Shown here in pieces: positions 1 to 64,000 of a DNA stretch of 64,000 nucleotides. The position numbers were made by a program, and so were the translations under genes. The stretch comes from Lachnospiraceae bacterium. Its GTDB lineage: Bacteria; Bacillota; Clostridia; Lachnospirales; Lachnospiraceae. The stretch covers positions 1 to 64,000 of the forward strand of contig JAILLN010000004.1 of assembly GCA_024693135.1 (NCBI GenBank), written 5' to 3'. Numbering within the stretch: the first letter of the stretch is position 1; every line of letters begins with the position of its first letter. The notes under the pieces are model-generated. The model ran no database searches. It saw nothing but the letters and a program-made list of their open reading frames with translations, and was not told the DNA's origin.

Positions 1-702
1 CTCTGCGCTGGTTTCCTCAGCTCTGACTGAACGTGGAATGTATGTTTCAAAAGTACCCACATTCGGATCCGTACCATAGGTTTCATGCATCCGTACAATC
101 ATGTCTCTGGTAAAAACATTTCTCATATCTACCATCGTGAGCAGAATCCCCTCTACACGCAGATCACGGTTTAATGCCCGTCTCACTTTGGAAATCGTAG
201 CCAACAACTGCTGCAACCCTTTCACCGGCAGATAAGAAGTCTGGCAGGGTATGATCACAGAATCAGCCGCCACCAAAGCATTCACAGTAAGCATCCCGAG
301 AGAAGGCATGCAGTCGATCAGAATATAATCAAACCAGTCCCTGATCTCATCCACATAATTCTTCAGGATCATTTCTCTGCTCATCACATTGATCAGAGTC
401 ACCTCAAGTCCTGCAAGTTCAATGTTGGCAGGTATCAAGGTGATCCCTTCCTCGTGATGGAGCATCCCTTCATTCAGATCCACCTGTTCATCATTGATGA
501 TATCCATCATGATATTTGCGATCGTTACCTTGATATCATCCGGCTGCACATATCCCAGGCTTGCCGTACAACTGCCCTGCGGATCCGCATCGATGATGGC
601 AACCTTCTTTTCCATCTTAACCAGAGCTGCCGCCAGGTTCACAGCCGTAGTGGTCTTACCGCAGCCACCTTTCTGATTTGCTATTGCGATTACTTTTCCC
701 AT
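1..702 (-). CDS. parA: ParA/Soj-family partition ATPase (partial, 3' end outside window)
   Basis: The gene runs off the window, so only the first 234 codons are visible. It encodes a ParA/Soj ATPase; these dimerise on DNA with ATP and, with a ParB partner, segregate plasmids, integrative elements or chromosomes. Residues 11-18 form the deviant Walker A KGGCGKTT (Cys where Val is usual), DADPQGS follows at 38-44, and [10 protein letters not shown] (127-136) is the Walker B region. The ATG at 702 is preceded by AAGGAGG at good spacing. The two small genes directly upstream are co-directional, and the region is AT-richer than lysS onward. I infer a mobile-element rather than a chromosomal oriC-linked ParA, because neither rsmG nor mnmG is nearby. 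Family call is secure; the role is inferred. Confidence 0.9.
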
Positions 703-715
703 TCCATCTGCCTCC

Positions 716-949
716 TTAGTCATCGAATTCATGGAAAGTTTCCATGTATTCATCTATGATCTCGATGTTGATCAGCACACGCCCCTTCACCCTGTATATG
801 GCGTTGGCATCCTTGGCCAGCTTCTCAAATGTATGAAGCCCCAGCGAATAAAGATCTGCACCTTCCCGATAACTTACAAATTTCTTTCCGCGTTTTCTTA
901 CCTGCTCCTTGAGCTCTTCCAGCTCCTGTTTTCTTCTCTGCATTTTCAT
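716..949 (-). CDS. Small DUF6462-like protein, tandem paralog 1
   Basis: A 77-residue basic protein of unknown function. The N-terminus is charged and helical (residues 1-20), followed by [14 protein letters not shown] and [10 protein letters not shown]. This pattern resembles DUF6462-type or excisionase-like small proteins seen near ParA genes of Firmicute conjugative elements; that family name is from memory. It is clearly paralogous to the next gene upstream: both share the G-K-x-V-x-Y-x-E-G-A-x-x-Y pattern and F-x-x-L-A-K. Its ATG overlaps the stop of that gene as ATGA (946-949), indicating translational coupling, and ParA starts 14 bp downstream. A short DNA-binding role, such as operator or att-site binding, is possible but unproven. 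Confidence 0.75.
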
Positions 950-1203
950 ACCCTCCTGACACTTGCCACTCTTCCGGCTACTTCCGGATGCTCATCCAGA
1001 TAAGCTTCGATCACATCAATATCTGCCACCGCAGTCTTACGAAGCGTGAAAGTTGCTTCTGCTTCTTTTGCCAGCCGAACGAAGGAATAATATGGGATCC
1101 CGTAGATCTCCGCTCCCTCCTCGTAATTGACCAGCTTCCTGCCCCGATCCTTCAAATACTTGTCAAGATTTGGAAATCCCCTGTTTCTTTTGTCTTCTTT
1201 CAT
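946..1203 (-). CDS. Small DUF6462-like protein, tandem paralog 2
   Basis: An 85-residue paralog of the following gene, with the matching core LVNYEEGAEIYG and FVRLAKEAEA and a C-terminal VIEAYLDEHPE that aligns with [12 protein letters not shown] chose the ATG at 1203 (MKEDKRN) because AGGAGAGG lies 6 nt upstream; an in-frame extension to 1263 would run into the hairpin at 1253-1299. It is the first gene of a three-gene minus-strand unit ending in parA. Function is unknown. The alternative is a helix-turn-helix excisionase-like protein, since the Y-EGA-Y-x5-F-x-x-LAK spacing fits a small helical DNA-binding fold. Confidence 0.72.
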   Translation of the reverse strand: MKEDKRNRGFPNLDKYLKDRGRKLVNYEEGAEIYGIPYYSFVRLAKEAEATFTLRKTAVADIDVIEAYLDEHPEVAGRVASVRRV

Positions 1204-1252
1204 GTGTGACCTCTCCTTTCGATTTGGTTGCTGCACAGGTTTGTAGAGCATG

Positions 1253-1299
1253 AAAAAAGGCACCTACGCTTCGTATTTCTACGTTAACGTAAGTGCCTT
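1253..1299 (-). terminator. Rho-independent terminator
   Basis: The arms AAGGCACTTACG (1288-1299) and CGTAGGTGCCTT (1257-1268) pair on the minus-strand transcript and are followed directly by a run of T (1253-1258). It lies downstream of lysS and just upstream of the small gene starting at 1203. It therefore ends either lysS readthrough or a short RNA from the 1300-1497 gap. Confidence 0.8.
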
Positions 1300-1497
1300 A
1301 GATCACTTTCTTTAAAGGCTGTCCCTTAAAGATACTTATTCGGTTTTCTCAATAATCCAACCTTGTTTTGTTACCCGGATTGGACTTGTCCATATGTTGT
1401 CTGTGAGCGTCAACCGTCTGCAAGAGGTTTATTACAGAAATAAATATTTCTCATTTTCTGCGTTGACAGTCGCCTAACTTCGCCCCATATAAGGATT
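1300..1497 (-). other. Untranslated gap between lysS and mobile-type genes, possible structured RNA
   Basis: About 200 bp without a convincing ORF. On the minus strand it contains TCCAATC pairing with GGTTGGA, then CTTTAAGG-GACAG-CCTTTAAAG, then the terminator at 1253-1299. A near-perfect AT palindrome AGAAATA-TT-TATTTCT sits at 1436-1451. Serial hairpins ending in a terminator could be a small RNA or the structured 3' UTR of lysS. I do not recognise it as 6S RNA, tmRNA, SRP RNA or any riboswitch. Confidence 0.35.
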
Positions 1498-2967
1498 TTA
1501 TTGATTAGGGACGCTCTTTAACGTCGGGAACAGCAGTACATCCCGGATCGCAGGACTGTTTGTCAGCAGCATGGTAAGCCTGTCTATGCCATAGCCGATG
1601 CCGCCCGTGGGGGGCATGCCGATCTCCAGGGCATTGAGGAAGTCTTCGTCGGTGTGGTTGGCTTCTTCATCGCCCGCTGCCGCCGCCGCATCCTGGGCTG
1701 CAAAACGCTCCCTCTGGTCGATCGGATCATTCAGCTCGGAGTATGCGTTGCACATCTCCCATGTGTTGATGAAAAGCTCGAACCTTTCCACCAGATCCGG
1801 TCTGTCGGGCTTTCTCTTGGTAAGCGGCGATATCTCCACCGGATGATCCATGACAAAGGTAGGCTGCACAAGATGCTCTTCCACGTATTCCTCGAAGAAG
1901 AGATTGATGATATCCCCCTTCTGATGATAGGGCTCATAATGGATGTCCCTTTCATCCGCAAGCTTCTTTGCCGCTTCCGTATCCGCCACCTCATCAAAAT
2001 CAACGCCTGAGTACTTCTTCACGGCATCGATCATGGTGATGCGCTCAAAGGGTTTTCCGAAATCAAGTTCTATGTCACCGTACTTAAAGGTAGTGGTACC
2101 GAGTACCTCCTGCGCCACGTGGCGGAACATGTTTTCCGTCAGGTCCATCATGCCGTTGTAATCCGTATATGCCTGATACAACTCCATGAGCGTGAACTCC
2201 GGATTGTGCCTGGTATCTAGTCCTTCATTTCTGAACACCCTGCCTATCTCATATACTCTCTCCAGTCCCCCGACAATGAGCCTCTTCAGATAGAGCTCCA
2301 AAGAGATACGGAGCTTCAGATCCTCATCGAGGGCATTGAAATGGGTATTGAAGGGCCTCGCCGCCGCCCCGCCCGCATTGGCTACGAGCATGGGGGTCTC
2401 GACCTCCATGAAGCCCTCTCCGTCCAGATACTTCCGGATGGATGAGATGATCTTCGATCTTTTGATGAAGGTATCCTTCACCTCTTCATTCATGATGAGA
2501 TCTACATATCTCTGCCTGTACCGGATATCCGTATCGGTCAGTCCGTGAAATTTCTCGGGCAGGTTCTGCAGGCTCTTTGAAAGGAGGGTTATGACCTCTG
2601 CATGGATGGAGATCTCTCCCGTCTGTGTGCGGAAGACCTTGCCCTCTACCCCGATGAGGTCGCCCACCTCCAGGATCTTCTTGAACTCCTCATAGGGCTC
2701 CTCGCCGATGCTGTCCCGGGCGACATAGACCTGGATCCGGCCTTCCCGGTCCTGGACATTGCAGAAGGAGGCCTTTCCCATCTTGCGCTTAAACATCATG
2801 CGGCCTGCTACCCGGACGTCCTTGCCCTCCAGGCTTTCAAAACCATCCTTTATTTCCTTGGAATGGTGGGTCACGTCGTATTTCGTGATCTTGAAGGGAT
2901 CCCTGCCGGCCTTCACCAGCTGGTCCAGCTTTTCTCTTTTTACTGCTAATAAGTCCTGCTCTGGCAT
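1498..2967 (-). CDS. lysS: Lysyl-tRNA synthetase, class II
   Basis: Charges tRNA-Lys with lysine in the cytoplasm using ATP. The 489 residues match the usual class II LysRS length. Residues from about 50 to 135 form the OB-fold anticodon-binding domain. The class II catalytic domain follows, with motif 2 around 241-262 (FRNEGLDTRHNPEFTLME) and motif 3 near the C-terminus (GIGYGIDRLTMLL). The start ATG at 2967 overlaps the greA stop as TAATG, so the two are translationally coupled and transcribed from the greA promoter. Codon choice is GC-rich like the rest of the chromosome, unlike the small genes beyond 1263. Assignment is secure. Confidence 0.98.
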   Translation of the reverse strand: MPEQDLLAVKREKLDQLVKAGRDPFKITKYDVTHHSKEIKDGFESLEGKDVRVAGRMMFKRKMGKASFCNVQDREGRIQVYVARDSIGEEPYEEFKKILEVGDLIGVEGKVFRTQTGEISIHAEVITLLSKSLQNLPEKFHGLTDTDIRYRQRYVDLIMNEEVKDTFIKRSKIISSIRKYLDGEGFMEVETPMLVANAGGAAARPFNTHFNALDEDLKLRISLELYLKRLIVGGLERVYEIGRVFRNEGLDTRHNPEFTLMELYQAYTDYNGMMDLTENMFRHVAQEVLGTTTFKYGDIELDFGKPFERITMIDAVKKYSGVDFDEVADTEAAKKLADERDIHYEPYHQKGDIINLFFEEYVEEHLVQPTFVMDHPVEISPLTKRKPDRPDLVERFELFINTWEMCNAYSELNDPIDQRERFAAQDAAAAAGDEEANHTDEDFLNALEIGMPPTGGIGYGIDRLTMLLTNSPAIRDVLLFPTLKSVPNQ

Positions 2968-3464
2968 TAGTCTGTCGACCTTTCTATCTTTAATATCTTA
3001 TATTTGATGATCCCGGAGGGCGTCTCTACCTTGACCGTGTCCCCTACCTTATGGCCCTCGATGGCCTTGCCCACCGGCGACTCATTGGAGATTGAGCCCC
3101 TGGTGCTGCAGGCCTGCTTGGTGCCTACCACATTGAACTCCATCTCGTCATCATAGGTCAGGTCCTTGATCACTACCTTGCAGCCGATGCCGACCTTTTT
3201 CAGATCCACATCCTCTTCTGTCACCACCTCTGCATTTTTCAGGATCTCTTCGATCTCCTCGATGCGCCTCTCATTATCCTGCTGCTCCTGCCTTGCGGCA
3301 TCGTATTCGGCATTCTCTGAAAGGTCGCCCTGTTCCTTCGCTTCGGCAAGCTTTTTTGCGATCTCCTTGCGCTTGACGGTCTTGAGCATTTCCAGCTCAT
3401 CCTCAAAGTTTTTCAGGCCCTTATGGGTCAGCACATTTTTTTTGATGATTTCTTCTCTTGCCAT
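2967..3464 (-). CDS. greA: Transcription elongation factor GreA
   Basis: GreA enters the secondary channel of backtracked RNA polymerase and stimulates transcript cleavage. The 165 residues match the family. The N-terminal antiparallel coiled coil (about residues 12-80) carries the acidic tip GDLSENAEYDAARQEQ. The C-terminal FKBP-like domain contains GIGCKVVIKDL and ESPVGKAIEGHKVGD. The start at 3464 is preceded by AAGGGAG and GATAAGG in a short leader. A perfect consensus promoter lies about 65 bp upstream and drives greA-lysS. In B. subtilis greA sits at the end of the yrr operon; here the glycan cluster separates it from that operon. Confidence 0.98.
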   Translation of the reverse strand: MAREEIIKKNVLTHKGLKNFEDELEMLKTVKRKEIAKKLAEAKEQGDLSENAEYDAARQEQQDNERRIEEIEEILKNAEVVTEEDVDLKKVGIGCKVVIKDLTYDDEMEFNVVGTKQACSTRGSISNESPVGKAIEGHKVGDTVKVETPSGIIKYKILKIERSTD

Positions 3465-3529
3465 TTGTACCCTTATCTCCCTTGCAGATAGTATTATCCT
3501 TCATGCCTGTCATGGCGTAAAGTCATTAT

Positions 3530-3558
3530 ATTATAGTTCGAGACCCTGACCGTGTCAA
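3530..3558 (-). promoter_or_regulatory. Consensus sigma-A promoter of greA-lysS
   Basis: On the minus strand TTGACA (3553-3558) is separated by exactly 17 bp from TATAAT (3530-3535), a 12/12 match to the vegetative consensus. The inferred start point lies about 60 nt upstream of greA. Confidence 0.92.
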
Positions 3559-3572
3559 GGAAAACCGGCACT

Positions 3573-4442
3573 TTATACCCTGATCCAGCCGGGGATCGTT
3601 TTGACCTCGCTGTCTTCCGTAGACAGGTATTCGGCCGGATAGACCACTAAGGCATCCTCATGCCGGTTCAGGAGCCCTCCCCATGTGGAAAAAGTGGAAT
3701 TTGCCGCGATATTGTGGCGGCATAGGCTCATCAGATACATATCCTTCCAGCTGTCCTGGCCTTCATTGCCCGTGACGACGGTCTTGGGCTCAAGCCAGCC
3801 GAAGGCCTCCCGGATATATTCCTTATCGTCGGAGAAAAGGAAGAATTCCGCATTCCCGGCCCTGCTTCGGATCAGCTCCACCGCTTTTTTATAATACTCC
3901 ATGGGCAGGACTTTGAATTTTCCGCCATATTTCGGATCCATGTAGTCCCCATGGCGGACGTGGACCGAGACGGAGAGGGTTCCCTCGATCCGGTCCTTCA
4001 TCACGGTCTTCTCGCTTTCCGGAAACCGGAAGAGTTCCTTCAGCCTGGGAAGCCTGTCCCGGTAGTATTTCTCTGAAATGTAATATCCCGTGATATACCA
4101 GTTTTTTTCCGGATCCAGAGGATAGTCCCTGTCGATCTCATCCAGCTTAAGCTGCCGGTAGTGCTTTTCCGTCAAAAGACGCAGCAGCCGGTCTAAGGGG
4201 TAGGCTCCGGGAAAGGTCTGGGGTATCCGCCCGCTGATGCGGATGACCTCTGCCGTCTTTGCCTCCCTTAATCCTGCCCCAAAGATCCTCTGAAGCTCAA
4301 AGCCCTGGTGCGCCTCATGCCAGCGGAACCAGGACAGGTCTGCCAGTATCTTTTGGGAGGGGTATCTTTCCTTAAGCCAGTCATGGAAGGCATACTGGAA
4401 CATTTGGTTTCCTAAGCCGCTATTGAATTCCTGCAGGATCAT
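3573..4442 (-). CDS. Glycosyltransferase family 11 (alpha-1,2-fucosyltransferase-like)
   Basis: A 289-residue GT11-type protein, the family that transfers fucose from GDP-fucose to a galactose-type acceptor. Diagnostic elements are FNSGLGNQMFQYAF at residues 6-19, VHVRHGDY at 160-167 (family consensus HVRRGDY; the second Arg is His here) and the C-terminal ANSTFSTWGGLL. It is the last gene of the glycan cluster, and its ATG overlaps the preceding GT2 gene as ATGA. No GDP-fucose synthesis genes are visible in the window, so the donor must be made elsewhere or differ. Family assignment is strong; exact sugar and linkage are inferred. Confidence 0.88.
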   Translation of the reverse strand: MILQEFNSGLGNQMFQYAFHDWLKERYPSQKILADLSWFRWHEAHQGFELQRIFGAGLREAKTAEVIRISGRIPQTFPGAYPLDRLLRLLTEKHYRQLKLDEIDRDYPLDPEKNWYITGYYISEKYYRDRLPRLKELFRFPESEKTVMKDRIEGTLSVSVHVRHGDYMDPKYGGKFKVLPMEYYKKAVELIRSRAGNAEFFLFSDDKEYIREAFGWLEPKTVVTGNEGQDSWKDMYLMSLCRHNIAANSTFSTWGGLLNRHEDALVVYPAEYLSTEDSEVKTIPGWIRV

Positions 4443-5341
4443 AATGTCAGCATCCTCTTTACCTCGTAGCGGATGAGCCTCCGCCGGGGATAGACCCGGA
4501 AGGAAAGGCAGTGCAGATCCAGGTCTTTTACCAGCTGGCGGATCCTCTCCCGGTACTCCCTGTGGGAGCGCACCACATGATAGGCCTCATCGATGATCCG
4601 GATGATGGTGAACTCATATTCCGGGATATAGCCCTTCTCCTTGAAATAAAGTGCCCGCCCGGCATAGGCCTCGAAGCGGTCCAGGTGCCTTTCGGTATAG
4701 CCCGCCCCGGTTATGCTGCCCGGCCTTTTCAGGTACCGGTACAGCCTCTCGTCCGTATAATATACCTGCTCCGACATATCTAAGAGCTTATAGGTGGTGA
4801 ATTCATCCTCGTGGATCTTGCCCAGGGGAAACCGCAGCTCACGGAAAAGCCGGCTCCGGTAGAGCTTCGCCCATGCCGCGGAGTTGATCCTTCCGTCAAA
4901 GAGCATGGAGCCGATGGCCCCCCTCCCGGAAAAGTACCCGCTTCCCTCCCCCGTCAGGGGGCAGCCGCCTTTTTCCGGATCCACAGCCTCGATCCCGCAA
5001 CATACGATGTCTGTATCCCGGATGTATCCCATCATGGATTCCACTGCATGCTCCAGTACCGTATCGTCTGAATCCAGGAAAAATACATAACTGCCCGTCA
5101 TGGCGTCCAATCCCGCATTCCTCGCTCCGGAAAGTCCGGCGTTTGGCTGGTGGATCACGCGGACCCTTCCGTCCCCTGTGGCCGCCTCGTCACAGAGCCT
5201 CCCGCTGCCGTCGGTAGAGCCGTCATCCACAAGGATGATCTCAAGCTCTTTGTAGGTCTGGCCTGTAATGGAGCGGATACAGTCCGGCAGGTACCGCTCC
5301 ACATTATATACCGGTATGATCACGGATACGGTTTCCTTCAT
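4439..5341 (-). CDS. Family 2 glycosyltransferase
   Basis: A 300-residue GT-A fold glycosyltransferase of the EpsJ/WcaA type that adds a sugar to a growing surface oligosaccharide. The N-terminal SVIIPVYNVERYLPDCIRSI and VDDGSTDGS form the nucleotide-sugar site, and FFLDSDDTV carries the DXD-like metal-binding Asp residues. No membrane segment is evident, so it is probably a peripheral cytoplasmic-face enzyme. It starts two bases after the stop of the flippase-type ABC gene and ends in a 4-bp overlap with the GT11 gene. Donor and acceptor cannot be read from sequence. Confidence 0.9.
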   Translation of the reverse strand: MKETVSVIIPVYNVERYLPDCIRSITGQTYKELEIILVDDGSTDGSGRLCDEAATGDGRVRVIHQPNAGLSGARNAGLDAMTGSYVFFLDSDDTVLEHAVESMMGYIRDTDIVCCGIEAVDPEKGGCPLTGEGSGYFSGRGAIGSMLFDGRINSAAWAKLYRSRLFRELRFPLGKIHEDEFTTYKLLDMSEQVYYTDERLYRYLKRPGSITGAGYTERHLDRFEAYAGRALYFKEKGYIPEYEFTIIRIIDEAYHVVRSHREYRERIRQLVKDLDLHCLSFRVYPRRRLIRYEVKRMLTL

Positions 5342-5342
5342 G

Positions 5343-7109
5343 TCAGCCCTTATCTCCTTCGATCACATTCTCCTTATCGGCCTCCGTGATGCCCCCGTCC
5401 CGGACCTCAAAGATCTGGTCGCAGCCGGCTATGGTGGAGAGCCGGTGGGCTATGATCAGCAATGTCTTTCTGCCGTGAAGCCTTTCGATGGCTTCCATGA
5501 CGGCCTTTTCCGTATCCCCGTCCAGGGCGCTTGTGGCCTCGTCTAAGACCAGGATCTCCGGATCTCCGTAGAGAGCCCTGGCGATGCCGATCCTCTGCTT
5601 CTGTCCGCCGGAAAGCCGTACGCCCCTTTCCCCTACCTCCGTATCCAGTCCTTCCGGAAGGGAGCGGATGAAGGAGGTAAGCTGGGCTTCCTCCAGGGCC
5701 GCCCATACCGCCGCATCGTCGATCTCATCCCCGGCCACGCCGAAAGCCACATTTTCACGGATGGATTTATCTGCCAGGTAGATGGACTGGGGAATATAGG
5801 CAAGCTTCCTGGCCCAGCCCGCCGGATAGCGGTGCACGTCCACATCGCCGTAATATACATGACCCTCCTTCGGCGCCAGGATCCCCAGGATCAGGTCCGC
5901 CATGGTGCTCTTGCCCGAGCCCGTGGGACCCACGAAGCCTACGGAGGTGCCCAGCGGTATCGTAAATGAGGCATGGGAGAGCACATCCTTCTGGGAATTG
6001 GGATAGGCAAAGCTCACGTCCTCGATCCGGATCGTACGGGATCCGGCAGGAAATACGTCCTCCGGCTCCTCCTCCGCGGAGATCCCCAGCATGTCCTCTG
6101 TCTCCTTCAGATCCCGGTAGATCAGGTCGATGGAGGGCTTCAGGAAGGAGATGCCGTTCAGATAATTGCTGATCTTGCCCACGGAGGGCAGGAGCTTTAC
6201 CGCAGCCACCGCAAAGGCCGTAAGCTGGGGAAGGATCGTTTTCAGATCCGTGCCCGTATGTACCTTTACAATCATCACCGCCAGGATCCCGCCGACGCAG
6301 ACCGCCTCGATCAGGTATCTGGGCAGGGTGCCGAAGAAGTTCATGTTGATGAGGGCATCCATTTTTTTCTGTCCGGCCGATACGAAGGAATCCACAAAAT
6401 ATTCCTCCCGGCGCAGGATCTTGATGTCCTTTACGGCACCCAGGGCCTCATTTACGGCCTGGTGCATCTTGCCGTCATAAAACTGGTTGACCTGCCCGTA
6501 GCGGTTGACCCTCTTTCTGGTAAGCTTCTGGTATCCTCCCATACAGAGGAGGAGAAGACAGGCAATGGTAAGGGTCATGGCCGGATCCGAGACCAAAAGG
6601 TAGGCCGCGAGCAATCCGGAGAGCAGGATCTCGGAGGTCATGTTGAGCAGCTGGAGGATCAGCTGGAAAAGCCGCTCCGAATCCAGCATGACATTGCGGA
6701 TCATCTCGGCCGGATTGTGCTCTAAGTGGTAGGTATAGGGCTTGCGCAGATAGCAGTCGATGAGCCGGCCGGAGATCTTAAGCTGGTTATGGTAGACGAA
6801 GCGGTACTGGATGCGGTACATCACGGTCAGGTAGATATTCTTCAGGATGAAGAAGGCGATGATGAAGCAGGCAAGGAATACGAAAAGCGTGCCCGCATCC
6901 CCGATCCCAAAGGCATCACAGAGCGCAGACAAAAGCGCATTCTCCCGGATGCTTCCCGGAGAGGACAGGATGGTGACCAGGGGCATGATGAGGGATACCC
7001 CGCACAGCTCAAGGAGGGCGCCCAAAAAGATCATCGCCAGAAGGAGCACCATATTCCTCTTCTGCCGCCGGTTAAAGATATATGCTAATTTCCTAATAAC
7101 GTCAGCCAT
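5343..7109 (-). CDS. ABC transporter, fused permease-ATPase (oligosaccharide flippase type)
   Basis: A 588-residue ABC exporter half-transporter that would work as a homodimer. The N-terminal 330 residues contain about six membrane helices, starting LLLAMIFLGALLELCGVSL. The ATPase carries Walker A GPTGSGKST (394-402), the signature LSGGQ (499-503), Walker B EILVLDE (about 518-524) and the H-loop His at 555. The opening GALLELCGVSLIMPL pattern resembles PglK/WlaB-type flippases for lipid-linked oligosaccharides. Its position among glycosyltransferases supports export of the assembled glycan. No Wzx or Wzy is visible nearby. It overlaps the asnB stop by 8 bp and has a GAGGGCAG ribosome site. 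Confidence 0.88.
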   Translation of the reverse strand: MADVIRKLAYIFNRRQKRNMVLLLAMIFLGALLELCGVSLIMPLVTILSSPGSIRENALLSALCDAFGIGDAGTLFVFLACFIIAFFILKNIYLTVMYRIQYRFVYHNQLKISGRLIDCYLRKPYTYHLEHNPAEMIRNVMLDSERLFQLILQLLNMTSEILLSGLLAAYLLVSDPAMTLTIACLLLLCMGGYQKLTRKRVNRYGQVNQFYDGKMHQAVNEALGAVKDIKILRREEYFVDSFVSAGQKKMDALINMNFFGTLPRYLIEAVCVGGILAVMIVKVHTGTDLKTILPQLTAFAVAAVKLLPSVGKISNYLNGISFLKPSIDLIYRDLKETEDMLGISAEEEPEDVFPAGSRTIRIEDVSFAYPNSQKDVLSHASFTIPLGTSVGFVGPTGSGKSTMADLILGILAPKEGHVYYGDVDVHRYPAGWARKLAYIPQSIYLADKSIRENVAFGVAGDEIDDAAVWAALEEAQLTSFIRSLPEGLDTEVGERGVRLSGGQKQRIGIARALYGDPEILVLDEATSALDGDTEKAVMEAIERLHGRKTLLIIAHRLSTIAGCDQIFEVRDGGITEADKENVIEGDKG

Positions 7110-8967
7110 CTGCCCTCATCCTGAAGGCCCTGTCCCAAAGGTAGGGATACAGGGCGCTGAATGCCTGCTCGCCCTGGACAAAGCTGGCCTCCGGATCGCG
7201 GATGACCTGCCTTACCTTTTCTGCCACGGACTTCGCATCAAGAAGGTCCGTATTGCAGAAGTCTGCCGACGAGACGGTGTCCTCAAAGTATTCTTTTAGC
7301 GGCCCCTTCATCCATTCCACGATCGGGGTGTTGAAGCCCAGCTTGCTCCGCCTCTTCTCGATCTTCTCCGGGATGATCCCCTTCATGGCTTCCCGGATGA
7401 CGGCCTTGGGATAGCCCCCATGGAGCTTCGACTTCCATCCGATAGAGAATGCAAACTCCACGATGCGGTGGTCTAAGAAGGGCATGCGGATCTCCACGCT
7501 GTTTGCCATGCTGTAATGATCATAATTGCGAAGCAGCGTGGGAAGGATGTTTTCATGGGAGGAAGCATAAAGCACCCGGTTTAAGTGGTCCAGAGCCATG
7601 AAGCGCGGATCGCCGTAGGCTTTCGGCCGGACCGTATCTCCCCGAAGGGCACGGGTGATCTTTTTTCTCTTATACTCAAACATGAGGGCATTGGCGCTCT
7701 TTTCCCGGCGGGCATTGTTGCTGCCGTCATGAGGAAAGCTGCCGTTATAGGCAAGAGCCACCATCTCCCGCTCCTCTGCCGTCCGGGCATCATCGAAGGC
7801 GTGGAGGAAGTCAAAGGGATATCCCCCGAAAAGCTCATCCGCCGCATGCCCGTCTAAGGTCACAATGGTCCCGCCCTCCCTCAGGGCGCCATACAGGAGC
7901 ATCATGGGGACAGGGCTTGTGATATAGACCTCCTCAAACAGATAAAACATCTCGTCCAGCTTTCCGATGCAGGAGGTGGGATCGATCTCCACGAAGGTGG
8001 AAGCTACCTTAAGGCTGTCCGTGACGCATTTTGCATACTCGGTCTCATCCATGGTGGTGCCGGGGAAGGATGCCACATAGGCATGCTGCCAGTCCCGGCT
8101 GACTCTGTCTCCTCCCATGGATTGTGCGATCCGTGCCATGGAGCAGATGGTGGAGGAGGAGTCGAGACCTCCGGAAAGCGCCGTACCCAGGGGCACATCC
8201 GAGCGCATCCGGATGCGGCAGGCATCCAGGAAAAGCTCCCGGAGCATCTGCGCCTGCTCCTCAAAGGTCTGCGGCACCTTGACCAGGTGGTCCAGGGTAT
8301 CCCAGTATCTCCTGACCTTCATCCCGTTTTTCCCGGCTCTGGCACAGGAGCCTGCAGGAAGCCTACGGATCCCCTCAAAGGCGCATTCCTCCGTGGTTTC
8401 ATAATGCACATAACGCTCCGGACGGCAGACCACGGAGCGGTTGGGACGGACCTCATCCATGAGGGGCAGCAGGGCCTTCATCTCCGAAGCGAAGGCAAAG
8501 GAATATCCCTCTCCTCCGGAGAATTCCGTATAGAATAAGGGCTTCACCCCGAACCGGTCCCTTGCCAGAAACATGGTCTGCTCCATCCTGTCGTAGACGG
8601 CAAAGGACCACATGCCGTTAAGCCTCAGCAGGCATTCCTCCCCCCATTCCACGTAGGATTCGAGAAGAACCTCGGTATCGCCGTCCGTCCGGAATACATG
8701 CCCCAGCCCTTCCAGCTCTTTCCGGATCTCCAGGAAATTGTAGATCTCCCCGTTGAAGACGATCTGATACCTGCCGGAGGCATCCGTCATGGGCTGGGAG
8801 GCCGTCTCGCTCAGATCCAGGATGGCAAGCCTCCTGTGCCCCAGGGACACGTCCCCCTCCTGCCAGATGCCCTCGCCGTCCGGACCCCGGTGGCGGATGG
8901 TATCCAGGCATTTCTTCACCCGGCTCCTTTCCACCCTTTTACGATAGATTCCAAGTATTCCACACAT
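7102..8967 (-). CDS. asnB: Asparagine synthase (glutamine-hydrolysing), glycan-cluster type
   Basis: A 621-residue class II amidotransferase. The start is fixed by MCGILGIY, because Cys2 must become the N-terminal nucleophile of the glutaminase domain (about 1-200). The C-terminal synthetase domain has the ATP PP-loop SGGLDSSS. The known reaction is Asp + Gln + ATP to Asn. AsnB homologs inside surface-polysaccharide loci are thought to amidate sugar carboxylates or amino-acid substituents, so that role is an inference here. It overlaps the upstream glycosyltransferase by 29 bp and the downstream ABC gene by 8 bp, placing it firmly in the glycan operon. Confidence 0.93.
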   Translation of the reverse strand: MCGILGIYRKRVERSRVKKCLDTIRHRGPDGEGIWQEGDVSLGHRRLAILDLSETASQPMTDASGRYQIVFNGEIYNFLEIRKELEGLGHVFRTDGDTEVLLESYVEWGEECLLRLNGMWSFAVYDRMEQTMFLARDRFGVKPLFYTEFSGGEGYSFAFASEMKALLPLMDEVRPNRSVVCRPERYVHYETTEECAFEGIRRLPAGSCARAGKNGMKVRRYWDTLDHLVKVPQTFEEQAQMLRELFLDACRIRMRSDVPLGTALSGGLDSSSTICSMARIAQSMGGDRVSRDWQHAYVASFPGTTMDETEYAKCVTDSLKVASTFVEIDPTSCIGKLDEMFYLFEEVYITSPVPMMLLYGALREGGTIVTLDGHAADELFGGYPFDFLHAFDDARTAEEREMVALAYNGSFPHDGSNNARREKSANALMFEYKRKKITRALRGDTVRPKAYGDPRFMALDHLNRVLYASSHENILPTLLRNYDHYSMANSVEIRMPFLDHRIVEFAFSIGWKSKLHGGYPKAVIREAMKGIIPEKIEKRRSKLGFNTPIVEWMKGPLKEYFEDTVSSADFCNTDLLDAKSVAEKVRQVIRDPEASFVQGEQAFSALYPYLWDRAFRMRADG

Positions 8968-10042
8968 AATCCCAGATCTTCCTTCGATTCAGTCCCCTGT
9001 AATAATACGCCGTATGGCCTCCTTTCCCGGAGGGCGCCTGCCCTGCCGCAGAAAGGTCATAAAGCCGGATCTCCTCCCCCGGCACGCCCTGCAGGATATT
9101 GGCTTCCTGGGGCCTCATGCTGAGCCCGAAGGATGCCTTGACCTGATAGGGCAGGGCCTCCATGGAATACACGCATCCTTCTGCCGGAAGCTTCCCCTGC
9201 CTCCGCTTCAATCCGTACAGGTCGGAAACGGATCCTAAGGCTTCATTCTCAAAAAAAGCATCATATACCGAGGCAGATTCCGAAAGGCCGGAAAAGACCG
9301 GCTCACGCCGCATGGGTCCTGCCAGAGGCACCTGCAGCTCTGTGCCCTTTTTCCTTGCATGCTCTCCCTCATCCGAGAAATTCGTGGTATAGGATTCCCT
9401 GGGATACAGGAAGTATTTCCCGGTTTCGGTAAGATAGCGGATATGGTACTTCAGCCAGGAGGAGCTGCTCCAGGAAGCCACCTCATCCGGCATTTTCTCT
9501 GTATGCAGATCCCTGCCGTCCCATCCCGCAAGCCAGTCCTTAAAGCCCTGCCACTGCCCCGCCGTGACGGCCTGTCCCCAGCTCGATGCAAACTGCAGGT
9601 AATAATTGTCATATCCGTCGTCAATGGCCCGGAAGGGAAGACGGGTAAATACATGGAAAAGATGACAGTAAAGGGACACTCCCCCCACCCGCTCATCCCG
9701 GGAGGAAAATTCCAGCGCCCTTGCGGCATAGCGGTAAAAATCCTCCGCCACATACAGGTCATCCTCCAGGATGATGGCCGAGCCGTATGTAAGGGAAAGA
9801 TCCCCGCAGGACAGGAGATGCGCCTTGAGGCCCATGCGGCTTTCCTTTGCGGATATGATCTTGGCGCCGTGCTCCCAGGCAAATCTCTCCGCCGCCTCAA
9901 GGCAGGCACGGCTGCCACTGTTGTCTATGCTGATGATGAGGGGGATGTCCTCCTCCTCATAATGTGCCCTTGAAATGGAGCCCAAAAGCCTCTCCAGGGC
10001 ATCCGGGCGGTTATAGGCCGCGACGACGATGGCGGGCTTCAT
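8939..10042 (-). CDS. Glycosyltransferase, GT2/GT13-like
   Basis: A 367-residue predicted glycosyltransferase. It opens with [20 protein letters not shown] and ISIDNSGS, and [14 protein letters not shown] gives the EDD metal site seen in GnT-I-like (GT13) and related enzymes. The aromatic-rich stretch [14 protein letters not shown] also recalls GT-A enzymes acting on surface glycans. The ATG overlaps the upstream acetyltransferase stop as ATGA, and GGGGAGGAG provides the ribosome site. The last 29 bp overlap asnB. The donor sugar is unknown. Confidence 0.8.
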
Positions 10043-10719
10043 GGCAGCTCCTCCCCGGTAAGCTTTGACACATCCTCAAACAGCCCGATGTTTGCCCGGA
10101 TCCAGTCCTCCCCACGGTTCCACCAGGAAAGCTCCTTAAGCTTCCTGATCTGGTCCTCCGTAAAACGGTAGCGGATGACCTTCGCCGGAACGCCCACGCT
10201 CACGCTGTACGGGGGAAGATCCCTCGTGACCAGGGCTCCCGCCCCGACCACGGCACCGTCGCCGATCTCCACGCCGCCCATGATCCTCACGCCGTTTCCG
10301 ATCCAGACGTCGTGGCCGATCCGGGTCCTGCCCGGGGTATCCTCAAACTTCTTTTCCTTTACATAGCTGAAGCCGAAGGTCTTTTCCGGGCGGGTAAAGG
10401 CCGGATGCATGGCCACATGCCGGCCGATGGGATGCCGTCCGATCACCGTCTTTACTTCTGCCCCGATGGAGGTATACCTGCCTATGACCGCATCCGTCAG
10501 GTCCCCGTTATTATTGACATAGGAGCCAAAGCCTACCCTGCAGTTCTTCAGCACCGTATTTCTTCCCACATAATTCCTGCCCTCAAGAGCCGTCCCCGGC
10601 ACATAAGAGCCCGGAAGGAGGATGCTTCTGGTGCGAAGCTCCACTAAGATGCGGCCAAACGGCCAGAGAAAGGACCTGTAGCCGATCCCGGCGATCTCCA
10701 AAAGCTTACGCTTAATCAT
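10039..10719 (-). CDS. Left-handed beta-helix (hexapeptide repeat) O-acetyltransferase
   Basis: A 226-residue member of the CatB/WbbJ-like hexapeptide transferases, which acetylate sugar hydroxyls with acetyl-CoA and act as trimers. Imperfect hexapeptide repeats run from about residue 40 to 185, including [20 protein letters not shown] and [16 protein letters not shown]; the typical catalytic His is in HPIGRHV or IGHDVW. I chose the ATG at 10719 because AAAGGAGG lies 5 nt upstream; it overlaps the end of the preceding gene by 8 bp. It probably O-acetylates the exported glycan. Confidence 0.88.
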
Positions 10720-11572
10720 CTCTCCCTCCTTTCCCCAGCCGGAAGCAGCCGTCCGCATCCCGCGTGACGTCTATCCTCGGCTGTTTCCTTTTGATCCGCT
10801 GGACCTTCCTTATGGCATATTTCAGCCCCTTCGGGAAATGATCCATGCCGAACTGCTTCAGCCCCACAAACTGCAGCTCCCGCATAAGCTCCTTCTCCGG
10901 GGGCTCTACGATCCCGTTTTCCCTGCGGATCCGGAGGCTCTCCAGATAGGTATCCTTAAGCCTCACCGAAGACACCCCGTCCTTGGAAACCACCGCCGTG
11001 AGCACCCCGCTGTCCGCAAAGCCTGCACCGGAGGCCTCTGCCTTCAGGAGAAAATCATAGTCCGCCGCGATCCTAAACCTCAGGTCGAAGGGATACCTCT
11101 CCAGAAGCCGGCGCGAGGCAAATACAGACTGGTGGCTGAAGGGCATCCTCTCCCGGATCCGTTCCGGGCATTTATGGAAATAATAATACTCCCCGTATTC
11201 TACCTCCAGGGCATCGCCGTAGATGAGCCCGGCCCCGGCATAATCCCTTCCGGAGAAGATATGGGAAAGCACCCTGCCGTCGAAAAAAAGGTCGCCGGAA
11301 TTCATGAAATTGACCCAGTCCCCCGAGGCCTCGGAAACCGCGGTATTCATGGCATCATAAAGCCCCCGGTCCCTGCCGGTAAGGAGCCGGAGCCTTACTC
11401 CCTTTTCCTCAAACTGGCGCATATAGCGCTTTATGATCTCCAGGGTACCGTCCGTGGAGCCCCCGTCCTTGATGATATACTCATAGTCCGGATAATCCTG
11501 CCGGAACACCGACTCCACGGTATCCGCTATGGTTTCCTTTTCGTTATAACATACGGTTACGATGGTGACCAT
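10712..11572 (-). CDS. Family 2 glycosyltransferase (WcaE/PgaC-like subgroup)
   Basis: A 286-residue GT2 enzyme starting [20 protein letters not shown], with [15 protein letters not shown] and [10 protein letters not shown] in place of the usual DXD region. The [11 protein letters not shown] block is typical of the GT2 subgroup in capsule and colanic-acid loci. GGAGG sits 7 nt before the ATG. It overlaps the upstream GT4 gene by 16 bp and the acetyltransferase by 8 bp, indicating tight coupling. Substrate is not deducible. Confidence 0.88.
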
Positions 11573-12633
11573 GTAAGAGCCTCCAGCCTTTCCTCGAGCT
11601 TCGGCACGAGCTTCTCCCAGCGGAAGCTTTCGTGCACTGCGGCCGCGATCCGAACCGCCTCGGCATCCCAGTCCCGGCCGGAGTCCATCAGGCTTTTAAG
11701 CGCCCCGGCCAGGGCATTGGTATCGTCCACGCCCACGATCCGGCCGGCCTTTGTTAGGCCAATGATATCCTTCGCGGCGGGCACTCCCTCCGTGGATACC
11801 AGATAATCTCCTGCCGCCTGTGCTTCCAGCATGGCGATGCCGAAGCTTTCATGGCGGGAGGGAAAGGCAAAGACCTTTGCCTGCCGGTATAGCCCGTTCA
11901 GCTTGTCCTTGTCCCGGATCCTGCCGGTGAAGATGATCCTTGGATCTTCGGGATAAGGATTCCGGAAGCCTTCCGCCACCGGCCCTACCAGCTTCAGGAT
12001 CCAGTCCGTCCTGTCCCCTGCCGCCTTGACGAAGGCCTTGATCAGCACATCCGTAGCCTTCGGCTCCGTGCCCAGCTCTCCCACCGTGAGGATCACGTTT
12101 TCTTTATGAAATCCGCCCTGCGGCTCATCTCCCCCTCCAAAATACCCATTGGGGAGATAGAGGATGCGGCTCCCGTATTTCTTCCGGAGCACCCGGTAGA
12201 TCCGCTTTGTCTCCACCGAGGCTACATCTGCCAGCTCCATGGTCCTGCGCTTGATGAAGCCCACAGAACCCGGCTTCAGGAGCCTTTCAAGCCCTGCCTC
12301 GTCCATGTCCAGCTTCAGGTAGCTCCTGCCCCCCTTTTTCCTCATGACCCGGTAGATGAGGAGGTTCACGAAGGACTGGAGGTTCAGATGGTATACATTC
12401 AGGATGTCGATCCTGCGCGCATTCCGGATGAGGTACCAGGCACCCTTTCCCCGGATGAAGCGGATGGAAAGCCCCTTCACCTCCCGCTTCAGGTAGGGAT
12501 ACTCCTTTTCATTCTTTTTCGTTACCATGGTGCACGCATAGCCGTAGTCCCGGCAGAGGAAATAGGGGATCAGCCCTACATCCTTTAAAAGGTGCACATT
12601 TTCAAGACGTGTAAAAAGCGTGACAAAAACCAT
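11557..12633 (-). CDS. Family 4 glycosyltransferase
   Basis: A 358-residue GT-B retaining glycosyltransferase. The C-terminal half holds the GT4 signature: NVILTVGELG, DKLNGLYRQAKVFAFPSRHE and ESFGIAMLEAQAAGDYLVST, where the E-x7-E pattern binds the nucleotide diphosphate. The N-terminal half is less conserved (acceptor binding). The ATG at 12633 has GGAG 8 nt upstream. This start codon overlaps the -35 element of the divergent gene at 12668, so the two transcription units interfere or share control. It heads the block of glycan genes running to 3573. Confidence 0.9.
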   Translation of the reverse strand: MVFVTLFTRLENVHLLKDVGLIPYFLCRDYGYACTMVTKKNEKEYPYLKREVKGLSIRFIRGKGAWYLIRNARRIDILNVYHLNLQSFVNLLIYRVMRKKGGRSYLKLDMDEAGLERLLKPGSVGFIKRRTMELADVASVETKRIYRVLRKKYGSRILYLPNGYFGGGDEPQGGFHKENVILTVGELGTEPKATDVLIKAFVKAAGDRTDWILKLVGPVAEGFRNPYPEDPRIIFTGRIRDKDKLNGLYRQAKVFAFPSRHESFGIAMLEAQAAGDYLVSTEGVPAAKDIIGLTKAGRIVGVDDTNALAGALKSLMDSGRDWDAEAVRIAAAVHESFRWEKLVPKLEERLEALTWSPS

Positions 12634-12661
12634 TGAACGGCTCCAGCTTTCTCTTTATAAT
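12633..12661 (+). promoter_or_regulatory. Sigma-A promoter giving a leaderless mRNA
   Basis: TTGAAC (12633-12638), a 17-bp spacer and a perfect TATAAT (12656-12661). The expected start point, 7 nt after the -10, is 12668, the A of the ATG of the glycosyltransferase gene. No ribosome site lies between. The -35 overlaps the start codon of the divergent GT4 gene. Confidence 0.75.
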
Positions 12662-12667
12662 AGGCAT

Positions 12668-13537
12668 ATGAGCACTGCATTGGTCATCTTAAACTATAAT
12701 GATGCGGAACGCACCATCTCCCTGGCTGAGGCCGCGTATTCCTACGCCTGCCTGGACCGGATCGTGCTGGTGGACAATCATTCCACCGACGGTTCTGCCG
12801 GGCTTCTTGAGGATTTCGCCGCCTCCCGCTCCGATAAGGCCTGCCTTCTTGCCCTGAGCAAAAACGGCGGCTATGCGAAAGGAAATAACCGGGGGATCCG
12901 CTATGCCATCCGGCAGTACGGCGCGGATCATATCTTCCTTGCCAATCCGGATGTTTTCTTTGAAGAAGAAACCGCAGCAGGCATGCTCCAGGCCATGGAG
13001 GACAACCCCTCCTACGGCGTCCTTGCCCCGTTAGTCAATAAAGGGCGGAATATATGGGATCTGCCCGGCTTTGCAGGGATCCTGGAGGAGCTTTTCCTGA
13101 TCTCCTTTAACCTGCATAAAAAGATCATCCGTGAAAGGCTCTTACGGTCCCGGAATCTGATCGAAACCGTCGGTGTGGCAGAGGGCTCCTTCTTCCTCAT
13201 CAGCCGCGAGGCCTATGAGTCGGCGGGAGGGCTGGATGAGCGCACCTTCCTTTATGGGGAAGAGATCATCCTGGCCCGGAGGCTTCGGGATAAGGGCTAT
13301 CTCATCGGGGTGCTTCCCTCCAAGCGTTATGACCATCTGCATTCTGCCAGCATCAAAAAGCAATACCAGTCTTCCAAGGCACGGGCTTTCCACCATATCC
13401 GCAGCAGCTTCCGGATCTATAACCGGCACTATCTGGGCACCAGCCCCCTTGAGGACCTGGTCTTTGAGGCGGCCTGCTTCCTTGCATGGCTCGAGCGGGC
13501 GGCTTATGACTTCATCATGAATTCCCGGCCAAAATGA
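12668..13537 (+). CDS. Family 2 glycosyltransferase (rhamnosyltransferase-like), inverted in cluster
   Basis: A 289-residue GT2 protein: ALVILNYNDAERTISLAE, IVLVDNHSTDGSAGLL, IFLANPDVFFEEETA (the N-P-D metal site typical of RfbF/WbbL-like rhamnosyltransferases) and GAFFLISRE-like SFFLISREAYESAGGLDE. The start at 12668 gives the family N-terminus; a GTG at 12620 would add 16 residues that do not look like the family and would lie upstream of the promoter. There is no Shine-Dalgarno before the ATG. It is the only plus-strand gene inside the 3.6-16.6 kb cluster and converges on the GT4 gene ending at 13592. Rhamnose is a guess from the subgroup. Confidence 0.88.
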   Translation: MSTALVILNYNDAERTISLAEAAYSYACLDRIVLVDNHSTDGSAGLLEDFAASRSDKACLLALSKNGGYAKGNNRGIRYAIRQYGADHIFLANPDVFFEEETAAGMLQAMEDNPSYGVLAPLVNKGRNIWDLPGFAGILEELFLISFNLHKKIIRERLLRSRNLIETVGVAEGSFFLISREAYESAGGLDERTFLYGEEIILARRLRDKGYLIGVLPSKRYDHLHSASIKKQYQSSKARAFHHIRSSFRIYNRHYLGTSPLEDLVFEAACFLAWLERAAYDFIMNSRPK

Positions 13538-13591
13538 CCCGGCGGGCGGCATCTCGTCAAAGGCAGCTTTTCCTGATCAAAATAAGGGCGG

Positions 13592-14725
13592 CTATCTGGT
13601 ATAGGGCAGACCGGTGAGTCCGGAAATGGCCTCCGCCATGGCCTCCCAGCTGAATCTCTTTGCATCCTCCCGGATATTTCCTGCAAAATCCACGGTATCC
13701 CGAAGCTCGTAAAACCGGCGTATGGCGGCAGACAGCGCCTCCGGATCTCCGGGCTCGCAGAGCACCCCCGTCTCCCCATCCTTTACCACCTCCGGCAGTC
13801 CTCCCGCCCGGGTGGCGATCACCGGCTTTTCAAAGCCGAAGGCGATCTGGGCGATGCCGCTCTGGGTAGCCTCCAGATAAGGAAGGACCACCGCATCGCA
13901 CCGCTCGAAATAGGCTCCCACCTCGCTATCCGGCACGTATCCGTCATGGATATGGATGCGTCCCGTAAGATCCTTCTCCCGGATCAGCGCCTCATATTCC
14001 TCCCTCTTGCCCCCGAAATCCCCCACGATGCCAAGCCTCACAGCCTCCGGCAGCTGGGTCAGCGCCTCGATCAGGACCCTGAGCCCCTTATATGGCCGGA
14101 CAAAGCCGAAAAAGAGCAGGCCCGGGGCATCGCCCTCTGTCTCCTGCCCCGCCAGGCTGTCCGGATCCTTCCTGGCTTCCTTCCGGAATGCGCTATAGGT
14201 AGGATGCACGGTGACGGCATACTTCGCATCTCCAATGATGCTTAAGAGATCGCCAGCGTCCTTTTGGGAATGAAGGATGAAGTAGTCCCCCTTCTTCAGG
14301 GTATGCTTCGTGAGCAGGCGGTCGAAGGGGAACCGTTCATGGGGAAATACATTGTGGCAGGTAAAGAGCACCCTGGATTTCAGCCTGCCTGTAAGGATGC
14401 TGTAGCAGGGAGCGAAATAGGGATGCCACCACTGTATGATCACAAGAGACGGGGAAAGGGAATTGATCCGGTCCGCCGCACGGAGGATGCTTGGCGGGGA
14501 TGCCGTATTGATCAGGTATTCCGTATCCTCTGCTTTGAAGGTATCATTCTCATAATCCCTCTGCTCCTTGCGGAACAGAAGCTTCGGGTACTGCATGCTG
14601 TATGAGATCATGGTGACCCGGTAATGCCTGCGCAGCTCCCCGCAGAGCAGGCCCGTATAATGGGCTATCCCGCTTTTATAGGGATAAACGGGACCCACCA
14701 GAACGATGTCAGTCCTGCTTTCCAT
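13592..14725 (-). CDS. Family 4 glycosyltransferase
   Basis: A 377-residue GT-B enzyme. The N-terminus DIVLVGPVYPYKSGIAHYT is the loop binding acceptor and nucleotide. The C-terminal GT4 domain shows LLFFGFVRPYKGLRVLIEAL, HIHDGYVPDSEVGAYFERCD and FEKPVIATRAGGLPEVV. I chose the ATG at 14725, which lies just inside the 3' end of the upstream GT2 gene (17-bp overlap); a longer start at 14773 adds an unrelated leader. It converges on the inverted gene ending at 13537 with only 54 bp between and no clear terminator there. Confidence 0.88.
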   Translation of the reverse strand: MESRTDIVLVGPVYPYKSGIAHYTGLLCGELRRHYRVTMISYSMQYPKLLFRKEQRDYENDTFKAEDTEYLINTASPPSILRAADRINSLSPSLVIIQWWHPYFAPCYSILTGRLKSRVLFTCHNVFPHERFPFDRLLTKHTLKKGDYFILHSQKDAGDLLSIIGDAKYAVTVHPTYSAFRKEARKDPDSLAGQETEGDAPGLLFFGFVRPYKGLRVLIEALTQLPEAVRLGIVGDFGGKREEYEALIREKDLTGRIHIHDGYVPDSEVGAYFERCDAVVLPYLEATQSGIAQIAFGFEKPVIATRAGGLPEVVKDGETGVLCEPGDPEALSAAIRRFYELRDTVDFAGNIREDAKRFSWEAMAEAISGLTGLPYTR

Positions 14726-15674
14726 CCTGCTCACTTTCCCCGATCTCCATCCTCCGGATCCTAAACTGTACATCCTCCAGAAGCTTGCGGTTCGCGGCGA
14801 TGATATCCGCCTGCATTCCCATGATAAATGTCATAAAGCCCACCATGACCAGCATGGACGCCACCACCAGGGACTGGATATGCCCCATGCCGGCTCCCCT
14901 GGCATAATAGATGAGGAACCGGATGATGAAGAGGATCCCCACCAGAAACGGGACGGAGCCGCAGATCAGGAAGAATACCAGCGGCTTGTACATCATGTAA
15001 GCACGGATGATGGTGAGGACGGACTTTTTAATATATCCCCCCATGCTGTGGAAAAGCCTGGACTTGCGCAGCTCCGGGTTGGTCCGGACCGGCACCGAGG
15101 TAATGGCCATGCGGTTCCGTCCGGCCTGCACGATGGTCTCCAGGGTATAGGTATAGGAATTGATCACATTGATATGCAGGGCGGCATCCCTTGAATATGC
15201 CCGAAAGCCGCTGGGGGCATCGGGTATATCCGTGGCGGAAGCCTTGCGTACCACGAAGCTTCCCAGATGCTGCAGCTTCTTCTTCAGGGGGGAGAAATCC
15301 TCGATGGAATCGATGGGACGCTCGCCGATGACGATCTCGGCTTCCCCGTCTAAGATCGGCCGCACCAGCTTTTCGATGTCATCTCCGCAATACTGGTTGT
15401 CGGCATCGGTATTGACGATGATGTCCGCCCCGTTGCGTATGCAGGCGTCGATGCCGGCCATGAAGCCCTTTGCCAGGCCTTTGTTCTGGGGAAAGCTCAC
15501 GATATAGTTGACTCCCCAGTCCTTGGCCACCTGTACGGTCTGGTCCTTGCTGCCGTCATTGATGATCAGGTATTCGATCTGATCTATGCCCTCGATGGAC
15601 TTCGGCAGGGCATCCAGGGCGATGGTCAGCGTTTCCGCCTCATTATAGCAGGGTATCTGAATGATCAGCTTCAT
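14709..15674 (-). CDS. Polyprenyl-phosphate-type family 2 glycosyltransferase, membrane anchored
   Basis: A 321-residue GT2 enzyme of the DPM1/GtrB-like group that loads a sugar onto a polyprenyl carrier or transfers from it. It starts KLIIQIPCYNEAETLTIAL, with LIINDGSKDQT and DIIVNTDADNQYCGDD (the DADNQ metal site) and the PSGFRAYSR motif. Two C-terminal hydrophobic segments (about 229-250 and 263-290) anchor it in the membrane. GGAG lies upstream of the ATG, which overlaps the preceding gene by 4 bp. It forms a pair with the next gene upstream. Confidence 0.9.
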   Translation of the reverse strand: MKLIIQIPCYNEAETLTIALDALPKSIEGIDQIEYLIINDGSKDQTVQVAKDWGVNYIVSFPQNKGLAKGFMAGIDACIRNGADIIVNTDADNQYCGDDIEKLVRPILDGEAEIVIGERPIDSIEDFSPLKKKLQHLGSFVVRKASATDIPDAPSGFRAYSRDAALHINVINSYTYTLETIVQAGRNRMAITSVPVRTNPELRKSRLFHSMGGYIKKSVLTIIRAYMMYKPLVFFLICGSVPFLVGILFIIRFLIYYARGAGMGHIQSLVVASMLVMVGFMTFIMGMQADIIAANRKLLEDVQFRIRRMEIGESEQDGKQD

Positions 15675-16639
15675 GGCCTGGTATCTTCTCCTTTATCAGT
15701 CTCTGATGTCGATGCGGCGATATAGATCGGCCTGTGCTTGGATTCCAGGTATGCCTTTGCCAGGTACTGGCCGATGATCCCCATGCAGAAAAGCTGGATC
15801 CCGGATGCAAGCAGGATGATGCAGACCATGGAGGGCCAGCCGCTGGTGGGATCTCCAAACAAGAGCTTGCGGATGATGATAAAGAGGATCATGACGAAGG
15901 CGATGAAGGACATGAAGATGCCGAACCAGGTAGCCATGGAAAGCGGCACCGTAGAAAAGGCGATGATCCCCTCCACCGCATATTTGAAGAGCTTCCAGAA
16001 GGACCACTTTGTCTCGCCGGCGATCCTCTCCACATTCTCAAATTCGAACCATTTCGTGCGGAAGCCGATCCATCCGTAGATGCCCTTTGTGAACCGGTTG
16101 TATTCCCGCATGGACAGGATGCCGTCCACCATGGTACGGGACATGATCCGGTAATCCCTGGCTCCGTCTACGATCTCTGCATTGGACATCCGGTTGATCA
16201 TGCGGTAAAACATCCGGGCAAAAAAAGACCGGATGGGAGGCTCTCCCTTTCGCGTGACCCTCCTGGTGGCGGCGGAATCATAGCCGTCCTCCCGGATGGC
16301 GCTAAGCATATCCGGCAGAAGGGAGGGGGGATCCTGCAGATCCACGTCCATGGTCACCACATAGTCCCCGCGGGAATGCTCCATGCCCGCAAAAAGCGCC
16401 GCCTCCTTCCCGAAATTTCTGGAAAAGGAAACATAGCGCACCCGGCTGTCCTTCTCCCTCAGGGAGCGGACCAGGGAAAGGGTCCCGTCAGAGGAGCCGT
16501 CGTCTACAAAAAGAAACTCCATCTCCACATCCGGAAAGCGCTCCCGGATCACCTCCGAAGCCGCTATGATTTCTTTGTAAAAAAACGGGATCGCATCCTG
16601 CTCGTTATAGCAGGGGACCACTACGCTCAAAAGGCTCAT
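15671..16639 (-). CDS. GtrB/YkoT-like family 2 glycosyltransferase with two membrane segments
   Basis: A 322-residue polyprenyl-phosphate glycosyltransferase-like protein: VVVPCYNEQDAIPFFYKEI, FLFVDDGSSDGTLSLV, YVVTMDVDLQDPPSLLP (DxDxQDP metal motif) and GARDYRIMSR. Two transmembrane helices follow at about 228-255 and 265-290, the usual GtrB arrangement. Such enzymes make undecaprenyl-phosphate-linked glucose or a similar sugar for surface modification. AGGAG precedes the ATG. It begins 3 bp after the stop of the U32 gene, which makes the housekeeping operon and the glycan cluster appear continuous. Confidence 0.92.
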   Translation of the reverse strand: MSLLSVVVPCYNEQDAIPFFYKEIIAASEVIRERFPDVEMEFLFVDDGSSDGTLSLVRSLREKDSRVRYVSFSRNFGKEAALFAGMEHSRGDYVVTMDVDLQDPPSLLPDMLSAIREDGYDSAATRRVTRKGEPPIRSFFARMFYRMINRMSNAEIVDGARDYRIMSRTMVDGILSMREYNRFTKGIYGWIGFRTKWFEFENVERIAGETKWSFWKLFKYAVEGIIAFSTVPLSMATWFGIFMSFIAFVMILFIIIRKLLFGDPTSGWPSMVCIILLASGIQLFCMGIIGQYLAKAYLESKHRPIYIAASTSETDKGEDTRP

Positions 16640-16642
16640 CCG

Positions 16643-17863
16643 TCATCTCCTGATTACGTCCATGACCCGGGGTACTGCCGTACACCTGACCCGGAGCCGC
16701 TCTTTCGGATGGGGGGCGGATTCCACGCTCTCCCCCTTTTCATTTATGATCTGCAGGACGGTCCCCCGTTCAACCCTAAGCCCGGGGCCAAGCAGTTCGA
16801 TCTCCTCGCCTACGCTGAATTTATTCTTCTGCCTCAAAAAGAATGACCCGTCCTCGAGGACCTCCTCCGCAATGCCCAGATATACCGCCTCCTGAAGGAG
16901 AGCATCTCCCTCATAGATCTGGCCTGTCTCATCGGGTCTTCCGAAATAGAACCCGGTGAAGTGCTCCCTTAAGGTGCACCGTGCGATCTCCCTCCGGTAG
17001 AGGGGCAGGCGCTCCCGGTACAGGGCCGGATCCACAAAGTAATCATCCAGGGCCTGGCGGTAGGTGCCGGTCACGGCGGCCACATAAAGAGCGGGCTTCA
17101 TCCTTCCCTCGATCTTGAAGCTGTCGATCCCCGCTTCTACCAGCTCCGGGATATGCTCTGCCATACACAGGTCCCTGGAGCTGAAAAGAAAGGTCCCGCG
17201 GTCATTTTCCACCACCGGCATATATTCCCCGGGCCGGCTCTCCTCCATGACGGAATAGCCCCAGCGGCAGGGATGGGTGCATTCGCCCCGGTTGGCATCC
17301 CGAAATGCAAGATAGCTCGAAAGCAGGCACCGCCCGGAATAGGAGATGCACATGGCTCCATGGACGAAGCATTCGATCTCCATGTCTTCCGGGATCTCCT
17401 CCCGGATCCGGCGGATCTCCTCAAGGCTCAGCTCCCTGGCGGCTACGCACCGTTTCGCTCCCAGCTCATGCCAGAAGCGGAATGCGGCATAGTTCGTATT
17501 GTTGGCCTGGGTGCTGATATGCCTCTCGATCTTCGGGCACAGTCTCCCTGCCAGCTCAAAAAGCCCGGGATCGGCCAGGATCAGAGCGTCCGGCTCAAGC
17601 TCCGAAAGCTCATTAAAATATGACCCGGCCTCCTCAAGGTCTTTATTATGGGCCAGGATATTGGCCGCTACATAGACCCGGACTCCATTCGCATGGGCGA
17701 AGCGGATGCCCTCGTCCATCTCCTCAAGGCTGAAATTCCTGGCCTTCGCCCGCAGGGAAAAGGCCTCTCCCCCGATATAAACCGCATCCGCGCCAAAATG
17801 CACAGCGGTCTTCAGCTCCTCCAGCCCCTTGGCCGGAGACAGGATCTCAGGCTTCTTTCTCAT
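16643..17863 (-). CDS. U32 family protein, TrhP/YrrO-like tRNA hydroxylation protein
   Basis: A 406-residue U32 (formerly peptidase U32) protein. YrrN/YrrO (TrhP) homologs take part in prephenate-dependent tRNA wobble U34 hydroxylation rather than proteolysis. It has EILSPAKGLEELKTAVHFG and GADAVYIGGE at the N-terminus and the Cys cluster in HGAMCISYSGRC and GECTHPCRW, proposed to hold an iron-sulfur cluster. SFKIEGRMK matches the family block. In B. subtilis yrrN-yrrO lie in the same operon as yrrL, yrzB, yrrK and yrzL, as their counterparts do here. The start overlaps the preceding short gene by 4 bp. Confidence 0.9.
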   Translation of the reverse strand: MRKKPEILSPAKGLEELKTAVHFGADAVYIGGEAFSLRAKARNFSLEEMDEGIRFAHANGVRVYVAANILAHNKDLEEAGSYFNELSELEPDALILADPGLFELAGRLCPKIERHISTQANNTNYAAFRFWHELGAKRCVAARELSLEEIRRIREEIPEDMEIECFVHGAMCISYSGRCLLSSYLAFRDANRGECTHPCRWGYSVMEESRPGEYMPVVENDRGTFLFSSRDLCMAEHIPELVEAGIDSFKIEGRMKPALYVAAVTGTYRQALDDYFVDPALYRERLPLYRREIARCTLREHFTGFYFGRPDETGQIYEGDALLQEAVYLGIAEEVLEDGSFFLRQKNKFSVGEEIELLGPGLRVERGTVLQIINEKGESVESAPHPKERLRVRCTAVPRVMDVIRR

Positions 17864-18264
17864 CCGCCCTCTTCCTCTGAATCTTCCTTCTCCTCCCTGC
17901 CGGACATGACCTCCATCATTTCTTCCGCCGTCATGGAGGTATTGAGGGTATAGGTGCCGGGCTTCAGGTCTCCCCGGTAGGAGGACAGGGTCTCCTGGAT
18001 GAAAAAGAGCTTACTGTCCCGGACAAGGCCGCTCTCCTGCAGGATCTCGCCGATATCGAGAGCCGAGGAGCCCATGGGGATCTCCACGGTGCGGTCCATT
18101 CCCTCCCCTACCGTCACCGGAGTCTCGGAAAAGACCCGGAAACCGTAGTCATAGGCGGTGAGGCAGACCCGCTTTACCAGGATGAACACGGCCACCAGGA
18201 TGGCAAGCCGGACAGCCAGGTTTATGACAGACACAAGGATGCGTCTTATTTTCAGCCAATCCAT
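17860..18264 (-). CDS. Short MltG-like membrane protein lacking the catalytic domain
   Basis: A 134-residue protein with one membrane helix (about residues 10-33), then VEIPMGSSALDIGEILQESG and KLFFIQETLSSYRGDLKPG. This matches the LysM-like N-terminal part of MltG/YceG endolytic transglycosylases. Full MltG proteins are roughly 330-400 residues and end in the catalytic Glu domain, which is absent. The C-terminus is acidic. It occupies the yrrL (mltG) position of the conserved operon, so it is probably a reduced MltG that acts as a scaffold. I chose the ATG at 18264 after AGCAGG; a TTG just upstream is possible. Confidence 0.75.
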   Translation of the reverse strand: MDWLKIRRILVSVINLAVRLAILVAVFILVKRVCLTAYDYGFRVFSETPVTVGEGMDRTVEIPMGSSALDIGEILQESGLVRDSKLFFIQETLSSYRGDLKPGTYTLNTSMTAEEMMEVMSGREEKEDSEEEGG

Positions 18265-18269
18265 CCTGC

Positions 18270-18602
18270 TCAAAAATCCATCCTCTCCATGATCCGGTCG
18301 AACAGCTCCTGGACCAGCCGGAAGAATTCCCACTCTGCCATGAGGTAATCGTAAACCTCGGGACGGGAAAGAAGCTCCTCATTACGAAGCCTCAGTTCCG
18401 CCACCCTGTCGTAGATATCTTCGTTTTCCGGGGCATGCTGAAGGAAATAATTCTCCCTGCGGAATTCCCTCACCTTCTCGGAAATCTCCGGCTCGGCGGC
18501 AAGAACCTCGCACATATGCACATAATCCTGATACTTCCTGGTGTCCTTGATGAGCCGGATAAATTCATCCACATGCGCCGCCAGTACTTTTTCATCCGTC
18601 AT
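18270..18602 (-). CDS. YlbF/YmcA family protein
   Basis: A 110-residue all-helical protein of the Com_YlbF family. In B. subtilis YlbF, YmcA and YaaT form a complex that directs RNase Y and affects competence, sporulation and biofilm. Helical blocks such as VLAAHVDEFIRLIKDT and PEISEKVREFRRENYFLQ match the family. It lies directly downstream of RNase J, consistent with an RNA-decay link. GGAGG sits about 13 nt upstream inside the rnj 3' end. The family call is good; function is by homology. Confidence 0.85.
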   Translation of the reverse strand: MTDEKVLAAHVDEFIRLIKDTRKYQDYVHMCEVLAAEPEISEKVREFRRENYFLQHAPENEDIYDRVAELRLRNEELLSRPEVYDYLMAEWEFFRLVQELFDRIMERMDF

Positions 18603-18610
18603 GCGTAAGC

Positions 18611-20284
18611 TCAGACCTCCATGATGATCGGCAGGAGCATGGGCCTGCGCTTCGTGCTCCGCCAGATATATTCGCTTAAATTATCCTTAAGGGCGGCCTT
18701 GATCTTGCTCCAATCCGTCACGCCCTTATCCTGCAGCTCCTCCAGGGTATCCTCCAGCACGTCATAAGCATCCTCCATCAGCTCGTCCGCCTCCCGGACA
18801 TAGACGAAGCCGCGGGATACGATCTCCGGTCCTGCCAGGATCTGCCCCGTGCCCTTCTCCAGGGTCATGACGATGACCACGACGCCGTCGTCCGCAAGCC
18901 TCTGGCGGTCGCGGAGCACCACGCTCCCCACGTCCCCTACTCCAAGCCCGTCCACATAGACGGAGCCGGTCTGGACATGATCTGTGACCCGGGCCTCTCC
19001 GGCACTCAGCTCCAGCACGTCCCCGGAATGCAGCATCAGGATCCTCTCATGGGGGATGCCGAGCTCGGCCGCGATCTCTGCCTGGGCATGGCGCTGGCGG
19101 TACTCCCCATGCACGGGGATGGAATAGTAGGGCTTTACCAGGGAATAGATCAGCTTGATCTCCTCCCTGCACGCATGGCCGGATACATGCACATCCTGGA
19201 ATATGACCTCCGCCCCCTTGGCCTCCAGCTCATTGATGACCTTGGACACGGCCTTTTCATTGCCCGGGATGGGATTGGAGCTGAAAATGATGGTATCATT
19301 CGGCTTAATGGTCACCTTCTTGTGGATATTCTGGGCCATCCGGGACAGGGCCGCCATGGATTCCCCCTGGCTCCCCGTGGTAATGATCACCGTCTTTTCC
19401 TCCGGGATATTGCGGATCTGGTCGATCTCCATCAGGGTATCCTCCGGGATCTGGATATAGCCCAGCTCCTGGGCGGTCTCGATGACATTGACCATGGAGC
19501 GCCCCTCCACCATTACCTTCCGCTCGTATTTATGGGCCGTATTGATGATCTGCTGTACCCGGTCTACATTGGAGGCAAAGGTCGCCACGATGATCCTCTT
19601 GCCCGCATGCTCGGAAAAAAGCGTATCAAATATCCGGCCGATGGTCCTCTCCGAATTGGTGAAGCCCTGCCGCTCCGCATTGGTGCTGTCGCACATGAGA
19701 GCCAGGACGCCCTTCTTTCCTATTTCCCCGAATCTCTGCAGATCGATGGCATCCCCGTATACCGGGGTATAGTCCACCTTGAAATCCCCGGTATGGACCA
19801 CGATGCCCGCCGGGGAATAGATCGCCAAAGCGGACGCATCCGCAATGGAATGGTTTGTCTTGATAAATTCGATCCGAAACTGGCCCAGATTGATCGACTG
19901 GCCATTGCGGATGACCTTCCGTTTTGTGGTTTTTAAAAGGCCGTGCTCCTCCAGCTTGCGGTTGATCAGGCCGATGGTAAGCTTCGTCGCATAGATCGGC
20001 GCGTTGACCTCCCTCAGGATATAAGGCAGGGCTCCGATGTGATCCTCATGGCCGTGGGTAATGACAAAACCCTTGACCTTGTCCAGGTTTTCCTTCAGAT
20101 AGGTCACATCCGGGATGCACAGATCGATCCCCAGCATGTCGTCCTCCGGAAAAGCCAGGCCGCAATCCACCACAATGATACTGTCCCCGTACTCAAAGGC
20201 GGTGATATTCAGGCCGATCTGCTCCAGGCCGCCCAGCGGAATGATCCTCAGCTTTGAGTCCGGGTCCATATTCAGTTTATTCAC
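18611..20284 (-). CDS. rnj: Ribonuclease J
   Basis: A 557-residue metallo-beta-lactamase/beta-CASP ribonuclease with 5'-3' exo- and endonuclease activity in mRNA decay and rRNA maturation. The zinc site ITHGHEDHIGALPY begins at about residue 75, VHTGDFKVD carries the next ligand, and the beta-CASP motif is in VHVSGHACREEIKL. The C-terminal RNase J domain is present, so the length is normal. The start is GTG at 20284 with AAGGAGG 12 nt upstream; an ATG five codons later lacks a ribosome site. It lies between DUF1292 and ylbF in the conserved operon. Confidence 0.96.
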   Translation of the reverse strand: MNKLNMDPDSKLRIIPLGGLEQIGLNITAFEYGDSIIVVDCGLAFPEDDMLGIDLCIPDVTYLKENLDKVKGFVITHGHEDHIGALPYILREVNAPIYATKLTIGLINRKLEEHGLLKTTKRKVIRNGQSINLGQFRIEFIKTNHSIADASALAIYSPAGIVVHTGDFKVDYTPVYGDAIDLQRFGEIGKKGVLALMCDSTNAERQGFTNSERTIGRIFDTLFSEHAGKRIIVATFASNVDRVQQIINTAHKYERKVMVEGRSMVNVIETAQELGYIQIPEDTLMEIDQIRNIPEEKTVIITTGSQGESMAALSRMAQNIHKKVTIKPNDTIIFSSNPIPGNEKAVSKVINELEAKGAEVIFQDVHVSGHACREEIKLIYSLVKPYYSIPVHGEYRQRHAQAEIAAELGIPHERILMLHSGDVLELSAGEARVTDHVQTGSVYVDGLGVGDVGSVVLRDRQRLADDGVVVIVMTLEKGTGQILAGPEIVSRGFVYVREADELMEDAYDVLEDTLEELQDKGVTDWSKIKAALKDNLSEYIWRSTKRRPMLLPIIMEV

Positions 20285-20307
20285 AAAAAATCAATGCCTC
20301 CTTATCT

Positions 20308-20565
20308 TTATTCCTCTGATCCCCCAAGAAGGGCATCAAATAAATCTGCCACGGCATCCCTTTCCTTCTCGTCCGTGACATCCTCATAAAGCACATCTCC
20401 CCCGTCGGCTGACCTCTCCCTCAGGATCTTCGCCTCGGTAGCTTCCTCCTCGTCCATGGAGTCGCTCACTAAAAGATAGGTCACGCCTCCCAGGGTCGTG
20501 CTTCCCATAATGTACCAGCTTTCCGTCTGTCCGTCTTCGCCCGTGATAAAAATTGATTTTTCCAT
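20308..20565 (-). CDS. DUF1292 (YrzB-like) acidic protein
   Basis: An 85-residue acidic protein matching the DUF1292/YrzB family, function unknown. It starts MEKSIFITGEDGQTESW, then LGGVTYLLVSDSMDEEEATE and LFDALLGG. The ireB-ruvX-DUF1292 order (yrzL-yrrK-yrzB in B. subtilis) is one of the best-conserved small-gene orders in Firmicutes. GGGAGAG precedes the ATG, 8 bp after the ruvX stop. Confidence 0.9.
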   Translation of the reverse strand: MEKSIFITGEDGQTESWYIMGSTTLGGVTYLLVSDSMDEEEATEAKILRERSADGGDVLYEDVTDEKERDAVADLFDALLGGSEE

Positions 20566-20573
20566 TGCTCTCC

Positions 20574-21005
20574 CTAATCCTCCGGAGGCCTCGTATCCGA
20601 AAGGTAATCCTCAAGGATCACGGCGGCCGCTACGCTGTCGAGCCTCCCTGCCCCGTCCTGCCCGGTGGTCTTCAGGATGTCCAGCGCCTCTTCTGTGGTA
20701 AGGCGTTCATCCTGAAACTCTACCGGCAGCCCGGTCCTCTGCCGGAGCATGTCCGCAAACTCCCTGGTCTTTGCCGAGCGTTCTCCCTCTCTGCCGTCCA
20801 TATGAAGGGGAAGGCCGAGAACGATCCGCCGGATGCCCCGCTCCTCTATGATCCGCTCTATGGCAGACAATGTGCGCCTGAGCTTCGTCTCTCTTTCACG
20901 GAAGATGGTAGGAAGGGTGACCACCGTAAGGCCGAGGCCGTCCGTCGCCGCCACGCCCACAGACTTCGCTCCGAAATCCAGCGCCAGGATCTGTTCCGTG
21001 GCCAT
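20574..21005 (-). CDS. ruvX: Holliday junction resolvase / pre-16S rRNA nuclease YqgF
   Basis: A 143-residue RNase H-fold nuclease. YqgF/RuvX processes the 5' end of pre-16S rRNA and has been proposed to resolve Holliday junctions. The N-terminal LALDFGAKSVGVAATD contains the first catalytic Asp, VLGLPLHMDG the second region, and FQDERLTTEEALDIL and LDSVAAAVILEDYL complete the fold. It overlaps the ireB stop by one base (21005). Length and motifs are standard. Confidence 0.95.
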   Translation of the reverse strand: MATEQILALDFGAKSVGVAATDGLGLTVVTLPTIFRERETKLRRTLSAIERIIEERGIRRIVLGLPLHMDGREGERSAKTREFADMLRQRTGLPVEFQDERLTTEEALDILKTTGQDGAGRLDSVAAAVILEDYLSDTRPPED

Positions 21006-21268
21006 CAGTCGTTCCAGTGGTTGTTTTTGATATACTCGTTCAGAAGCTCCTCCACCAGCTCATCCCGCTCCACCTTCATGATCAGGCTCCTGGCATTGTT
21101 GTGGCTCGTGATATAGGTGGGATCTCCGGACATGATATAGCCCACGATCTGATTTACCGGATTGTAGCCCTTTTCGCTGAGCGCCTCATATACCGTGGAA
21201 AGCACCACCCTTACGCCGGTCTCCGGTTCTGTCTGTACCTTAAAATATTGTGTATTCCCAAGATCCAT
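21005..21268 (-). CDS. ireB: IreB family regulatory phosphoprotein
   Basis: An 87-residue IreB/YrzL (DUF965) protein. In Enterococcus faecalis IreB is a substrate of the PASTA kinase IreK and modulates cephalosporin resistance. The family core [20 protein letters not shown] and [15 protein letters not shown] is intact. The N-terminus [13 protein letters not shown] retains Thr at positions 6 and 13 as candidate phosphosites. GGGGAGG lies upstream of the ATG. It is the first gene of the long minus-strand operon, behind the promoter at 21296-21324. Confidence 0.93.
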
Positions 21269-21295
21269 ATCTGACCTCCCCGTTTTCGTTCACAT

Positions 21296-21324
21296 AAGAT
21301 ATTTTATTCTACAACACCAGTCAA
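21296..21324 (-). promoter_or_regulatory. Promoter of the ireB-ruvX-rnj operon
   Basis: TTGACT (21319-21324), 17-bp spacer, TATCTT (21296-21301) on the minus strand. The -35 overlaps the rsmE stop codon. The 27-nt leader carries GGGGAGG for ireB. Confidence 0.65.
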
Positions 21325-22064
21325 GAAAATTCAAATCTCCAGACCAGCCAGGAAAGAAAGACCAGGGCGGCGGTCTCGGTGCGGAGGATCCTCTTTCCCA
21401 GGGATACCGGCTTTATGCCATGCTCTGCGGCCTCCTGTATCTCTGCCTCGGAAAAGCCCCCCTCCGGGCCGATGAAGACAGCGATCCGCTCTCCTTCCTT
21501 CAATCCCCCGATCACCTCCCTTGTCTGGGAGAAGCCGTCGGAAAGCTCATAGGGGATCAGGGCACAGTCCATCAAGGCCGCCTGCCGTACGGCCTCCGAA
21601 AAGTCCGTCACCTCCCGCACAGCGGGCACCTGGCTCCTGCGGCTCTGCTTGGCCGCGGCCTCCGCGATCCGTTCCCAGCGACTGACCTTTGCTTCTGCCT
21701 TATCTCCACTGAGCTTCACCACCGAACGCGCAGACCTCACGGGGATGACCTCATGGACTCCCAGCTCCACGGCCTTCTGCAGGATCAATTCCATCTTATC
21801 GCCCTTGGGCAGGCACTGGTATAGGCTTACCTGCACCGGAAGCTCCACCCCGGCCTCCTTGATGAAATCCAGCCGGCAGCAGACCGTATCCTCCCCGATG
21901 CGCTCGATATGGCAGCGATACTCCCGGTCGGTCACTCCGTCCGACACGGAAATAACCTCTCCTGGGCGCATGCGGAGCACGTCACGGATATGGAGGAAAT
22001 CCTGCCCCCGGATCAATATGTCCCTGTCCCGGATATCGGAGGGCTCAGCGAAGAAGTGATGCAT
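21321..22064 (-). CDS. rsmE: 16S rRNA m3U1498 methyltransferase RsmE
   Basis: A 247-residue SPOUT methyltransferase that methylates N3 of U1498 in 16S rRNA using SAM. It has an N-terminal PUA-like domain (HHFFAEPSDI, HIRDVLRMRPGEVISV) and a C-terminal trefoil knot with FIGPEGGFSEAEI and SLGKRILRTETAAL, which bind SAM. The start overlaps the prmA 3' end by 20 bp, the usual prmA-rsmE pair. Length is typical. Confidence 0.95.
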   Translation of the reverse strand: MHHFFAEPSDIRDRDILIRGQDFLHIRDVLRMRPGEVISVSDGVTDREYRCHIERIGEDTVCCRLDFIKEAGVELPVQVSLYQCLPKGDKMELILQKAVELGVHEVIPVRSARSVVKLSGDKAEAKVSRWERIAEAAAKQSRRSQVPAVREVTDFSEAVRQAALMDCALIPYELSDGFSQTREVIGGLKEGERIAVFIGPEGGFSEAEIQEAAEHGIKPVSLGKRILRTETAALVFLSWLVWRFEFS

Positions 22065-23019
22065 TTCCCGCCTCCGCCGTAAGGGAGCACCATTCTCCCT
22101 GCTCCTTTTCTGCCATGACCCGGTATCCCCCCTCCTTAAGGGCCTGGATCACCTGCTCCTTCTTTTCTATGAGGATGCCGGAAAAGATCACCCGGGAATC
22201 CTCCTTCAGGAAGCTTCCCATAAGGGGCACCAGGGGGATCAGGACCGGCGGCAGGATATTAGCCACCAAAACATCATAATCTCCCCCGATCTGCTTCAGG
22301 ATCTCTCCTCCCTCCAGCACATCCCCGATAAGCAGGCGGAAATCCCTGCCGGAAAGGCCGTTCTTTTCAAAATTATCCAGGACCGCCGCCTCGGCATTGG
22401 GATCGATGTCTACGGCCGTCACGGTATCCGCCCCGAAATAAAAGGCCGCCATGGAAAGGATCCCGCTGCCTGTGCCAAGATCCAAAACCCTCATCCCCGG
22501 CAGGACCAGGGATCCCATCTCCCGGATGCAGAGCTGGGTCGTTTCATGCGCTCCGGTGCCAAAGGCCGTGCCCGGGTCGATATGCCAGACCATGTCCCCC
22601 TCCGGAGCCTCTTCCTCCTCCCAGGAGGGAACCACGCAGATCTTCCTTCCGTCGTAGAGGCTGATGGAAAAGGCATGGAAGTAATCCTTCCAGCGGTTCA
22701 GCCAGTCTGCGTCATCGCTTTTAGAGGAACTGAGCCTTCCCTCCCCGATGTCTGCCGTTTCCTTAAGCCGGTTTAAGGCCTCCTCCACGGCAGGAATGAG
22801 GTCCTCCGACCCCTCCTCCAGATAAAAGGAGATGACCGCCTCTCCCTGGGGGATCTGCTTTACGGGGACCTCATCCACAAAGATCTCCTTCAGCTCCTGC
22901 TCCGTAAAGGGGACGGAATCTTCGATCTCAAAGCCCATGATCCCGGCCTCGGAAAGTGCGGCGCAGACCAGATCCTCTGCCTCCGTCTTCGTCCTGATGG
23001 AATATTTCGTATACTGCAT
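22045..23019 (-). CDS. prmA: Ribosomal protein L11 methyltransferase
   Basis: A 324-residue class I SAM methyltransferase that trimethylates ribosomal protein L11. The N-terminal substrate-binding region (1-60) is followed by DPGTAFGTGAHETTQLC, the SAM motif VLDLGTGSGILSMAA and DVLVANILPPVLIPL (motif IV, N-I-L-P). GAGGAGGAG precedes the ATG. It is divergent from the radical SAM gene at 23098 with 78 bp between. Assignment is secure. Confidence 0.95.
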   Translation of the reverse strand: MQYTKYSIRTKTEAEDLVCAALSEAGIMGFEIEDSVPFTEQELKEIFVDEVPVKQIPQGEAVISFYLEEGSEDLIPAVEEALNRLKETADIGEGRLSSSKSDDADWLNRWKDYFHAFSISLYDGRKICVVPSWEEEEAPEGDMVWHIDPGTAFGTGAHETTQLCIREMGSLVLPGMRVLDLGTGSGILSMAAFYFGADTVTAVDIDPNAEAAVLDNFEKNGLSGRDFRLLIGDVLEGGEILKQIGGDYDVLVANILPPVLIPLVPLMGSFLKEDSRVIFSGILIEKKEQVIQALKEGGYRVMAEKEQGEWCSLTAEAGNASLLR

Positions 23020-23034
23020 GGCTCCTCCTCATAT

Positions 23035-23063
23035 TTGCCTCAAAGAGGTGTTTTATGTATAAT
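23035..23063 (+). promoter_or_regulatory. Promoter of the radical SAM/SPASM gene
   Basis: TTGCCT (23035-23040), 17-bp spacer and a perfect TATAAT (23058-23063). The predicted leader is about 28 nt and includes AGGTGG before the ATG at 23098. Confidence 0.7.
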
Positions 23064-23097
23064 CATTGGTATATCAAGCATAAGGCAGGTGGCGGTC

Positions 23098-24078
23098 ATG
23101 TCAATCCGGATCCATAACTTCATAGGGCGTTTCGGATGGAACGCAAGAAAATACTTCCCCAGGCTCTCCAGCAACTGGTACCTGAAGCTGCAGTTTGCCT
23201 CCCGGCGGAAGCTGCAGAAGCGGTATATCGAGTATTTCATGGGAAACGAAGAGCCTCCCATGCCCTTAGTGGTCAATATCGAGACCATCAACCGCTGCAA
23301 CTCCACCTGCGCCTTCTGTACGGCCAATATCTACGCGGAAAAGCGTCCTTTGAGAAAGATCGACGATGCCCTGTACCGCTCCATCATCGACCAGCTGGCC
23401 GACTGGGGCTACAAGGGCCACCTGACGCTCTATGGCAACAACGAGCCCTGGCTGGACAAGCGCATCGTGGAATTCCACCAATATGCCCGGGAGAAGCTCC
23501 CCGACAGCTATATCTTCATGTCTACCAACGGCCTGCTCCTTACCTTGGATAAGGTGAAGCAGATCGTGCCTTATCTCAACCAGCTGATCATCAACAACTA
23601 TTGCATGGACATGAAGCTCCATAAAAACATCCAGGAGATCTATCTCTATGTAAAGTCCCATCCGGAGGAATTCCGGGATGTAGAGATCCTGATCCAGATG
23701 CGCTACCTGCAGGAAGTGCTGACCAACCGGGCCGGAAGCGCCCCGAATAAAAAGAATACCACCAAGGTCATCAAAGAAACCTGCCTGATGCCTTATACGG
23801 ATATGTTCATCGTGCCGGATGGAAGGATGGCGATCTGCTGCTGCGATAATTATGAGACTACCTGCCTGGCTGACCTGAACAAGGTCCCGCTGAAGGAAGG
23901 CTGGAACAGCGCGGCCTACCGGCAGCTGAGGGAATCCGTGGCAGAGGGCCGGCAGAATTATCCCTTCTGCAAATTCTGTGATTTCATTGACGCGGGGCTC
24001 CGCATGGACATCGTAAAGGATGCCCTGGACCATCCCGGACAGAAGCACGGGGCAAGGCAGTCCTTCTTCCGGACCTAA
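23098..24078 (+). CDS. Radical SAM/SPASM domain protein
   Basis: A 326-residue radical SAM enzyme. The cluster motif CNSTCAFC (CX3CX2C) lies near residue 66 within TINRCNSTCAFCTANIY, and GHLTLYGNNEPWLD matches the SAM-binding strand. The C-terminal SPASM-like region has ICCCDNYETTC and YPFCKFCDF, able to bind one or two further 4Fe-4S clusters. Such proteins modify peptides or sugars and commonly occur in glycan loci; no precursor-peptide gene is visible next to it. I chose the ATG at 23098 because AGGTGG lies upstream and it follows the promoter. Substrate unknown. Confidence 0.87.
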   Translation: MSIRIHNFIGRFGWNARKYFPRLSSNWYLKLQFASRRKLQKRYIEYFMGNEEPPMPLVVNIETINRCNSTCAFCTANIYAEKRPLRKIDDALYRSIIDQLADWGYKGHLTLYGNNEPWLDKRIVEFHQYAREKLPDSYIFMSTNGLLLTLDKVKQIVPYLNQLIINNYCMDMKLHKNIQEIYLYVKSHPEEFRDVEILIQMRYLQEVLTNRAGSAPNKKNTTKVIKETCLMPYTDMFIVPDGRMAICCCDNYETTCLADLNKVPLKEGWNSAAYRQLRESVAEGRQNYPFCKFCDFIDAGLRMDIVKDALDHPGQKHGARQSFFRT

Positions 24079-24081
24079 GGG

Positions 24082-25656
24082 CTAGTCGATCTCGTTCTCT
24101 CCGCCCTTTTTCTCCTCATGATACTCCTGCTCGGTATTGACACTCCAAATATTGTCTTTGGAAGCGATCCCGCCCAGGATGTTTTTCACGGTCTCGAAGG
24201 AGGTGCACATGGAGTGGTCGATATTATTATAGCGGTGCTGGCCGTTCCTTCCCACGCAGTAGAGATTGTCGATCCCCTTAAGATAGGCCACCAGCTCGTC
24301 GATGCGGTCATAGGTATCGAAATAGGCAGGGTAGGCCTTCCGGACCCGCTCCACATGGGTATCGATGACCTCCGAGGCCGAGTCAATAAGCCCCATCTTC
24401 ACCATCTCTCCCACGGCGAAATCCGAGAAATCCCCATCCTTCATGATCCAATATTCATCGCCCTCATTCACGAAGTATTCCAGGCCGATCCATACGGTAT
24501 GCTCCAGATCCTTTATCATATAAGGCGACCAGTTATTATAGATCTGGAAGCGGCCCATCTTGACCCTCCGGTCCTGCACATAGACCCAGCAGTCCGGCAC
24601 GATGTCCGATACCGTCCGGATATCGGTCTTATTCTTCAAATTGAGCTTCGGCACCAGGACTCCCAGGGTCATGTAATCCCTGTAGGGAAGGCCGGCCGCG
24701 ATCTCATGCATATCCTCCGGCACGTCATTCATCCCGCACACCAGATCCTTAAGGGGCATGGATGAGATGATGATGTCGCCCTCCATCTCCTTCTCCTCCC
24801 CGCCGCTTTCATAGGTGACCCCTGTGAGGCGGTTGTTTTCATCCTTATGGATCCGGACGACCCGGCTTTCGGTCAGGATAGTCCCCCCCAGCTTCCTTAC
24901 CTCCTCTGCCGTGACATCCCAGAGCTGCCCGGGTCCGAGCTTGGGATATTTGAATTCCTCGATGAGGGAAGTATTGACCTTGCGGTTTTTCACATGGAAG
25001 GTCCTGCCGAAGAAATCCCGGATGATGCCGAAGATGGATAAGCCCTTCGTCCTCTGCCGGCCCCAGGAGGCGTCGATCTCGGAGGGATGCCGGCCCCAGA
25101 GGTTTTCGGTATAGTACTCGAAAAACATGGAATAAAGCCGCCTGCCGAAATTGTTGATATAAAGGTTTTCCAGATTGTCCTCCGGCCTTTTGTGGAAGAC
25201 CGAGCCGAGGTATGAGAAGCCCACCTTCATCGTCGTGAGGAACCCGAAATTACGGAAGGTCTCCGGACTCAATGAAATGGGGTAATCATAGAATTTATTA
25301 TCGAAAAGGATCCGGGAGACCCTGTGCCGCTTCAGCATGACCCGGTCTGTCCTTTCCGGATCGGGGCCGCCCTGCTTCAGGGGCATGCTGCGTCCCAGCA
25401 TGATGTCGTCCTTTGTGGGGCTTCCCTGGAGGGGCAGCATTTTCTCCCACCATTCATTGACCTCGTCCACCCGGGAAAAGAAGCGGTGTCCTCCCATATC
25501 CATGCGGTTGCCCTTATAGGTGACCGTCTTGGAGATGCCTCCGAATTCCCGGCTCTCCTCAAATACCACCACCTCAAAATCCTTTGACCTGGAAAGCAGC
25601 TCATAGGCCGCCGTAAGCCCCGCAGGGCCCGCACCGATCACAATCACTTTTTTCAT
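24082..25656 (-). CDS. FAD-dependent oxidoreductase, UDP-galactopyranose mutase-like
   Basis: A 524-residue flavoprotein. The N-terminal Rossmann motif [17 protein letters not shown] binds FAD, and [20 protein letters not shown] resembles the second FAD loop of amine-oxidase and UGM-like proteins. [19 protein letters not shown] and the C-terminal [16 protein letters not shown] are characteristic of a polysaccharide-locus subgroup often labelled UGM-like. True UDP-galactopyranose mutase is about 370-390 residues, so activity on UDP-galactose is uncertain. It converges with the radical SAM gene (4 bp between) and is divergent from the membrane-protein genes beyond 25738. The ribosome site is weak. 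Confidence 0.85.
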
Positions 25657-25698
25657 ATGCTTTTATTTGATTCCCCTGTAAATAATAAAACCCTTTTG

Positions 25699-25707
25699 TG
25701 ATATAAT
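25699..25707 (+). promoter_or_regulatory. Extended -10 promoter (TGnTATAAT)
   Basis: TGATATAAT with no convincing -35. The expected start is near 25714, giving a leader of about 24 nt with GGAG before the ATG at 25738. It drives the two membrane-protein genes. Confidence 0.6.
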
Positions 25708-25737
25708 ATACCCTATATCAGAATGGAGTGTAAAGAG

Positions 25738-27363
25738 ATGAACCGAAAAACCGTGGGAGTGATGGCATTGATCACTATCGCCGTGGCATGCCTTCCTCTT
25801 TTCACCATAAACTGCATCGGCGGCCATGACATCCTGTACCATCTGCTGAGGATCGACGCATTGAAGTCCGGGATCCAAAACGGGCTGCCCTTCCTGCGGG
25901 TGAATCTCCTTTTCTTCGGCGGCATGGGCTATGCAAGCTCCATGTTTTATCCGGATTTTCTGCTGTACCTCCCGGCCGTCTTAAGAGCCCTGGGGGCAGG
26001 GATCGATCTTTCCTTCCACATTTTCGTCGCCTTCTGTATCATTGCCGGCTTTACTTCCGCCTATTTCAGCATGAAGACCGTTACCCGGGGAAGGCTTGCG
26101 CCGCTTTGCTGTGCCATGATCTTTACGCTTTACCAATACTTCCTGGACGACATCTTTACCCGGAGCGCCGTGGGCGAATATACGGCCATGCTCTTTCTTC
26201 CCCTGGTGCTCGCCGGGCTCTATGACCTGATCTTCCTGGAGTTTAAGAAGCCTTACCTGCTGGGGCTCGGCATGGCGGGGATCATCCTCTGCCATACCCT
26301 GACCACTCTGCTTGCCCTGGTGCTCTGTCTTGCGGCCGTACTCATCTGCTGCAGAAGGCTCCTCAAGTCCCCGGGAAAGCTCCTGAAGCTTTGTCTCACG
26401 GCCCTCTGCGTGCTCTGCGCGACGTCTTTTTACTGGCTTCCCATGCTGGAGCAGATGGCTTCCTCTTCCTTCCAATACGCAAACAGCATCTTCGACCTGC
26501 AATACGAGAGGATGCTCCTTAAGGATGTATTCCAGAACCGGCATCCGGGGATGGGGCTTGCCATTTTCCTGCTGCTTGCCCCCAGGCTTTTCCTGAAAAA
26601 AAGATCAGACCTGATCCGCTTTGCCGATCTCTGCCTCCTCGCGGCCTTTCTCTTCATCCTATGCACCACCGGGCTCTTTCCCTGGGGAAGGCTTCAGGAC
26701 GAGCTCTCCTTCATCCAGTTTCCCTGGCGGCTCTTTGCGGTCACGGGCCCGCTCCTTGCCTTTGCAGAGGCGATCTATCTCGATGCTTTCCAGGAGCTCC
26801 TCCCCTCTGCACCCTGGTCCAAGGAAGCCTCCTGCCTCCTGTGCGCCACGGCTGTGCTGATCGTCATGACGGTCTCTGCCATCCAGACCCAGGGAAGGAA
26901 TGATCAGGAATATTATTCCTACTCCGATGATTATTTTGATTACGCCCCCTATACCGGGAATGTGATCGGGGGTGAATGGCTGCCCATGGGCGCCACGGAC
27001 CGGGACTCCCTTACCACGGATGCGCCCTTTGCCCTGCTGCCGGATGGAAAAAAGGTGGAGGTCCTCCGGGATCGGAACTCCCTCTCCTTAACCGGCCTGG
27101 ATTCTTCCCTTTCCTATGTGGATGTGCCCTTCCTCTATTATAAGGGATACCGCGCCGCATCCCTTGCCGGAAATCCCCTGAAGCTGGACGGAAGCGGGGA
27201 AAACGGCAGGGTAAGGGTATATCCCGATGGGGCAGAGGGGATCTATGTCTCCTACGGCGGTACGGCCCTGCAGAAGGCCTCTACCTGGATCTCTCTCCTG
27301 ACCCTCCTCGGCGTACTGGGACTTGGCTTCTATAAGAAGCGGAAAGGAGCGCCGAAGGAATGA
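25738..27363 (+). CDS. Polytopic membrane protein, PTPS-related/YfhO-like
   Basis: A 541-residue integral membrane protein with roughly ten hydrophobic helices over residues 1-360, then a C-terminal extracytoplasmic domain and a final helix (LLTLLGVLGLGFY). The opening block with GGHDILYHLLRIDAL and MFYPDFLLYLPAVL fits the 6-pyruvoyl-tetrahydropterin synthase-related membrane family (PF10131), which resembles YfhO and GT-C-fold proteins and is not a pterin enzyme. GGAG lies 9 nt before the ATG at 25738; an ATG at 25723 is possible. It overlaps the next gene by ATGA. A role in glycan modification is inferred from context. Confidence 0.78.
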   Translation: MNRKTVGVMALITIAVACLPLFTINCIGGHDILYHLLRIDALKSGIQNGLPFLRVNLLFFGGMGYASSMFYPDFLLYLPAVLRALGAGIDLSFHIFVAFCIIAGFTSAYFSMKTVTRGRLAPLCCAMIFTLYQYFLDDIFTRSAVGEYTAMLFLPLVLAGLYDLIFLEFKKPYLLGLGMAGIILCHTLTTLLALVLCLAAVLICCRRLLKSPGKLLKLCLTALCVLCATSFYWLPMLEQMASSSFQYANSIFDLQYERMLLKDVFQNRHPGMGLAIFLLLAPRLFLKKRSDLIRFADLCLLAAFLFILCTTGLFPWGRLQDELSFIQFPWRLFAVTGPLLAFAEAIYLDAFQELLPSAPWSKEASCLLCATAVLIVMTVSAIQTQGRNDQEYYSYSDDYFDYAPYTGNVIGGEWLPMGATDRDSLTTDAPFALLPDGKKVEVLRDRNSLSLTGLDSSLSYVDVPFLYYKGYRAASLAGNPLKLDGSGENGRVRVYPDGAEGIYVSYGGTALQKASTWISLLTLLGVLGLGFYKKRKGAPKE

Positions 27364-28748
27364 GCCGGAGAGTTTACCTCCTGATCCTGTGCCTGTGCTT
27401 CCTCGATGCCCTGGCGGTATCCTGGATATGGAGGAAAAAGGGCCGAAAAAACGCGCTTTGCGTATTCTCTGCCCTTACGGCGGTGGTGCTGCGTGTGACC
27501 TACATTATCTATACGCCCCACTGGATCCGCCAGCATGACGTGATCGGCTTCGGGAATTTCGAAGGGCAGGCTCCCTTCATCGAATGGTTTGTGTCCCATT
27601 TCTCCCTTCCGGATTTTGACCCAAGGGAGCGGTGGGGATTCTTCCAGCCGGCCCTGCACCACATCCTGTCTGCCTTCTGGATCCGGCTGCAGGTATTTTT
27701 CGGCATTGCCTACAAGCAGGCCTGTGAAAACGTGAAGGTGCTGACCCTCATCTTTGTGCTTGTCCTGCTCTGGTATGCCTACCGGATCTTTGTCCAGGCC
27801 GGCCTTACGGACTGGCCCCTTGCCATAGCCTTTACCCTCTCAGCCATCCATCCCGGATTCATCCTGCTTTCCGGCTCCATCAATAACGACGCCCTCTGCG
27901 AGATGCTGACGATCATGAGCCTTTATTATGCCATGTGCTGGTATAAGAACCGGACCATGAAGCTCATCGCAAAGACCGCACTCTGCGTGGGGCTTTCCAT
28001 GATGGCAAAGCTTTCCGGGGTACTCTCTGCCCCGGCTATCGCCTTTCTCTTCCTTATGGTACTGATCCGGGAAGGGAAGCCGGATCTGCTGAAATACCTG
28101 AAGCAGTATACGGTCTTTGCCCTGATCAGCTTTCCTCTGGGGCTTTTCTTCCCCTTAAGAAATTACCTTGCCTTCGGCGTCCCCTTAACCTACACCCCCG
28201 GCGTGGGGGAGCCGGTCTATGGCCATTCCCTGCTTTCCCGGCTCTTTGACCTGAGGACGGACTCTCCCTTTGTGCATCTGACCCGCAGGCAGGACAGCTA
28301 TGATGAATTTAATATCTTCCTTTCCATGCTGAAGACCTCCCTTTTCGGGGATACGGATTTCCGCCGGGCAGACCTGCCATTACTCACTCCCTTCGCCTGG
28401 CTCCTGCTCACCGCGGGGATAATGCTTGCCATGCTTTTCCTCCTTGCCATGATCCACTGCATCCTCCGCTGGAGAGAGGATAAGGTCATCCTCTGGTACT
28501 GGGTCATCGCACTCGTCATCCCCTTTGCCTTCCTGATCCGCTTAAGCTTCTCGATCCCTTATTTCAGCTCCCAGGATTTCCGGTACATCCAGTATGTGAT
28601 CGTGGTACAGTCCCTGTTTTTGGGGAAGTCCCTGATGATAAAGGGCTGCAAGAGGGAGCTGAATCCCTACGGGCTTCTCTCTGCGGGGATCACCGCGGCT
28701 TTCAGCGCATTTACCACGGCCGTCTATGTGCTGCTTGGCGTGCCGTAA
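27360..28748 (+). CDS. GT-C-like membrane glycosyltransferase (PMT/GT39-type)
   Basis: A 462-residue polytopic membrane protein with about ten helices. Near residue 55, WIRQHDVIGFGNFEG sits in the first extracytoplasmic loop, where GT-C enzymes of the PMT/ArnT type place their catalytic Asp. WGFFQPALHHILSAFWIRL follows the same family pattern. These enzymes transfer a sugar from a polyprenyl-phosphate donor outside the membrane, which would fit the GtrB-like genes at 14.7-16.6 kb. It overlaps the previous gene by 4 bp and is followed by a terminator. Family placement is by pattern. Confidence 0.75.
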   Translation: MSRRVYLLILCLCFLDALAVSWIWRKKGRKNALCVFSALTAVVLRVTYIIYTPHWIRQHDVIGFGNFEGQAPFIEWFVSHFSLPDFDPRERWGFFQPALHHILSAFWIRLQVFFGIAYKQACENVKVLTLIFVLVLLWYAYRIFVQAGLTDWPLAIAFTLSAIHPGFILLSGSINNDALCEMLTIMSLYYAMCWYKNRTMKLIAKTALCVGLSMMAKLSGVLSAPAIAFLFLMVLIREGKPDLLKYLKQYTVFALISFPLGLFFPLRNYLAFGVPLTYTPGVGEPVYGHSLLSRLFDLRTDSPFVHLTRRQDSYDEFNIFLSMLKTSLFGDTDFRRADLPLLTPFAWLLLTAGIMLAMLFLLAMIHCILRWREDKVILWYWVIALVIPFAFLIRLSFSIPYFSSQDFRYIQYVIVVQSLFLGKSLMIKGCKRELNPYGLLSAGITAAFSAFTTAVYVLLGVP

Positions 28749-28776
28749 GGGCTTCATTTTGTCCGAAGCCTTTTTT
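28746..28776 (+). terminator. Rho-independent terminator with nested promoter
   Basis: AAGGGCTTC pairs with GAAGCCTT around the loop ATTTTGTCC and is followed by TTTTTT. It ends the two-gene membrane-protein unit. Its loop contains the -35 of the next promoter. Confidence 0.75.
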
Positions 28777-28786
28777 GTGATATGAT
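28759..28786 (+). promoter_or_regulatory. Promoter of the cysteine desulfurase-thiI unit
   Basis: TTGTCC (28759-28764), 16-bp spacer, and an extended -10 TGATATGAT (28778-28786). The start point would be near 28793, about 3 nt before the ATG at 28796, leaving no room for a Shine-Dalgarno. Confidence 0.7.
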
Positions 28787-28795
28787 GGGTCTATT

Positions 28796-29938
28796 ATGGA
28801 ATGTTATCTGGATAATTCAGCTACAACAAGAATGGATGAGGAAGCCGCGGCTCTGATGCAGAAGCTGATGCTTTCGGATTACGGCAACCCATCCAGCCTC
28901 CACCGGAAGGGCTTTGAGGCGGAAGGCTACGTAAGGGACGCCGCGAAAACCTTTGCCGGCATCCTCTGGTGCGACCCCTCCGAGATCTGCTTCACCTCCG
29001 GCGGCACGGAAAGCAACAACGCCGCCATCATCGGTGCGGCTCTTGCCAATAAAAGAAGAGGAAACCGGATCATCACCACGCAGCTGGAGCATGCTTCCGT
29101 GTCCTCTCCCGTGCATTTCCTCACGGAGCAGGGCTTCGAAGCCTCCTACCTGGATGCCGACAGCCGCGGTTCCATCGATCTTTCCCAGCTTGAGCGCCTG
29201 CTTTCGGACGACGTGATCCTGGTATCCGTCATGCATGTGAATAATGAGATCGGAAGCCTCCTTCCCATCGAAGAGATCGGGAAGCTCATCCGGAAAAAGC
29301 AGAGCTCCTGCCTTTTCCACGTAGATGATGTGCAGGGCTTCGGGAAGCTTTCCCTTATCCCGAAAAACGCCTGCATCGACCTGCTCTCCGCCAGCTCCCA
29401 CAAGCTGCACGGGCCGAAGGGAGCAGGGCTTCTCTATATCAGCTCAAGGACGAAGCTGTCCCCCATCCTTTTCGGAGGAGGACAGCAGAAGGGACGGCGC
29501 TCCGGTACCGAAAATGTGCCCGGGATCGCAGGCTTCGCCCTGGCCGCAGGAAAGATGTACGGCCGTCTCGAAGAAAACTATAAGCATATGGAGGCGCTCA
29601 AGGATCTGCTTTTAAGCGAGCTGCAGGATCTCGAGGGCATAACCCGAAACGGCGGGGATGTGCCCTATATCATCTCCCTTTCCGTCAAAGGAGTGCGCTC
29701 GGAGGTGCTGCTCCACGCCCTGGAGGACCGGGGGGTTTATGTCTCCGCAGGAAGCGCCTGCTCCTCCAACAAGCCTTCGGTCTCCGCGGTGCTCAAGGCC
29801 ATCTCCGTGCCGGAGGAGGCTCTTTCTTCCACCATCCGGATCTCCCTCTGCCCGGGCAATACCGAAGAAGAGATCCGGTATGCGGCCGGCTGTATGAGGG
29901 AGATCATCCCCCGGCTCCGCAAATTTGTCCGTAAATAA
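28796..29938 (+). CDS. Cysteine desulfurase (NifS/IscS family, ThiI partner)
   Basis: A 380-residue PLP enzyme that removes sulfur from cysteine as a persulfide. CYLDNSATTRMDEEA is the N-terminus, SGGTESNNAAI and ASSHKLHGPKG (PLP Lys) form the cofactor site, and SAGSACSSNKPS holds the catalytic Cys near residue 323. The usual HVDAVQ motif reads HVDDVQ, an Ala-to-Asp change. Being directly upstream of thiI, it most likely supplies persulfide sulfur for 4-thiouridine, as NifZ/YrvO does in B. subtilis. The N-terminal motif forces the start at 28796, which has no ribosome site. Confidence 0.95.
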   Translation: MECYLDNSATTRMDEEAAALMQKLMLSDYGNPSSLHRKGFEAEGYVRDAAKTFAGILWCDPSEICFTSGGTESNNAAIIGAALANKRRGNRIITTQLEHASVSSPVHFLTEQGFEASYLDADSRGSIDLSQLERLLSDDVILVSVMHVNNEIGSLLPIEEIGKLIRKKQSSCLFHVDDVQGFGKLSLIPKNACIDLLSASSHKLHGPKGAGLLYISSRTKLSPILFGGGQQKGRRSGTENVPGIAGFALAAGKMYGRLEENYKHMEALKDLLLSELQDLEGITRNGGDVPYIISLSVKGVRSEVLLHALEDRGVYVSAGSACSSNKPSVSAVLKAISVPEEALSSTIRISLCPGNTEEEIRYAAGCMREIIPRLRKFVRK

Positions 29939-29951
29939 GGAGTTCTTCATC

Positions 29952-31139
29952 ATGGATCATTTATTCCTTGTAAAATACGCAGAGATCGGCATCAAGGGAA
30001 AAAACCGGCATCTTTTTGAGGATGCCCTGATGCGGCAGATCCGTTATGCCTTAAAAAAACTGCCCGGAAGCTACGGCGTGTCTAAGTCCAGCGGTAGGAT
30101 CTTCGTAAACTGCGAGGACGCCGGAAGCTGCGACATGGATGCCGTGGCGGATGCGCTGGGGCGGGTATTCGGCATCAGCGCCTTCTGTCCCGTATCCTGC
30201 GGAACCGACCGCTCCCTGGAGGCCATCTGCCAGAGCACCGTGGAGTATGTGCGTTCGAACTATCCGGAGCATGATTTTACCTTTAAGGTGGAGACCAGAA
30301 GGGCCGACAAATCCTATCCCCTGACCTCCATGGAGGTGGAGGCCGCGGTGGGAGAAGCCATCCTGAACGCCCTGCCCGGGCTCCGGGTGGATGTACACGA
30401 GCCGGAGGAGATGATCCATGTGGAGATCCGGGAGCAGATCTATATTTATTCCCGGATCATAAAGGGGCCCGGCGGCATGCCCGTGGGCACGGGAGGCAAG
30501 GCGATGCTCCTTTTATCCGGAGGGATCGACTCTCCCGTGGCCGGATATATGATCGCCAAAAGGGGAGTCATCCTGGATGCCGTTTATTTCCATGCCCCGC
30601 CCTATACCTCAGACCGGGCGAAGCAGAAGGTCATCGATCTGGCGGAGCAGGTGGCCAGGTATGCCGGGCCCATCTATCTGCATATCATCAATTTCACGGA
30701 CATCCAGCTGGCTATCTATGAGAACTGTCCCCATGACGAGCTCACCATCATCATGCGCCGATATATGATGATCATCGCAGAGCGGCTGGCCAGGCAGAGC
30801 GACTGCTTAGGACTGGTGACGGGAGAATCCATCGGGCAGGTGGCAAGCCAGACCATGAAAAGCCTGCTGGCTACGGATGATGCCAGTACCCTTCCGGTCT
30901 ACCGCCCCCTGATCGGCTTTGACAAGCAGGAGATCATCGACAAGTCCCTCGCCATCGGCACCTATGAGACCTCGATCCTGCCCTTTGAGGACTGCTGCAC
31001 GATCTTTGTGGCAAAGCATCCTGTGACCAAGCCGAACCTCAATATCATCAAGCGTTCCGAAATGAAGCTTGCAGGCCAGATCGACCGGCTTCTGGAGGAG
31101 GCCATCGCCTCTGACGAGCTGGTGGTGGCAGGAAAGTGA
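29952..31139 (+). CDS. thiI: tRNA 4-thiouridine synthase ThiI (without rhodanese domain)
   Basis: A 395-residue enzyme that makes s4U8 in tRNA, using ATP and persulfide from a cysteine desulfurase. The N-terminal ferredoxin-like and THUMP domains (about 1-165, LVKYAEIGIKGKNRHLFE) are followed by the PP-loop LLLSGGIDSPVAGYM near residue 180. There is no C-terminal rhodanese domain, the usual Gram-positive form, which agrees with the desulfurase partner just upstream. AAGGAG lies 9 nt before the ATG at 29952; a start at 29925 would lie inside the previous gene. Confidence 0.96.
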   Translation: MDHLFLVKYAEIGIKGKNRHLFEDALMRQIRYALKKLPGSYGVSKSSGRIFVNCEDAGSCDMDAVADALGRVFGISAFCPVSCGTDRSLEAICQSTVEYVRSNYPEHDFTFKVETRRADKSYPLTSMEVEAAVGEAILNALPGLRVDVHEPEEMIHVEIREQIYIYSRIIKGPGGMPVGTGGKAMLLLSGGIDSPVAGYMIAKRGVILDAVYFHAPPYTSDRAKQKVIDLAEQVARYAGPIYLHIINFTDIQLAIYENCPHDELTIIMRRYMMIIAERLARQSDCLGLVTGESIGQVASQTMKSLLATDDASTLPVYRPLIGFDKQEIIDKSLAIGTYETSILPFEDCCTIFVAKHPVTKPNLNIIKRSEMKLAGQIDRLLEEAIASDELVVAGK

Positions 31140-31147
31140 GGCCCGCC

Positions 31148-32824
31148 ATGCCGGAGGGATTTCCCGGAAAGCCGCAGATGCCGCCCCAGATCCTTTTCCT
31201 AAGCGGATTTCTGATCGGCGCCTTTCTTTTTCCGCTGGTATATGGCACGGATCTATTGCAGGTAACCTATGATTCCTGGATCTTTACCCTGCCCGATCCG
31301 GACATCAAGCAGCATTATCTGGGCTTCCTGCATTATGCCCATTCCGACTGGCAGTTTCCTCCGGGACTTTTCGACACCCTTTCCTATCCCCATAAGATGT
31401 CCATCGTATGGACGGATTCCATCCCGGGGCTCTGCCTTATCTTTAAGCTGCTGCGCTCCCTCCTGCCCAAGCTTTTCCAATTCTTCGGCTGGTTCGGGCT
31501 TTTTTCCTTTGCCCTTTCCGGCGCCTTGTCTGCCCTGCTGGTAAGGCGGCTTACGAAGGATACCTTCCTTTCCCTTCTGTATGTGCCGGTGATGGTGCTT
31601 TCCTTCCCGGTGCTGCAGAGGCTCTATTACCATACCTCCCTGGCGGCCCACTGGGTCATCCTGCTTGCCCTCCTCATCTTCTTTGAAGAGCGGGAATGGA
31701 ACCTGAAGCGAAGATGCGTGGTCTGGGGCCTGATGGGGGCCCTCTGCGTCATGATCCATTCCTATTTCCTGCCCATGACCGGCATCGCGATGTTTACGGG
31801 GGAGGTGGTGCTTCATCTCCTGAATCATACGCCGAAGCGCCAGATCCTTTTCCCCTGCGCCGCATTTTCCGCGGCCGGGCTCCTTACCCTCTTCCTTTTC
31901 GGGGCTTTTTCCGTGCCGGTGAACCACTCCGGCTATGCGGTGGGAGGCTTCAACGCAAATCTGGGAACCTTTGTGAATTCCCTGGGAGACGGGCTCCTGC
32001 CTCCCTTCGAGAATAAATACGGCACCCAATATGAGGGCTTTGCCTATCTGGGAACCGGCATGATCCTTGCGGCGCTGATCGCTATGATCCTTCTTTTCAT
32101 CCGGCTGATCCTAAGGCGCATGGCAGGGAAGACCTTCCGTAACATCTGCATGGAGCACATCTATGCCTCCGCCTGTGTGGTCATGATCCTGGTCTACATC
32201 ATCATCTCCGTCTTTCCGGAAGCGGACCTGGGCACCCTGACCCTGATCCCGGACTTCACTCCCCTGAAGATCAAGGTCCTGGCCGGGGTATTCCGCTCCA
32301 ATGGACGCCTGATCTGGCCGGCCTACTATCTGATCATCCTGTCTTCTGCCGCCGTCGTAAAAAGGCTTCTGCCCAGGGCGGGGATCTTTGTCCTGCTTGC
32401 CGCCTGCCTCCTGCAACTGCCGGATATCTATTATTTTGCGGCAAAAAAGAATGCTTATTTCACGGAAGAGAGATTCTTCATGAATCCCCTGGACCAGATC
32501 GCCCTGAATGAGGTCATCGGGGATTACCGCCATCTGGTGCTGGTCAGCGGCGACAATACGCTGATGATGCATGCCGGAGACTATGCCTACCAGCACGGCC
32601 TCACTCTGAACCGGTTTTACTTCGCAAGGGATATCAACGGATTGGTGGAGGATACCCTGGGGGAATACAAGATGAAGGAGCTTCCCCGGGAGGACTGCCT
32701 CTTTTTCTTCCGGGACGGGGCGGAAGAAGGCTGGAGGGACAGTGGGCTGCATTTCTACGAATTTGGGATGGAAGGCATCGTGCTGGGCTCTGATCGCGTG
32801 ATCCCAAGCCTTCCGGAGATATAA
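31148..32824 (+). CDS. DUF6311-like polytopic membrane protein
   Basis: A 558-residue membrane protein with about nine or ten helices in residues 10-415 and a C-terminal soluble domain. The block SDWQFPPGLFDTLSYPHKMS followed by IVWTDSIPGLCLIFKLLRSL resembles DUF6311 membrane proteins of surface-glycan loci, which look like GT-C enzymes; the family name is from memory. Start choice: the ATG at 31148 has GTGAGG 6 nt upstream; a GTG at 31136 overlapping the thiI stop is the alternative. It is co-transcribed with thiI but functionally belongs with the glycan proteins. A terminator follows directly. Confidence 0.75.
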   Translation: MPEGFPGKPQMPPQILFLSGFLIGAFLFPLVYGTDLLQVTYDSWIFTLPDPDIKQHYLGFLHYAHSDWQFPPGLFDTLSYPHKMSIVWTDSIPGLCLIFKLLRSLLPKLFQFFGWFGLFSFALSGALSALLVRRLTKDTFLSLLYVPVMVLSFPVLQRLYYHTSLAAHWVILLALLIFFEEREWNLKRRCVVWGLMGALCVMIHSYFLPMTGIAMFTGEVVLHLLNHTPKRQILFPCAAFSAAGLLTLFLFGAFSVPVNHSGYAVGGFNANLGTFVNSLGDGLLPPFENKYGTQYEGFAYLGTGMILAALIAMILLFIRLILRRMAGKTFRNICMEHIYASACVVMILVYIIISVFPEADLGTLTLIPDFTPLKIKVLAGVFRSNGRLIWPAYYLIILSSAAVVKRLLPRAGIFVLLAACLLQLPDIYYFAAKKNAYFTEERFFMNPLDQIALNEVIGDYRHLVLVSGDNTLMMHAGDYAYQHGLTLNRFYFARDINGLVEDTLGEYKMKELPREDCLFFFRDGAEEGWRDSGLHFYEFGMEGIVLGSDRVIPSLPEI

Positions 32825-32864
32825 AAAACGCCCGCCGTTTTTCCCGGCAGGCGCCTCCTTTTTG
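32823..32864. terminator. Bidirectional rho-independent terminator
   Basis: CGCCCGCCG pairs with CGGCAGGCG. T-runs occur on both sides (CCTTTTTG on plus, TTTTTT on minus), so it can end both the thiI unit and the convergent HPr-like gene. Confidence 0.82.
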
Positions 32865-32877
32865 CTTCCCTGACGAA

Positions 32878-33108
32878 TCAGATCATGTAGGGCTTCAATA
32901 CCTCAAGGACATTGTCGATATTGTCCTCGGCATGGATATTGAGGTCGATGGGCTTAGACAGATCCAAGCTGAAGATGCCCATGATCGACTTCGCATCGAT
33001 CACATACCTTCCTGAAACCAGGTCAAAGTCATAATCGAACTTTGTAATGTCATTCACAAAGGATTTAACCTTATCAATCGAATTCAGGGAAATCTGTACT
33101 GTTTTCAT
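32878..33108 (-). CDS. HPr-like protein lacking the phosphorylatable histidine
   Basis: A 76-residue protein with the HPr fold pattern of the phosphotransferase system. The regulatory-serine block AKSIMGIFSLDL (Ser41) aligns with KSIMGVMSLGI around Ser46 of B. subtilis HPr. The active-site segment GIHARPA is replaced by SIDKVKS, so Asp12 takes the place of His15 and phosphotransfer is not possible. Crh of B. subtilis also lost His15 (Gln) and acts only in CcpA control; a Crh-like regulatory role is an inference. The ATG at 33108 has AAGGAGG upstream. It is a single-gene unit between a promoter and a terminator. Confidence 0.82.
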   Translation of the reverse strand: MKTVQISLNSIDKVKSFVNDITKFDYDFDLVSGRYVIDAKSIMGIFSLDLSKPIDLNIHAEDNIDNVLEVLKPYMI

Positions 33109-33154
33109 TTCCTTTTCCTCCTTGTATCTAAAAACGTCCGATTGCACAAGTATT

Positions 33155-33183
33155 ATATTATGAGACCGTTTCCCAAAAGTCAA
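33155..33183 (-). promoter_or_regulatory. Promoter of the HPr-like gene
   Basis: TTGACT (33178-33183), 17-bp spacer, TAATAT (33155-33160) on the minus strand, followed by a leader of about 40 nt. Confidence 0.6.
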
Positions 33184-33186
33184 GCA

Positions 33187-33489
33187 TCAGAGCAAATCTT
33201 TCATATACTCCGATGCCCTGCGCTCATTCTCCTCATCCTCCCTGCTGCGGCTCTTTCTGAGATAAAGCGCATATATGGCTATGATGATCAGCGTCGTGGA
33301 TCCTGCATAGACCATATACGGGTTGATGGAATTTCCGATCCCGCCCTCCTGGTCAGAAGGAGCACGGTCTAATGCCACCAGCTCATAATTCTTTTTATTG
33401 GCATCCACTGTCGCATAGTGATAAATGGCAAAAAGCGGAGTGATCCAAAGCAGCAAGGCCAGTATGCCGATCATGATCTTTGTTTTCAT
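33187..33489 (-). CDS. Small two-helix membrane protein, unknown
   Basis: A 100-residue protein with an N-terminal hydrophobic segment (about 5-24) that could be a signal anchor, and a second helix (about 59-80, MVYAGSTTLIIIAIYALYL). The tail is strongly charged (RKSRSREDEENERRASEY). I do not recognise the family. It lies downstream of rpsR, separated by a terminator, and upstream of the HPr-like gene. It has a reasonable ribosome site (GGAGG). Both termini would be on the same side. Confidence 0.65.
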   Translation of the reverse strand: MKTKIMIGILALLLWITPLFAIYHYATVDANKKNYELVALDRAPSDQEGGIGNSINPYMVYAGSTTLIIIAIYALYLRKSRSREDEENERRASEYMKDLL

Positions 33490-33572
33490 TCCCTGCCTCC
33501 TTTTTCAAGCCAGTCTCCCCGGAGAAGCCCGTCATAATAAAAGACGATCCCGGGGAAGGAAACAGTCCAAAG

Positions 33573-33603
33573 AAAACCGGACCTGCGCATGGCACAGATC
33601 CGG
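33573..33603 (-). terminator. Terminator of rpsF-ssb-rpsR
   Basis: CCGGATCTGTGC pairs with GCGCAGGTCCGG on the minus strand and is followed by TTTTCTTT. Confidence 0.75.
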
Positions 33604-33615
33604 CATGGTCTATCC

Positions 33616-33888
33616 TTACTCTACTGTGTAAGGGAGCAGCGCAAGATGACGGGCTCTCTTGATGGCCGTGGTCAAAAGGCGCTGATGCTTTGCGCAGGTG
33701 CCTGTGATCCTCCTGGGAAGGATCTTGCCCCTCTCAGAAATGTACCTCTTCAGCTTCACTACATCCTTGTAATCAATCTCATTGTCCTTGCCGCAGAACA
33801 CGCAGACCTTTTTCCTGCGGTGAAAGCCGCCCCTGCGCCTCATGGGTCCATCTGCACGGTCAGAATTGTTTCGATTCATGTATGGCAT
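33616..33888 (-). CDS. rpsR: 30S ribosomal protein S18
   Basis: A 90-residue S18 protein, which binds S6 on the 30S platform. It keeps CVFC and TCAKH, the Cys-rich zinc-type form, and the family block [27 protein letters not shown] sits 7 nt before the ATG at 33888. It is the last gene of rpsF-ssb-rpsR, the canonical bacterial order. A zinc-type S18 implies that a zinc-free paralog might exist elsewhere. Confidence 0.97.
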
Positions 33889-33907
33889 GACTTATCTCCT
33901 TTATCCC

Positions 33908-34384
33908 TTAATGAAACGGCAGATCATCGTCAATCTCATTCGCCACGTTCATAAAGCCATCCTCCGGGCCGTCTCCGCCCTTCGGCTGGCCGGCTCCGTC
34001 ATCCCTGCCGGAATCTCCGTCCGAACTACCATATCCATTCTCTGCCTGAGCTTTTTTGCTTTCCGCAAACTCAATTTCCTCAACCACGACATCGGTAGTA
34101 TATACCGTCTGTCCTTCCTTATTCACGTAGCTTCCGGTCTGGATCCGGCCGGATAACGCAAACTTTGTGCCCTTATGGGCATAATTTTCCACGAACTCAC
34201 CCTGCTTGCCGAAAGCGACGCAGGAAATAAAATCTGCGGTCTGCTCGTCGCCGCCCTCATTCTTCCTCTTGAAGCGGCGGTCTACCGCCAGCGTAAACCT
34301 GGCGACACACATCGGCTCGTTTCCCTGGGTATACCGAACGTTCGGATCTCTTGTAAGGCGCCCCATCAGTACAACTTTATTCAT
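33908..34384 (-). CDS. ssb: Single-stranded DNA-binding protein
   Basis: A 158-residue SSB. The OB fold covers about residues 1-110 (MNKVVLMGRLTRDPNVRYTQ, FISCVAFGKQGEFV), followed by a Gly/Asp-rich linker and the acidic tip. The tip reads DDDLPFH, with a His after the Phe that normally is the C-terminal residue contacting SSB partners. It sits between rpsF and rpsR, confirming the housekeeping copy rather than a phage or plasmid SSB. Ribosome site and length are normal. Confidence 0.96.
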   Translation of the reverse strand: MNKVVLMGRLTRDPNVRYTQGNEPMCVARFTLAVDRRFKRKNEGGDEQTADFISCVAFGKQGEFVENYAHKGTKFALSGRIQTGSYVNKEGQTVYTTDVVVEEIEFAESKKAQAENGYGSSDGDSGRDDGAGQPKGGDGPEDGFMNVANEIDDDLPFH

Positions 34385-34415
34385 ACTTTGCCCTACCTTT
34401 CTTTCTTAACTGACT

Positions 34416-34856
34416 TTAAGCTTCCTCCGGCGCTCCTGCCTCTGCATCTGCGGGGGCTTCTTCCGGCTCCGGAGCCTTCGGTGCTTCCTCTGCTGCGGCC
34501 GGCGCGGCATCCTCGGCGCTCTTTTCCTCGGCTTTGGGTGCTTCTGCCTCCTCATGCTTTACGGTAAGCTCCTTCTCGTCGGATACGATCAGATACCGGT
34601 GCACGAAATCCATGATCCGGATCCTCTGCTCGATCTCCACCGGAACCTCCGGCTCTGCCTGGAACTTGATGAAGGAATAATAGCCCTCCTTCGTCTTATG
34701 AACCTCATAGGCATAGCGCCTCTTGCCCCAATCGTCCACTGCGGTGATCTGTCCGCCGAAGCGTTCGATGAGTGCCTTGACCTTGTCGAAAGCTTCATTC
34801 TTTTCGCTTTCGTCAAGCTTGCCGTTGATCGCAACGGCCAACTCGTACTTGTTCAT
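34416..34856 (-). CDS. rpsF: 30S ribosomal protein S6 with acidic Ala/Pro/Glu tail
   Basis: Residues 1-95 are a standard S6 (MNKYELAVAINGKL, WGKRRYAYEVHKTKEGYYSF, RYLIVSDE). A tail of about 50 residues rich in Ala, Glu and Pro follows (KAPEPEEAPADAEAGAPEEA), longer than the usual acidic ending and probably disordered. S6 binds S18 on the platform. GAGGAGGTAAGAG precedes the ATG. It is the first gene of the operon, with a leader of about 75 nt containing a hairpin. Confidence 0.95.
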   Translation of the reverse strand: MNKYELAVAINGKLDESEKNEAFDKVKALIERFGGQITAVDDWGKRRYAYEVHKTKEGYYSFIKFQAEPEVPVEIEQRIRIMDFVHRYLIVSDEKELTVKHEEAEAPKAEEKSAEDAAPAAAEEAPKAPEPEEAPADAEAGAPEEA

Positions 34857-34877
34857 CTCTTACCTCCTCATGGTCTG

Positions 34878-34908
34878 TCCGGCCCGCCCTGTACGAGAGG
34901 GCGAGCAA
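34878..34908 (-). promoter_or_regulatory. Leader hairpin of rpsF, possible S6:S18 autoregulatory element
   Basis: In the rpsF leader GCTCGCCCT pairs with AGGGCGGGC around the loop CTCGTAC, followed by CGGACAGACC. The position fits the S6:S18 mRNA element of rpsF leaders, and a CCG trinucleotide directly follows the stem. I could not confirm the exact consensus. Confidence 0.35.
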
Positions 34909-34936
34909 GGTTTAATTGGATACATCACGAATCATC

Positions 34937-34965
34937 ATATTATCACAATTATCTTTGGAAAACAA
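34937..34965 (-). promoter_or_regulatory. Promoter of rpsF-ssb-rpsR
   Basis: TTGTTT (34960-34965), 17-bp spacer, then TGATAATAT with the -10 at 34937-34942. Confidence 0.55.
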
Positions 34966-35047
34966 GACAAAAATAATGGAATAAGCGCACTGCCTCCGAT
35001 GCCGGTCTATGCTGTGACCAGCTGGCCGCTTAAATTGTGATCCAGGA

Positions 35048-35794
35048 TCATCTTACCACGATGGCTCCCAGGACCTCCCCGATGGGGGCATCGATAACCA
35101 GGTCTGCGCTGCCATCCCTTGCCGTAGTGCCTTTATTTAAGAGAACCAGCTTGCTGCCGTGGAAGTAATCCACCAGGCCCGCTGCCGGATAGACCACCAG
35201 GCTGGTGCCGCCGATGATCAGGACATCTGCCTGGGAGATGGCCTCCACCGCCCCCTGGATGGTGACACTGTCGAGCCCCTCCTCATAAAGCACCACGTCC
35301 GGTTTGATGGCTCCGCCGCATCTGCCGCATCTGGGCACCCCGTCCTCCCAGTTTTCCTTATCCTTCATGTAGTCCACATCAAAAAAATCGCCGCATTCCA
35401 TGCAATGATTGCGGAGCACGGAACCATGGAGCTCATAGACGATCTCGCTGCCTGCATCCTGGTGCAGCCCGTCGATATTCTGGGTGACCACGGCCTTGAG
35501 CTTCCCGGCTTTTTCCAGCTCGGCAAGCTTCAGGTGGGCACGGTTCGGCTTGATGCCGTCCACCAGGATCTTATCCCGGTAGAACTTGTAAAATTCTGCC
35601 GTATGATGCATGAAGAAGGAATGGCTTAAGATGGTCTCGGGGGGATAGTCATATTTCTGGTGATAAAGCCCGTCCTTACTCCGAAAATCCGGGATCCCGC
35701 TTTCCGTGGACACCCCGGCTCCCCCGAAGAATACGATATTGTCCGTGCCATCGATGATCTTCTGCAGCTCCTGGATCTTTTCTTCGATTGTCAT
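35048..35794 (-). CDS. cobB: NAD-dependent protein deacylase (sirtuin, CobB-like)
   Basis: A 248-residue Sir2-family deacetylase that consumes NAD to remove acyl groups from lysines. It has GAGVSTESGIPDFRS (26-40), TQNIDGLHQDAG, the catalytic His in YELHGSVLRNHC, and zinc-binding Cys pairs CMECG and CGRCGG. I chose the ATG at 35794 with GAGGAGGG 5 nt upstream; the 35827 extension would overlap the acp gene. It is downstream of acp in the same orientation. Confidence 0.95.
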   Translation of the reverse strand: MTIEEKIQELQKIIDGTDNIVFFGGAGVSTESGIPDFRSKDGLYHQKYDYPPETILSHSFFMHHTAEFYKFYRDKILVDGIKPNRAHLKLAELEKAGKLKAVVTQNIDGLHQDAGSEIVYELHGSVLRNHCMECGDFFDVDYMKDKENWEDGVPRCGRCGGAIKPDVVLYEEGLDSVTIQGAVEAISQADVLIIGGTSLVVYPAAGLVDYFHGSKLVLLNKGTTARDGSADLVIDAPIGEVLGAIVVR

Positions 35795-35823
35795 GCTTAC
35801 CCTCCTCTCGAAAAAAGCGCGGA

Positions 35824-36063
35824 TCACATCCGGCTCAGGATGAGATCCACCATCTCTCCTACGTTTGCCAGCTTTCCTACTTCCTTCAGGTTGAATTTCA
35901 TGTTGAATCTCTTTTCCATGGCGACCACAAGATTGATATGCTCCAGGGAATCCCAGTCCTCGATGTCGCCGGAATTGGTCTCATCTACGATCACCAGCGT
36001 ATCATCATCAAACACATCCCGGAATATCTTTGTCACCTCTGCAAATACTTCTTCCCTGCTCAT
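35824..36063 (-). CDS. Acyl carrier protein
   Basis: A 79-residue carrier protein. The phosphopantetheine site is Ser39 in WDSLEHINLV. The sequence is acidic with four predicted helices, the usual ACP fold. It does not sit with fatty-acid synthesis genes but follows MaoC, DUF4910 and AAC(3) genes, so it probably serves a dedicated acyl or amino-acyl transfer pathway. It begins one base after the MaoC stop. Confidence 0.9.
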   Translation of the reverse strand: MSREEVFAEVTKIFRDVFDDDTLVIVDETNSGDIEDWDSLEHINLVVAMEKRFNMKFNLKEVGKLANVGEMVDLILSRM

Positions 36064-36064
36064 T

Positions 36065-36478
36065 TTAGATCACCTGGATCTGCAGCTTTCCCCGCAGAAC
36101 CTTTTCTCCCTTCTGATTTCGGATCTCCGCCTTTACGAAGATCAGGCTGTAGGTATCGTTTTTTTCCGTGATCTCACCGGATACGGAAAGGGTATCCCCC
36201 GGATATACCGGCTTTAGGAACTTTGTCTCCACGGACTGGATCAGCGACCGCTCTCCCGGCAGGTATACCCCGGCCAGGGTAGAGAGATAGGAGGCGGTCA
36301 GCATCCCGAAGGCTACCTTGCCCTCATAGCCCTTGTCCCGGGCAAAGCCGTCGTCTGCATGGAGGGGATTCCCGTCCCCCGTCACAGCCCGGAAGGCATC
36401 CATGTCTGCTTCCGTGACTTGAACCGTAAAGGACTCCTTCCTTCCGACCTCCATTTCTTCATAGGTATATGCATTCAT
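36065..36478 (-). CDS. MaoC-like hot-dog dehydratase
   Basis: A 137-residue MaoC-like protein, which hydrates enoyl thioesters on CoA or ACP. The active-site block is AVTGDGNPLHADDGFARDKG with the catalytic Asp and His, followed by FGMLTASYLSTL. The ATG at 36478 has GGAGG 9 nt upstream. It lies between DUF4910 and acp, with 4 bp to the former, indicating a single pathway using an ACP-bound acyl group. An (R)-specific hydratase of 3-hydroxyacyl-ACP is the likeliest activity. Confidence 0.87.
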   Translation of the reverse strand: MNAYTYEEMEVGRKESFTVQVTEADMDAFRAVTGDGNPLHADDGFARDKGYEGKVAFGMLTASYLSTLAGVYLPGERSLIQSVETKFLKPVYPGDTLSVSGEITEKNDTYSLIFVKAEIRNQKGEKVLRGKLQIQVI

Positions 36479-36482
36479 TCTG

Positions 36483-37784
36483 TCAATCCTCCGCCGTAAA
36501 AAGCCCGCATTTGACAAGAGAGCCTGCAAGGGGGATCAGCGTCTGCACAGGCACTCCGATGATCTCGCTGATGCCGATCAGGTCGTTCCTCCCGTCCGCA
36601 TAGGCGATCAGATCCTTTAAGGCCAGGGTCTGCTGATAGGTTTCCTTGCTGGACATGGTAGGCACCAAGCCTCTCTTCCCCAGCTGAGGCTCTCCCAGGG
36701 TGGTGACCCGGTAATGCCGGTTTGCTTCCATCAGGCGTATGGCAAAGGTCATCACGCCATAGGAGCCCCCCAGCCCCTCCGGTGAGATCAGGTCCAGATC
36801 ATCTGCGCTGGTATGGTATTCCGGATAGATATGGTATTTGGACCGGCAGAAGCAGACCAGGGGGATATCCACCCCGGGTGCCTGGTACTGCCGCTCATCG
36901 GAGCCCCTCTTGGTATAAGGGTATTCGTCAAAGCTCCCGGCAACGGATTTCAAGGCCGCCAGAAGGACCCGGTCCGCATAGGTATCGGCATAGCGGGAAT
37001 GCACCAGGGAATACGTCCTGTCATCTCCCACGCAGGTCAGGTTGAAGCCGGCCCGGACATGCTTCTGCATATGCTCAAGGTTGCGGCTGATATAGGTGAT
37101 GGCGCCGATGGTCTCGGGAGCAAGCACCAGCCGGTAGGTATAGCGCCTATCCGGAAGATCCTTGATGAACCTGGCAAGAGCCGTGATCAGGGCGGGTCCG
37201 GAGCATTCGTTATTGGCCATGGAGGGATGGCAGGTATAGCTTGAAAAAAAGATCTCCTCCTCGCTTTTCCCCGGGATCACGATCTCCCCGTAAGTCATGC
37301 TCCCGGGCTCAAGACGGGAGCGGATGACTGCATGGTACGTGCCCGGCTTCAGGGACTCAAGCTGCCTGTAGGTGAGGGAAAAGCCCCATCTCCTGCTGTA
37401 ATAGCTGGTCACGTAGGGGAAGACGTCGGGCTGGTCTTTTAAGGCATAGAGATGATCCTTCAGCTCATCCAGGCTGAGATAAGCATCCACAGGCTCCGAA
37501 TAGCCCAAAACATGGAGGTTGCTGTCCTTCATGTCTACGATGGTCTCCCCGTCAGGCCCTGTGAGATATCCTTCGCTTATATTCCATTCATCCGGCACGG
37601 TCCAGTCTAAAACCTGCGTGCCGCTGGGCACCTCCTGCATCTCGATCCGGATATCCGGGATCTCCTCCTGGAGAAGCCGGAAGGTCTCCCTGACCCCGTC
37701 CCCGGTGATGCTTCGGTTTATGGGAAAGATGCGCCTGCAGAGGTCATACATCTTTTCCCCCGCTGCATAGATCTCGTTTTCCAT
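36483..37784 (-). CDS. DUF4910 aminopeptidase-like protein
   Basis: A 433-residue DUF4910 protein with an M28-like metallopeptidase core. SSYTCHPSMANNECSGP and PEYHTSADDLD give candidate zinc ligands (His, Asp, Glu), and YDLCRRIFPINRSITGDGV is the conserved N-terminal block. A C-terminal winged-helix-like region follows about residue 360. Such genes are found in surface-polysaccharide and glycan-modification loci, with AAC(3) genes as neighbours. The reaction is not established. GAAAGGG precedes the ATG. Confidence 0.85.
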   Translation of the reverse strand: MENEIYAAGEKMYDLCRRIFPINRSITGDGVRETFRLLQEEIPDIRIEMQEVPSGTQVLDWTVPDEWNISEGYLTGPDGETIVDMKDSNLHVLGYSEPVDAYLSLDELKDHLYALKDQPDVFPYVTSYYSRRWGFSLTYRQLESLKPGTYHAVIRSRLEPGSMTYGEIVIPGKSEEEIFFSSYTCHPSMANNECSGPALITALARFIKDLPDRRYTYRLVLAPETIGAITYISRNLEHMQKHVRAGFNLTCVGDDRTYSLVHSRYADTYADRVLLAALKSVAGSFDEYPYTKRGSDERQYQAPGVDIPLVCFCRSKYHIYPEYHTSADDLDLISPEGLGGSYGVMTFAIRLMEANRHYRVTTLGEPQLGKRGLVPTMSSKETYQQTLALKDLIAYADGRNDLIGISEIIGVPVQTLIPLAGSLVKCGLFTAED

Positions 37785-37803
37785 TCTGATTTAACCCTTT
37801 CCT

Positions 37804-38631
37804 TCAGAGGATCCGCTCCTTCTGCCCGATGAAGGTACAGACCCGGCTGCTGTCGTGGTATCGTATGTCGTCCGCTATGATGTCATATACCTTCCCCATT
37901 TCGATCGTCTTCATGGGAATGCCGTTGACCTCATAGCGCCTGGCCGCTCCGGCCTCCCTGAACTTCTCCTCGAAGGGATAGATCGTGACGAACAGATCCT
38001 TATCCAGCGCGCGGACATGCATGCAATAGGTCCGCTTCGAGGTGCGGCCCTCTGCATCGGTGTAGTCTGCAGTGAAGTTTTTCAGATAACGGTAACTGAC
38101 CCCGATCATTTCCTCCACATAATGCACGAAGGTAAAGGAATGCTGGCACTCCACATCAATGAATACATTTTTGGCATTATGCTCTCTGCAGAAGGAAAAA
38201 GGACTGCAGCTTCCAAAGGAGCTGCGGTTGTCCATGGAGGAGAGCTCCTCTGCTCCCGCTCCCCATACCGCAAAGGAATAGATGGGATGCGCTGTCCTGA
38301 GGAAGTCCTCCCGCTTCAGGGCGCATTTGCCGATGCTGCCGGTGCGGCAGGGGGTCTTCTTGATGTCAAAGGGAATGCCCTTGCAAAAGTCCCAGTTGAA
38401 GGTGGGGATCAACAGTGTGCCGGAAGGGGTGATGATCTGCTGCACGGCATCGATCAGTACATTCATGTCCGTATCGTCCCCATGCTCGATGCAGGAATAG
38501 ACCAGGGTCTTCACATCCGAGGAGATCCAGACGGAATCTCCCTCGGAAAGGCCGAAATGCTTGGGTATGTCTTTCAGTTTTACGTATTGATCTTCCAAAT
38601 ATCCATCCTGTCTTATGCTGCGGGAGGACAT
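37804..38631 (-). CDS. AAC(3)-family N-acetyltransferase-like protein
   Basis: A 275-residue protein of the antibiotic AAC(3) fold (GCN5-unrelated), with SSDVKTLVYSCIEHGDDTDM, TPSGTLLIPTFNWDF and FIDVECQHSFTFVHYVEEMI. In glycan loci these proteins acylate amino sugars rather than aminoglycoside drugs. Context with DUF4910, MaoC and ACP supports an acyl transfer to a surface sugar or peptide rather than resistance. The start at 38631 has AAAGGGAG only 2 nt away, a tight spacing. It is preceded by a 22-bp direct repeat and no clear promoter. Confidence 0.85.
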   Translation of the reverse strand: MSSRSIRQDGYLEDQYVKLKDIPKHFGLSEGDSVWISSDVKTLVYSCIEHGDDTDMNVLIDAVQQIITPSGTLLIPTFNWDFCKGIPFDIKKTPCRTGSIGKCALKREDFLRTAHPIYSFAVWGAGAEELSSMDNRSSFGSCSPFSFCREHNAKNVFIDVECQHSFTFVHYVEEMIGVSYRYLKNFTADYTDAEGRTSKRTYCMHVRALDKDLFVTIYPFEEKFREAGAARRYEVNGIPMKTIEMGKVYDIIADDIRYHDSSRVCTFIGQKERIL

Positions 38632-38667
38632 GGCTCCCTTTTTTCGATGCCGGAAAGCGCGACTTAT

Positions 38668-38717
38668 TTTTGGGGCTGCCGGTAAGCTTGTCTCCTTTTG
38701 GGGCTGCCGGTAAGCTT
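38668..38717. repeat. 22-bp direct repeat
   Basis: TTTTGGGGCTGCCGGTAAGCTT occurs at 38668-38689 and 38696-38717, a 28-bp period; the second copy extends into the palindrome GGTAAGCTTACC. It lies between the atpC stop and the AAC(3) start. I see no T-run to make it a terminator. Confidence 0.8.
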
Positions 38718-38736
38718 ACCCAGCCAAGAGGCGGTT

Positions 38737-40570
<1,834 letters not shown>

Positions 40571-40666
40571 TCAGACTTATACCGGTCGGATGCGGATAGC
40601 GTAACCGCCCAAAATGCGGGCGCTAACGTATCCAGCTCCATGTATCGGTTTATATTGCCCTTCAGC

Positions 40667-41566
40667 TTAGCTTCGTCCCCGGGATTTGATCCGGGCATTG
40701 GCTCCCGCCGTGATCTCGGTGATCTCCTGGGTGATGGAAGCCTGCCTCTCGCGGTTGTATTGGATCCTCAGGTCGTGGAGCATGTCATTGGCGCTGTCAT
40801 TGGCTACCTGCATGGCAAGCATCCTGCTATTCTGCTCTGCGCAGAAGGATTCGATGAGCGTACTGAAGACAAACCCGCGGATATAGCTGGGCACCACGGT
40901 ATCGATCACGTCCTTCGGCGTGGGCTGGAGAATGAATTCCTCCTGCGGCACCTCGGCCATCAGCTGGGGCTCCAGATGGGGCAGCGTCTCCCTCAAGGGA
41001 AGCAGCTTCGTCACCCGCACCTCCTCCTGGATGGGATTCTTCATGGCGCTGTATACCACAAACATCTCGTCGATCCGGTCATTGCGGTAAAGCTCTAAGA
41101 TCCAGAATGCGATATGCCTCGCCATGTCCCTGGTGGGGCTTACGGCATCTTCATGAAAATATTTCTCGATGGGGACATGCCTCTTGGCGAAGTGATGGCG
41201 CCCTACCTCACCGATGACGAAGAGGACCGTATTGGCCTTTCCCTCCATGAGGCGCTCTGTCTCCATGAGCACATTGTAATTATATGCGCCGGCAAGCCCC
41301 TTATCCGAGGTGATCACAAGAAAGCCCGTGGTCTTCTGCTCCTCCGGCTTGGAATCGTCCCTGAGGAAGGGATGCTCTACATGGGGTATATGCCGGAGCA
41401 TCCGTTCGATCAGATTCTGTATGCCGTAAAAATATGGGCGGATCGCCTCAAGATCACGCTTGGCCCTGGCCAGCTTCGTAGAAGAGATCATAAACATGGC
41501 GTTTGTGATCTTCTGCGTGCTCTCGATGCTGGTGATCCTTTCCTTGATTTCCTGCGTATGTGCCAT
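40667..41566 (-). CDS. atpG: ATP synthase gamma subunit
   Basis: A 299-residue gamma subunit that forms the rotating shaft. N-terminal ITSIESTQKITNAMFMISST and C-terminal MLHDLRIQYNRERQASITQE form the coiled coil, and VITSDKGLAGAYNYNVL is the central motif. It begins 6 bp after atpA. Length is slightly above 285-290, with normal motifs. Confidence 0.96.
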   Translation of the reverse strand: MAHTQEIKERITSIESTQKITNAMFMISSTKLARAKRDLEAIRPYFYGIQNLIERMLRHIPHVEHPFLRDDSKPEEQKTTGFLVITSDKGLAGAYNYNVLMETERLMEGKANTVLFVIGEVGRHHFAKRHVPIEKYFHEDAVSPTRDMARHIAFWILELYRNDRIDEMFVVYSAMKNPIQEEVRVTKLLPLRETLPHLEPQLMAEVPQEEFILQPTPKDVIDTVVPSYIRGFVFSTLIESFCAEQNSRMLAMQVANDSANDMLHDLRIQYNRERQASITQEITEITAGANARIKSRGRS

Positions 41567-41572
41567 CTGTCC

Positions 41573-43330
41573 TTACTTCTTTTCGAGCCAGCTTTCCTTG
41601 AACTCTCCCACTGCCTGAATGATCATTTCCCTTAAGTCATCCGGCAGCTCCTTCCTGGAGGAAAGCCGGGAGAGCAGGGCTGACTGCTTATCGTGCATAT
41701 ATAAGAGCATCTCCACCTGGAAGGTCTTGACTGCCTCTAAGGGAATATCCTTGAAGAGCTTGGCGCTTGCCACCACCAGGGTCACCACCTGCTCCGCCAT
41801 GGAAAGAGGACGGTACAGGGGCTGCCGGAGGATCTGCATCAGGGCCTTGCCGTTTTGCAGCAGATCCTTGGTCGCGCTGTCCAGGTCGGAGGAAAACTGG
41901 GTAAATACCTCCATTTCCCGGAACTGGGCCAGGTCGATCCGGATGGAGCCGGAGGCCTTCTTCATGGCCTTGCACTGAGCCGCACCGCCCACACGGGAGA
42001 CAGAAAGCCCCACATTCACCGCAGGACGCTGCCCCTCAAAGAAGAGGTCGCTCTCCAAAAAGATCTGCCCGTCGGTGATGGATATGACATTCGTGGGGAT
42101 ATAGGAGGATACGTCCCCCTCCTGGGTCTCGATGATGGGAAGCGCCGTAATGGATCCTCCCCCGGCCTCATCGCTTAAGCGGCTGGAGCGCTCCAAAAGC
42201 CTGGAATGCAGATAGAATACATCCCCCGGATATGCCTCCCTGCCCGGCGGACGGCCGAGGAGAAGGGAGATCTCCCGGTAGGCTACCGCATGCTTGCTGA
42301 GGTCGTCGTAGACGATCAGCACATCCCTGCCCCGGTGCATGAAATATTCCGCTATGGCAGTGCCCGCATAGGGGGCGATATACTGAAGGGGCGCCGCATC
42401 GCTGGCGGTGGAATTCACCACGATGGTATAGCTCATGGCATTGTTGCGCTTCAGGGTCTCCACCAGCTTGGCAATGGTGGAATCCTTCTGGCCGATGGCC
42501 ACATAGATGCAGATCACGTCCTTATTCTTCTGGTTGATGATGGTATCTACGGCGATGGAGGTCTTGCCCGTCTGCCGGTCGCCGATAATGAGCTCCCTCT
42601 GTCCCCGGCCGATGGGGAACATGCTGTCGATAGCCAGGATCCCCGTCTCCAGCGGAACAGATACGGACTTCCGGTCTATGATGCCGGGAGCCGGCTCCTC
42701 GATGGGCCTCCATACCGAGGCAAGGATCTCTCCCTCTCCGTCCAAGGGCGCTCCCAGGGAATTAATGACCCGGCCCAGAAGCTCCTCGCCCACATTGATC
42801 CCGGCCTCTGCCAGGGTACGGGCCACGCGGCTTCCTTCCTTGACGGTCTCCTCTCCCCCGAAGAGGATGCAGCCGATGCGGTCGGCTTCCACATTCATGA
42901 CCATGCCCTTGGCGCCTGCCTCAAAGAGCACCACCTCGCCATAGGCCGCATGGTCGATGCCGTCGATATAGGCGATGCCGTCGCCGACCCAGGTCACATA
43001 GCCGATCTCCCGGCCGGAGGCGGCAAGGTCGAAGTCCTCGATCTGCTCCTTCAGGACAGAGACCACTTCCCGGATGCTGCCTGCTCCCCGCTCATGGTTA
43101 TTGCTTTCCAAAAGCTCCTGCAGCTGTCCGGTCCGGCCCTTCACGCTCCAGTCATATTCATCCGTACCCACGCGCAGGATGAAGCCGCCCATGAGGGACT
43201 CGTCCTGAGCCGTCTCGAGGCTTCCCGCCCGGGGGCCGTATTTCTTTGCAATAAAAGAGCGGATGCCCTCCATCTGCTCCTCTGTGGGCGGCACCGTGTA
43301 GATCAGTGATGCCTTTATCTCCTCTGTCAT
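41573..43330 (-). CDS. atpA: ATP synthase alpha subunit with N-terminal delta C-terminal domain fusion
   Basis: The product is 585 residues, against about 500-505 for ordinary alpha. From SIREVVSVLKEQIEDF (near residue 84) it is a normal alpha, with Walker A GDRQTGKTSIAVDTI, IYDDLSKHAVAYR and ALPIIETQEGDVSSYIPTNV. Residues 1-75 are not alpha: LIYTVPPTEEQMEGIRSFI, then DESLMGGFILRVG and SVKGRTGQLQELLES, match the C-terminal domain of delta/OSCP (E. coli delta has DKSVMAGVIIRAG and SVRGRLERLADVLQS). No separate atpH exists in the operon and the delta N-terminal domain is absent. The ATG overlaps atpF by 4 bp with GAGGCCAGGC upstream; an internal start cannot be excluded. Identity of both parts is clear from motifs. 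Confidence 0.93.
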   Translation of the reverse strand: MTEEIKASLIYTVPPTEEQMEGIRSFIAKKYGPRAGSLETAQDESLMGGFILRVGTDEYDWSVKGRTGQLQELLESNNHERGAGSIREVVSVLKEQIEDFDLAASGREIGYVTWVGDGIAYIDGIDHAAYGEVVLFEAGAKGMVMNVEADRIGCILFGGEETVKEGSRVARTLAEAGINVGEELLGRVINSLGAPLDGEGEILASVWRPIEEPAPGIIDRKSVSVPLETGILAIDSMFPIGRGQRELIIGDRQTGKTSIAVDTIINQKNKDVICIYVAIGQKDSTIAKLVETLKRNNAMSYTIVVNSTASDAAPLQYIAPYAGTAIAEYFMHRGRDVLIVYDDLSKHAVAYREISLLLGRPPGREAYPGDVFYLHSRLLERSSRLSDEAGGGSITALPIIETQEGDVSSYIPTNVISITDGQIFLESDLFFEGQRPAVNVGLSVSRVGGAAQCKAMKKASGSIRIDLAQFREMEVFTQFSSDLDSATKDLLQNGKALMQILRQPLYRPLSMAEQVVTLVVASAKLFKDIPLEAVKTFQVEMLLYMHDKQSALLSRLSSRKELPDDLREMIIQAVGEFKESWLEKK

Positions 43331-43827
43331 GCCTGGCCTCCCGAGGCTGTCTTTTTCGTTTCCTTAAGGAAGCGGTCGTACAGCCTGGCATTGTCTGCCT
43401 CGCTGCTTGATGCGGCGATCTTGCCTGCGGCAGAAAGCACCAGCTGCTCGATCTGCTTCTCCTGCTCCTTCATGGCAAGCATATTGTCATGCTCCGCCTG
43501 GGCCTTCGCCTTGCGGATGATGTCCTCTGCCCTCTTGCCGGCATCCTCTACGATACGGCTGTATTCCGCATTCGCCTTCTGATCCGCGTCGTGGATGATC
43601 TTTTCCCTTTCCTCAGAGATCCCCTTCAGCTTTTCCTCATACTCCGCACGGATGCCCTCCGCCTCCTCTGCCTTTTTGGAAGCGCTCCGGTAATCCGCCT
43701 CGATCTCCTCTTTTCTCTTCTTCAGGATGTCGTCCACCCTTCCGAAGAGGAATTTCTTCATCAGGAAATAAAGGATCAGCAGGTTTATGATCATGCAGAT
43801 AAAATTAAACCAGTCAAAGCTTAACAT
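43327..43827 (-). CDS. atpF: ATP synthase b subunit
   Basis: A 166-residue b subunit, the peripheral stalk. One N-terminal helix (about residues 5-26, WFNFICMIINLLILYFLM) is followed by a long charged coiled coil. The C-terminus ends LYDRFLKETKKTASGGQA, where b normally binds the delta C-terminal domain; here that domain would be on the alpha protein. It overlaps atpA by 4 bp in the slot where atpH normally begins. A normal length argues against a b-delta fusion. Confidence 0.94.
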   Translation of the reverse strand: MLSFDWFNFICMIINLLILYFLMKKFLFGRVDDILKKRKEEIEADYRSASKKAEEAEGIRAEYEEKLKGISEEREKIIHDADQKANAEYSRIVEDAGKRAEDIIRKAKAQAEHDNMLAMKEQEKQIEQLVLSAAGKIAASSSEADNARLYDRFLKETKKTASGGQA

Positions 43828-43845
43828 AGCGACTCCTTTATTTGC

Positions 43846-44067
43846 TTATTTCAGGAAGAAGATGATCAGGATGCCGATCAGAAGGCCGTAGATCGCCGTG
43901 GCCTCTGCCAGTGCGCAGCCGAGCAGCAATATCTTCATGATCTTGCCGTCTGCCTCCGGCTGTCTCGCCACAGCATCCGCCGCCTTGCTGGTAGCCAGTC
44001 CGATGCCGATGCCCGCTCCGATGCCCGTGAATGCCGCAATGGCGGCTCCGATTGCTGTAAGATTCAT
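43846..44067 (-). CDS. atpE: ATP synthase c subunit
   Basis: A 73-residue c subunit with two membrane helices and a polar loop VARQPEADGK (33-42). The ion-carrying acid is Glu55 in CALAEATAIYGLL. Compared with Na+-type c subunits such as that of Ilyobacter tartaricus, the first-helix Gln is Ile22 and the Ser after Glu is Ala56, while Thr57 and Tyr60 remain, so the ligand set is incomplete and H+ is the more likely ion. Upstream AAGGAGG gives a strong ribosome site. Confidence 0.95.
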   Translation of the reverse strand: MNLTAIGAAIAAFTGIGAGIGIGLATSKAADAVARQPEADGKIMKILLLGCALAEATAIYGLLIGILIIFFLK

Positions 44068-44144
44068 CGCTTATTTCCTCCTTAACCTTTCTCTTTTCTA
44101 TCTATATCTACAGGCTATTATTCTGCCCCGGTTTCCCCAGCTGC

Positions 44145-44831
44145 TTATTCTATGGCTTCCTTCAGATACAGGGAAGTCAGGAATACAAACACATAGGCCT
44201 GGATCAGCCCGTCAAAGAGGTCAAAGTACAGGCAGAGCGCCGCCGGAAGCACCACCGGCACTGCCATCTTGACCAGCTCCATGATCACAAAGGCCGCAAA
44301 AACATTTCCAAAAAGCCGCATGCAAAGGGACAGCGGCTTGATAAAGAGCTCCAGTACGTTGATGGGCGCCACCAGGGCCACAGGCTCTGCAAAGGACTTG
44401 AAGAAGCCCTTCCCTCCCTTGGCCAGGAAGGATGCCGCCTCGATGAGGACGATGCTCATGACGGCCAGAGCCACGGTCACCCGCAGATCCTTCGTCGGCG
44501 GGCTGACGCTGAATATGCCGAGGATATTGGCTACGCCGATGTAGATCAGGACCGAGCAGAGATAGGTCACATACCTCTCGCCCTCTTCTCCCACCATGCC
44601 GCCTACAAGCCCCCTGAGCCAGGTCACGATGGTCTCTGCCACGATCTGCCTTTTGCCCGGATTCCTTGTCTTCATGTCCTTCGTCAGGAAGAGGGACAGT
44701 AGAAAAAGTCCCAGGATGATGAACCAGGTAGTGACCACAGACTCCTTGACCTCAAGCCCGCCAAATACCGGAATGGTAAATGCCGTCTTGATCTCCATCT
44801 CCTCCTGGAGACGTTCCGCTAGATTTCCCAT
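44145..44831 (-). CDS. atpB: ATP synthase a subunit
   Basis: A 228-residue membrane subunit that forms the ion half-channels. The essential Arg is in SLCMRLFGNVFAAFVIMEL, and the C-terminal helix LIQAYVFVFLTSLYLKEAIE carries the conserved Gln. About five or six helices. No atpI lies directly upstream. AGAGGCG precedes the ATG. It heads the operon behind the promoter at 44951-44978. Confidence 0.95.
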   Translation of the reverse strand: MGNLAERLQEEMEIKTAFTIPVFGGLEVKESVVTTWFIILGLFLLSLFLTKDMKTRNPGKRQIVAETIVTWLRGLVGGMVGEEGERYVTYLCSVLIYIGVANILGIFSVSPPTKDLRVTVALAVMSIVLIEAASFLAKGGKGFFKSFAEPVALVAPINVLELFIKPLSLCMRLFGNVFAAFVIMELVKMAVPVVLPAALCLYFDLFDGLIQAYVFVFLTSLYLKEAIE

Positions 44832-44950
44832 AATTCGCCTCTTTTTTGCTCAGGCTTACCGCACCGGGAAAGCCTTTGACAACCTATTGTCGTCTGGAAT
44901 GATCCGCAGGCCACCGTCGTTTAGGACAGCCCATCTCAAAAACTTCATTT

Positions 44951-44978
44951 ATTATACTCCCTCTTAATTAAAAAACAA
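44951..44978 (-). promoter_or_regulatory. Promoter of the ATP synthase operon, overlapping a terminator
   Basis: A perfect TATAAT (44951-44956) lies 16 bp from TTGTTT (44973-44978), which sits in the T-tract of the upstream terminator. The leader is about 115 nt. Confidence 0.62.
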
Positions 44979-45004
44979 GCCACAGCCAAAAATGGCCATG
45001 GCCT
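44970..45004 (-). terminator. Terminator of the sugar transporter operon
   Basis: AGGCCATGGCC pairs with GGCTGTGGCTT (11 bp with wobbles) around ATTTTT and is followed by GTTTTTT. It separates the transporter operon from the ATP synthase operon. Confidence 0.78.
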
Positions 45005-45015
45005 GTCATTATGCC

Positions 45016-45423
45016 TTATTTTTCTCCGTCCCCGCGCTCTTCCGCTTCATCCCAACTCTCCTCCGGTATGTCCCCTGAAGCTTCCGCGATGAAGTGGCTT
45101 TGCTCTCTGCGTTCTCCTGAGGCTTCCGTGATGGAGCCGCTTTGCTCTCTGCGCTCCTCTGAGGCTTCCGTGATGGAGCGGCTTTGGTCTCCCTGCTCCT
45201 CTGAGACAGGGACGCGGCTTAAGAGATTCCTGGCACTGGTATAGATCAGAACCGATCCGGCCACCACGAAAAGCGCCATGAAGGCCATCATCACGATCTT
45301 TGAGGTGCCGGTCCTCGCCATCACATCCGGGAAGATCTGGTAATCAATATAAAACAGATAGAACCCGATGAGCAGGCGGATGGTGCTTACTGCCCGGGGC
45401 GGAAGGCCTTTTCCGTTTCCCAT
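45016..45423 (-). CDS. Small membrane protein with 14-residue repeats, unknown
   Basis: A 135-residue protein with two hydrophobic segments (about 13-30 and 43-62) and an acidic C-terminal half. Residues 75-116 are three imperfect 14-residue repeats (EEQGDQSRSITEAS, EERREQSGSITEAS, GERREQSHFIAEAS) encoded by 42-bp repeats at 45076-45201. I do not recognise the family. It follows the second permease by 3 bp and precedes the terminator, so it is the last gene of the sugar operon rather than an atpI. The tail may be disordered and vary in length between strains. Confidence 0.7.
   Translation of the reverse strand: MGNGKGLPPRAVSTIRLLIGFYLFYIDYQIFPDVMARTGTSKIVMMAFMALFVVAGSVLIYTSARNLLSRVPVSEEQGDQSRSITEASEERREQSGSITEASGERREQSHFIAEASGDIPEESWDEAEERGDGEK
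45076..45201 (-). repeat. Three 42-bp tandem repeats inside a coding region
   Basis: The core GAGGCTTCCGTGATGGAG recurs every 42 bp with small changes and encodes the 14-residue repeats of the small membrane protein. The repeat length is a multiple of three, so copy number can vary without frameshift. Confidence 0.85.
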
Positions 45424-45426
45424 GGA

Positions 45427-46599
45427 TCAGGACTTCTTTTTGTCTGCAAGGATGTCAAAGACCACAGCCGCAAGGAGAACCACGCCCTTGACGACCTTCT
45501 GCCAGTTGGCATCCACGCCCATGAGGGACATGCCGAGATTGATCACGCCGATCAGCGTAGCTCCCACAACCATGCCGAAGACATTGCCGGCTCCGCCGTA
45601 GGCTGACACGCCGCCCACCACGCAGGCCGCGATGGCGTCCATCTCATAGTTGGTGCCTGCCGTGGAGTTTGCCGCCTGGAACCTGGCCGTGACGATATAT
45701 GTGGCAATGACCGTCAATATGGCCATATTCAGGTAGGCTAAAAACATGATCTTCTTCGTATCCACGCCGGAAAGCCTGGTGGCTTCCTTATTGCCGCCGA
45801 TGGTATAGAAATACCGGCCGATCGTGGTCCTGGCGGTGATGAAATTGTAGATCAGGACGATCACCACCACCCAGATCAATACGGTGGGGATGCCGCCGGC
45901 CAAAGCCAATTTGTAGGCAAAGAGCATGATGGCCGCTACAGAGAGCACGCACTTGATCAGAAGGGATGCCATGGATTCTGCCGCATAGCCCTTCTTTATC
46001 TTTATGGACCTCGCCCGGAAGGAAAGGAAGACCACTGCCACGGAGGCGATAACTCCCGCGATCATGCAGACCGTATTGAGCTTGCCCACCGGAGAGGAAA
46101 ATACCTTTCCGGAAAAGATCGCCAGAAAGCCCTTCTGCGCCGCGATGGAAATACTGCCGGTAGAGCTATTGGCACTCAAAAGCGCCGTACCCCAGCCACG
46201 GAAAGCCAGGAAGCCTGCCAGGGTCGCGATCCACGGGGGGATATTCACATAAGCGATGAGATATCCCAGCGCACAGCCGTAGATGATCCCCACGATCATC
46301 ATCAGGATGATGGACAGGAATGGACTGAGCCCCTTTGTCATCATCAGGATGCTTCCCACTGCACCAAGGAAGCAGACGAAGGCGCCGCAGGAAAGGTCGA
46401 TATTGCCGCCGGTGAGCATGCACATCAGCATGCCGCTGGCCAGCACGAAAACATAAGCATTCTGTGTGATCAGCGCGTTGAAATTCATCGGCTGAAACAT
46501 CTGTCCGCCGGTCGTCACGGTGAAAAAGATAAATACCAGGACAAGGACGATCAGCATTGCATTCTTTTTTAAGACAGCTACTACATTCTTATTTGCCAT
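45427..46599 (-). CDS. Sugar ABC transporter permease 2 (MmsB/GguB/RbsC-type)
   Basis: A 390-residue permease of the CUT2-type family with about ten helices. LASGMLMCMLTGGNIDLSCG near residue 55 and GNVFGMVVGATLIGVINLGM near 345 are the family blocks. It is clearly a paralog of the next gene (LTGGNIDL-CG, YEMDAIAAC-GG-SAYGG and KVVKGVV are shared). I chose the ATG at 46599 with GGAGGAGG upstream. The two permeases probably form a heterodimer around the channel. Confidence 0.9.
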   Translation of the reverse strand: MANKNVVAVLKKNAMLIVLVLVFIFFTVTTGGQMFQPMNFNALITQNAYVFVLASGMLMCMLTGGNIDLSCGAFVCFLGAVGSILMMTKGLSPFLSIILMMIVGIIYGCALGYLIAYVNIPPWIATLAGFLAFRGWGTALLSANSSTGSISIAAQKGFLAIFSGKVFSSPVGKLNTVCMIAGVIASVAVVFLSFRARSIKIKKGYAAESMASLLIKCVLSVAAIMLFAYKLALAGGIPTVLIWVVVIVLIYNFITARTTIGRYFYTIGGNKEATRLSGVDTKKIMFLAYLNMAILTVIATYIVTARFQAANSTAGTNYEMDAIAACVVGGVSAYGGAGNVFGMVVGATLIGVINLGMSLMGVDANWQKVVKGVVLLAAVVFDILADKKKS

Positions 46600-46612
46600 G
46601 ACTCCTCCTCCC

Positions 46613-47779
46613 TTACTTTTTCTTCTTATTGGACAAAACGTCAAAGATGATGGCTACCAGAACCACGACTCCCTTGACGACCTTCTGGTAATTCGCTTCC
46701 ACGCCCATGATACTCATGCCCATGTTGATGACGCCCATGAGCAGAGCGCCGATGACGATGCCGAATACATTTCCTTCTCCGCCGTAGGCAGAAGCTCCGC
46801 CGATGAAGCAGGCCGCGATGGCGTCCATCTCATAGCCCTGTCCGAAGGTGGGCTGTGCCTGGGTGGCACGGGCCACGGTAAGGATGCCGGCAAGACCCGA
46901 CATCAGGCCCATATTCACATAGGCAAAGAAATATACCTTCCTTGAATCAATACCGGAAAGGGTGGTCGCCTTTTCATTGCCGCCAACTGCATAGAGATAA
47001 CGGCCCATGGTAGTATTGGAGGTGATATAGGCATAAGCTAAAAGCACGATCCCGATCCAGATCAGAGCCGCCGGAATGCCCTTATAGCTTGCCAGCTTGA
47101 AGAAGAACCAGATGACGGCCACGCCGATGACGGCCATCTTCACTGCTTCAGAAACAAATGGACTTACGCTGTAGCCCTGGGCCTTGGCGCTCGCACGGCT
47201 CCGCATTACCAGAAGCACGTAGATCACCACCAGGGCAATGCCTGCGATGACACAGGTGAGGTTCATCCCTTCCCCATGGAAAAGGTCGGGCACATAACAG
47301 TCCGCGCCTCCGCCGAAGATATTCAGGAAGGCGGTATTGCTGATACCTACCACATATCCCTGAAGGACAACATTGGACAGCCCGCGGAAGGCGTACATGC
47401 CGGCCAGGGTAGCGATGAAGGGAGGCACCTTGATATAGGCGATCCAATAACCCTGCCATGCTCCTACCAGGATGCCGCAGATCAGCATCACGATCACTGC
47501 GACGACGAAATTGATATTCTTCGCCATGATGACCGCCCCGATGCCGCCGATGAAGCAGACCACGGAGCCACAGGCCAGGTCGATATTGCCGCCGGTGAGG
47601 ATGCATAGGAGCATGCCGGCCGCCAGCACAAACACATAAGCATTCTGCGAGATCAGGTTATTCACATTCTGGGGAAGGAGCATCTTTCCGCCGGTGGTAA
47701 GCTGAAAGAAGAGAATAACCGCGATCAGGGCTAATACCATCGTATATTTTTTCAAAACATCCTTGATATTTATGCTCAT
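46613..47779 (-). CDS. Sugar ABC transporter permease 1 (MmsB/GguB/RbsC-type)
   Basis: A 388-residue permease, paralog of the following gene, with AAGMLLCILTGGNIDLACG and YEMDAIAACFIGGASAYGG. About ten helices. The ATG at 47779 (MSINIKDVL) has AAGGGGG upstream and starts right at the ATPase stop, so the three genes are coupled. In CUT2 systems a single permease usually homodimerises; two adjacent divergent copies suggest a heterodimer. The substrate is a pentose or hexose by context. Confidence 0.9.
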   Translation of the reverse strand: MSINIKDVLKKYTMVLALIAVILFFQLTTGGKMLLPQNVNNLISQNAYVFVLAAGMLLCILTGGNIDLACGSVVCFIGGIGAVIMAKNINFVVAVIVMLICGILVGAWQGYWIAYIKVPPFIATLAGMYAFRGLSNVVLQGYVVGISNTAFLNIFGGGADCYVPDLFHGEGMNLTCVIAGIALVVIYVLLVMRSRASAKAQGYSVSPFVSEAVKMAVIGVAVIWFFFKLASYKGIPAALIWIGIVLLAYAYITSNTTMGRYLYAVGGNEKATTLSGIDSRKVYFFAYVNMGLMSGLAGILTVARATQAQPTFGQGYEMDAIAACFIGGASAYGGEGNVFGIVIGALLMGVINMGMSIMGVEANYQKVVKGVVVLVAIIFDVLSNKKKK

Positions 47780-47780
47780 C

Positions 47781-49319
47781 TCATTCCCCCTTTCCGGCCT
47801 GCAGGATATTGGCCATGATCTTTTCCTGCGAAGCCTCTTCGGCATTCAGCTCGCCCACAAATTTTCCCTCGTTCATGATATAGATCCGATCGCTCATGCC
47901 GAGGATCTCAGGCATCTCAGAGGATATCATGATGACGGATTTGCCTGCCTTGGCCAGGTCATTGATGATGCAGTAGATCTCATACTTGGCACCGACATCG
48001 ATGCCTCTCGTCGGCTCGTCTAAGATCAGGATATCTGGATCCGTAAACATCCATTTTGCAAGAAGGACCTTCTGCTGGTTTCCTCCGGAAAGGTTGCCCA
48101 CATTCTGCTCTACCGTGGGAGCCTTGGTCTTGAGCTTGCCCTGGTACTCTACGGCTACCGCATATTCCTTATCCTTATCGATGATCCCCTTCTCGCTGAC
48201 GCCCTTCATATTGGCCAGGGAAGTATTGACCCGGATAGGATTGGAAAGCACCAGCCCGTTGCCCTTCCGGTCCTCTGTCACATAGGCCAGCTTCGCATCG
48301 ATGGCTTCCCTGGGATCCTTCAGCTCGATCTCCTTGCCGTTGATCTTCAAGGTACCCGTGATGTCTGCCCCGTAGGACTTCCCGAAGATGCTCATGGCAA
48401 GCTCGGTACGCCCCGCGCCCATGAGTCCGTAGATACCCACGACTTCGCCCTTGCGGACATTGAGGCTTACGTTGTCCACCACCTTGCGCTCGGCATAGAG
48501 CGGATGGTAGACCGTCCAGTTGGCCACCTCCATATTGATGTCGCCAAGCTTCACGCCCTCCCTCTTGGGGAAACGGTTTGTGAGCTCGCGTCCCACCATG
48601 CCCCGGATGATCCTGCTCTCATCGATCTCCATGGAATGGCAGTCCAGGGTCTCCACCGTGGAGCCATCCCGGATCACGGTGATCTTGTCTGCCACATATA
48701 CCACCTCATTGAGCTTATGGGAGATGATGATCATGGTCATTCCCTGCTTCTTGAATTCAAGCATCAGATCCAGCAGCGCCCTGGAATCTGTCTCGTTCAG
48801 GGATGAGGTAGGCTCGTCCAGGATGAGGAGCTTCGCATGCTTTGCCAGTGCCTTAGCGATCTCCACCAGCTGCTGTTTGCCGGTTCCGATATCCTTGATC
48901 AATACTCTGGAGGATTCGGACAGACCCACCATTTTCAGGTATTTATCTGCTTCGCCATAGGTTTCATTCCAGTTTATGGCGTTCTTTTTCCCTCTCTCAT
49001 TCCCGAGGAACATATTTTCGCCGATGGACATCTGCGGCACCAGAGCCAGCTCCTGATGGATGATGACGATCCCTTTTTCCTCGGAGTCCTTGATCTTCTG
49101 GAACTTGCAGACTTCGCCGTTATAAATGATATCTCCCTCATAGGTCCCATACGGATAAATGCCGCTAAGGACATTCATCAGCGTGGATTTTCCCGCACCG
49201 TTTTCGCCGACCAGGGCATGGATCTCACCCTCTTCAACCGTCAGGTTGACATTATCCAAGGCTTTCACGCCGGGGAAGGTCTTTGTAATATGATCCATTC
49301 TCAGCAATTCTTTTGCCAA
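47781..49319 (-). CDS. Sugar ABC transporter ATPase, two nucleotide-binding domains (MglA/GguA-type)
   Basis: A 512-residue ATPase with two ABC domains. The first has Walker [17 protein letters not shown], the signature [16 protein letters not shown] and Walker [12 protein letters not shown]. The second has a degenerate P-loop [16 protein letters not shown] and the signature [15 protein letters not shown], as in MglA/XylG/RbsA. The start is TTG at 49319 after GGAGGGAACAGC. It lies 115 bp downstream of the binding-protein gene, behind an intra-operon terminator. Family is secure; sugar unknown. Confidence 0.94.
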
Positions 49320-49378
49320 AGCTGTTCCCTCCTCTTGATCACCTTAAGTGTTCTCACCCGCACAGCACTCTTATAAGG

Positions 49379-49407
49379 AAAAACGGAGCGGGCAATGCCC
49401 GCCCCGT
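49379..49407 (-). terminator. Intra-operon terminator/attenuator after the binding-protein gene
   Basis: GGGGCGGGC-ATT-GCCCGCTCCG followed by TTTTT. Partial readthrough would give high binding protein and lower membrane components. Confidence 0.75.
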
Positions 49408-49433
49408 CAAATTCCTCAACAGAACTGAGTCAA

Positions 49434-50594
49434 TTACTTCAGCTGATCCTCTGTGTAATATCCGGAATCAAGCAGCAGCTCTTTGTAGTTGTTGGCATCT
49501 GCGAATACCGGCTCGCAAAGGAATGAAGGAACCGTGATCACGCCATTGTTGTAGGTCTCGGTATCGTTCACGTCAACGGTCTCGCCATTCAGGATCTGGG
49601 TAACCATCTTGACAACCTGAGCTGCCAGAGTACGGGTATCCTTGAAAACGGACATGGACTGCTTGCCAGCGATCATGTTCTTGGTGTTCTCAATGTCGCA
49701 ATCCTGGCCGGTGATGATCGGATACTTGCCAGTATAGTTGGCTGCCAGAGCGTTCTCTACACCGAGAGCGGTGGAGTCATTGGAGCAGAGCCATGCATCC
49801 AGCTCTGTGCCGTCTGCATAGTAGGAAGACAGGATGTTTTCTGCCCTTGACTGTGCAACGTCGGTGCCCCATGTAGGAGTAGCAACATCATCAAACTTGG
49901 TCTGGCCTGAAGGAACAACCAGCTTGCCCTCATCGATGTAGGGCTTCAGGACATCATAAGCACCATTGAAGAAGAAGCCTGCGTTGTTGTCGCCGGGATC
50001 CCCTGCGGTGAACTCGATGTTGAAGGGGCCAGCAGCATTGTCCAGATCCAGGGTATCCTTTACATATGTGCCCTGAACGGTACCGACCTTGTAGTTATCG
50101 AATGTAGCATAGTAGGAAACTGCATCCGAATCCATCAGCAGACGGTCATAAGCGATGACCGGGATGCCGGACTCTTTTGCCATGTCAAGAGCTTCACCAA
50201 GGGAAGATCCCTCGATCGCAGCGATAACCAGCACGCTGCATCCGCTGGAGATCATGTTCTCAACCTGAGAAAGCTGTGTCTGCACATCATTGGAAGCATA
50301 CTGAAGGTCAACTTCGAAGCCAGCTGCCTTGAACTGCTCTTCCATGTTTGCGCCGTCCTGATTCCACCTCTGCAGATCCTTCGTAGGCATCGAAACGCCG
50401 ATCTTGCCGCCGCCTGCCGGAGCTTCTGCTGCCGGAGCCTCTGCCTCTGCCGCAGGAGCTTCCTCAGCCGGAGCTGCCTCTTCCGTAGCTGCCGGCTCTG
50501 CTGCCGGAGCCGGTGCCGCAGCCTCGCCGCAGCCTGCCAGCAATGACACGGTCATTGTCGCCATAAGGATCGCACTCAGTAACTTTTTCTTCAT
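49434..50594 (-). CDS. Sugar-binding lipoprotein of the ABC transporter (ChvE/XylF-type)
   Basis: A 386-residue periplasmic-binding-type lipoprotein. Signal peptide with lipobox SLLAGCG (Cys near residue 22), then an Ala/Glu/Pro-rich linker (about 25-62), then the Peripla_BP_4 domain: KIGVSMPTKDLQRWNQDGAN, AIEGSSLGEALDMAKESGIP and ITGQDCDIENTKNMIAGKQ. These blocks resemble ChvE and xylose/arabinose-type binding proteins. AAGGAGGAAAAG precedes the ATG. It has its own -10 element and is separated from the ATPase by a terminator. Confidence 0.93.
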   Translation of the reverse strand: MKKKLLSAILMATMTVSLLAGCGEAAAPAPAAEPAATEEAAPAEEAPAAEAEAPAAEAPAGGGKIGVSMPTKDLQRWNQDGANMEEQFKAAGFEVDLQYASNDVQTQLSQVENMISSGCSVLVIAAIEGSSLGEALDMAKESGIPVIAYDRLLMDSDAVSYYATFDNYKVGTVQGTYVKDTLDLDNAAGPFNIEFTAGDPGDNNAGFFFNGAYDVLKPYIDEGKLVVPSGQTKFDDVATPTWGTDVAQSRAENILSSYYADGTELDAWLCSNDSTALGVENALAANYTGKYPIITGQDCDIENTKNMIAGKQSMSVFKDTRTLAAQVVKMVTQILNGETVDVNDTETYNNGVITVPSFLCEPVFADANNYKELLLDSGYYTEDQLK

Positions 50595-50669
50595 CTTTAC
50601 TTTTCCTCCTTATAAGATTACCTGCTCCCCACGGATCCCGTGGATGGAGCCTTGTGCTGAAAAAATCGT

Positions 50670-50675
50670 ATCATA
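50670..50675 (-). promoter_or_regulatory. Possible -10 of the binding-protein gene
   Basis: TATGAT on the minus strand about 75 nt before the ATG; the -35 is weak, which would fit an activator-dependent promoter controlled by the AraC-type regulator nearby. Confidence 0.4.
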
Positions 50676-50725
50676 CATCCGGCCGGCAAAAAACAGGAAA
50701 TATTTGCCATTTTCGCCGCCTGCGG

Positions 50726-50772
50726 AAATAAAAATAGCACAAAATTGTCCTGCCCTGACAATTTTGTGCTAA
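50726..50772 (-). terminator. Terminator after the second binding-protein gene
   Basis: A perfect 15-bp stem TAGCACAAAATTGTC / GACAATTTTGTGCTA with loop AGGGCAG, followed by TTTTTATTT on the minus strand. Confidence 0.88.
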
Positions 50773-50773
50773 T

Positions 50774-50783
50774 GAAACGTTTC
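50774..50783. promoter_or_regulatory. GAAACGTTTC palindrome, LacI-family-like operator
   Basis: The 10-bp palindrome GAAACGTTTC matches the core of RbsR-type operators (CGAAACGTTTCG). It lies between a stop codon and a terminator, upstream of the transporter genes. It does not fit the cre consensus spacing. Confidence 0.4.
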
Positions 50784-50795
50784 GCCCGTCTTCTT

Positions 50796-51848
50796 CTATT
50801 CTTTGAGATATACATCCTCCCTCAGATGGAAGCCGCTGTCGATGATGATGCTGTCGATATTATCCTTCGTCACCATGACCGGCTGTATGCTGGCATAGGG
50901 CACTACCTTATTGCCATTCTCGATGCTGTCCGGGACAGCCGGTTCGTGTCCCTTCGCCAGGGCGACGGCATAATCCGCCGCCTCCTTTGCCAGCCGCTCG
51001 ATGGGCTTGTAGACCGTCATGGCCTGGGTGCCCTCCACGATGCGCTGGCAGGCATCCAGGTCCGCATCCTGTCCCACGATGGGGATCCGGCCCGCCATCC
51101 TCTTTTCCGAATAATACCGCACCGCCTGCCCGGCCAGGGAATCATTCCCGCACATGACGGCATCGGCACTGTCTGCCTTGTCCGGATTATCGCTCAGGTA
51201 GTTGAAGGCTTCCTCCCCTTTCCATTCCGTGGCATAGTAGGTATCAAATACCTGGATCTGATGGCCCTTGATCTCCTCGTCAAAGCCCTGATTTACCAGT
51301 GCGACATTATTGTCCTTGGAGGGGCCGTTGATCTTCATGATGCGTCCCCCGTCGGGAAGCCCTGCGATGATGGCATCCGCCATGTATTTGCCCACCATCC
51401 TGTTGTCAAAGGAGATATAGAGGTCCAGGTCTGCGTTGGTCACAAGCCGGTCGTAGGCCACGATCCGGATCCCCGCGTCCTTCGCCTCCTCCACCTCCTG
51501 GGAGAGGGCGGAGCTGTCCACGGCGATGATGACGATGACATCCATCTTTTTGTCGATGAGGTAGCGGATCTGGTCCTTCTGCCTCTGCACGTCCCCGTTG
51601 GCATTCTGTACGTTCACCGAGGCGCCCAGGTCCTTGGCCCGGGAAACGAAGATATCCCGGTCGCGCTCCCACCGCTCGATGATGAAGCTGTCGAAGGCGA
51701 TGCCGATATTGATCTCCGAGCCGCTCTCCTCCACGCCTCCGGTGCTGCCGGATGTCTCCTCGCCCCTGCCGCAGCCGGATAGGATGAGCAGGATCATAAG
51801 CACCCATGATAATGCCATTGCTTTGTTTCTTTTCTTCTTTTTCTGCAT
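50796..51848 (-). CDS. Second sugar-binding lipoprotein (ChvE/XylF-type)
   Basis: A 350-residue binding lipoprotein: charged N-terminus KKKKRNKAMALSW, lipobox LILSGCG, then INIGIAFDSFIIERWERDRD, VDSSALSQEVEEAKDAGIR and VGQDADLDACQRIVEGTQAM. It is paralogous to the transporter binding protein but lies between the response regulator and that gene, so it may feed the sensor, provide a second specificity, or both. I chose the ATG at 51848 (GGGAG 11 nt upstream). It ends at a strong terminator. Confidence 0.88.
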   Translation of the reverse strand: MQKKKKRNKAMALSWVLMILLILSGCGRGEETSGSTGGVEESGSEINIGIAFDSFIIERWERDRDIFVSRAKDLGASVNVQNANGDVQRQKDQIRYLIDKKMDVIVIIAVDSSALSQEVEEAKDAGIRIVAYDRLVTNADLDLYISFDNRMVGKYMADAIIAGLPDGGRIMKINGPSKDNNVALVNQGFDEEIKGHQIQVFDTYYATEWKGEEAFNYLSDNPDKADSADAVMCGNDSLAGQAVRYYSEKRMAGRIPIVGQDADLDACQRIVEGTQAMTVYKPIERLAKEAADYAVALAKGHEPAVPDSIENGNKVVPYASIQPVMVTKDNIDSIIIDSGFHLREDVYLKE

Positions 51849-51920
51849 ATGCGCTGCATCTCCCTTCTTCCATGGAGTAATCATGCTTTGCTTCACGCTT
51901 CCCCGGTTATCTAAACCGCC

Positions 51921-53507
51921 CTACCGCATGACCTCGGCCCGGTATTCTGTCGGAGTCAGCCCCACGGCCTTCTTAAAGAGGCGGGAGAAGTAATTGGGAT
52001 CGGAATACCCTACCTCTGCGCAGACCTCCTTGATGGAAATGCCGATGTCCTTCATGAGCTCCTTGGCCCGCTCGATCCTGAGGGATGTGAGGTATTCCAA
52101 AAAGGTCTCCCCCGTCTCCTCCCGGAAGAGCCTGGAGAAGTAATACGGGCTCACGTCCACCTGCCCCGATACGTCGTCCAGGGAAATATCCTTCGCATAG
52201 TTTTCCCGGATGTATTTCTTGGCTTCCTCTACCACGCTGTCCAGCTTTTCTTCTTTTTTTGAAGTGATATTGCGGGCCGCATCCCCCATCTTCTGGATGA
52301 ACCAGGACCTCAGCTCCGGGAAGCCCTTCAGTGCCATGAGATCCGGCAGATAGTCCGACCGGTGCATGAAACGGTAGGTCATCCCTCCGGATTCAAAGGC
52401 CAGATGCTCCGCCCAGAGCACAAATTCCAGGCATTTGAGCCTGGCATCGATCAGGGCATCCGGATGGGCCTCCTGCATCCAGCTAAAAAACTGCCCGGCG
52501 GATTCCACCGTGGCATGCACGTCCCCGGCCTGGGCCGCGGCAAAGATCTGCTTTTCCAGAGCGGCGGGATAATCCGGCTCATAGACGCAGCCTACCGGGA
52601 GATCCTTGGCATGAGCCACCTCTGCCTTGGAAAACCGCAGGGCTTCCAGAGCCAGCTTGTAGGAATCTGCGGCAGTCTGGAAGGGCTCCACCGTGCCGAT
52701 GCCGATGCGGCTGGGCATGCCGGTCTTTTCGATGAGCTCCCTCAGGAGGATCTCGCTTTTTTCGATGATGGAGACTCTGGCGCTGTACTCCGTGCTGTCC
52801 TTCCGGGTGGGGAAGTAGCAGATGATCTTATTGGAAAGCAGGGGTCCTACGATGCAATTCAGGCTGCCCTTGATCATCTCCCGGATCTTGGCATAGTCCG
52901 GCTGGATCTTTATGCCTGCCCCCACGGGATTTTCCGACCCCTCCTCGGTACCGGCCACGATCACCATCATGAAGCCATACTCCTCCTCTATGCCTAAGAG
53001 GGTCTTGTATTTCATGAGCTCCGGGGTGTTTTCCTGAAACAGGATGGAATAGATGAAGCCGCTTTCGATCACCGGGGTGATGGTCTCGATCTTTTCCCGG
53101 ATCTGAAGCTCCTGGCGGCGCCTCTCCTTGGCCGAATCGATCTTTTCCATGGCCCGCTCCAGCACGTTCAGGATCATCTCTTTATTGAAGGGCTTATTCA
53201 GGTAATCCATGACACCCAGGTTGATGGCTTCCCTGGCGTAGTCAAACTTATCATAGGCGCTCATGATGATGAAGACCGTATGGTTATTAGTCTTTCGGAT
53301 CTCACGGATGGCTTCGATGCCATTGATCCCGGGCATCTGGATATCCATAAAGGCGATATCCGGGCGGAAGGTCTCCGCCAGCTCGATCACGGCACGGCCT
53401 GTCTTGGCCACCTCTACCTCGCAGGTCTCCCCGAAATGCTTATTGATTATGAATGAAAGGGAATCCGTCACGATCCCTTCATCATCTGCCAGCATGATCC
53501 GATACAT
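51921..53507 (-). CDS. Response regulator, YesN type with AraC DNA-binding domain
   Basis: A 528-residue regulator. The receiver domain (1-120) has DDE at 8-10 and the phosphoacceptor Asp55 in FMDIQMPGINGIEA. A middle domain (about 160-400) of unknown ligand follows, and two AraC-type helix-turn-helix motifs close the C-terminus (DVSGQVDVSPYYFSRLFREE, VCAEVGYSDPNYFSRLFKKA). AAGGAG precedes the ATG and the start overlaps the kinase 3' end by 26 bp. It probably activates the sugar transport genes downstream. Confidence 0.94.
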   Translation of the reverse strand: MYRIMLADDEGIVTDSLSFIINKHFGETCEVEVAKTGRAVIELAETFRPDIAFMDIQMPGINGIEAIREIRKTNNHTVFIIMSAYDKFDYAREAINLGVMDYLNKPFNKEMILNVLERAMEKIDSAKERRRQELQIREKIETITPVIESGFIYSILFQENTPELMKYKTLLGIEEEYGFMMVIVAGTEEGSENPVGAGIKIQPDYAKIREMIKGSLNCIVGPLLSNKIICYFPTRKDSTEYSARVSIIEKSEILLRELIEKTGMPSRIGIGTVEPFQTAADSYKLALEALRFSKAEVAHAKDLPVGCVYEPDYPAALEKQIFAAAQAGDVHATVESAGQFFSWMQEAHPDALIDARLKCLEFVLWAEHLAFESGGMTYRFMHRSDYLPDLMALKGFPELRSWFIQKMGDAARNITSKKEEKLDSVVEEAKKYIRENYAKDISLDDVSGQVDVSPYYFSRLFREETGETFLEYLTSLRIERAKELMKDIGISIKEVCAEVGYSDPNYFSRLFKKAVGLTPTEYRAEVMR

Positions 53508-54813
53508 TTTCCTTCTCCTTCATTTCCTCCGGCAGGGGGATCAGGATATCCACGATGGTGCCCCTGCCCTCGCCCTCACTAAACATCTGCAGCACATCCT
53601 CCCGGTCGTAAAACAGCCTGAGCCTGGACATCACGTTCAGGATCCCCACGCCGTTGCTGTCCTTCATTACCGGGTTCTCTCCCGCATTTCCGGAAAGCAC
53701 CTCCCGGATCCTCTCCTCTGTCATGCCGGCCCCGTTATCCATGACCCGGACCCGGATCAGCTCCGGCAGCCGCTCCACCTTGAGCCGTATGAGCTTTTCC
53801 CGCTCGATATCCCGGATGCCGTAATTCACCGCATTTTCCACCACCGGCTGCAGGATCATGCCGGGCACGGACACATTCACGCATTCCTCGTCGATCTCCT
53901 TCTCAAAATGGATCTCTCCGGAAAACCGCACGTTCAGGATATGGATGTAATTGTCCACCAGGCCGATCTCCTGGGCTAAGGTAGTATCCTTGTCTCCCCG
54001 GTTGATCTTATAGCGGAAGAAGGCCGCCATATTCTGGATATAATCATAGGTCCTGTCCGCTTCCTCCATCATGGCAAGCTGGGCTCCCGCATTCAGGGTA
54101 TTGAAAAGGAAGTGGGGATTGACCTGGGCCTGCAGATATTTGAGCTCCGCATCCTTCAGGTGGGTCTCCATCACGATCTCCCGCTGCCGGACCGGATCCA
54201 TGATGTTTTTGGTCATGACGGCGGTAAGGAACACATTGATGACGGAAGCGACGAGGATCGCCAGCATGGTCACCAGCTCCAGGGAGCGGAAGGAGGCCCT
54301 CAGCACCTCATAGCTTTCGGAATTCAGGCGGAACTGCTCATTATTCAGGCTGTAGATATAGGCATTGATATAGCCGTAGATCTCTCTGGCCCGCTCGAAG
54401 GAGATATTGTACTTTTCCACCACCCGGCCGCGCTTGGCCTGGATGGTCTCCTCCGTCACCTTCAGGTAGGTATCCGACAGATTGCTGATATTCTGGATCA
54501 CGGCCATATTGTCCCCGCGGTATCCCTCCGCCGAGATCTGATCCAGCTTCTCGCGGTATTCCTGCTCCGCATCAAAATACCGCTCCATGGAATCCGTGGA
54601 TTTGGTATTCAGGTATTCCGTCATGGCTTCCTGCACTCTTCCCAGGGAGTCGCTGAGCTCGTTGATGGTGACATTAGTGGAATATACCCGGTTGATCTCA
54701 TTAATGGAGCGGTTGATATAAAGGAAGAGCAGGATATTCACCAGGATGATGATCATGGAGGTGATGGCCGCCAATATGACCATCCTGGACTGGACGGAAA
54801 GCTTCTTAAGCAT
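53482..54813 (-). CDS. Sensor histidine kinase, YesM type
   Basis: A 443-residue kinase with two membrane helices (about 12-33 and 180-200) around an extracytoplasmic helical domain. The phosphoacceptor is His234 in LQAQVNPHFLFNTLNAG (His_kinase family), followed by the HATPase with LQPVVENAVNYGI and VRVMDNGAGM. It partners the response regulator (26-bp overlap) and the tethered binding protein upstream (8-bp overlap), forming a three-component sensor. AAAGGAGGG precedes the ATG. Confidence 0.94.
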   Translation of the reverse strand: MLKKLSVQSRMVILAAITSMIIILVNILLFLYINRSINEINRVYSTNVTINELSDSLGRVQEAMTEYLNTKSTDSMERYFDAEQEYREKLDQISAEGYRGDNMAVIQNISNLSDTYLKVTEETIQAKRGRVVEKYNISFERAREIYGYINAYIYSLNNEQFRLNSESYEVLRASFRSLELVTMLAILVASVINVFLTAVMTKNIMDPVRQREIVMETHLKDAELKYLQAQVNPHFLFNTLNAGAQLAMMEEADRTYDYIQNMAAFFRYKINRGDKDTTLAQEIGLVDNYIHILNVRFSGEIHFEKEIDEECVNVSVPGMILQPVVENAVNYGIRDIEREKLIRLKVERLPELIRVRVMDNGAGMTEERIREVLSGNAGENPVMKDSNGVGILNVMSRLRLFYDREDVLQMFSEGEGRGTIVDILIPLPEEMKEKENVSDHAGR

Positions 54814-55849
54814 CCTCTCCCTCCTTTGTCCCGGGAAGATATGCGTCCACGTTGTCCGAATCGATCACCTCGATATCGGCCTGCATATATTCATTCACAT
54901 AGCCATAGGTATCGTATTCCCTCAAGGCTTCGATACAGTAGGCGCCCATCTGGGAGGTATTGACCGTGACGGTGGCGGAGATGATGCTTTTCTTTATGGC
55001 AGAAAGGATGGTGCCGTTCTCGTAGAAGCCGTAGACGATGGTATCTCCCACCCGGTTATAATCCACCAATGCCTGGCAGACGCAGGTGGTATAGATCTCA
55101 TTCAGGCAGACGATCATGTCCGGCAGGCTCTCGTCCTGCATGATGAGGCCTGAGATGCTCTCCTCCGCCCCAAAGGCTGAAGCATCGGGCACGGCCATGG
55201 TCTTGAGGTCGAAGTAGCGGGAGGCCTCGGAACGCTCGATGGTCTCGCGGATGCCCTGGAAGATGATGTTCTGGCTGGAATCCTCCGCTTCGGGGCTCAT
55301 CAGGATCAGCACGCTCTGGGGATCATCCTTGGCATGCTGCAGGATCCGCTTGCCGTAATTCTGCCCCAGGTCGTAGTAGCCGAAGCCCACGTAGGACTTT
55401 CTCTCTGCCGAGGTGCTGTCGCTTCCCACGGTCACCACGGGGATCCCCTCGCTGTCTGCCCTGTTGATGAGGCCAGTCATCTCCGCGCTGTCATCCGCCT
55501 CCACGATGATCCCGTCTACCTTTGCATCGATGGCGATCTCCATAAGCTCATTCTTATCATAATCCACGGAAAGGTTCTCTCCCATGAGCTCCAGGTAGTC
55601 CCCCTCCCGCTCTGCCCATTCCCTGGCTGATGCATAGACTGCCCGGTAGAGACTGGGCTGGCTCCTGCCGGAAATGAAGGCATAGTGTCTACCCATGCCG
55701 GAAGGCCCGGCTTCCTCCGGGGAATGTACAGATGCTCTCTCCTGATGGGAAAAAACGGACAGTGCTGTGCAGAAGGTCAGGAGCAGCAGGCAGGCCAGTG
55801 CCGCCACGATGATGCTCCGGTTATGATCTTTTTCCGGCTGGCTGACCAA
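54806..55849 (-). CDS. Membrane-tethered periplasmic-binding sensor protein
   Basis: A 347-residue protein with an N-terminal membrane helix (about 13-33, no lipobox Cys) and a Peripla_BP domain: VDGIIVEADDSAEMTGLI, SEGIPVVTVGSDSTSAERKS and SQNIIFQGIRETI. It lies directly upstream of, and overlaps, the histidine kinase, the arrangement of XylFII-type proteins that pass sugar binding to a LytS/YesM kinase. The start is TTG at 55849 with GGAGGAG 8 nt upstream. The ligand is unknown; context suggests a sugar handled by the isomerase or transporter. Confidence 0.88.
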   Translation of the reverse strand: MVSQPEKDHNRSIIVAALACLLLLTFCTALSVFSHQERASVHSPEEAGPSGMGRHYAFISGRSQPSLYRAVYASAREWAEREGDYLELMGENLSVDYDKNELMEIAIDAKVDGIIVEADDSAEMTGLINRADSEGIPVVTVGSDSTSAERKSYVGFGYYDLGQNYGKRILQHAKDDPQSVLILMSPEAEDSSQNIIFQGIRETIERSEASRYFDLKTMAVPDASAFGAEESISGLIMQDESLPDMIVCLNEIYTTCVCQALVDYNRVGDTIVYGFYENGTILSAIKKSIISATVTVNTSQMGAYCIEALREYDTYGYVNEYMQADIEVIDSDNVDAYLPGTKEGEDA

Positions 55850-55867
55850 TTAAGGCTCCTCCCATAC

Positions 55868-55912
55868 AAAAAAATCCCGTGCATCCTTTGGTTTCCTTAT
55901 GATGCACGGGAT
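55868..55912 (-). terminator. Terminator after the isomerase gene
   Basis: ATCCCGTGCATC pairs with GATGCACGGGAT and is followed by TTTTTTT on the minus strand. The sensor genes start about 20 bp later, so they depend on readthrough or a promoter I could not see. Confidence 0.88.
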
Positions 55913-55943
55913 CATTATATCATTATCCGGCCCTGCCTATCAA

Positions 55944-57428
55944 TCAGGCAAAGGGATTCTCTCCGGGATAGCGCATGCCTGCCGGCTGGTTGAAGCCGAT
56001 CTCGGTAGGATCCACGCCGATGTACTTCAGCGTCTCATACAGCGGCTTGCCATAGTGGCCGAACATCACGGCTCCGTGGTGAGGGAAGTTCTTTTCGATC
56101 AGCACATGGCGGTAGAAGCGGCCCATCTCGGGAATGGCGAATACGCCGATGCCGCCGAAGGACTTGGTCGCCACGGGCAGAACCTCGCCCTGTGCCATGT
56201 AGGCGCGGAGCTTATTGTCTGCCGTAGACTGCAAGCGGTAGAAGGTGATGTTGCCGGGTGCAATGTCGCCTTCCAGGGTGCCGTTGGTCACCTCTCTGGG
56301 CAGGTTGCGGGCCATGATCTTCTGATAACGCATCTCGCAGGCCGCCAGCTTGGAGGAGCAGGTATTGCCGCAGTGGAAGCCCATGAAGGTGTCGGTATGC
56401 TTGTAATCGAACTTGCCCTTGATGGACTCGTCGTACATATCCTTCGGCACGGAATTGTTGATGTCCAGAAGGGTGACTGCGTCGTTGGAGATGCAGGTAC
56501 CGATGTACTCGGAAAGGGTGCCGTAGATATCCACCTCGCAGGAAACCGGGATGCCCCTGCCTGTGAGTCTGGAATTCACATAGCAGGGCACGAATTTGAA
56601 CTGGGTCTGGAATGCAGGCCAGCACTTCCCTGCGATGGTCACGTACTTGCGGTAGCCCTTATGCTGCTCGATCCAGTCAAGGAGGGTCAGCTCATACTGG
56701 GCAAGCTTCGGAAGGATCTCCGGAATCTTGTTGCCGACGCCCAGCTCTTTGGCCATGTCGTCCACAACCTCTGCGATCCTCTTGTCGTCTGCATGGTTAT
56801 TGAAGGACTCGAAAAGATCCAGCTCGGAATTCTCTTCGATCTCCACGTCGATATTGTAAAGCTGCTTGATCGGAGCGTTGCAGGCAAGGAAGTTCAGCGG
56901 CCTGGGTCCGAAGGAGATGACCTTGAGATTCTTCAGGCCGTCCACTGCCCGGACCACGGGAAGGAATTCGTTGATCATGGCTGCGCATTCCTCTGCCGTA
57001 CCCACCGGATACTCCGGGATCACGGCCTTGATATTGCGGAGCGCCAGGTTGTAGCTGGCATTCAGCATGCCGCAGTATGCATCGCCCCTGCCGTCAGACA
57101 GGTCGTTCTGGCTTTCTTCTGCCGCCGCGATGAAAAGGGCGGGGCCATCGTAATGCTTTGCCAGCAGGGTCTCGGAGATCTCCGGACCGAAGTTGCCCAG
57201 GTAGACTACGATGCCGTTGCATTCATTCTTTTTGACATCTTCCAGTGCCTGCATCATATGGATCTCGCTCTCCACGATACAGATCGGGCACTCATAGATG
57301 TCCTCTGCGTTATAGGCCTTCTTATAGGCCTCGACCAGTGCCTTGCGGCGGTTCACCGCCAGTGATTCCGGGAAACAGTCGCGGGATACCGCTACGATTC
57401 CGACTTTTGCCTTTGGGACATTCAGCAT
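55944..57428 (-). CDS. L-fucose/L-arabinose isomerase family protein
   Basis: A 494-residue aldose isomerase-fold protein (AraA/FucI-like). Family blocks are KVGIVAVSRDCFPESLAV, IVVYLGNFGPEISETLLAKH, GKCWPAFQTQFKFVPC (N-terminal half) and MGFHCGNTCSSKLAACEMRY, EGDIAPGNITFYRLQ and FPHHGAVMFGHYGKPLYE. Together they indicate a metal-dependent ketol isomerase, but specificity is unclear. It lies just upstream of the sugar-sensing genes, so the substrate is likely the imported sugar. GGAGG precedes the ATG. Confidence 0.87.
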   Translation of the reverse strand: MLNVPKAKVGIVAVSRDCFPESLAVNRRKALVEAYKKAYNAEDIYECPICIVESEIHMMQALEDVKKNECNGIVVYLGNFGPEISETLLAKHYDGPALFIAAAEESQNDLSDGRGDAYCGMLNASYNLALRNIKAVIPEYPVGTAEECAAMINEFLPVVRAVDGLKNLKVISFGPRPLNFLACNAPIKQLYNIDVEIEENSELDLFESFNNHADDKRIAEVVDDMAKELGVGNKIPEILPKLAQYELTLLDWIEQHKGYRKYVTIAGKCWPAFQTQFKFVPCYVNSRLTGRGIPVSCEVDIYGTLSEYIGTCISNDAVTLLDINNSVPKDMYDESIKGKFDYKHTDTFMGFHCGNTCSSKLAACEMRYQKIMARNLPREVTNGTLEGDIAPGNITFYRLQSTADNKLRAYMAQGEVLPVATKSFGGIGVFAIPEMGRFYRHVLIEKNFPHHGAVMFGHYGKPLYETLKYIGVDPTEIGFNQPAGMRYPGENPFA

Positions 57429-57456
57429 TTTTCAATCCTCCGTTTACTTGAAATGG

Positions 57457-57486
57457 GTATTAGAACTGACTTCTTTATTTTATCAA
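57457..57486 (-). promoter_or_regulatory. Possible promoter of the isomerase gene
   Basis: TTGATA (57481-57486), 18-bp spacer, TAATAC (57457-57462) on the minus strand. The -10 is poor. Confidence 0.3.
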
Positions 57487-57900
57487 ATAGAAGGCCTGCC
57501 GTAAAGCAGGAAAAAACCTTAATATCCATTGCAGGAAGCTGCCAAGGCAGACGATGATGAGGGCGGCGGTAAGATGCGGAAGGGTTTTTCCCCGCACATA
57601 CCGGAAGTACAGCAGCCCCGCCAGGAAGGGAAGCCACAGGTAGCCTGCCGGATTCCAGCGGAAGGCATCCACAAAGCGCAAGGAAAGGATGCAGAGGCAG
57701 GAGCGGGTAAGGCCGCAGCCCGGACAGGGGATATGAAGAAGTGCACGGAACGGGCATACTGCTCCCAGCACGATCCGGAACATCACCATCGCGGCTATGG
57801 CGATGAGGATCCCCAGCCCGTATGTGCGGATGTCTCCGGTGATCCGCTCCAGCACCTGCTTAAGACGAGAAGTAATCAAAGTAATCCATGATCCCGGCAT
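57475..57900 (-). CDS. DUF2752 small membrane protein
   Basis: A 141-residue protein with three helices and the DUF2752 motif CPGCGLTRSCLCILSL after the first helix (LGILIAIAAMVMFRIVLGAV). The function of the family is unknown; it is often found near small zinc-ribbon membrane proteins. The N-terminal 15 codons overlap the upstream zinc-ribbon gene by 40 bp with no ribosome site; a GTG at 57855 just after that gene's stop is an alternative start. Confidence 0.78.
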   Translation of the reverse strand: MPGSWITLITSRLKQVLERITGDIRTYGLGILIAIAAMVMFRIVLGAVCPFRALLHIPCPGCGLTRSCLCILSLRFVDAFRWNPAGYLWLPFLAGLLYFRYVRGKTLPHLTAALIIVCLGSFLQWILRFFPALRQAFYLIK

Positions 57901-58156
57901 TGATGGCGACCACTGCCGCTGTGACGGCGAGCACTGCGATGATGACGCCCAGGATGATCATGAAGCAGAAGTAGGAGCGGGCGAAGTTGCGCACGTTTAC
58001 GTTCTGGGCCGTAAAGGAAAATACGATGAGGATGATCAGGCCGACGCACGGGATGGAGAAGAGCATCTCGTATCCGAAGTAGCCCCACATGGTGATGGGT
58101 TCGTACTCCGGTGCTATTTCATTCGGTACTTCGGCTCCGCATCTTGGACAGGTCAT
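57860..58156 (-). CDS. Zinc-ribbon small membrane protein
   Basis: A 98-residue protein. TCPRCGAEVPN at the N-terminus is a half zinc ribbon (one CxxC), followed by two membrane helices (about 28-48 and 63-87). It is the type of small zinc-ribbon/membrane protein common in Clostridia. AAGGAGG lies before the ATG. It is co-directional with DUF2752 and may form a two-protein module. Function unknown. Confidence 0.78.
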   Translation of the reverse strand: MTCPRCGAEVPNEIAPEYEPITMWGYFGYEMLFSIPCVGLIILIVFSFTAQNVNVRNFARSYFCFMIILGVIIAVLAVTAAVVAINAGIMDYFDYFSS

Positions 58157-58177
58157 GGTTGCCTCCTTTGTGCTGGT

Positions 58178-58241
58178 GGTTTTCGGGTGCTATGGGGCTG
58201 CAATTTGGAGATGCCCCGGCTGGTGCGGTTTTCGGGTGCTA
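58178..58241. repeat. 15-bp direct repeat, 49-bp period
   Basis: GGTTTTCGGGTGCTA occurs at 58178-58192 and 58227-58241, in the gap between two small genes; the second overlaps the stop codon of the gene ending at 58239. No known function. Confidence 0.65.
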
Positions 58242-59078
58242 CTGCATGGCGCTGATCTTGAGGGCTCCGTCTTCCAGGGTCATATTCAGGTGGTATGATA
58301 GGTCGTAAGGCCTGGAGAGTCCCCAGTCTGCATTCCGGATGGAAAAGACGCAGGAGGCGTCGCATTCGTAGTCTTTTTCTGAGGTCTTGATGATCTCGAT
58401 GATCTCCATATCGCTGAAGTCGTAGGAGGAGATGCTCTGGCCCCAGTCGTTGACGTAGGATTTCAGGGCATCGTAGAGCTCGGTGTCTTCTTTCAGGAGT
58501 GCCAGCACCGGAGCGCGGTATTCTCCCGTGTTTTTCACCGTGGCGAAGGGGGAGTATGCCCGGATGAAGGCTTCCGCAGCCTCGGCCACCTGCTGTTCTT
58601 CTTCCTCTGTGATGGGCAGCCGCTCTTTTTCTTCCTCCCCGTTTTCTTCCTGGGCAGCTTTTTCCGCGGCTTCTCTCTGGACTTTTGCCCACACGGTCTC
58701 TCCCTCGGCCTCTACCATGGGCTCCGGCCGCTCGGCTTCCCGGATTTCCTTCACCTGGTATTTCTGCCGGCCGAAAAGGGTTTTCCTCCCTGCCGGAATC
58801 AGGATCACCTCTGCCAGCATACGGTTCCCGTCCTGGATCTTGTAGCTCTTCTCTTCGCTCCCGGGAGCGCTGTTTTCGAAGTAATACAGGTCTCCTCCAT
58901 GGTAGCTTTCCATCACGGTCTTCATCACGTTGGAGGGCAGGCATTCTTCATAGTCTTTGATGAAGTACCAGAACCAGCATAGGAGCAGGGCCAGGATGAG
59001 GCAGGATGCCGTAAAGCCGATCAAGGCGCCGATATAAAATTTTGATTCTTTCGGATCTGTGTTTATATTTATCTTCAT
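58239..59078 (-). CDS. Membrane-anchored protein of unknown function
   Basis: A 279-residue protein with one N-terminal membrane helix (about 15-38, IGALIGFTASCLILALLLCW), a Glu-rich linker (about 120-165), and a C-terminal domain (about 165-279) ending YHLNMTLEDGALKISAMQ that resembles NTF2-like or calcium-channel-like extracytoplasmic domains. I do not recognise a catalytic motif. It lies downstream of the phosphodiester glycosidase and upstream of the zinc-ribbon gene. Confidence 0.7.
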   Translation of the reverse strand: MKININTDPKESKFYIGALIGFTASCLILALLLCWFWYFIKDYEECLPSNVMKTVMESYHGGDLYYFENSAPGSEEKSYKIQDGNRMLAEVILIPAGRKTLFGRQKYQVKEIREAERPEPMVEAEGETVWAKVQREAAEKAAQEENGEEEKERLPITEEEEQQVAEAAEAFIRAYSPFATVKNTGEYRAPVLALLKEDTELYDALKSYVNDWGQSISSYDFSDMEIIEIIKTSEKDYECDASCVFSIRNADWGLSRPYDLSYHLNMTLEDGALKISAMQ

Positions 59079-59152
59079 TTTTCTCTGCTGGCGGGATGCA
59101 AGCGCATGCCTTCAGGGGTTCTGCCGGCGGGCGTTGTCTTTCATCGGACGGA

Positions 59153-60190
59153 TCACTTTACCAGGATGGCATCCGGCACCGGGCGGATCCCCACTACTGA
59201 GGATGGGGAATTGATCAGCTCTCCTTTGTAATAAAGTACGGAGGAGGAGCCTCCATCCAGGTTGGCCGCGTTGACCGCCCCGTATTCCAGCATGACGTCC
59301 TCCAGGTCGGATACCGTAGCCCCCAGGGATGCCGGCTGCCGGCCGTCGATCACCAGCATCAATACTGCTCCGTCTCCCCTCTGTCCGATGGCGGACCGGG
59401 GATTGACCCCGCCGCTGCTGCCTGTGGGCACCCGGTCTCCATTGATCACCAGGGCTGGCCCGAAGGCGATCCCCTCCCAGACTCCGGCACTGATGGCCGC
59501 ATCTGCGCTCATGTCTCCCACGATCAGGCGGTGCTCCTGGTCGAATCCGATGATGGTCCGGTAGTTTGAGGGGTGGTTTGAGACCAGCTGCCCCTCCCGG
59601 ATCACCGGCCCCAGGGGAAGTCCTCCCTTGCCGTGGCCCTCCGGATCGTAGAAGCCTCCGGCATTCATGCCGATGATGGACTCGGTGCTTTCTGCCATAT
59701 CCACTACCTTCTGCCCGACTCCGCCCTCGGCAAAGCCCGGGATCATATGGATGCTGACCCGGGACGGATCCTCCACGATGACCATTTTACCCCGGTAGGT
59801 GGCGGTACGGATTTCTTCGATGCGGATCCCGTCCTCTACGGCAAAGGCGTCATCCTCCGGCTCTTCCTCCGGTATTTCTTCGCTTTCTGCTTCTGCGGCC
59901 TCCGGCTCTGCTTTTTTCTTATTTGCGGCGATCTCGATCCCCGTTACATCGGTGACTGCAGTGGGAACCCGGACCTGCCCCCTGGCCAGGATCTCCGCTG
60001 TCTGGCTCTTCGAGAAGTAAATGTCCGGGATGAATTTCAATGCACTGGTCTCCATCACGGTATTCACGAACCGGTCTCTGACGGCTTCGCTTGGACCGTA
60101 GCACAGCACAGTGATCAGACCGAATATCCCGGCCAGGATCCATGCGAGCACCATAAATATGATCAAAAGGATTCTTCGGACGATCCTCAT
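59153..60190 (-). CDS. Phosphodiester glycosidase family protein (NAGPA domain), membrane anchored
   Basis: A 345-residue protein with an N-terminal helix (about 6-32), an acidic linker (about 92-115) and a C-terminal NAGPA domain: IIGMNAGGFYDPEGHGKGG, RSAIGQRGDGAVLMLVIDGR and ANLDGGSSSVLYYKGE, the typical D-G-G-S/T block. NAGPA enzymes cleave GlcNAc-phosphodiesters; bacterial homologs act on exopolysaccharide or wall teichoic acid. It starts 4 bp after the ABC-2 permease gene. Confidence 0.88.
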   Translation of the reverse strand: MRIVRRILLIIFMVLAWILAGIFGLITVLCYGPSEAVRDRFVNTVMETSALKFIPDIYFSKSQTAEILARGQVRVPTAVTDVTGIEIAANKKKAEPEAAEAESEEIPEEEPEDDAFAVEDGIRIEEIRTATYRGKMVIVEDPSRVSIHMIPGFAEGGVGQKVVDMAESTESIIGMNAGGFYDPEGHGKGGLPLGPVIREGQLVSNHPSNYRTIIGFDQEHRLIVGDMSADAAISAGVWEGIAFGPALVINGDRVPTGSSGGVNPRSAIGQRGDGAVLMLVIDGRQPASLGATVSDLEDVMLEYGAVNAANLDGGSSSVLYYKGELINSPSSVVGIRPVPDAILVK

Positions 60191-60193
60191 GGC

Positions 60194-61045
60194 TTACTCC
60201 AGATTCAGGTTTCGTTCCATGCCATAGCGGGTGACCAGGTAGCCCAGGGCACAGATGACCAGGTTGATGATCAGGGTTCCGAACAGGATCCCGTTATACA
60301 CGCTGCGGAAGACTGCTTCGGACGGCATGGTATCTGCCCTCATCAGGCTGAACATGCTTCCTGCGGCAAATATCATGGATCCCGCGATCTGGATCATGAT
60401 ATAGAAGGCCACATACCAAAGGATGGACATCAGCACTTTATGCTTTCCCGAGGTCTGCCCCAGGGATATGGCGGCATAGACTTTGAGGATCTCTGCCACG
60501 GAGTCCACAAGCCATACCAGTATGGTCAGGATGATCGGCAGGACGCCTATATCAAATATGTCGTTCATTTCCTCCACCACCTCGGCCACGTCGAGTATGT
60601 CCGCATTCTCACCGACGGCCACGAAGACAAAGTTGAGGATGGATACGACGGTCAGGAGGGTTTCGCCGAAGATCCAGGTCCAGGCTGTGATCGTCTTGGA
60701 CAGGATGATGTCATGCTTCTGAGCCGGAAGCATCTGGGTCAGGTACCCCTCGTCCCCGTAGCAGCTCTTGAAAAAACGGTATGCCAGGAACCAGACCGTG
60801 CCTACGGCCGCCGCGATCAAGATCAGCACATAGGCCGAGGTGATCATTGCCATAAGGGAATTCATCAGCCCCTCAGAAAAGCCGGCCTCCGAAAGCACGC
60901 CGCTTTCCTGGAGCTTCTCAAATACCCCCAGCCGGAATTTGTAAAACAGTCCCCCGATTATGGTCACGGCCGCTACCGCCGCATAGACAGCGCACATGAT
61001 CTTCCATGTGGCCTTATATTCATGCTTGATCAGCCTCCCCAGCAT
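60194..61045 (-). CDS. ABC-2 type permease
   Basis: A 283-residue permease with six predicted helices and no ATPase motifs, typical of YtrC/BcrB-like exporters. EYKATWKIMCAVYAAVAAVT begins the first helix. It overlaps the 3' end of the ATPase gene by 16 bp. The export substrate is unknown; Firmicute exporters of this type often move antimicrobial peptides or cell-wall components. Confidence 0.82.
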   Translation of the reverse strand: MLGRLIKHEYKATWKIMCAVYAAVAAVTIIGGLFYKFRLGVFEKLQESGVLSEAGFSEGLMNSLMAMITSAYVLILIAAAVGTVWFLAYRFFKSCYGDEGYLTQMLPAQKHDIILSKTITAWTWIFGETLLTVVSILNFVFVAVGENADILDVAEVVEEMNDIFDIGVLPIILTILVWLVDSVAEILKVYAAISLGQTSGKHKVLMSILWYVAFYIMIQIAGSMIFAAGSMFSLMRADTMPSEAVFRSVYNGILFGTLIINLVICALGYLVTRYGMERNLNLE

Positions 61046-61743
61046 GCAAACACCTCCCTGAAATACTGGTCCACGGTTTTTCCGGTATGCTCTCTGACTC
61101 CCTCTTTGGTATCGTGCAGGATCACCTGTCCGTTCCGGATAAAGACGATATCCGTCAGGATGTTTTCCACATCCTGGATCAGATGGGTGGATATCAGTAC
61201 GGAGGAGCCCGGGTTATAATTCCCGATGATGGTGCGGATGATATAGTCCCTTGCCGCAGGATCCACTCCGGCGATGGGCTCATCCAGCAGGTACAGGCTG
61301 GCTCTGCGGCTCATGCACAGGATCAGCTGGACTTTTTCCACTGTGCCCTTGCTTAATGCCCGGATCTGCTGGTCCGGGTCGATCCCCAGGTCCCGGATCA
61401 TCCGGTCTGCCCTGGCGGCATCGAAGTCCTCATAAAAATCCAGATAGTACTCGATCAGGGACGCGGCCGTGGCTGTCTTTGGCAGATATACCCTGTCCGG
61501 CAGATAGGAGATCAGGGAACAGGAGCGCACTCCGGGTGCTTCTCCCAGGATCCGGATCTCTCCGCCGGTGGGCTTCAAAAGTCCTGCCGCCATTTTGATC
61601 AGGGTGGTCTTGCCGGATCCGTTCGGACCCAGAAGTCCCGTGATATGCCCCGGCTCGAGGACAAAATCCATATGATCTACGGCATGCTTGATCCCGTATT
61701 GTTTTGTGAGCTGGACGCATTCCAGCAGTTTTTCTGTATTCAT
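61030..61743 (-). CDS. ABC transporter ATPase (YtrB/BcrA-type)
   Basis: A 237-residue ATPase. Walker A is GPNGSGKTTLI, the signature region reads ALSKGTVEKVQLILCMSRRA (Leu-Ser-Lys-Gly replaces the usual LSGGQ, as in several YtrB-like proteins), and Walker B is LYLLDEPIAGVD. It pairs with the permease directly downstream. The only candidate ribosome site is GGAGG 13 nt upstream. Confidence 0.88.
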   Translation of the reverse strand: MNTEKLLECVQLTKQYGIKHAVDHMDFVLEPGHITGLLGPNGSGKTTLIKMAAGLLKPTGGEIRILGEAPGVRSCSLISYLPDRVYLPKTATAASLIEYYLDFYEDFDAARADRMIRDLGIDPDQQIRALSKGTVEKVQLILCMSRRASLYLLDEPIAGVDPAARDYIIRTIIGNYNPGSSVLISTHLIQDVENILTDIVFIRNGQVILHDTKEGVREHTGKTVDQYFREVFACWGG

Positions 61744-61835
61744 TCTCGAAGGGCAGCCTCCACTCCGTATATTTCTTTCATGCCATACGTCTTCATCCCT
61801 TCAAGATCCCGGGGATGACTGTCGTAGCTATAAGT

Positions 61836-61864
61836 AGAGGCCACCGAATGCTTCGATGGCCTCT
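61836..61864 (-). terminator. Hairpin after etfA
   Basis: AGAGGCCATCGA pairs with TCGGTGGCCTCT. The following T content is low, so termination is uncertain. Confidence 0.5.
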
Positions 61865-61892
61865 ATCCATGGTCACGTTTTACACGCTGATA

Positions 61893-62945
61893 TTATGCCT
61901 TCTCGGCCATGGCCTCCTGCACCTGTTTTGTCAGCTCGGGCAGGATCAGGTTGAGGTCGCCTACCACGCCGTAATCGGCGATGTCAAAGATCGGGGCGTT
62001 CTCATCCTTATTGATGGCGATGATGATGTCGGACTCCTCCATTCCGGCCGCATGCTGGATCGCACCGGAAATGCCGATGGCGAAATACACATGGGGACGG
62101 ACGGTCTTGCCGGTCTGCCCTACCTGCAGCTCCTTGGGCTTCCAGCCTGCGTCTACCACTGCTCTGGAGCAGCTGACGGTACCGCCGATGGCGGCAGCCA
62201 GATCGTCCAGAAGCTTGAAGTTTTCGGGTGAGCCGACGCCGCGGCCTCCGGATACCAGGATCTTTGCTTCTGCGATGTCTGCCACGTTGGATACGGACTT
62301 GACGATCTCCTGGATCTCCGCATATTTGTTGTCCGGAGTGAAGCCGGGATTGAACTCTTCCACGTTGGCCTTGGCGCTCTTGTCCGGGGTCTGCTTCTGC
62401 ATAACGCCGGGACGGACCGTAGCCATCTGGGGACGGAATTCCGGACAGGCGATGGTGGCGATGGTATTGCCTCCGAAAGCCGGACGGGTCATGAGCAGCT
62501 GCTTATGCTTCTGCTCCTGTCCTTCCACTGCCTGAAGGGGGAAATCCCCGATATCCAGCTGTGTACAGTCTGCAGTCAGTCCGGTATGGATCCTTGCGGA
62601 AACCCTGGGGCCTAAGTCACGGCCAATGGCAGTGGCTCCCACCAGCATGATCTCCGGCTTATATTTCTCGATCACGGAAGACAGGGCATGGGCATAGGGC
62701 TCCGTCCTGTATTCCTTCAGCTCCGGATCATCCACCACGATGATCCTGTCGGCGCCATACCAGGCCAGCTCATCTGCCAGGCCCTTGACCCCTGACCCGA
62801 TCAGCACGGCCACGACCTGCTGGTCCAGATCCTTTGCCAGATCCTTTGCCTTGCCCAGAAGCTCGAAAGCGATGCTGTTCAGCTTATTATCTACCTGCTG
62901 GGCAAAGACGAATACATCCTTGCACTCTTCCACTTTTAAACTCAT
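61893..62945 (-). CDS. etfA: Electron transfer flavoprotein alpha subunit
   Basis: A 350-residue EtfA. The C-terminal FAD-binding domain has LVSGGRGVGSPENF, QVGQTGKTVRPHVY and FAIGISGAIQHAAGM. The N-terminal domain (about 1-200) binds with EtfB. Start at ATG 62945 with AAGGAGGG 11 nt upstream. It follows etfB by 15 bp, the standard etfBA order. In butyrate-forming Lachnospiraceae etfBA lies next to butyryl-CoA dehydrogenase, which should lie beyond 64000; that is inference. Confidence 0.96.
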   Translation of the reverse strand: MSLKVEECKDVFVFAQQVDNKLNSIAFELLGKAKDLAKDLDQQVVAVLIGSGVKGLADELAWYGADRIIVVDDPELKEYRTEPYAHALSSVIEKYKPEIMLVGATAIGRDLGPRVSARIHTGLTADCTQLDIGDFPLQAVEGQEQKHKQLLMTRPAFGGNTIATIACPEFRPQMATVRPGVMQKQTPDKSAKANVEEFNPGFTPDNKYAEIQEIVKSVSNVADIAEAKILVSGGRGVGSPENFKLLDDLAAAIGGTVSCSRAVVDAGWKPKELQVGQTGKTVRPHVYFAIGISGAIQHAAGMEESDIIIAINKDENAPIFDIADYGVVGDLNLILPELTKQVQEAMAEKA

Positions 62946-62960
62946 CTCTTTCAACCCTCC

Positions 62961-63749
62961 TTAAATCACATGCTTTTCCGAAAGCTTGCCGACAATATAT
63001 GCTACCGCATCCTTCGGGGTATCCGGGGTCACCTTCTCGCCGGCTCCCTTGGCCACCCTGTCTGATGCCTTGGCGATCTTTGTAGGTGATCCTGCAAGGC
63101 CCAGGTCGGTATCCGGCACATCCTTCAGGTCTTTCCTGCCCCAAACGGTCACCTCGGTCTGATAAGCATCAAAGATGCCGCCGGGAGTCATGTACATATC
63201 CTCTCCCAGCTCAGCCAGTGCCGTGATCAGGCAGGGCATCTTCACCTTAAGCATGTGATAACGGTCCTCAAACTGCCGCTTGACGATGACATAGTCGCCG
63301 TCGATCTTGATATTCTCTGCATAGGAGATCACCGGGATGTCCAGATGCTCGGAAATCTGGGGTCCAACCTGTGCCGTATCTCCGTCGATGGCCTGGCGTC
63401 CCGTGATGATCAGGTCGTAATCCAGGTTGCGGATGGCTCCTGCCAGGGTAGAGGAGGTGGCCCAGGTATCTGCGCCGCCCAGTACACGGTCCGTGACCAG
63501 GATGGCATCGTCAGCTCCCATGGCCAGTGCCTCTCTCAGCACCTCATCTGCCTTGGGAAGTCCCATAGTGATCACCGTTACGGTGGTCCCGGGATTCTCA
63601 TTTTTGATCTTGAGCGCGGCCTCAAGGCCCGCCTTGTCGTCCGGATTCATGATGGCAAGCATCGCAGCCCTGTCCAGCGTTCCATCCGGCTTAAACCTTA
63701 CACCGCCCTTTGTATCGGGCACTTGTTTCACACAAACTACAATTTTCAT
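62961..63749 (-). CDS. etfB: Electron transfer flavoprotein beta subunit
   Basis: A 262-residue EtfB with VCVKQVPDTKGGVRF, ALAMGADDAILVTDRVLGGA and LIITGRQAIDGDTAQVGPQI, the core of the nucleotide-binding subunit. AAGGAGATAGC precedes the ATG. The gap upstream contains a 53-bp tandem repeat, so a leader with multiple hairpins is expected if transcription starts beyond it. Confidence 0.96.
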   Translation of the reverse strand: MKIVVCVKQVPDTKGGVRFKPDGTLDRAAMLAIMNPDDKAGLEAALKIKNENPGTTVTVITMGLPKADEVLREALAMGADDAILVTDRVLGGADTWATSSTLAGAIRNLDYDLIITGRQAIDGDTAQVGPQISEHLDIPVISYAENIKIDGDYVIVKRQFEDRYHMLKVKMPCLITALAELGEDMYMTPGGIFDAYQTEVTVWGRKDLKDVPDTDLGLAGSPTKIAKASDRVAKGAGEKVTPDTPKDAVAYIVGKLSEKHVI

Positions 63750-63802
63750 TGCTATCTCCTTACGTTATGTTGTTACCAGCCAAATCTGTTTCTTTGTCAC
63801 TT

Positions 63803-64000
63803 CTGCAGGCGGGAGCCGGTATGCCAAAAGACATTTACGTGCTCCACACTACACTGCCGGTGGGAGTAAACATGCCAAAGGGCATGTTTACCTATCTTGA
63901 TCTACACTGCCGGTGGGAGTAAACATGCCAAAGGGCATGTTTACCTATCTTAATCTACACTGCCGGTGGGAGTAAACATGCCAAAGGGCATGTTTACTAC
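63803..64000. repeat. 53-bp tandem repeat with perfect 11-bp-arm palindrome, upstream of etfB
   Basis: Near-identical units start at 63851, 63904 and 63957 (the last cut by the window end), with a decayed copy at about 63803-63840. Each unit has the arms GTAAACATGCC and GGCATGTTTAC around AAAG. The inter-palindrome part is also repeated, so it is not a CRISPR array. All frames contain stops, and 53 is not a multiple of three. Confidence 0.9.

Follow-up and report, generated by a model that had tools for sequence, protein, structure and literature searches.

Fused and missing δ subunits in described ATP synthases

An ATP synthase with part of its δ subunit fused to α was described in 2025, when Ueno et al. 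built a δΔN-α version of the Bacillus PS3 FoF1 and determined its structure (PDB 9jc1; PMC12229609). In this enzyme, residues 2-104 of δ were removed and the remaining C-terminal domain was placed via a short linker on the N-terminus of α, with no separate δ present. The authors consider that the N-terminal domain of δ, located on the threefold axis, restricts the enzyme to one stalk; its removal, combined with a C-terminal domain on each α, allowed as many as three b2 stalks, with three a-subunits, to assemble. Relative to the wild type, the engineered enzyme contained 2.2 times as much a and 1.8 times as much b, and its H+/ATP ratio was 5.8 instead of 3.0. The three-stalk form was extremely rare in cryo-EM, for which the authors blame sample preparation, and proton pumping was lower than in the wild type. 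Natural δΔN-α fusions are named in the same paper, i.e., in Acidaminococcus fermentans and in the UniProt entries G4Q3K6 and A0A1I2C5T3 (PMC12229609).

The AtpA analysed here belongs to this kind already described, and the statement in the initial annotation that no α-δ fusion was known is outdated, because one has been built and solved and natural cases have been reported. A. fermentans is a member of the Negativicutes and thus of another lineage than the bacterium studied here. As described in PMC12229609, the named proteins resemble AtpA in carrying a δ without its N-domain on α. In the open-licence literature, neither later papers on natural δ-α fusions nor a paper linking the fusion to Lachnospiraceae were found; likewise, no paper found there describes how widely the fusion is spread, its full-length intermediates or its repeated changes of state, which are reported below.

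In the b-δ fusion of mycobacteria and Gordonia, the separate δ is also lost and merged with a neighbour in the stator, but δ is attached to b and not to α (PMC5709465; model NF009961/PRK13428), an arrangement that would not triple the docks for b. The N-ATPases and the Dictyoglomi enzymes without δ share the absence of atpH from their operons; however, the N-ATPase operons are described as having another gene order and an additional atpR (PMC4154653), while the order here is the ordinary B-E-F-A-G-D-C. Neither this gene order nor the α models fit an N-ATPase; AtpA scores below the cut-off of the alternate-F1F0 model TIGR03324 (608 versus 750.5 bits) and above that of TIGR00962. A survey from 2017 lists Clostridia operons without δ (PMC5709465), and it is our guess that these may be unrecognised fused operons.

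The fused AtpA and its operon

The window, i.e., the whole analysed stretch of 64,000 nucleotides of a Lachnospiraceae contig, contains an F-type operon with ordinary gene order and single genes for a and b. In this operon, the C-terminal domain of δ and the α subunit are encoded by a single open reading frame of 585 codons with an ATG start:

44145..44831, minus strand: atpB, a subunit, 228 aa (PF00119)
43846..44067, minus strand: atpE, c subunit, 73 aa (PF00137)
43327..43827, minus strand: atpF, b subunit, 166 aa (PF00430), 4-base overlap with the start of the fusion
41573..43330, minus strand: fused AtpA, δ C-terminal domain and α, 585 aa (open reading frame, domain matches, end-to-end alignment with 9jc1_I)
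43112..43324, minus strand: δ/OSCP C-terminal domain, residues 3-73 of AtpA (PF00213 101-171/172, profile of fused N-termini, structure search)
43073..43111, minus strand: linker between the δ domain and α, residues 74-86 (from the end of the PF00213 match to the start of the TIGR00962 match)
41591..43072, minus strand: α subunit proper, residues 87-580 (TIGR00962, 741.6 bits)
40667..41566, minus strand: atpG, gamma subunit, 299 aa (PF00231)
39150..40541, minus strand: atpD, beta subunit, 463 aa (open reading frame; PF00006 match at 39507-40148)
38737..39153, minus strand: atpC, epsilon subunit, 138 aa (PF02823 and PF00401)

The initial annotation had placed a δ C-terminal domain at the N-terminus of α and had noted the lack of atpH between atpF and atpA, and both points are confirmed. 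By hmmscan, residues 3-73 match positions 101-171 of the 172 positions of PF00213 (OSCP) with an E-value of 5.2e-10, above the gathering score, followed by ATP-synt_ab_N, ATP-synt_ab and ATP-synt_ab_C. The ordinary F-type α model TIGR00962 covers residues 87-580 far above its cut-off (484.45 bits). The N-terminal domain of δ is missing, as the PF00213 match does not begin before profile position 101 and the end of atpF runs into the start codon; the atpF stop and the fusion start share an ATGA, which leaves no space for atpH. The sequence GGGAGG directly upstream of the ATG provides the fusion with its own Shine-Dalgarno element. As judged from its sequence, the N-terminal part of AtpA is thus a δ of which just the C-terminal domain, predicted to bind b, is left and which precedes α in the same polypeptide.

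The c subunit, inspected by eye, does not show the glutamine that serves as a Na+ ligand, and H+ is assumed to be the coupling ion. Upstream of atpB, a 135-aa ORF (45016-45423, minus strand) has no Pfam match at an E-value of 0.001; its C-terminal half contains a roughly 14-residue imperfect repeat. The ORF that follows atpC (37804-38631, minus strand) has an opening similar to that of the ORF after atpC in three other loci (L046, L050 and L051).

When the whole assembly (67 contigs, 87.8% complete) was searched with PF00213 in six frames, the fused frame was the sole match, with no second OSCP site. Hence, a separate δ with N- and C-terminal domains, which is typical for canonical F-type enzymes, was not detected in this assembly, and the search for an atpH elsewhere in the genome agrees with the initial annotation; at 87.8% completeness, an atpH may have been missed, judging by this genome alone. 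In a second genome of the genus (G032; three contigs, 99% complete), the single OSCP match also lies within a fused frame. PF00006 was found at six places in the assembly, including α and beta of the fused operon. A pair on another contig (C61), with frames of 607 and 462, suggests the A and B subunits of a V-type enzyme, and two further frames are taken to be FliI and Rho by their length. The fused AtpA is therefore the only F-type α found in this 88%-complete assembly.

Structural comparison with the engineered enzyme

The AlphaFold2 model of residues 1-114 has a mean pLDDT of 69.5, with about 85 for residues 1-60. In a structure search with this model, the first 46 PDB matches were all ATP synthase entries (best E-value 1.7e-5), and the chains that could be identified among them by a profile search were δ, OSCP or b-δ subunits or belonged to 9jc1. 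A profile built from 13 fused N-termini matches both chain I of 9jc1 (E-value 5e-11) and the δ chain 5t4o_L (E-value 6.6e-8). For the complete 585-aa protein, the alignment was shallow and the resulting model is of low confidence (mean pLDDT 63.2); in a Foldseek search with it, chains I, K and J of 9jc1 ranked first to third, with a TM-score of 0.46 and an rmsd of 19.5. At the sequence level, AtpA aligns end to end with 9jc1_I (residues 10-579 with 8-574 of the chain), which among the best 60 of 213 PDB sequences is the only one whose match extends into the first 60 residues of AtpA.

Parts and their order agree between the engineered and the natural protein, and the spacing between the conserved Y of the δ motif YDWS and a conserved G of α is 51 residues in AtpA and 49 in 9jc1, with a median of 50 over 106 fused loci, copies included. 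They differ in that 9jc1 is a designed enzyme without the C-terminal domain of epsilon, while the operon here retains an epsilon with its helix domain. Four fusions from two families (L178, L179, L182 and L199; f66 and f105), which contain only the C-terminal domain of δ and belong to another α clade, have a spacing of 88-100 instead of about 50 residues.

The stop-to-stop frames of the neighbouring b genes have medians of 169 aa beside fusions with the C-terminal domain only (CTD-only), 168 aa beside full-length fusions and 169 aa beside α genes with a separate δ. A C-terminal tail of the LYDEFL type is common to many b genes of the large α clade (see below), irrespective of the adjoining α type, and is absent beside fused genes of the other clade (e.g., L178, L180 and L182). 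Because the b genes are of the same length and many share this tail, b probably docks in the usual way.

Distribution and selection

The OSCP-α fusion is present in 32 of the 37 genomes of the genus. Thirty of these 37 have the OSCP match in a frame that is 570 aa or longer, though three of the matched stretches are interrupted by a stop; the two remaining fused genomes have frames of only 129 aa, on a contig of 3930 bases, and 330 aa. A separate δ alone is found in four genomes, and one genome has no match. Two of the 32 fused genomes (G003 and G014) retain most of the δ N-domain, and eight of the 37 combine the fusion with a canonical atpH. Within the genus, ATP synthase loci of the canonical type, each with its own atpH, are L012, L016-L022 and L024-L027.

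The initial annotation had pointed to AtpA of other Lachnospiraceae for comparison, and the fusion indeed recurs there: among 299 genomes from 298 genera of the family, 55 or more carry it in frames of 570 aa or longer that contain no stop. Of these, 20 have nearly the whole δ (frames of 669-758 aa) and 35, including the one described here, are CTD-only. These counts are lower bounds, as the re-search covered 120 genomes with weak or second matches out of the 250 that matched, and they include three genomes (G353, G240 and G220) with matches just below the curated cut-off. The Walker motif of α is present in all 40 fusion frames fetched from the family, and Pseudobutyrivibrio sp. MD2005 (L152) represents a full δ-α fusion with a frame of 672 aa. 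With the profile of fused N-termini, frames of this kind, without a stop and 570 aa or longer, were detected in at least 38 of 391 genomes that were searched from the class; they belong to 17 other families, and 27 of them were read. Beyond the class, five of 299 genomes searched, from three families, show such frames (G756, G799, G900, G1005 and G815).

A possible triple fusion of b, the δ C-terminal domain and α occurs in a frame of 787 aa (L094:3629-5989, plus strand, genome G128). If real, it would place one b on every α; alternatively, an error of a single base in the stretch from atpF to a TTG start could have produced it, and this is the single genome of its genus that was examined.

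Between close relatives within the genus, purifying selection acts on the δ part. In five pairs with a δ-part identity of at least 0.8, pN/pS of the δ part is 0.015-0.155, and it reaches 0.51 in more distant pairs (0.015-0.51 over the nine pairs without the AtpA described here). Two pairs that include this AtpA give 0.49-0.53, values that say little because dS is saturated. In 10 of the 11 pairs, pN/pS is higher in the δ part than in α. With 67 contigs and a completeness of 88%, a sequencing or assembly error that joined remnants of atpH to atpA, or an N-terminus that is not translated, might be considered, but the architecture is shared by 32 of the 37 genus members and recurs in many other families, the δ part has a low pN/pS in close pairs, and the fusion start has its own Shine-Dalgarno element. 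The recurrence in many assemblies and the selection on the δ part reject an artefact, the probability of which is negligible.

Evolution of the fusion

An α-core tree of 109 rows was calculated from an alignment without the δ columns, using a mixture model and a quick search, and drawn with midpoint rooting; 39 rows, which were near-copies or removed by thinning, and five of the 37 new loci from the class were left out. Two other alignments omit single loci, A3 leaving out L160 and A5 both L153 and L160. The tree contains two clades separated by a fully supported branch. The first combines 19 rows with a separate δ and 12 CTD-only rows, while the second, large clade comprises 40 CTD-only fusions, 23 full-length fusions, 14 separate deltas and one row with the b/δ-CTD/α arrangement. 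Two very divergent CTD-only fusions on long branches, L091 (G131) and L116 (G280), fall outside the main fused clade.

Fused and separate states change seven times on this tree, and the AU test rejects a common clade for the 76 fused rows (p = 4e-11), although the tree comes from a quick search, contains the long branches of L091 and L116, and the group was named by its trait. The result is compatible with one origin followed by several re-splittings. Within the large clade, the CTD-only rows require 11 changes, and their grouping into a single clade is rejected (p = 1.7e-5), as is a single clade of the full-length fusions (p = 2.6e-131). The scattering of the latter fits intermediates, without indicating a direction. 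Together, the changes and the rejected groupings indicate repeated gain or loss of the fusion and probably also repeated loss of the δ N-domain.

In an earlier LG+G4 tree, calculated without the short L023, the duplicate L001 and the loci L006, L037, L054 and L067, in which no α was found, rows with a separate δ were nested deep among fused rows, which would suggest re-splitting. In the denser mixture-model tree, some of the separate-δ rows are located near the base of the large clade. The mixture-model tree is preferred, although any order of the states read from it is tentative.

In many genomes, the reading frame of a separate δ continues into that of α but for one intervening stop (TAA, TAG or TGA), giving open frames of about 690, as read in L185, L186, L187, L188, L189 and L195. 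The loss of this one stop would yield a full-length fusion. The ratio of N-domain to C-domain identity has a median of 0.72 in 33 full-length fusions and of 0.86 in 31 separate deltas, from pairs that are not independent; 34 of the 45 separate-δ loci passed the motif filter, and nine full-length fusions and three separate deltas were dropped as near-copies or odd. This points to a mild relaxation of the N-domain after fusion. An N-domain that became useless at once is not supported, as its motifs stay conserved.

Stalk number and proton stoichiometry

The question of stoichiometry that the initial annotation raised, with a δ domain on every α, is real. It had envisaged three δ domains around one b dimer, cleavage or asymmetric use, and had omitted several b dimers, as can assemble in the engineered enzyme. 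We propose, with a probability of roughly 0.6, that each α brings its own b2 dock and that one to three stalks can assemble. All three α subunits of an F1 would carry a dock, and without a δ N-domain on the axis the limit to one stalk would be gone. One to three b2 stalks, each with its own a-subunit, could then form, and more protons would be moved per ATP, which would allow ATP to be made at a low proton motive force or more protons to be pumped per ATP. Since AtpA has the parts of 9jc1, nearly its spacing and probably the usual b dock, each α should offer a docking site for a stalk; that more than one site is occupied is what we infer, multi-stalk assembly having been shown for the engineered enzyme. 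On the other side, three-stalk particles of the engineered enzyme were extremely rare and its proton pumping was reduced, the operon contains single a and b genes, so that additional copies of the subunits would have to come from expression, and 20 of the at least 55 fused family genomes keep the δ N-domain on α, which means that fusion and multiple stalks need not coincide.

The main competing explanation is an enzyme with one b2 dimer and one a-subunit, in which two of the three δ domains are idle or cap the crown of F1, and the fusion mainly serves to fix the stator without the δ N-terminal domain. The lone a and b genes of normal size are in line with it, and so is the existence of full-length fusions, whose three N-domains would compete for the axis and could not dock together, so that idle domains would have to be tolerated. 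Nevertheless, this explanation is less likely than the first, because the engineered enzyme, equal in layout and nearly so in spacing, gains extra stalks spontaneously (PMC12229609) and because the CTD-only forms are not one clade, which fits a repeated removal of the one-stalk limit.

One stalk per F1 could also result from an asymmetric supply, if an internal start or proteolysis produced plain α next to about one fused α. The initial annotation had considered an internal start near the junction, and AtpA does contain a plausible one, a GTG near residue 89 with a fair predicted Shine-Dalgarno element (energy -5.6). A start at the same distance exists in L099 of the same genus (-5.3), comparable starts are located elsewhere in the junction of L041 and L051, and a junction start with an energy of -5 or lower is present in four of 18 genes of the genus, at varying places, and in 16 of 98 fused genes. 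However, over these 98 genes, from which 13 named loci were excluded as copies along with genes lacking the motif and in which a few near-copies remain, no conserved start was found near the junction. In 31 of them, the junction is free of any in-frame ATG, GTG or TTG. The density of start codons is 0.036 per codon at the junction and 0.053 inside α, and the fraction with a Shine-Dalgarno-like sequence is 0.14 and 0.16, respectively. As junction starts are neither conserved nor enriched, there is no sign of a second, unfused α, and an asymmetric supply is improbable.

Assembly of one to three stalks on the fused α subunits is thus the preferred explanation. We see even odds that it provides a gear change in H+/ATP through the number of stalks and not through the size of the c-ring. 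The ATP synthase of a gut bacterium shares the layout that engineers built, so that a natural multi-stalk version becomes testable and the design idea of 2025 can be examined in wild enzymes. The full-length δ-α relatives represent natural intermediates in which the δ N-domain can be probed as the limiter of stalk number. If the proposal is true, it would offer a natural explanation for how ATP is synthesised, or more protons are pumped per ATP, at a low proton motive force.
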